Shown: piece after piece, positions 1-14,108 of the stretch | How the letters are laid out: every line of letters starts with the position of its first letter | Position numbering within the stretch: position 1 is the stretch's first letter | Source: CBDUXZ01 sp965371325 [NCBI: uncultured bacterium] | GTDB taxonomy: Bacteria > JAUYMQ01 | Length of the DNA stretch: 14,108 nucleotides | NCBI GenBank assembly: GCA_965371325.1 | Contig: CBDUXZ010000012.1 | Coordinates: forward strand, 1-14,108 | Reading direction: 5' to 3' | The notes under the pieces: model-generated | Database searches by the model: none | The model's input: the letters and a program-made list of their open reading frames with translations, nothing else | What the model was told of the DNA's origin: nothing | Translations under genes and position numbers: made by a program

Positions 1-705
1 GTCACGAAAATGGATTCAGACGGGGCGAACAAGACGACGTGGTCGCCGGGCGGAGACCTCGAGGGCATCACGATCACGGACCCGCAGGGGAGCATCGCCT
101 ATCTCGGCCGCGAACATCCCGACGCCGTCCTGGAGTTCAATCTCACCACGGGCCTCCTCACCGGCAATTCCTGGGACCTCACGCCCTGGATGGCCAGCAC
201 CAGCAACAATCAGGGACTCGAGGCGCTCACCTGGGTCGACGGGCGTTTCTACGCGGGCCTCCAGGAGACCGGCACCCTCTACATTTTCGAGCTGGGCGGT
301 GGCGGCGCGGTGACGTTCATCGGCACGATGGCGTCGCCGGGCGGGCGAGCCGACATCTCGGGTCTTCACTACGACGACGTGACCGAGACGCTCTACGCCA
401 TCTACGACACTTCCAACGTGATCGTGGAGATGATGGCGGACGGCACCCTCTTGCGCGAGTACACGCTGGCCGGCGACAACCAGGAGGGGGTGGCGCTGAT
501 GAGTGATTGCCCGGCGGGAGAGGCGACGGTGTTCATTTCGGAAGACCCCGGCGAGGTGTGGCGCTATGGCAGCTATCCCGTGGTTTGTTCCGCCGGCGAA
601 GTTCCGGCGCTGCCGCGGGGCGGGCTGGTCCTTGTTTGCGCGCTGGTGCTCTTCGCAATGGCAAGGGCGGCTCGGCGGGAGCCTCGCCCTCCCAAAATCG
701 AATAG
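1..705 (+). CDS. Secreted beta-propeller-like protein (SdiA-regulated / phytase-esterase-like), 5' end missing, with sorting-like C-terminus
   Basis: The frame is open from base 1 (Val-Thr-Lys-Met), so the gene probably begins outside the window and the ATG at 10 is internal. The visible part reads as propeller repeats: DLEGITITDP, YLGREHPDAVLEFNL, GLEALTWVDG, ISGLHYDD and NQEGVALM. This is the style of the SdiA-regulated (YjiK-like) and phytase-esterase-like families, where DLEG and EHPD-type strands recur. The end is tripartite: a VPALPRGG motif, a hydrophobic stretch (LVLVCALVLFAMA) and an Arg-rich tail. That resembles PEP-CTERM, IPTL-CTERM and related sorting signals, though I cannot assign a named class. 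The last codons (AARREPRPP) are supplied by the repeat at 669-693. Propeller assignment is moderate; catalytic function is unknown. Confidence 0.72.
   Translation, partial: VTKMDSDGANKTTWSPGGDLEGITITDPQGSIAYLGREHPDAVLEFNLTTGLLTGNSWDLTPWMASTSNNQGLEALTWVDGRFYAGLQETGTLYIFELGGGGAVTFIGTMASPGGRADISGLHYDDVTETLYAIYDTSNVIVEMMADGTLLREYTLAGDNQEGVALMSDCPAGEATVFISEDPGEVWRYGSYPVVCSAGEVPALPRGGLVLVCALVLFAMARAARREPRPPKIE
669..693 (+). repeat. REP-like double-palindrome repeat, copy 1
   Basis: This is the first of four identical 25-bp copies (669, 1818, 2449, 2519). The unit is GGCTCGGCGG followed by GAGCCTCGCCCTCCC. It can fold as GGCTC/GAGCC, as GGGAG/CTCCC, or as a central GGCG/CGCC hairpin. These folds share bases and exclude each other. 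This copy lies inside the end of the upstream coding sequence and encodes its Arg-rich tail. I recall the same motif from spurious GEAPAEP-type peptides in environmental genomes. Confidence 0.9.
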
Positions 706-780
706 CGATCCCAAGTCACGACGAACCCTCCCGAAAAACCTCATTCCCCGCCTAGAAACCCCGGCTCGCCCTCCCATTGA
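691..780 (+). repeat. Degenerate tandem array, 19-22-bp period, after repeat copy 1
   Basis: Similar short words recur at a regular step: CCCAAAAT at 691, CCCAAGTC at 710, CCCGAAAA at 730, CCTAGAAA at 751 and CCCATTGA at 773 (steps 19, 20, 21, 22). The stretch from 669 to 762 aligns with 1818-1910 at almost equal length, ending in CCTAGAAACCCC versus CCTAAGAACCCC. The array therefore seems to belong to a larger repeat element of about 93 bp, with the 25-bp palindrome as its head. Confidence 0.6.
763..775 (+). repeat. Internally deleted copy of the REP-like repeat
   Basis: GGCTCGCCCTCCC equals the 25-bp repeat minus 12 internal bases. The missing segment lies between two CTCG words in the full unit, so loss between short direct repeats explains it. 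The same 13-mer occurs on the minus strand at 8608-8620. Confidence 0.5.
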
Positions 781-826
781 CCCCATCGCCGGCGCGGCCT
801 ATTTTCAGGGCGTCTCCTGGCCCAGC

Positions 827-833
827 GAAGAGG
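827..833 (+). promoter_or_regulatory. Ribosome-binding site of the AurF-like gene
   Basis: GAAGAGG lies five bases before the ATG at 839. It settles the start against the longer open frame from 503. Confidence 0.6.
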
Positions 834-838
834 CGCCC

Positions 839-1771
839 ATGCACACCTCCACCGCCTTTGCCGAGCGGCTGAACGAAGCCACGGTCAAGAAGCACTTTCA
901 CCCCATCGAGGACCTCGACTGGTCGGTCCCCCTCGACCTCGAGTCCCCCTACCGCTACCTCCCCGAGAAGTTCATCTCGCTCCGCGGCACCGTGCTCTAC
1001 GATCAGATGAGCGAGCGCGACAAGAAGCTCCTCTCCTTCTACGAGAGCGTGAGCTACTTCTCGACGGGCATCTGGCTCGAGAACATGCTCATGTACGGCT
1101 TCCTCTACAAGCTCTACGCGATGGACTACGCGAACCCCGACGTGCGCTACATGCTCCACGAGATCGCCGAGGAGGCGAACCACTCGATCATGTTCCACGA
1201 GTATGTGCGGAAGGCCGGGGTGGGTTACGCGCCGGCGCGCTGGTGGAACCGCGCGCTCGGGCGCTTCGGGGCGCGGCAGATTCCGTCGGTCAATATGTAT
1301 CTCTTTTTCATCGGAATTCTCGCCGGCGAGGAGCCGCCCGATCACTTCGCGAAGGCGGCCCGCGAGGACGACCGGGTGCACCCGCTTGTGCGGCGCATCA
1401 CCGAAATCCATTCCATCGAGGAGGCGCGGCACATCGCCTATGCGCGGGAGTTTCTGGGGAAGCGTTTCCATGAGGCAAACGCGCTGCAGAAGATCCACGC
1501 GCGTTTCGCGGCGCCCATCTCGGTGCGCGTGATTGTCGGCGAGTTCTTCACGCCGCGGTGGCCGACGGGGTATGACCAGGCGCCGGACCACCTGAAATTC
1601 TCACCGGCAATGAAGACGGCCATCGACCGCACGCGGCGGTTGAAGAATCCGGTGAAGCAGAAGCTTTTCCGCGATTCGGTGCAACGGGTGGTGGGGTTCT
1701 TCGAGCAGATCGGCCTCATCGACGAGAAGACGCGCTCCTACTGGCGCCGCTGGGGCCTCGTCGAGTCCTGA
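839..1771 (+). CDS. AurF-type diiron oxygenase (p-aminobenzoate N-oxygenase family)
   Basis: A 310-aa cytosolic ferritin-like protein. The complete ligand pattern of the AurF family (arylamine N-oxygenases such as AurF and CmlI) can be placed: E81, E112-x2-H115 (in EEANHSIMF), E164, and H191-x3-E195-x2-H198 (in HSIEEARHIAYA). The spacing from E164 to H191 and the H-x3-E-x2-H triad match AurF as I remember it. The family uses a dinuclear iron site and O2 to oxidise, usually, an amino group; the substrate here cannot be read from sequence. The ATG at 839 is preceded by GAAGAGG five bases upstream. The frame stays open further upstream to 503, but that part runs through the repeats and is not family-like. 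It converges with the DoxX gene; no biosynthetic cluster is visible beside it. Confidence 0.88.
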   Translation: MHTSTAFAERLNEATVKKHFHPIEDLDWSVPLDLESPYRYLPEKFISLRGTVLYDQMSERDKKLLSFYESVSYFSTGIWLENMLMYGFLYKLYAMDYANPDVRYMLHEIAEEANHSIMFHEYVRKAGVGYAPARWWNRALGRFGARQIPSVNMYLFFIGILAGEEPPDHFAKAAREDDRVHPLVRRITEIHSIEEARHIAYAREFLGKRFHEANALQKIHARFAAPISVRVIVGEFFTPRWPTGYDQAPDHLKFSPAMKTAIDRTRRLKNPVKQKLFRDSVQRVVGFFEQIGLIDEKTRSYWRRWGLVES

Positions 1772-1817
1772 CGCTGGCGCCGGCCTGAAAATTGCCGGGT
1801 CTCATGCGTTCCCCGAC

Positions 1818-1842
1818 GGCTCGGCGGGAGCCTCGCCCTCCC
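1818..1842 (+). repeat. REP-like double-palindrome repeat, copy 2
   Basis: An identical 25-bp copy 46 nt after the AurF-like stop codon, in the same orientation relative to the gene as copy 1. The degenerate periodic array continues to about 1910. Confidence 0.9.
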
Positions 1843-1910
1843 AAGATCGCCTCGGCCTTCCAAAACCGCCACACCCGCCCATAAACCGAATCGCCGTTCC
1901 TAAGAACCCC
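1840..1910 (+). repeat. Degenerate tandem array, 19-20-bp period, after repeat copy 2
   Basis: The recurring words are CCCAAGAT at 1840, TCCAAAAC at 1859, CCCATAAA at 1878 and TCCTAAGA at 1898 (steps 19, 19, 20). The last unit overlaps the end of the convergent DoxX gene, so its final residues (RRGS) and TAG stop lie in the array. Confidence 0.55.
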
Positions 1911-2310
1911 GGCGGGCGTCGAGGCTGAGGGGACCGGGCCCGGCCGCGGCCAGCATGAGCAGCCCGCCCATGATCGCGAGGTTCTTCAGAAACATGATCC
2001 GCTGCAACCCCTGCGCGGCCTCGGGATAGGTCCAGAAGTTGTGGAAGATGAGCGTTGCCGGCACGAGGAAGAGGAAGAGCGCCAGCGCGCCGATTTTCGT
2101 CTTGAAGCCCAGGAGAAGCGAGAGGCCGCCGAGCACCTCGAAGACGATGGCCAGCGTGAGGAAGAAGGGAATGGCCGACATCCCCCGCGAGGCCATGTAG
2201 CCGGCCGTTCCTTCCCAACCGGCGATCTTCCCGAAGCCGGCCAGGAGGAAGATGGTCGCCAGTAGGATCCGCCCGATGAGCGAGCCTATCCGTTCAGGGT
2301 TTTCCGGCAT
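1900..2310 (-). CDS. DoxX-family membrane protein
   Basis: A 136-aa protein with four hydrophobic segments at about residues 11-29, 45-68, 71-92 and 105-124, as usual for DoxX (DoxD-like) proteins. Family-typical pieces are RILLATIFLLAGFGKIAGW near the N-terminus, FEVLGGLSLLLGFKTK in the middle and TLIFHNFW after the third helix. DoxX relatives are inner-membrane proteins, some linked to thiosulfate:quinone oxidoreductase and others to oxidative-stress or thiol systems; the exact role here is unknown. The start is fixed by GGAAGGAGG at 2318-2326, seven bases upstream. The gene converges with the AurF-like gene and its 3' end touches the repeat array. Confidence 0.88.
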   Translation of the reverse strand: MPENPERIGSLIGRILLATIFLLAGFGKIAGWEGTAGYMASRGMSAIPFFLTLAIVFEVLGGLSLLLGFKTKIGALALFLFLVPATLIFHNFWTYPEAAQGLQRIMFLKNLAIMGGLLMLAAAGPGPLSLDARRGS

Positions 2311-2317
2311 GTGAGGG

Positions 2318-2326
2318 CCTCCTTCC
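2318..2326 (-). promoter_or_regulatory. Strong ribosome-binding site of the DoxX gene
   Basis: GGAAGGAGG on the minus strand, seven bases from the ATG at 2308-2310. Confidence 0.8.
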
Positions 2327-2405
2327 GGGGGGGGTGTCGCGAGCCGGGGGAGCCCGAGGAGGGACTGGATGTGGCGGTTAGCGGGTGATGATGTCGCGGG
2401 GGCGT

Positions 2406-2433
2406 ATTTTACACCCCGACCGCCAAAGTAAAG
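2406..2433 (-). promoter_or_regulatory. Candidate sigma70-like promoter for DoxX
   Basis: On the minus strand TAAAAT (2406-2411) matches the -10 consensus at five of six positions. It lies 16 bases after CTTTAC (2428-2433), a weak -35 box. Transcription would start near 2399, giving a leader of about 90 nt. Inferred from pattern only. Confidence 0.35.
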
Positions 2434-2448
2434 CCGGAAATTTTACGC

Positions 2449-2473
2449 GGCTCGGCGGGAGCCTCGCCCTCCC
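2449..2473 (+). repeat. REP-like double-palindrome repeat, copy 3
   Basis: An identical 25-bp copy. It is followed by CCCGAAAA and TTCCGAAA words about 20 bp apart, a short version of the periodic array, before copy 4 begins. Confidence 0.9.
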
Positions 2474-2518
2474 GAAAACTGCCTTGCACTTCCGAAACCG
2501 TCTCGCGCGCTCCCTGGC

Positions 2519-2543
2519 GGCTCGGCGGGAGCCTCGCCCTCCC
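2519..2543 (+). repeat. REP-like double-palindrome repeat, copy 4
   Basis: An identical 25-bp copy, 70 bp after the start of copy 3 and in direct orientation. The GGGGGACTGTCCCCC hairpin begins 13 bases downstream. Confidence 0.9.
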
Positions 2544-2556
2544 AAGGACTCCTGGA

Positions 2557-2608
2557 GAGGGGGACTGTCCCCCTCTTTAGTCCCCCTTTTTACCCTTTTT
2601 AAACGGGG
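2557..2608. repeat. Hairpin and degenerate MITE-like element, relative of 12185-12246
   Basis: Bases 2557-2575 form a perfect palindrome, GAGGGGGAC-T-GTCCCCCTC. Next comes AGTCCCCCTTTTTA (2579-2592), which recurs exactly at 12194-12207, then CCCTTTTTA and GGGG in the same order as in that element. It lies directly after the 590-aa gene's stop on the minus strand. It may act as a 3' end structure there, but no U-tract follows the stem in that direction. Confidence 0.6.
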
Positions 2609-4381
2609 TCAGGATGGAGGAGGCCGCAACCTGCGGAACTTGGGTTTCGAATCGCCGGGCGCGGGCGGCCCCGGGGATGGGGATGGGAACGGCGGCGGCC
2701 TGATCGGGGCACGCAGCCCGGGGGTGGGGTCGAATTCTTTCCAGTTGCCCCAGGAACCCCTGTTGGGCTTTTCGGCGCGGACGTGAACGCGCGCCTTGGC
2801 TGCCGATCCGAAAACCGTGAGGGGCACCGCGATCTCCGACGGGGGCGGCAGCAGCTGGTCATGGCCCTGGGGGTTCAGGCTCTTCCACTGCCCGTTGGTG
2901 AAACCCTGGTACTCGAAGCGGTACTCGCTGGATGAGAGCAGTCCGCCGAGTCGAATTTTCACACGGTTGAAAGTGACGGTCGTCGTGATTCTTGGCGGCG
3001 GCAGCGGCCGCAACTTGCGAACGGTCCCCGAAGACCCGCCGTCCGTCCCCTCCTTGGCATCGCGTCCCGCGGCCACACGAACGTCACGGATTTGCGGCTT
3101 GAGTCGATCGCCTGCCTCGCCCACATAGTATGTGGTCCACGGGCTCCAGGGGCCCTTGTACTCGGCACTGCTCCTGCCGCGGGCGCGTATCCTGAACTTC
3201 CCCTCGCCCGCGCTCCACAGGTCGAAGTTTGCATTCGAGGCCTGATCCCGGGTCACCGCGAATTCCATGCTCTTCCAGTCATCGTCCTTCTCGCTCCAGC
3301 GCACCCACTGCAGCTCGACGACAAGCCCGGGCATGCCCGTACCGGGTGCCGAGTCGCTGGGAGCCTTCGGCTTGTTCGGATTCCCCGCGCTCTCGTACCG
3401 GATGAGGGCCTGCACGGGGTCGTCGGGATGAAGCGAGTGGTTCCTGGGCTTCTGGATCGTCGCGAGGGGTTTCGTGCTGTCGACCTTGCCGCCGATCCAG
3501 AAAACACGTTTTCTGATTTCCGGCTCTAGAGAATGCTTGGGCGTTTTGGAAAACGCAGCTTCGATTCGCCATTTTCCCTCGCGCAGGTATTTTGCGTCGA
3601 TCACGCGATGGGTGCCCGTCTCGCCGACGGCGGTGATGGTGATCTCTGGGATGACGTCTTTCATTTCGGCATCGTGCCACCCGTCGTCCGGCCCGAGGTA
3701 GTACCATTCGAGGGTCACGGTGTCGGGGAAGTTGTAATCCGTGAACCACCCCTGGCCGGGGGGATCTTTCACTTCGATTTCGATAAGGCCGTAGTTAGGG
3801 AACTCCTCCTCATCCCCGGGAGAGACGATGATGGGTGCCGGGAGGGGAGACCACGAGGGCTTATCGGCGATCGCGGCGAGAATTTTTTCCCGCCCACCCC
3901 GGCTGATTGGCGCAATGGCGCCAGGGCACAAGCTCCAATTCACCTCATACTGGTCACCCCCGCCGCTGGTGGACGTATGGGTCGGGATGTAGCCCGTCTG
4001 GGTGCAGCCGGAATTGGATCGCCAGGGATCGCGGTCGCATCGAAAACTGGTTTCAATATACTTCGGTAGACCCTCGCCGTACGGCCCGCGAACCCCGATC
4101 TTCTCGACGCCCAGTTTGGAGAGCGGTGAATACTGGGCGTTGACGGATAACTGCTTCGTCGTGAGATTATTCGCGCTTTCGTAGTAGCCCGCGCAATCCA
4201 CCGACATTATATAAGTGTGTTTGAAGTGCTTTCCGTCAGAACCTTCCTGACCGAGCTTGTGGACTCCCGAGACGCTGCAGCTATGGACGCATCGGTTGGA
4301 GCGCTTGACCTCGGCGTTCGCCGGCAGGGAGAGGAAGCACAGCGCCCAAGCAAGCGTGAAGCACAGAATTCGGCCATTCAT
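2609..4381 (-). CDS. Exported 590-aa protein, Cys-rich head and beta-sandwich-like body, unknown function
   Basis: The signal peptide has a clear h-region and ANA cleavage site (after residue 23). The first part of the mature protein holds six cysteines (CVHSC, SVDCAGYY, FRCDRD, SGCTQ, WSLCPG). The body, which I see as cysteine-free, has strands such as VTLEWYYLGPDDGW, GKWRIEAAFSK, GKFRIRARGRSS and YRFEYQGFTNGQW, suggesting fibronectin-type III-like repeats. The C-terminus is proline-rich. A short element, RKLRPLPPP (about residue 455), recurs as RRLRPPPS at the very end. The piece YEVNWSLCPG faintly echoes KVNWSISPC in the A proteins. It is last in the five-gene minus-strand run, 60 nt after B2, with GAAGG upstream of its ATG. 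No family recognised. Confidence 0.85.
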   Translation of the reverse strand: MNGRILCFTLAWALCFLSLPANAEVKRSNRCVHSCSVSGVHKLGQEGSDGKHFKHTYIMSVDCAGYYESANNLTTKQLSVNAQYSPLSKLGVEKIGVRGPYGEGLPKYIETSFRCDRDPWRSNSGCTQTGYIPTHTSTSGGGDQYEVNWSLCPGAIAPISRGGREKILAAIADKPSWSPLPAPIIVSPGDEEEFPNYGLIEIEVKDPPGQGWFTDYNFPDTVTLEWYYLGPDDGWHDAEMKDVIPEITITAVGETGTHRVIDAKYLREGKWRIEAAFSKTPKHSLEPEIRKRVFWIGGKVDSTKPLATIQKPRNHSLHPDDPVQALIRYESAGNPNKPKAPSDSAPGTGMPGLVVELQWVRWSEKDDDWKSMEFAVTRDQASNANFDLWSAGEGKFRIRARGRSSAEYKGPWSPWTTYYVGEAGDRLKPQIRDVRVAAGRDAKEGTDGGSSGTVRKLRPLPPPRITTTVTFNRVKIRLGGLLSSSEYRFEYQGFTNGQWKSLNPQGHDQLLPPPSEIAVPLTVFGSAAKARVHVRAEKPNRGSWGNWKEFDPTPGLRAPIRPPPFPSPSPGPPAPGDSKPKFRRLRPPPS

Positions 4382-4425
4382 TCTCGTCGCCTTCCCGGGG
4401 GTGCGGGCGGGGGCCGCCTGAAATT

Positions 4426-4441
4426 CCGGGATCTGGCCCGG
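4426..4441 (-). terminator. Hairpin directly after the B2 stop codon
   Basis: CCGGG and CCCGG arms enclose a six-base loop immediately downstream of the B2 stop (4442-4444). No U-tract follows, so an mRNA-end stabiliser or processing site is as likely as a terminator. A similar hairpin follows B1. Confidence 0.4.
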
Positions 4442-5059
4442 TTACTTTAGCTGCTGGTGTTGCTGGAACAGCTCCTTTACGCGCGCATGATCCGCCGGGG
4501 TGGCGGTGCCGCCCCGCACGCGGTTCTGGATCGCCGCAGCTTCCCGCTTGATGGCCTGGCTTGCTCCGTTGCCGTTCGTGGGGGCCGCCCGCGCCGCTCC
4601 CATTTTCGAGATCTTCGCCATCTCCGTCTTCACTTTGGCGTTCGCGGCGTTGATGCGCGACGCTTCCTCCTTCTCGAAGGCCGCCTGGAGGGCCGTGATC
4701 TTCGTGGCCTCGACGGTTCGCATTGCCTTCAGCTTGGCCAATCCCTTCTTCTGCTCCGTTACGCGTAACTTCTTCAGGTCCCTGACGGTCATCTCCTTGT
4801 TCCCGACCTGAACGCGCTGGGTGTCCTTCAGCTTCTTGAGGTCCCGCGCCATATTCTTGTTGAGCTTGAGCACGGGCTGCGCGCCCTTTCGGGTGAAGGT
4901 TTTCGCGGGCTTCGCCGCTTGATCCGTCTCAGGGGCAACCGCGGGCGACCTGGCGGGTGCGGCGGCCGGCCCCGCGCAGAGCCCTTCGGAGGGCGTGACG
5001 ACCAGGGACAAGCCGAGAAAGAGTATGGCGGTGAGGGCCAATCGATTCATTGCAAACAT
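4442..5059 (-). CDS. Module protein B2: small exported helical protein, paralog of B1
   Basis: A 205-aa protein with a signal peptide (cleavage likely after LCA, residue 29), then an Ala/Pro/Lys linker (TDQAAKPAKT) and a charged, Ala/Lys-rich helical region with coiled-coil character. It aligns with B1 along its length. Shared pieces are TDQAAKPAKT, KEMTV, AANAKVK-EMAK, AIQNR-RGGTATPAD and KELF-Q-QQLK at the end; in the last 30 residues I count 24 identities. The start is fixed by AAAGGAG at 5067-5073, seven bases before ATG, and the same start context occurs in B1. It lies 32 nt after A2, implying co-expression and perhaps partnership with it. The family is not one I recognise; no catalytic motif is visible. 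Confidence 0.85.
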   Translation of the reverse strand: MFAMNRLALTAILFLGLSLVVTPSEGLCAGPAAAPARSPAVAPETDQAAKPAKTFTRKGAQPVLKLNKNMARDLKKLKDTQRVQVGNKEMTVRDLKKLRVTEQKKGLAKLKAMRTVEATKITALQAAFEKEEASRINAANAKVKTEMAKISKMGAARAAPTNGNGASQAIKREAAAIQNRVRGGTATPADHARVKELFQQHQQLK

Positions 5060-5066
5060 GACTGTT

Positions 5067-5073
5067 CTCCTTT
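5067..5073 (-). promoter_or_regulatory. Ribosome-binding site of B2, conserved with B1
   Basis: AAAGGAG, a seven-base spacer and ATGTTT on the minus strand. The same arrangement (AAAGGAGAACAG, two bases, ATGTTT) precedes B1. Confidence 0.75.
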
Positions 5074-5091
5074 CCTACCTTCGTGTTCCGC

Positions 5092-6270
5092 TTAGTGATC
5101 GGTTCCTGTGGGGCCCTTGATGGCGACGGTGACGTAGTACATGATGCCGTCACAGGGCGAGATCGACCAATTCACCTTGATCCCGTTCGAGGTGAGACTG
5201 GCGCTCGCGCTTCCCTCACCCGGATCCACAGTATTGTGGATGTAGGCCTTGTCCAGCACCCAGCCGTTCTTGAGGGGTGCCTTGAGCAAATACGTGTCGT
5301 GGTCGACGTCGTTGCCGATCAGGCCGCAGTTCTGGTAGTGATAACCGGCAACCGTGCCCTGTGAGCTTATTTCGTTCGAGACAAAACATGAATCGTCCGG
5401 ATCCCCCCCGCCCACGCATGCGTCACAGTCCGAAGCGTTGCCGCAACCGAAGAAGCCGAGCTTCACGTCGCTCCGGGGAAGAGGCTTGAGGACCCGCCTC
5501 GCCGTGAAGTTCACCGGGCCTATGCGGTTGCTCTCGGCGCCGTTGGCTTTCTTGACATAGAACTCGCCCGGCTGATCCACGACCCCGAACGTACCCCACG
5601 GAATCGTGGCGCCGATGCCGCCGGTGCCCCATATGCCCACGGTGAGCTTGATGTCCCTCTTGTCGTTCTTGAGGTAGAGGTGCAGCTCGCCCTTGGTGCT
5701 TCCGAAATGCTTCCCGAACACGATCACGTCGCCGGTCGGCTCGATCACGGAGGAGGGGTGGATCTCTTGGAGGATGGGCTTCATCACGTGTATCTTGTAG
5801 GCGTCCTTCGAGATTATCTGTATTTTGCCGCAGTTGCCGAGAATGGCGCAGAGTAAGTCCTTCGACAAAATACCGGGCTTGATGGTGCCGCCCCCGCCAC
5901 CGTTCCCGCCGCCGACGCTACCCACCTGCAGCGTTTTCTGCGCGCTGTCGTTGCACTGCTCGACGGCAGAGGCCGTTACGACATAGTCTCCCGCGTTGGC
6001 GTAGGTATGGGTCACGCTGTCGTCGTTAGTGCTGTTGTTTTCGAAATCGGGATTGTCGATCACGACCGCCGGGGTGTTGTCCCCGAAGTTGATGCCGACC
6101 TTCTTGCACTTCTCGGTTCCCTGAACCGTGATGGTGACTTCCTGATTAGGCACTCCGGGATCGGGACTGAACGAGAGACCGGTGATACTCCCGTCGACAG
6201 CCTCGGCGCCGCCAGGCACCAGAGCCAGGAGCAGGCCTGCGATCAGGGGGATTAATCGCAGAGGTTTCAT
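5092..6270 (-). CDS. Module protein A2: exported PKD-like, TIG-like and Cys-rich protein, paralog of A1
   Basis: A 392-aa protein with a signal peptide ending GAEA (residue 24). Residues 26-117 are PKD-like (LSFSPDPG, INFGD, VTHTYANAGDYVVTA), followed by a Gly-rich linker (119-129). Then comes a KDLLCAILGNCG motif (137-148) and a TIG/IPT-like domain (164-258; GKHFGSTKGELHLYL and SNRIGPVNFTARR). A variable Cys-rich insert (266-308) contains CDAC, and a conserved C-terminal domain (309-392) contains DHDTY, IHNTVDPGEGSAS and VNWSISPCDG. Residues 174-259 match A1 at 64 of 86 positions by hand count. The start has AGAAGGAGG six bases upstream. It lies between B1 and B2. It is likely a surface or extracellular binding protein; function unknown. 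Confidence 0.87.
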   Translation of the reverse strand: MKPLRLIPLIAGLLLALVPGGAEAVDGSITGLSFSPDPGVPNQEVTITVQGTEKCKKVGINFGDNTPAVVIDNPDFENNSTNDDSVTHTYANAGDYVVTASAVEQCNDSAQKTLQVGSVGGGNGGGGGTIKPGILSKDLLCAILGNCGKIQIISKDAYKIHVMKPILQEIHPSSVIEPTGDVIVFGKHFGSTKGELHLYLKNDKRDIKLTVGIWGTGGIGATIPWGTFGVVDQPGEFYVKKANGAESNRIGPVNFTARRVLKPLPRSDVKLGFFGCGNASDCDACVGGGDPDDSCFVSNEISSQGTVAGYHYQNCGLIGNDVDHDTYLLKAPLKNGWVLDKAYIHNTVDPGEGSASASLTSNGIKVNWSISPCDGIMYYVTVAIKGPTGTDH

Positions 6271-6309
6271 GTCGATCCTCCTTCTGAAACAGCGGGTGTG
6301 TAGAACAAC

Positions 6310-6324
6310 CGGGGTCTTGCCCCG
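6310..6324 (-). terminator. Hairpin directly after the B1 stop codon
   Basis: CGGGG and CCCCG arms with a five-base loop immediately follow the B1 stop (6325-6327) on the minus strand. No clear U-tract follows. Its position matches the hairpin behind B2 although the sequences differ, so the structure rather than the sequence appears kept. Confidence 0.4.
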
Positions 6325-6939
6325 TTATTTTAGCTGCTGGTACTGGTCGAACAGCTCCTTCGCGCGCTTCTCGTCCGCCGGCGTCGCCGTGCCGCCACGC
6401 AGGCGGTTCTGGATCGCAAGGGCCTCGCGCCTGATCGCCTCGGCGCCGTTGGGAGGTGACGCCCCGGCTGGTTGCTTGCCGAGCTTCGCCATCTCCGCCT
6501 TCACCTTGGCGTTCGCGGCCTCGAGGCGTGCCGCGTCTTTCTGCTCAAATTCCTTTTGCAGGGCCGCCGCCGACATCGACGGCAACGGGGACATGGCCTT
6601 GAGCTTGCTAACCGCCTGCTTCCCTTCCTTCCTGATCTTCAGCTCGTACTGCCCGACGGTCATTTCCTTCCCCTTGACCAGAATCCGCTGGTTCTTCGGA
6701 AGCCTGTTCAATTTCTTCAGGGCCTTCTTGTCGAGCTTCATCACCCGGTCTGCGGGCTCCGCGGGCTCGCGATTGAGGGTTTTCGCAGGCTTCGCCGCCT
6801 GATCCGTCTTGGGGGCCAGCGCGGGTTTCTTGGCAGGCGCAGCGGTCACCCCGGCGCGCACCCCGTCAGAGGGCATGAACACAAGGAACAACCCGAGAAT
6901 AAGGATGGCGGTGAAGGCCGATCGACTTACTGGAAACAT
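6325..6939 (-). CDS. Module protein B1: small exported helical protein, paralog of B2
   Basis: A 204-aa protein. The frame also offers an ATG at 6960, but that reading (KKRRTA) translates the ribosome-binding site itself. AAAAGGAG (6947-6954) lies seven bases before the ATG at 6939, and the MF start and signal peptide then align residue for residue with B2, both with a likely cleavage after residue 29 (VRA here). The mature protein has a linker (TDQAAKPAKT), a basic helical stretch (KKALKKLNRLPKNQR), KGKEMTV, then Ala/Lys/Glu-rich helices and the conserved end RGGTATPAD-KELF-QYQQLK. It lies 29 nt after A1 and 54 nt before A2. No known family or enzyme motif is visible; a structural or binding partner of the A proteins is inferred only from gene pairing. 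Confidence 0.85.
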   Translation of the reverse strand: MFPVSRSAFTAILILGLFLVFMPSDGVRAGVTAAPAKKPALAPKTDQAAKPAKTLNREPAEPADRVMKLDKKALKKLNRLPKNQRILVKGKEMTVGQYELKIRKEGKQAVSKLKAMSPLPSMSAAALQKEFEQKDAARLEAANAKVKAEMAKLGKQPAGASPPNGAEAIRREALAIQNRLRGGTATPADEKRAKELFDQYQQLK

Positions 6940-6946
6940 GGCTGTT

Positions 6947-6954
6947 CTCCTTTT
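6947..6954 (-). promoter_or_regulatory. Ribosome-binding site that fixes the B1 start
   Basis: AAAAGGAG on the minus strand with a seven-base spacer to the ATG at 6937-6939. It lies inside the longer open frame from 6960, making that upstream ATG unlikely. Confidence 0.75.
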
Positions 6955-6968
6955 CTTCATACCCGCCC

Positions 6969-8138
6969 TTACTTGTAGTCGGTTCCAATCGGGCCCTTGA
7001 TGATGACGTTCACCTTGTAGGTCAGGCCATCACACTGCGTGACGGACCAATCGACCTTGACCCGCTTGGCGCTCTTGTTGAGGCTCACACTTGCGCTCCC
7101 CTCACCCGGATCCACGGTGTTGTGAATGGTGGCATGGTCCAGCGCCCAGCCGTTCTTGAAATTCGCGGTGATATCGTAGGTGTCATGGTCCGAATCACTG
7201 CCGATGCCGCAACTGGAGTAGTGAAAGCCGGAGAGAGCACCGTCTGTCTTGGTATGTGAGAAGCAATCGTGTGGACAGTTCGAGCGGGTGTTCGAGGCGA
7301 CGCAATTATTGCAGGAGGCCTCGCAGCTGCAGTCGTTGTATTTGACATCGCTCCGGGGAAGAAGCTGAACGCCCCGCCTCGCCGTGAAGCTCACCGGGCC
7401 GCTGCGGTTACTTTCGGTACCGGCGGCCGTCTTGACATAGAACTCGGCCGGCTGATCCACGACCCCGTAGGTCGCGTAGGGAATTTTTGCGCCGATGCCG
7501 CCGTTGTCCCATACGTCCACCGTGAGCTTGAGGTCCTTCTTGTCGGTCTTGAGGTAGAGGTGCAGCTCGCCCTTCGTCTTTCCGAAGTTCTGCCCAGTCA
7601 CGATCACGTCGCCGCCCGGCTCGATGACCGAGAAGGGGATGATCCCTCTGAGATAGGGCGGCAGCGCGACCAGCTTGCGGTCCTCCTTCACCCCCGCCCG
7701 CGCTCTTCCGCAGTTCTCGAGGATGACGCAGAGCAGGTCCTTCGGGCGCGCCACACCGGCCTTGACGCCGCCGTAAGCACCCACCGTCAGGCTCTTTTGC
7801 GCGCCACTCGCGGGATCGCACTGCTGAACGGGCGCGGCCGTCACCGTGTATGCGCCCGCGTCGGCATAAACATGGGTGATACTATTGTCATCGGTGCTGC
7901 TGTTATCGAAGTCCAGGTTGTCCAACACCACCGGCGACGAGATATCTCCGAAGTTGATGCTGACCTTCTTGCATTTGCCGCTTCCCAGAACCGTGATGAC
8001 CACACTCTGACCTTCCGTGCCGGGATCGGGACTGAACGAAACATCCTGGATCGTCCCGTCCTGCGCGTGCGCCCCGGCCGGGGCCAGCAGGACGAGCAGC
8101 GCCGCGCAGAGCGCCGGCATGGGGCGTGATCTTCTCAT
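6969..8138 (-). CDS. Module protein A1: exported PKD-like, TIG-like and Cys-rich protein, paralog of A2
   Basis: A 389-aa protein with a signal peptide ending GAHA (residue 25). Domain order is as in A2: PKD-like 26-120 (VSFSPDPG, INFGD, ITHVYADAGAYTVTA), KDLLCVILENCG (133-144), and TIG/IPT-like (about 160-255; GQNFGKTKGELHLYL). Next comes a Cys-rich insert (about 262-303) with six cysteines including CNNC, then a C-terminal domain (about 304-389) with DHDTY, IHNTVDPGEGSAS and VDWSVTQCDG. It lacks the poly-Gly linker of A2, and the insert is the least conserved part (six cysteines against four). GAAAGGAAAG precedes the ATG. It is first in the five-gene run, with a 488-bp upstream spacer, so the promoter of the run probably lies there. 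Confidence 0.87.
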   Translation of the reverse strand: MRRSRPMPALCAALLVLLAPAGAHAQDGTIQDVSFSPDPGTEGQSVVITVLGSGKCKKVSINFGDISSPVVLDNLDFDNSSTDDNSITHVYADAGAYTVTAAPVQQCDPASGAQKSLTVGAYGGVKAGVARPKDLLCVILENCGRARAGVKEDRKLVALPPYLRGIIPFSVIEPGGDVIVTGQNFGKTKGELHLYLKTDKKDLKLTVDVWDNGGIGAKIPYATYGVVDQPAEFYVKTAAGTESNRSGPVSFTARRGVQLLPRSDVKYNDCSCEASCNNCVASNTRSNCPHDCFSHTKTDGALSGFHYSSCGIGSDSDHDTYDITANFKNGWALDHATIHNTVDPGEGSASVSLNKSAKRVKVDWSVTQCDGLTYKVNVIIKGPIGTDYK

Positions 8139-8237
8139 GGCTTTCCTTTCGCGCGTGGGGGCGCTGGCAAAAGAAACTTGGCACTCTGGCCTGTGGCCAT
8201 AGAAATCAATCTTGCTTTGAAACCTTTCCCTGGCACT

Positions 8238-8267
8238 GTGCTACACCCTCCGGTTTCAATGCGTCAA
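8238..8267 (-). promoter_or_regulatory. Weak candidate promoter for A1-B1-A2-B2
   Basis: TTGACG (8262-8267) is a good -35 box on the minus strand. It is followed after 18 bases by TAGCAC (8238-8243), a poor -10 box (three of six). The implied leader is roughly 90 nt and contains the TGGCC/GGCCA hairpin. Confidence 0.25.
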
Positions 8268-8607
8268 CTCGCGGAAATCGACCACCTGGCGCCTGGCGCA
8301 CCGCCGCAGCCCGGCAGGGCTCTCCGTATTCCAGTATTTCCCCACAGGGATCGGGGCGCCTTCGATCGGAATCGATACGATTAACATTGGTTTTACGGTG
8401 GTAAACGCTGAAGCGCTGACCCTTCGGGGAAGCTCTCAAAGCGTGCTACCTGGCGGCGGAAGGTAAGGCTGCGAGCGATGGCCGCTGTCCTTCACAGGGG
8501 AGGGTCAGGATGGCCCGAATCCCCGGCCTCGCCCGCAGCGCCCCCCATGACGAAGATGTGTCAGCGGAAATTCAGAAAATTTGTGAGAGGGTTGTGCCGT
8601 GAGGGCC

Positions 8608-8620
8608 GGGAGGGCGAGCC
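8608..8620 (-). repeat. Internally deleted copy of the REP-like repeat, minus strand
   Basis: GGCTCGCCCTCCC on the minus strand, identical to 763-775. It begins six bases after the stop codon of the 415-aa gene, in sense orientation, as copies 1 and 2 do for their genes. Confidence 0.45.
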
Positions 8621-8626
8621 GCGTTC

Positions 8627-9874
8627 CTACTCCTTGATTCGGAAGGCGCGCCAGTCGGAGGTGGCGAAGGGCATCTCCTTCTCGCCGATCGCCTGCACCC
8701 GCCAGCGGAGGCGCTCTCCGGCATGCTCCCGAAGCGAGGGCGGCGCGGTATAACTCGAGACGCCCGGGTTGAGCAGCGCCGAAAGCACGCTCTCGCCGTC
8801 CGCCTCCACCTCCAGCTTGTAGTAGACCGCGTCCTCCGGCTCGATCCAGCTGAAGGTGAGGGGATCGCCCGGCTCGAATTTGGCGCGTGGGTTCGGAAGC
8901 ACGAGCTGAAGCTCACCCGCCGTCAGATCGGCCAGAAGCTCGGCGTCCCGGGTGGAGCCCACGTAGTAGCGCAGGACGGGGATCGGAAAACCCGCCACGC
9001 CACCGGTCGGCACAACCCCGCCCGGAACCCCCGGCCCTATGATATTCGTGTTGCTCACCTTGTCGGTCGTGGCCTCGATGCGAAGCAGTATAAGGTGGAG
9101 TCCGTCAATCCGGCTGGGAAGCTTCTTGCGATCGGGACCCGGGATGAACACCTTTCCCGTCGGCGGAAGAACGCGATCAACCCGGGCGATGCGCATATAG
9201 CGGCGCTGCTTGAAGCGCTCCTCGACAGGGAGATTCGCCTCGGGCAACAGATCGAACATGCGAGGCTGCGAATCTCCCGGAAGCACCACCTCCCACCTCC
9301 CCTTGAGGCGTCCCGATCCGTCGTAGTAGATCTCCGCGCCGAAGGGCGGCGGCGCCATGCCGCGCGGGATCGTGAGCACGGGCTTATCCTTCTTCCATTT
9401 CAGGCGGACCTCGGTGAGTGAGAGTGGCACCCCGGCGCCGCCGGAGAGGAGACGGCACAAGACGGGGACGAACAGGGGATCCACGTCACCGATTTCGACG
9501 AACTGCTGAACGTAGAAGAATCGGGAGGGCCCGCCTTGCCGCGCGCGCTGGCTGGCCTGGCGCACCACCGAAGTCGGGAAGGTGACGACCCCCGAGAAGT
9601 TGCCGATACCGCTGGCCACGAGGTTCCCGGACGATCCGGGAACGCGCCCGAACAGGGTACCCGGCACGCAGCCGCCGCTCGAGTCGATCTCGCCGCACCA
9701 GAACGCCTTCACCGGAATCATATCCGAAGCGCCGCGGTAGGTAATGAAGACGGTGGTGGGACCAGTCTGGCGCACGTTGACGACCGCCGGGCTCGCCGAA
9801 AGCGCACGCGCTTCTCCGGCCGCACCAAGCAGCAGCAAACCACAGGTCAGAAAACAAGCGAAGTAACGAATCAT
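8627..9874 (-). CDS. Exported 415-aa protein downstream of the outer-membrane barrel gene, unknown function
   Basis: I place the start at the ATG at 9872-9874, giving a classic signal peptide (MIRYFACFLTCGLLLLGAAG, then EARA, cleavage after residue 24). The longer open frame to 10054 overlaps the barrel gene and lacks this feature. The N-terminal part (ASPAVVNVRQTGPTTVFITY) is Ig-like. Next come a two-cysteine segment (FWCGEIDSSGGC) and a middle region of strands (RLKWKKDKPVLTIPRG, GRWEVVLPGD). The C-terminal domain looks like fibronectin type III (LTFSWIEPEDAVYYKLEVE, GERLRWRVQAIG, SDWRAFRIKE). It follows the barrel gene by 20 nt, so the two are probably one transcript. The ribosome-binding site is weak (GTGGGG). 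It may be a periplasmic or surface partner of the barrel; no family recognised. Confidence 0.82.
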   Translation of the reverse strand: MIRYFACFLTCGLLLLGAAGEARALSASPAVVNVRQTGPTTVFITYRGASDMIPVKAFWCGEIDSSGGCVPGTLFGRVPGSSGNLVASGIGNFSGVVTFPTSVVRQASQRARQGGPSRFFYVQQFVEIGDVDPLFVPVLCRLLSGGAGVPLSLTEVRLKWKKDKPVLTIPRGMAPPPFGAEIYYDGSGRLKGRWEVVLPGDSQPRMFDLLPEANLPVEERFKQRRYMRIARVDRVLPPTGKVFIPGPDRKKLPSRIDGLHLILLRIEATTDKVSNTNIIGPGVPGGVVPTGGVAGFPIPVLRYYVGSTRDAELLADLTAGELQLVLPNPRAKFEPGDPLTFSWIEPEDAVYYKLEVEADGESVLSALLNPGVSSYTAPPSLREHAGERLRWRVQAIGEKEMPFATSDWRAFRIKE

Positions 9875-9894
9875 CGCGGCACCCCACTCTCTTA

Positions 9895-12069
9895 TCAGAA
9901 AAAACTGATGCTCATTCCCCCGTTGAACGTCCAGAATGTGCCCGAGCGCGAAACGTCCATCAACGGTGATCCCGTGAAAACCAGGATCGGGTCGCGCGAC
10001 TTGTCCGATTGCCAGAGGAAGCGCAGGTATGCGCGGCCCGGCAGTCTCTTCCACCCGCGCGCGTCAATCTCGAAGTTGTACGACAGCTCGGTCTCCACCA
10101 TCCTCGACCGGCTCGTCGCCCCGCCCGTCCCGTCCGAGTCGCTCGTGGTCGTGAAGTTCGCCAGAGCGCTCCAGTCGGGCAGGAACTCCCAGTCCGCGCC
10201 GAAGTTCCAGCTCCGCGTGTATTGGTTCACACCCATCTCCTGCATGTGAACCCGGGTCTTATCGAAACCGCCGTTCAGCCACAGACCCTCAACCGGCTCC
10301 ACGGCACCCGAAACGGTGTGCGTGACGGTGAGAAAGTCGTTATTCGACATATTGGGCTGGCGGTTGTCCTCGGCGGAGTGCGAGAGGGAGTACTCGGCGT
10401 TCCATCGCGTGTCGCTGAAGCTGACCACCACGTTCTGAAGAGTGCTGACGAGATCCGGGATGTCTCCCGGGGGAATTGTCGTAATCGGCATGAAGGGATC
10501 TTCCGGCGTTGCAAAGGAGAAGCCCCCGAAGCCGGAGAGCATGGAGATGGGTTTGTTTGCGCCATACTGATGGACGCGGTTCCACGCATAGCTCACGTTC
10601 GGCCACCACGGCTTGCCCGAGCCGCGCCCATCCCACAGCTGACCCACGGGGACGTTCACGTTGAACCTGGCGTCCTCGGTCTTCATCTTGAGGATGGATG
10701 GCACGTCATCGATGTTGTCCTCGATCCACGTGTGCATGAACTGGCCTGTGACGCCGGCGATATCAACATCGAGGATGGCTTCGTTCAGAAGCTGATCCGA
10801 GTTTGTCATCACGCCGATGCTCTTGAACTCCGGATCGATTCTCTCGTGGCGGTAGGTCGTCGTGACGGTGGCCGTACGGCTGCCCCACAGCTCCTGATTC
10901 CTGATGACATCGACGGAAGCCTCGCCCGACCATGCGTTCTGCGTCTTTTTCTGCGACGCGTTGATGAAAACGTTGCCGTCAAGGCTGTTATCGAATGGGT
11001 TCTCGAAGCTGCTCCGCGCGTATGTCCCGTGGGTGCGTATTCGTTCCGAAAAAGCGTTTGTCTCGAGGGTGAATCCGATCCCGCGGCTTCTCTCCTTGTC
11101 TGGTATCTCGCCCACGTTGAAATCGCTGATGGGCTCGAGAGAACCGTACAGGAGGGTGGTCTCGAATCGCGAATTGATCATCTCCTTGTCGAGCAGCTGT
11201 ATCCCGATGGTGCCGGCCGTGATGTTGTGATCGCGGTCGCGCAGTCCGACGAAGTTCTGGTATCCAACGATGCTGGTTCCGTTCATCGACGCCACCGACA
11301 GGGTGATCAGGTCCTTGAACTCGTAGGTAAACATGATGCCTCGGCTGTACATATGATCGAGCAGGTACTGGTTCCGCCCGTAGACGATGTGACCCACCTG
11401 TAATTCAGCGTTTCCTTTCCTGAGAATCACCTGGTAGTCGCTGAGATCGAACTGATCCGCGCCGGTCCCCCGCTCCCCGAACTGGAGGGCCTCCTCCGCA
11501 AGGGTCACGCCCAGGAAGTTGAACTCGGTGTGAAGCTCGGCATCCTTACGCCTTGCGTCGGTGGTGATGCCCACGTCGAATGTGGCGTCGGTGGCCGGGG
11601 TCTTGTCCGGCGGGGCAGCGTCGCCCTCCGTGCGGGCGTCGAAGTGCGAGATGAGCGAGGCGTTGAAGCGCGGATCGACGTCAAACTCCTCGAAGCCCGC
11701 TCGCGTGAGGACCCTGATCTGAAAGCGTCCGATCTCCTCCCAGTCCTCGTCCCCCTTCACGAGATGGACAATGAGATCCTGCTCACCGCTCGGAAGCTTG
11801 ACCACGCGCGAAACAAAGACGAGCTCGTCCTGCTCCTCGCGGAACTGGGAGCTCAGATCGGTGTCGCCGATGAAGATCGCGATTTTGCCTTCGGCGGGAT
11901 CGGGGATGCGATCGAACTTGATGCGGATCGGCTCGTCCCGCTTGATCCAGGTCTCGCCGTCGAAGCTGGTCTCGACGACGGAAACCGCCGCGAAGGCAGA
12001 AAGCGGAAGGAAAATCGCCGCGAGCGGAAGGCAGATCGCAAGTGCAGCAGTTTTCATCCAGAGGGCCAT
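9895..12069 (-). CDS. Outer-membrane beta-barrel protein with N-terminal Ig-like domain
   Basis: About 724 aa. The signal peptide (MALWMKTAALAICLPLAAIF, then LPLSAFA) is cleaved near residue 27. Residues 28 to about 125 look like an Ig-type sandwich (VETSFDGETWIKRDEPIRI, IAIFIGDTDLSS, RFQIRVLTR). From about residue 140 onward alternating polar and hydrophobic strands repeat (ELHTEFNFLGVTL, NAELQVGHIVYGR, GIMFTYEFKDLITLSVASM, ATVTTTYRHERI). The protein ends in SISFF, a C-terminal aromatic typical of proteins folded by the BAM complex. I see no TonB box or plug. I chose the ATG at 12069, preceded by GCAGGG ten bases away; 12087 is an alternative that adds six residues. It is the first gene of a two-gene unit. 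Transported substrate or ligand unknown. Confidence 0.85.
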   Translation of the reverse strand: MALWMKTAALAICLPLAAIFLPLSAFAAVSVVETSFDGETWIKRDEPIRIKFDRIPDPAEGKIAIFIGDTDLSSQFREEQDELVFVSRVVKLPSGEQDLIVHLVKGDEDWEEIGRFQIRVLTRAGFEEFDVDPRFNASLISHFDARTEGDAAPPDKTPATDATFDVGITTDARRKDAELHTEFNFLGVTLAEEALQFGERGTGADQFDLSDYQVILRKGNAELQVGHIVYGRNQYLLDHMYSRGIMFTYEFKDLITLSVASMNGTSIVGYQNFVGLRDRDHNITAGTIGIQLLDKEMINSRFETTLLYGSLEPISDFNVGEIPDKERSRGIGFTLETNAFSERIRTHGTYARSSFENPFDNSLDGNVFINASQKKTQNAWSGEASVDVIRNQELWGSRTATVTTTYRHERIDPEFKSIGVMTNSDQLLNEAILDVDIAGVTGQFMHTWIEDNIDDVPSILKMKTEDARFNVNVPVGQLWDGRGSGKPWWPNVSYAWNRVHQYGANKPISMLSGFGGFSFATPEDPFMPITTIPPGDIPDLVSTLQNVVVSFSDTRWNAEYSLSHSAEDNRQPNMSNNDFLTVTHTVSGAVEPVEGLWLNGGFDKTRVHMQEMGVNQYTRSWNFGADWEFLPDWSALANFTTTSDSDGTGGATSRSRMVETELSYNFEIDARGWKRLPGRAYLRFLWQSDKSRDPILVFTGSPLMDVSRSGTFWTFNGGMSISFF

Positions 12070-12136
12070 GGATGGAACACCCTGCATCCGTGGTTAACTG
12101 CCATGTGGAGCCATGCGGGAGGGCAGACTGGCCGGG

Positions 12137-12145
12137 AGTCTATCA
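12137..12145 (-). promoter_or_regulatory. Weak extended -10 candidate for the barrel operon
   Basis: TGATAGACT on the minus strand is an extended -10 form (TGn plus four of six bases). No good -35 box lies at the right distance. It would start transcription about 60 nt before the ATG. Confidence 0.22.
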
Positions 12146-12181
12146 CAGGCCCATCGCAACGATGCCTCGAATTAATGCACC

Positions 12182-12246
12182 AAAAAGTGGGACAGTCCCC
12201 CTTTTTATCTCCATTTTTAGGGGATTTAAAGGGGACTGTCCCACTT
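12182..12246 (-). terminator. Probable intrinsic terminator formed by the MITE-like element
   Basis: Read on the minus strand, the long stem is followed by a run of five T (12182-12186), whose first two pair with the stem's A bases. The structure begins about 20 bases after the stop of the TIG-CARDB gene. This is a good factor-independent terminator, isolating that gene from the barrel operon. Confidence 0.6.
12185..12246. repeat. 62-bp MITE-like inverted-repeat element
   Basis: The ends are perfect 16-bp inverted repeats, AAGTGGGACAGTCCCC (12185-12200) and GGGGACTGTCCCACTT (12231-12246). The interior pairs on, with a few mismatches (TTTTTATCTCC against GGGGATTTAAA), around an ATTTTTA loop. 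Each arm also contains its own small palindrome, GGGAC-A-GTCCC. No transposase is encoded, so it would be mobilised in trans if it moves. I recall similar GGGACAGTCCC elements near REP-associated tyrosine transposases; this is memory, not a search. Confidence 0.75.
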
Positions 12247-12265
12247 AAATTGCTCAATTGTTGTG

Positions 12266-13564
12266 CTATTCGGGTTCGGAGCGGACGCGGATGCGCGCCC
12301 GGAAGGCCCGGCTCCCGCAGTCATGTGTATCCGAATCTTCCTCGAAGGTGCCCCCGCCCTGCCACTGCTCGGGCGTCAGCGGAATCTTGATGTCGCCGAC
12401 TTGATCATCCTCCCCCGTCGTGAAGTCATCGGATTCCAAGACGAAAAGCATCACGAGGATCTTGTCGTTCCACCCCACGCCGTTGATCCGCACCGTTCGA
12501 TCCATGTCATAACCGTGACCGGTATCGACATCCCGCCGCCATTCCTGTCGCTCCGAGCGGAGGGGTGTGTAGCTGTGGCCGTCTTCCAATAGTCGACCAA
12601 CGGCGGCCTCGAGTCGGAGCCTCCAGTCGCCCTCGGAAACGCTGTCGCAGTCATCCCGCACGTCGATGCGCTCCAATGTCGCGGTGACCGCGTAGTTGGG
12701 AATACGGTAGCGCACCTCGAAGGTGTTGTTGGCGCGGTTCGCATCCCTGAATGCGAGGGGGGACTCGGGGGTCCCCAGGGCAACCGTCGTGCGCAGCACG
12801 CCGTCCCGAATCAGGTTCGGCGGGGCGCCGATGTCGATCGGGACGTCCACGGTCCGACCGGGGCCAACGGACGTGGGCGCGCTCGAAACGACAGGCGTCG
12901 ATGCCCCGGTTGCGGATACGACGAAGCGCCGCGCGCGTCCGCCCTTGTTCTCGACGCGCACCCGGATGGAAAGGGCGTTTCTGCTCGGGGTGGCCACGGC
13001 ATCCACAGGCGGGTCGATCCCCACGATGGCCAGGTCGTCGAGCCGGGGGCTGGGGGTCTCCTTCCGCCCACGTTCGAGCTCTCCCATGCGCACTTGATCC
13101 CCGTCGAGGCGGGGGCGCGCTTCACCGGTGTCGGGGCCGGGACCCGGCCCCTTGCCGGACTCTTTCCCGACCCTGAGCTCCCGGAGCCGGTTGCTCTTCA
13201 GGGTGTCACGCTCGTAAATCGCGAGCCAGTAGAGGCCGCCGGGGATGCGGCGGGGCAGGTGCGCGCGTATGCTTCGATCCGACCAACTGATGATTGCGGC
13301 GGTGCCCATTGGCGTCCCGTTGGTGCCGTAGCGAATAATATGTTCAGGTTTCCGCACGCCCCAGCCGCTTCCGTGTATCGTCACCACGTCATCGGCGCTT
13401 ACCGCGGTGGGTTCATAACGATCGATGCGGGGAGCGGCCTGGGCAATCGAGGCCGGCGAGAAAACCGCTAGTACGAAAACAATAAGGACGGCTGCCAACC
13501 CAATGGCAGTCCCGCACCGCACCGAATGTTGATGCCGTAAAAGTCGCGCTTCGTCGTCTTTCAT
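12266..13564 (-). CDS. Exported protein with TIG/IPT and CARDB-like domains and a C2-like tail
   Basis: A 432-aa protein with a long signal peptide: a charged n-region of about 18 residues, then a strong hydrophobic core ending ASIAQA (cleavage after residue 43). Residues 44-132 look like a TIG/IPT domain (PRIDRYEPTAVSADDVVTIH, then GSGWG). A Gly/Pro-rich linker follows to about 155. Residues 176-288 resemble CARDB (SIRVRVENKGG, GPGRTVDVPIDI, DANRANNTFEVRYRI). The C-terminal domain (about 295-432) has an acidic DDCDSVSEGDWRLRL start, VRINGVGWNDKILVMLFVLES and EDDQVGDIKIPL. Two cysteines (306, 416) could form a disulfide. It resembles a calcium-binding C2-type sandwich, but that is inference. 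AGGGAGGG lies eight bases before the ATG. It is a single-gene unit; likely an adhesive or surface role. Confidence 0.85.
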   Translation of the reverse strand: MKDDEARLLRHQHSVRCGTAIGLAAVLIVFVLAVFSPASIAQAAPRIDRYEPTAVSADDVVTIHGSGWGVRKPEHIIRYGTNGTPMGTAAIISWSDRSIRAHLPRRIPGGLYWLAIYERDTLKSNRLRELRVGKESGKGPGPGPDTGEARPRLDGDQVRMGELERGRKETPSPRLDDLAIVGIDPPVDAVATPSRNALSIRVRVENKGGRARRFVVSATGASTPVVSSAPTSVGPGRTVDVPIDIGAPPNLIRDGVLRTTVALGTPESPLAFRDANRANNTFEVRYRIPNYAVTATLERIDVRDDCDSVSEGDWRLRLEAAVGRLLEDGHSYTPLRSERQEWRRDVDTGHGYDMDRTVRINGVGWNDKILVMLFVLESDDFTTGEDDQVGDIKIPLTPEQWQGGGTFEEDSDTHDCGSRAFRARIRVRSEPE

Positions 13565-13807
13565 CTCTGTGTCCCTCCCTTAGACATCGCTGCCCATGGT
13601 TCCAGGCTTCCGGCGCGATGCGCAGCGCCCGTCCGCGCGAGAATTACGGGGCATTCGCGAGGGCGAGCGGCTCTTCGGTTCGTCTCCCCTCTCCGTGAGG
13701 ATTTTCCGAACACACGAATGGATACCGCAGGCGGATTATTCACAGATTCCTGACCACGAATCAAAGGCCAAGTTCTCCGATTCAAAGGGATTCCTTACCC
13801 GGATAGC

Positions 13808-13829
13808 CCCGCGGGCGCCGGGCCGCGGG
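13808..13829 (+). other. GC-rich hairpin upstream of the GST gene
   Basis: CCCGCGG (13808-13814) and CCGCGGG (13823-13829) are perfect inverted repeats around an eight-base loop. Role unknown; protein-binding site or leader structure are both possible. Confidence 0.35.
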
Positions 13830-13873
13830 TCGAGCACTGGCTTTTCTCAAGCGATCCCGGTAACTAGTAAGTA

Positions 13874-13892
13874 CCCGAGCGTGCGTCTCGGG
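13874..13892 (+). other. Leader hairpin 44 bases before the GST start
   Basis: CCCGAG (13874-13879) and CTCGGG (13887-13892) pair around a seven-base loop. It is either an operator-like inverted repeat or a structure in the GST 5' untranslated region. Confidence 0.3.
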
Positions 13893-13936
13893 CATCTCAT
13901 AGGTCCATGGAATCATATACGCGAAAGGAAACTCGA

Positions 13937-14108
13937 ATGATCGAACTATACACATCACCCACCCCCAATGGCTGGAAGGTCTCCATCCTCCTCGAGGAGC
14001 TCGGCCTGCCCTACACCGTGCGGCCCATCATGCTTCACGAGGGGCACCAGAAGGAGCCCTGGTATCTCAAGATCAATCCCAACGGCCGCATTCCCACCAT
14101 CGTCGACA
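13937..14108 (+). CDS. Nu-class (YfcG-like) glutathione transferase, 3' end beyond the window
   Basis: The first 57 residues are visible. They start [20 protein letters not shown] and reach the thioredoxin-fold signature [12 protein letters not shown], typical of the GST N-terminal domain, where the residues around the cis-Pro in RIP bind the glutathione backbone. The TPNG motif at residues 9-12 matches E. coli YfcG (MIDLYFAPTPNG), in which Thr9 and Asn11 contact glutathione and the protein acts as a GSH-dependent disulfide-bond reductase. Here Thr9 and Asn11 are present. GAAAGGAA at 13923-13930 lies six bases before the ATG. It is divergent from the surface-protein genes and probably unrelated to them. 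Confidence 0.9.

What the first reader, a model, noticed from the sequence alone, without database searches (positions are those of the whole stretch)
4442..8138. Tandem duplication of an undescribed two-gene module, A1-B1-A2-B2
Two exported-protein genes of about 390 and 205 codons are present twice in the same order and strand. The A proteins share every domain (64 of 86 residues identical over the TIG-like core by hand count), and the B proteins share the whole layout (24 of the last 30). Retention of both genes in both copies suggests A and B work as a pair, and that the two pairs have diverged in specificity. Neither B nor the A C-terminal domain matches a family I know. Pairing and complex formation are inference.
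Basis: partly seen in the sequence, partly recalled or inferred. Interest (0 to 1): 0.78.

Follow-up and report, generated by a model that had tools for sequence, protein, structure and literature searches.

The report
Duplicated secreted Ig-like and helical pair
Two neighbouring genes for secreted proteins, one built of immunoglobulin-like domains and one mostly helical, were duplicated side by side in an uncultured bacterium, and distant relatives in which the two occur next to each other or as one fused protein suggest that they act together, although what they do is unknown.

Summary
Confirmed: A1-B1-A2-B2 lie head to tail on the minus strand (8138 down to 4442). A = signal peptide, PKD, TIG-like domain and a family-specific C-terminal beta domain; B = signal peptide, basic linker, helical region. 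B and the A C-terminal domain reach no cut-off in Pfam or NCBIfam.

G482 has A-B-A in a tight row. Three proteins (two in G512, one in G485) carry a B-like region fused in front of TIG + C-terminal domain, where PKD would sit. This supports an A-B partnership, but the B link is remote: a profile of the fused N-termini alone picks B1 as best non-self hit of 4,055 ORFs at E 0.0097. A also occurs without a visible B (G413; three copies in G649). Nothing shows divergent specificity.

Best reading: a secreted A-B complex or co-assembled surface pair. In this lineage and in G001, A follows an outer-membrane barrel + C415 dyad. Biochemical function is not established.

The parts
6969..8138 (-). A1, 389 aa: signal-peptide-like N-terminus, PKD, TIG-like domain, C-terminal beta domain ending GPIGTDYK
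   Evidence: ORF; PKD 21.9 bits (cut-off 23.5) and TIG 16.5 bits (cut-off 20.9); model mean pLDDT 80; TIG part Z 14.9 to 3bmv
6325..6960 (-). B1, 211 aa: signal-peptide-like N-terminus, Ala/Pro/Lys-rich linker, ILVKGKEMT motif, helical region
   Evidence: ORF; no Pfam or NCBIfam match at cut-off; best non-self hit of the fused N-terminus profile
5092..6270 (-). A2, 392 aa: same layout as A1
   Evidence: 55% identical to A1; PKD 25.5 bits, above the cut-off
4442..5059 (-). B2, 205 aa: same layout as B1
   Evidence: 55% identical to B1
6310..6324 (-). GC hairpin directly after the B1 stop codon
   Evidence: fold z -1.43, so weak
4426..4441 (-). GC hairpin directly after the B2 stop codon, with a different stem sequence
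   Evidence: fold z -1.47, so weak
8627..9874 (-). C415, 415-aa exported protein upstream of A1, second gene of the barrel-C415 dyad (association with A, not shown to be part of it)
   Evidence: homologues directly downstream of the barrel in 17 of 17 loci with a C415 match, window included; barrel-C415-A order kept in G001
9895..12087 (-). 730-aa outer-membrane-barrel-like protein, first gene of the dyad
   Evidence: relatives in 17 of 393 genomes; weak porin/OMP matches in single members of 15
2609..4381 (-). 590-aa exported protein downstream of B2 (neighbour, function unknown)
   Evidence: 65% identical homologue on G001:C266

Best explanation
A and B are secreted partner proteins. A (PKD-TIG-C-terminal beta domain) is an Ig-like binding or structural subunit, and B is a small helical partner that binds or presents it in the periplasm or on the cell surface. 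In some relatives a B-like region is fused to TIG + C-terminal domain in place of PKD, so the two parts work as one unit. The A-B unit was duplicated in tandem in this lineage at about the age of its split from G001. Shown: the duplication, the domain layout, export-type N-termini (by eye), the A-B-A row in G482, the fusions, separate A duplications in three lineages. Inferred: physical binding, location, and a role in binding a ligand or matrix at the surface.
For: A-B-A row in G482 with 15 and 20 bp gaps. Three fusions in two genomes. A profile of the fused N-termini alone has B1 as best non-self hit of 4,055 unique ORFs, E 0.0097, next 2.3, best reversed 0.93. Local-shuffle tests: B1 vs G482 B z 6.1 and B1 vs G512:C541 z 4.8 (0 of 400 each), control helical protein z -0.3 and 0.2. 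In the tree of TIG + C-terminal domain the copies of the window, G482 and G649 group within each genome, support 100, 100 and 94. Both genes duplicated and kept open in the window.
Against: The B link is remote: a B1+B2 profile does not list the G482 gene among its 12 best rows and gives G512:C541 only E 0.17, behind unrelated ORFs. B2 vs G482 z 1.4 (43 of 400); G485 and G512:C595 score z 0.5-2.3 against B1/B2. Reversed G482 B also matches the three-sequence B profile, so composition contributes. A occurs without visible B in G413 and three times in G649. The G482 and fused cases were found by looking at A loci. No binding was tested.
Confidence: 0.5

Rival explanations
1. B is an interchangeable stalk, spacer or co-expressed helper (for example a periplasmic chaperone), not a stable partner. 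TIG + C-terminal domain is the working unit, and its N-terminal module is swapped between PKD, a B-like region and other Ig-like domains.
For: N-terminal modules differ across the family while TIG + C-terminal domain stay; A occurs without visible B in G413 and G649.
Against: In the window and in G482 the B gene is separate yet lies within the A gene row, and in the window it was duplicated and kept with A.
Confidence: 0.25
2. A, B and the neighbouring exported proteins are cargo or surface parts of the barrel + C415 apparatus encoded directly upstream, which would export or assemble them. This can be true together with the best explanation.
For: Order barrel-C415-A is kept in G001. In other genomes the barrel-C415 dyad lies beside exported CARDB or other Ig-like proteins.
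Against: No A or B profile match in the other barrel loci examined. In G413, G485, G649 and both G512 fusion loci no barrel profile match of note lies near A (for four of these loci groups; the C595 contig was not scanned with the barrel profile). The barrel-like gene upstream of A in G482 shows no detectable relation to the window barrel (hhalign probability 0.3). 488 bp separate C415 from A1.
Confidence: 0.25
3. A and B are independent genes that happen to lie together and were duplicated in one block. The B-like regions elsewhere are Lys/Ala-rich helical sequence, alike by composition only.
For: Weak B2 scores, the composition effect with reversed sequence, and a coiled-coil false hit.
Against: The fused-N-terminus profile ranks B1 above every other non-self ORF; a comparable secreted helical protein scores no better than its shuffles; B-like gene between two A genes in G482.
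Confidence: 0.15

Closest known systems
IPT/TIG domain (PF01833), as in cyclodextrin glycosyltransferases
   Same: Predicted fold of A1 residues about 157-254: Z 14.9, rmsd 1.8, 88 residues aligned to 3bmv; family profile matches 1qho at E 6.6e-6
   Different: TIG scores below the Pfam cut-off in A1; A is not an amylase-type enzyme and adds PKD and an own C-terminal domain
PKD domain (PF00801)
   Same: N-terminal domain of A; A2 passes the Pfam cut-off, A1 just misses it
   Different: Only one domain of three, replaced by other modules in relatives
CARDB (PF07705) and other exported Ig-like proteins beside the barrel-C415 dyad
   Same: Exported, Ig-like, gene neighbours of the same barrel family
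   Different: No A or B profile match in those loci

Membership tests
PKD domain PF00801 | score at or above the curated cut-off of 23.5 bits | tested here: met
   A2 25.5 bits; A1 21.9 bits misses it
IPT/TIG domain PF01833 | score at or above the curated cut-off of 20.9 bits | tested here: not met
   A1 16.5 bits at residues 161-228; A2 12.6 bits, and that match lies over its PKD region
IPT/TIG domain PF01833 | TIG fold | tested here: met
   Z 14.9 to the cyclodextrin glycosyltransferase entry 3bmv on a model with pLDDT 82-92 there
Any Pfam or NCBIfam family for the A C-terminal domain | match at curated cut-off | tested here: not met
Any Pfam or NCBIfam family for B | match at curated cut-off | tested here: not met
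   best rows E 0.028-0.067, far below cut-offs
Chaperone-usher pilus system (considered for barrel + C415) | usher or pilus-chaperone Pfam families | tested here: not met
   no family for the window proteins; 14 C415 and 15 barrel members show none of them among the listed families
Two-protein A-B complex | physical interface | not testable with these tools
   no complex prediction on hand

The most novel reading that the evidence does not exclude
A-B is a repeatedly duplicated, surface-exposed recognition pair: the A C-terminal domain and its B partner diverge together copy by copy to recognise different ligands or partners, and in this lineage the pair is delivered by an undescribed outer-membrane barrel + C415 apparatus.
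Probability: 0.12. Interest if true: 0.7.

Novelty: new variant of a known kind. Interest (0 to 1): 0.45.

Why it matters
It marks out a small family (C-terminal beta domain, most members ending in GPxGT plus a few residues, with a helical partner) that Pfam and NCBIfam do not hold, and gene fusions make the partnership directly testable. It also brings out a wider barrel + C415 gene dyad, found together in 17 loci, without a family of its own in Pfam (C415 also none in NCBIfam). If the pair binds, it is a new kind of two-part extracytoplasmic module in uncultured bacteria.

Tried and rejected
Pattern scans with A1+A2 in genome and viral contigs and tblastn of A1 in plasmids found no relatives. 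AlphaFold2 of A1 with 3 rows was unusable (pLDDT 41) and was replaced by the 11-row job. Class and phylum searches around G001 returned only G001. A1+A2 in 50 further relatives of G001 gave only a PKD-region match in G026. A11 in 192 relatives of G001 gave 7 genomes, none but G001 with an A homologue; the other rows are TIG-region or PKD-region matches.

The G482 upstream barrel-like protein as a homologue of the window barrel: not supported. The G527 B hit: rejected, it reads as an efflux-type coiled-coil protein (by eye). PKD-only and TIG-only rows were not counted as A homologues. G689 (L126: TIG plus the start of the C-terminal domain) was left out of the counts. The Foldseek list is dominated by multi-Ig proteins with TM-scores of 0.13-0.21 over the query and says nothing specific. 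The VIA rows span mainly residues 43-254, so the C-terminal domain fold was not tested. The viral fold library was not searched.

Papers: one search (TIG domain, PKD domain, Acidobacteria, secreted; all terms) listed 0 papers; one (CARDB, outer membrane beta-barrel, Acidobacteriota; at least two) listed 2, which look unrelated from title and start of abstract. No paper was opened.

Full report
OBSERVATION. The four ORFs exist as described, on the minus strand. A1/A2: 221 of 402 identical; B1/B2: 115 of 209. The long DNA repeats keep register at about 1.87 kb. The hand counts 64 of 86 and 24 of 30 are exact. Gaps of 8, 54 and 32 bp suggest one transcript (inference); the promoter and terminator scans found no more sites than shuffles did. 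Each B stop codon is followed at once by a GC hairpin of 5 pairs whose stem sequence differs between the copies (z -1.47 and -1.43, so weak).

DOMAINS. A2 passes the Pfam PKD cut-off and A1 just misses it; A1 has a TIG match below the cut-off, and the weak TIG match of A2 lies over its PKD region. Signal peptides were judged by eye. AlphaFold2 with 11 family members gives mean pLDDT 80 and pTM 0.53; the C-terminal domain (from about residue 261) has block means of 84-95 except 71 and 67 at residues 281-300. The TIG part matches cyclodextrin glycosyltransferases, Z 14.9, rmsd 1.8, 88 residues, and the family profile matches 1qho at E 6.6e-6. The C-terminal domain was not covered by the fold search, so whether its fold is known stays open. 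B has no match at a curated cut-off and only rows at E 0.4 or worse in PDB sequences; PHROGs gave only rows at E 0.064-0.087, for A2 and B2.

RELATIVES. No whole genome is held for the window. A fragment of the neighbouring AurF-like gene led to 16 loci; the best, L005, is a 'Deltaproteobacteria bacterium' contig, 88% identical over the 100-residue fragment. Its genome is G001. G001:C327 holds barrel, C415 homologue and A in the window's order; A is cut by the contig end. A fragment matching B (E 1.6e-5, 38 profile positions) lies at the end of G001:C266, whose genes include the 590-aa homologue and DoxX. G001 thus has A and at least a remnant of B; adjacency is unresolved.

A in 393 relatives of G083: 11 genomes match at E 0.001. 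In 5 of them (G413, G482, G485, G512, G649; 8 places) matches run into TIG and, in 7 of the 8 places, clearly into the C-terminal domain; in the other 6 genomes only the PKD region matches. The shorter G482 match (to profile position 283 of 388) belongs to a full-length A ORF, seen whole with the wider profile. With the wider profile A11, 29 of 373 relatives of G512 match. Within G512 this added one full homologue (C595) and two proteins with the C-terminal part but no TIG (C448, C665); the further genomes give TIG-region or PKD-region matches, G689 reaching into the start of the C-terminal domain. Among 192 relatives of G001, 7 match, none but G001 an A homologue. Four or five candidates per genome were scored in the larger searches, so counts are lower bounds. 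The profiles contain the members that they find again.

A AND B TOGETHER. G482 (L088, minus strand): barrel-like protein cut by the contig end, A (11364-12548), B-like (10824-11348, 174 aa), A (9616-10803); gaps 15 and 20 bp. G512:C541, G512:C595 and G485:C15: one protein each with an export-type N-terminus, a B-like region (motif of the type IxxxGKxxT, then helix), TIG and C-terminal domain. A profile of these three N-termini, without any B, has B1 as best non-self hit of 4,055 unique ORFs from the loci and the window, E 0.0097; next best 2.3; best reversed sequence 0.93; B2 only E 3.7. Against: the B1+B2 profile gives G512:C541 only E 0.17, behind unrelated ORFs at 0.036 and 0.12, its best reversed hit is 0.086, and the G482 gene is not among its 12 listed rows; the profile with G482 B added also matches reversed G482 B at E 5e-5, a composition effect. 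Local-shuffle tests, 400 each: B1-G482 z 6.1 (0), B1-G512:C541 4.8 (0), B2-G512:C541 2.9 (3), B2-G482 1.4 (43), B1-G485 0.5 (112), B2-G485 2.3 (13), B1-G512:C595 1.9 (25), B2-G512:C595 1.6 (31); control helical secreted protein of L059 -0.3 (245) and 0.2 (165). Only 5 further helical control segments were available; all score below G482 and G512:C541, but the best one (49 against B1) beats G485 (39) and G512:C595 (43). The three fused N-termini resemble each other (z 17.4, 5.6, 5.4). The relation to B is therefore likely but remote and partly carried by composition. These cases were found by looking at A loci. The B-profile search of 196 genomes found the same places and one false hit.

A WITHOUT B. 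G413: none seen on its 3,124-bp contig (849 bp upstream; a gene on the other strand 23 bp downstream). G649: three copies, none with a B match; two flank a 618-aa Ig-like protein. G512: two proteins with the C-terminal part but no TIG. The B profile is insensitive, so a diverged B could be missed.

HISTORY. In a maximum-likelihood tree of TIG + C-terminal domain (11 sequences) the two G482 copies group together (100), the G649 tandem pair groups (94), and A1 + A2 are split from the rest (100): separate duplications in three lineages. Over the N-terminal stretch shared with G001: A1-A2 107 of 190, A2-G001 108 of 191, A1-G001 96 of 188 identical; dS A1-A2 0.75, A2-G001 0.83, A1-G001 1.27: the duplication is about as old as the split from G001. 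dN/dS: A1-A2 0.335/0.747, B1-B2 0.346/0.615; no gene-wide positive selection.

SURROUNDINGS. The barrel has relatives in 17 of 393 relatives of G083, itself included, and in G083 and G001 among 386 relatives of G001. In 17 of 17 loci with a C415 match (window, G001 and 15 others, two of them from G540) C415 lies directly downstream of the barrel; in the other three barrel loci (L062, L066, L067) the barrel runs to a contig end on that side. Neighbours in some of these loci are CARDB or other Ig-like exported proteins, Trans_reg_C + TPR regulators, Ser/Thr kinases and a CHAT protein. Outside the window and G001 none of these loci had an A or B profile match. G512 has both a barrel (C293) and A-type fusions, on different contigs. 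Single barrel members match porin or OMP families weakly; C415 has no family in Pfam or NCBIfam (one stray row at E 0.021).

CONCLUSION. A real tandem duplication of a two-gene unit. The A-B partnership is supported by a second gene row and by fusions, with remote sequence evidence for B. Function is inference: a secreted Ig-like protein with a helical partner, probably at the cell surface.

Noticed in passing
window 8627-12087; loci L024, L034, L037, L054-L061, L063-L065, L068, L069: Barrel + C415: an undescribed gene dyad, C415 directly downstream of the barrel in 17 of 17 loci with a C415 match, often near exported Ig-like or CARDB proteins and TPR regulators or kinases.
   Followed up: partly
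L035, L024 and L025 (G001 contigs C574, C327, C266): Three contigs of G001 share about 110 bases from the start of the barrel gene at their ends, and on C266 this stretch runs straight into the B fragment: an assembly break, a repeat or a rearranged copy.
   Followed up: no
window 860-1771: AurF-like diiron oxygenase gene beside an SdiA-regulated/phytase-like gene; the same pair is in L005.
   Followed up: no
window about 660-710 and 2440-2550: Dispersed repeat-like stretches that read GGSLALPK / REPRPPK in several frames; L005 and L025 show another one reading VGSDP or MGSDP.
   Followed up: no
L059 6917-7558: A 213-aa secreted, Lys/Ala-rich helical protein directly downstream of C415, similar to B in type only (z -0.3 and 0.2).
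   Followed up: partly
window 12266-13564: 432-aa exported protein with a TIG domain (21.8 bits, above cut-off) upstream of the barrel on the same strand; no match to it in the other loci scanned.
   Followed up: no
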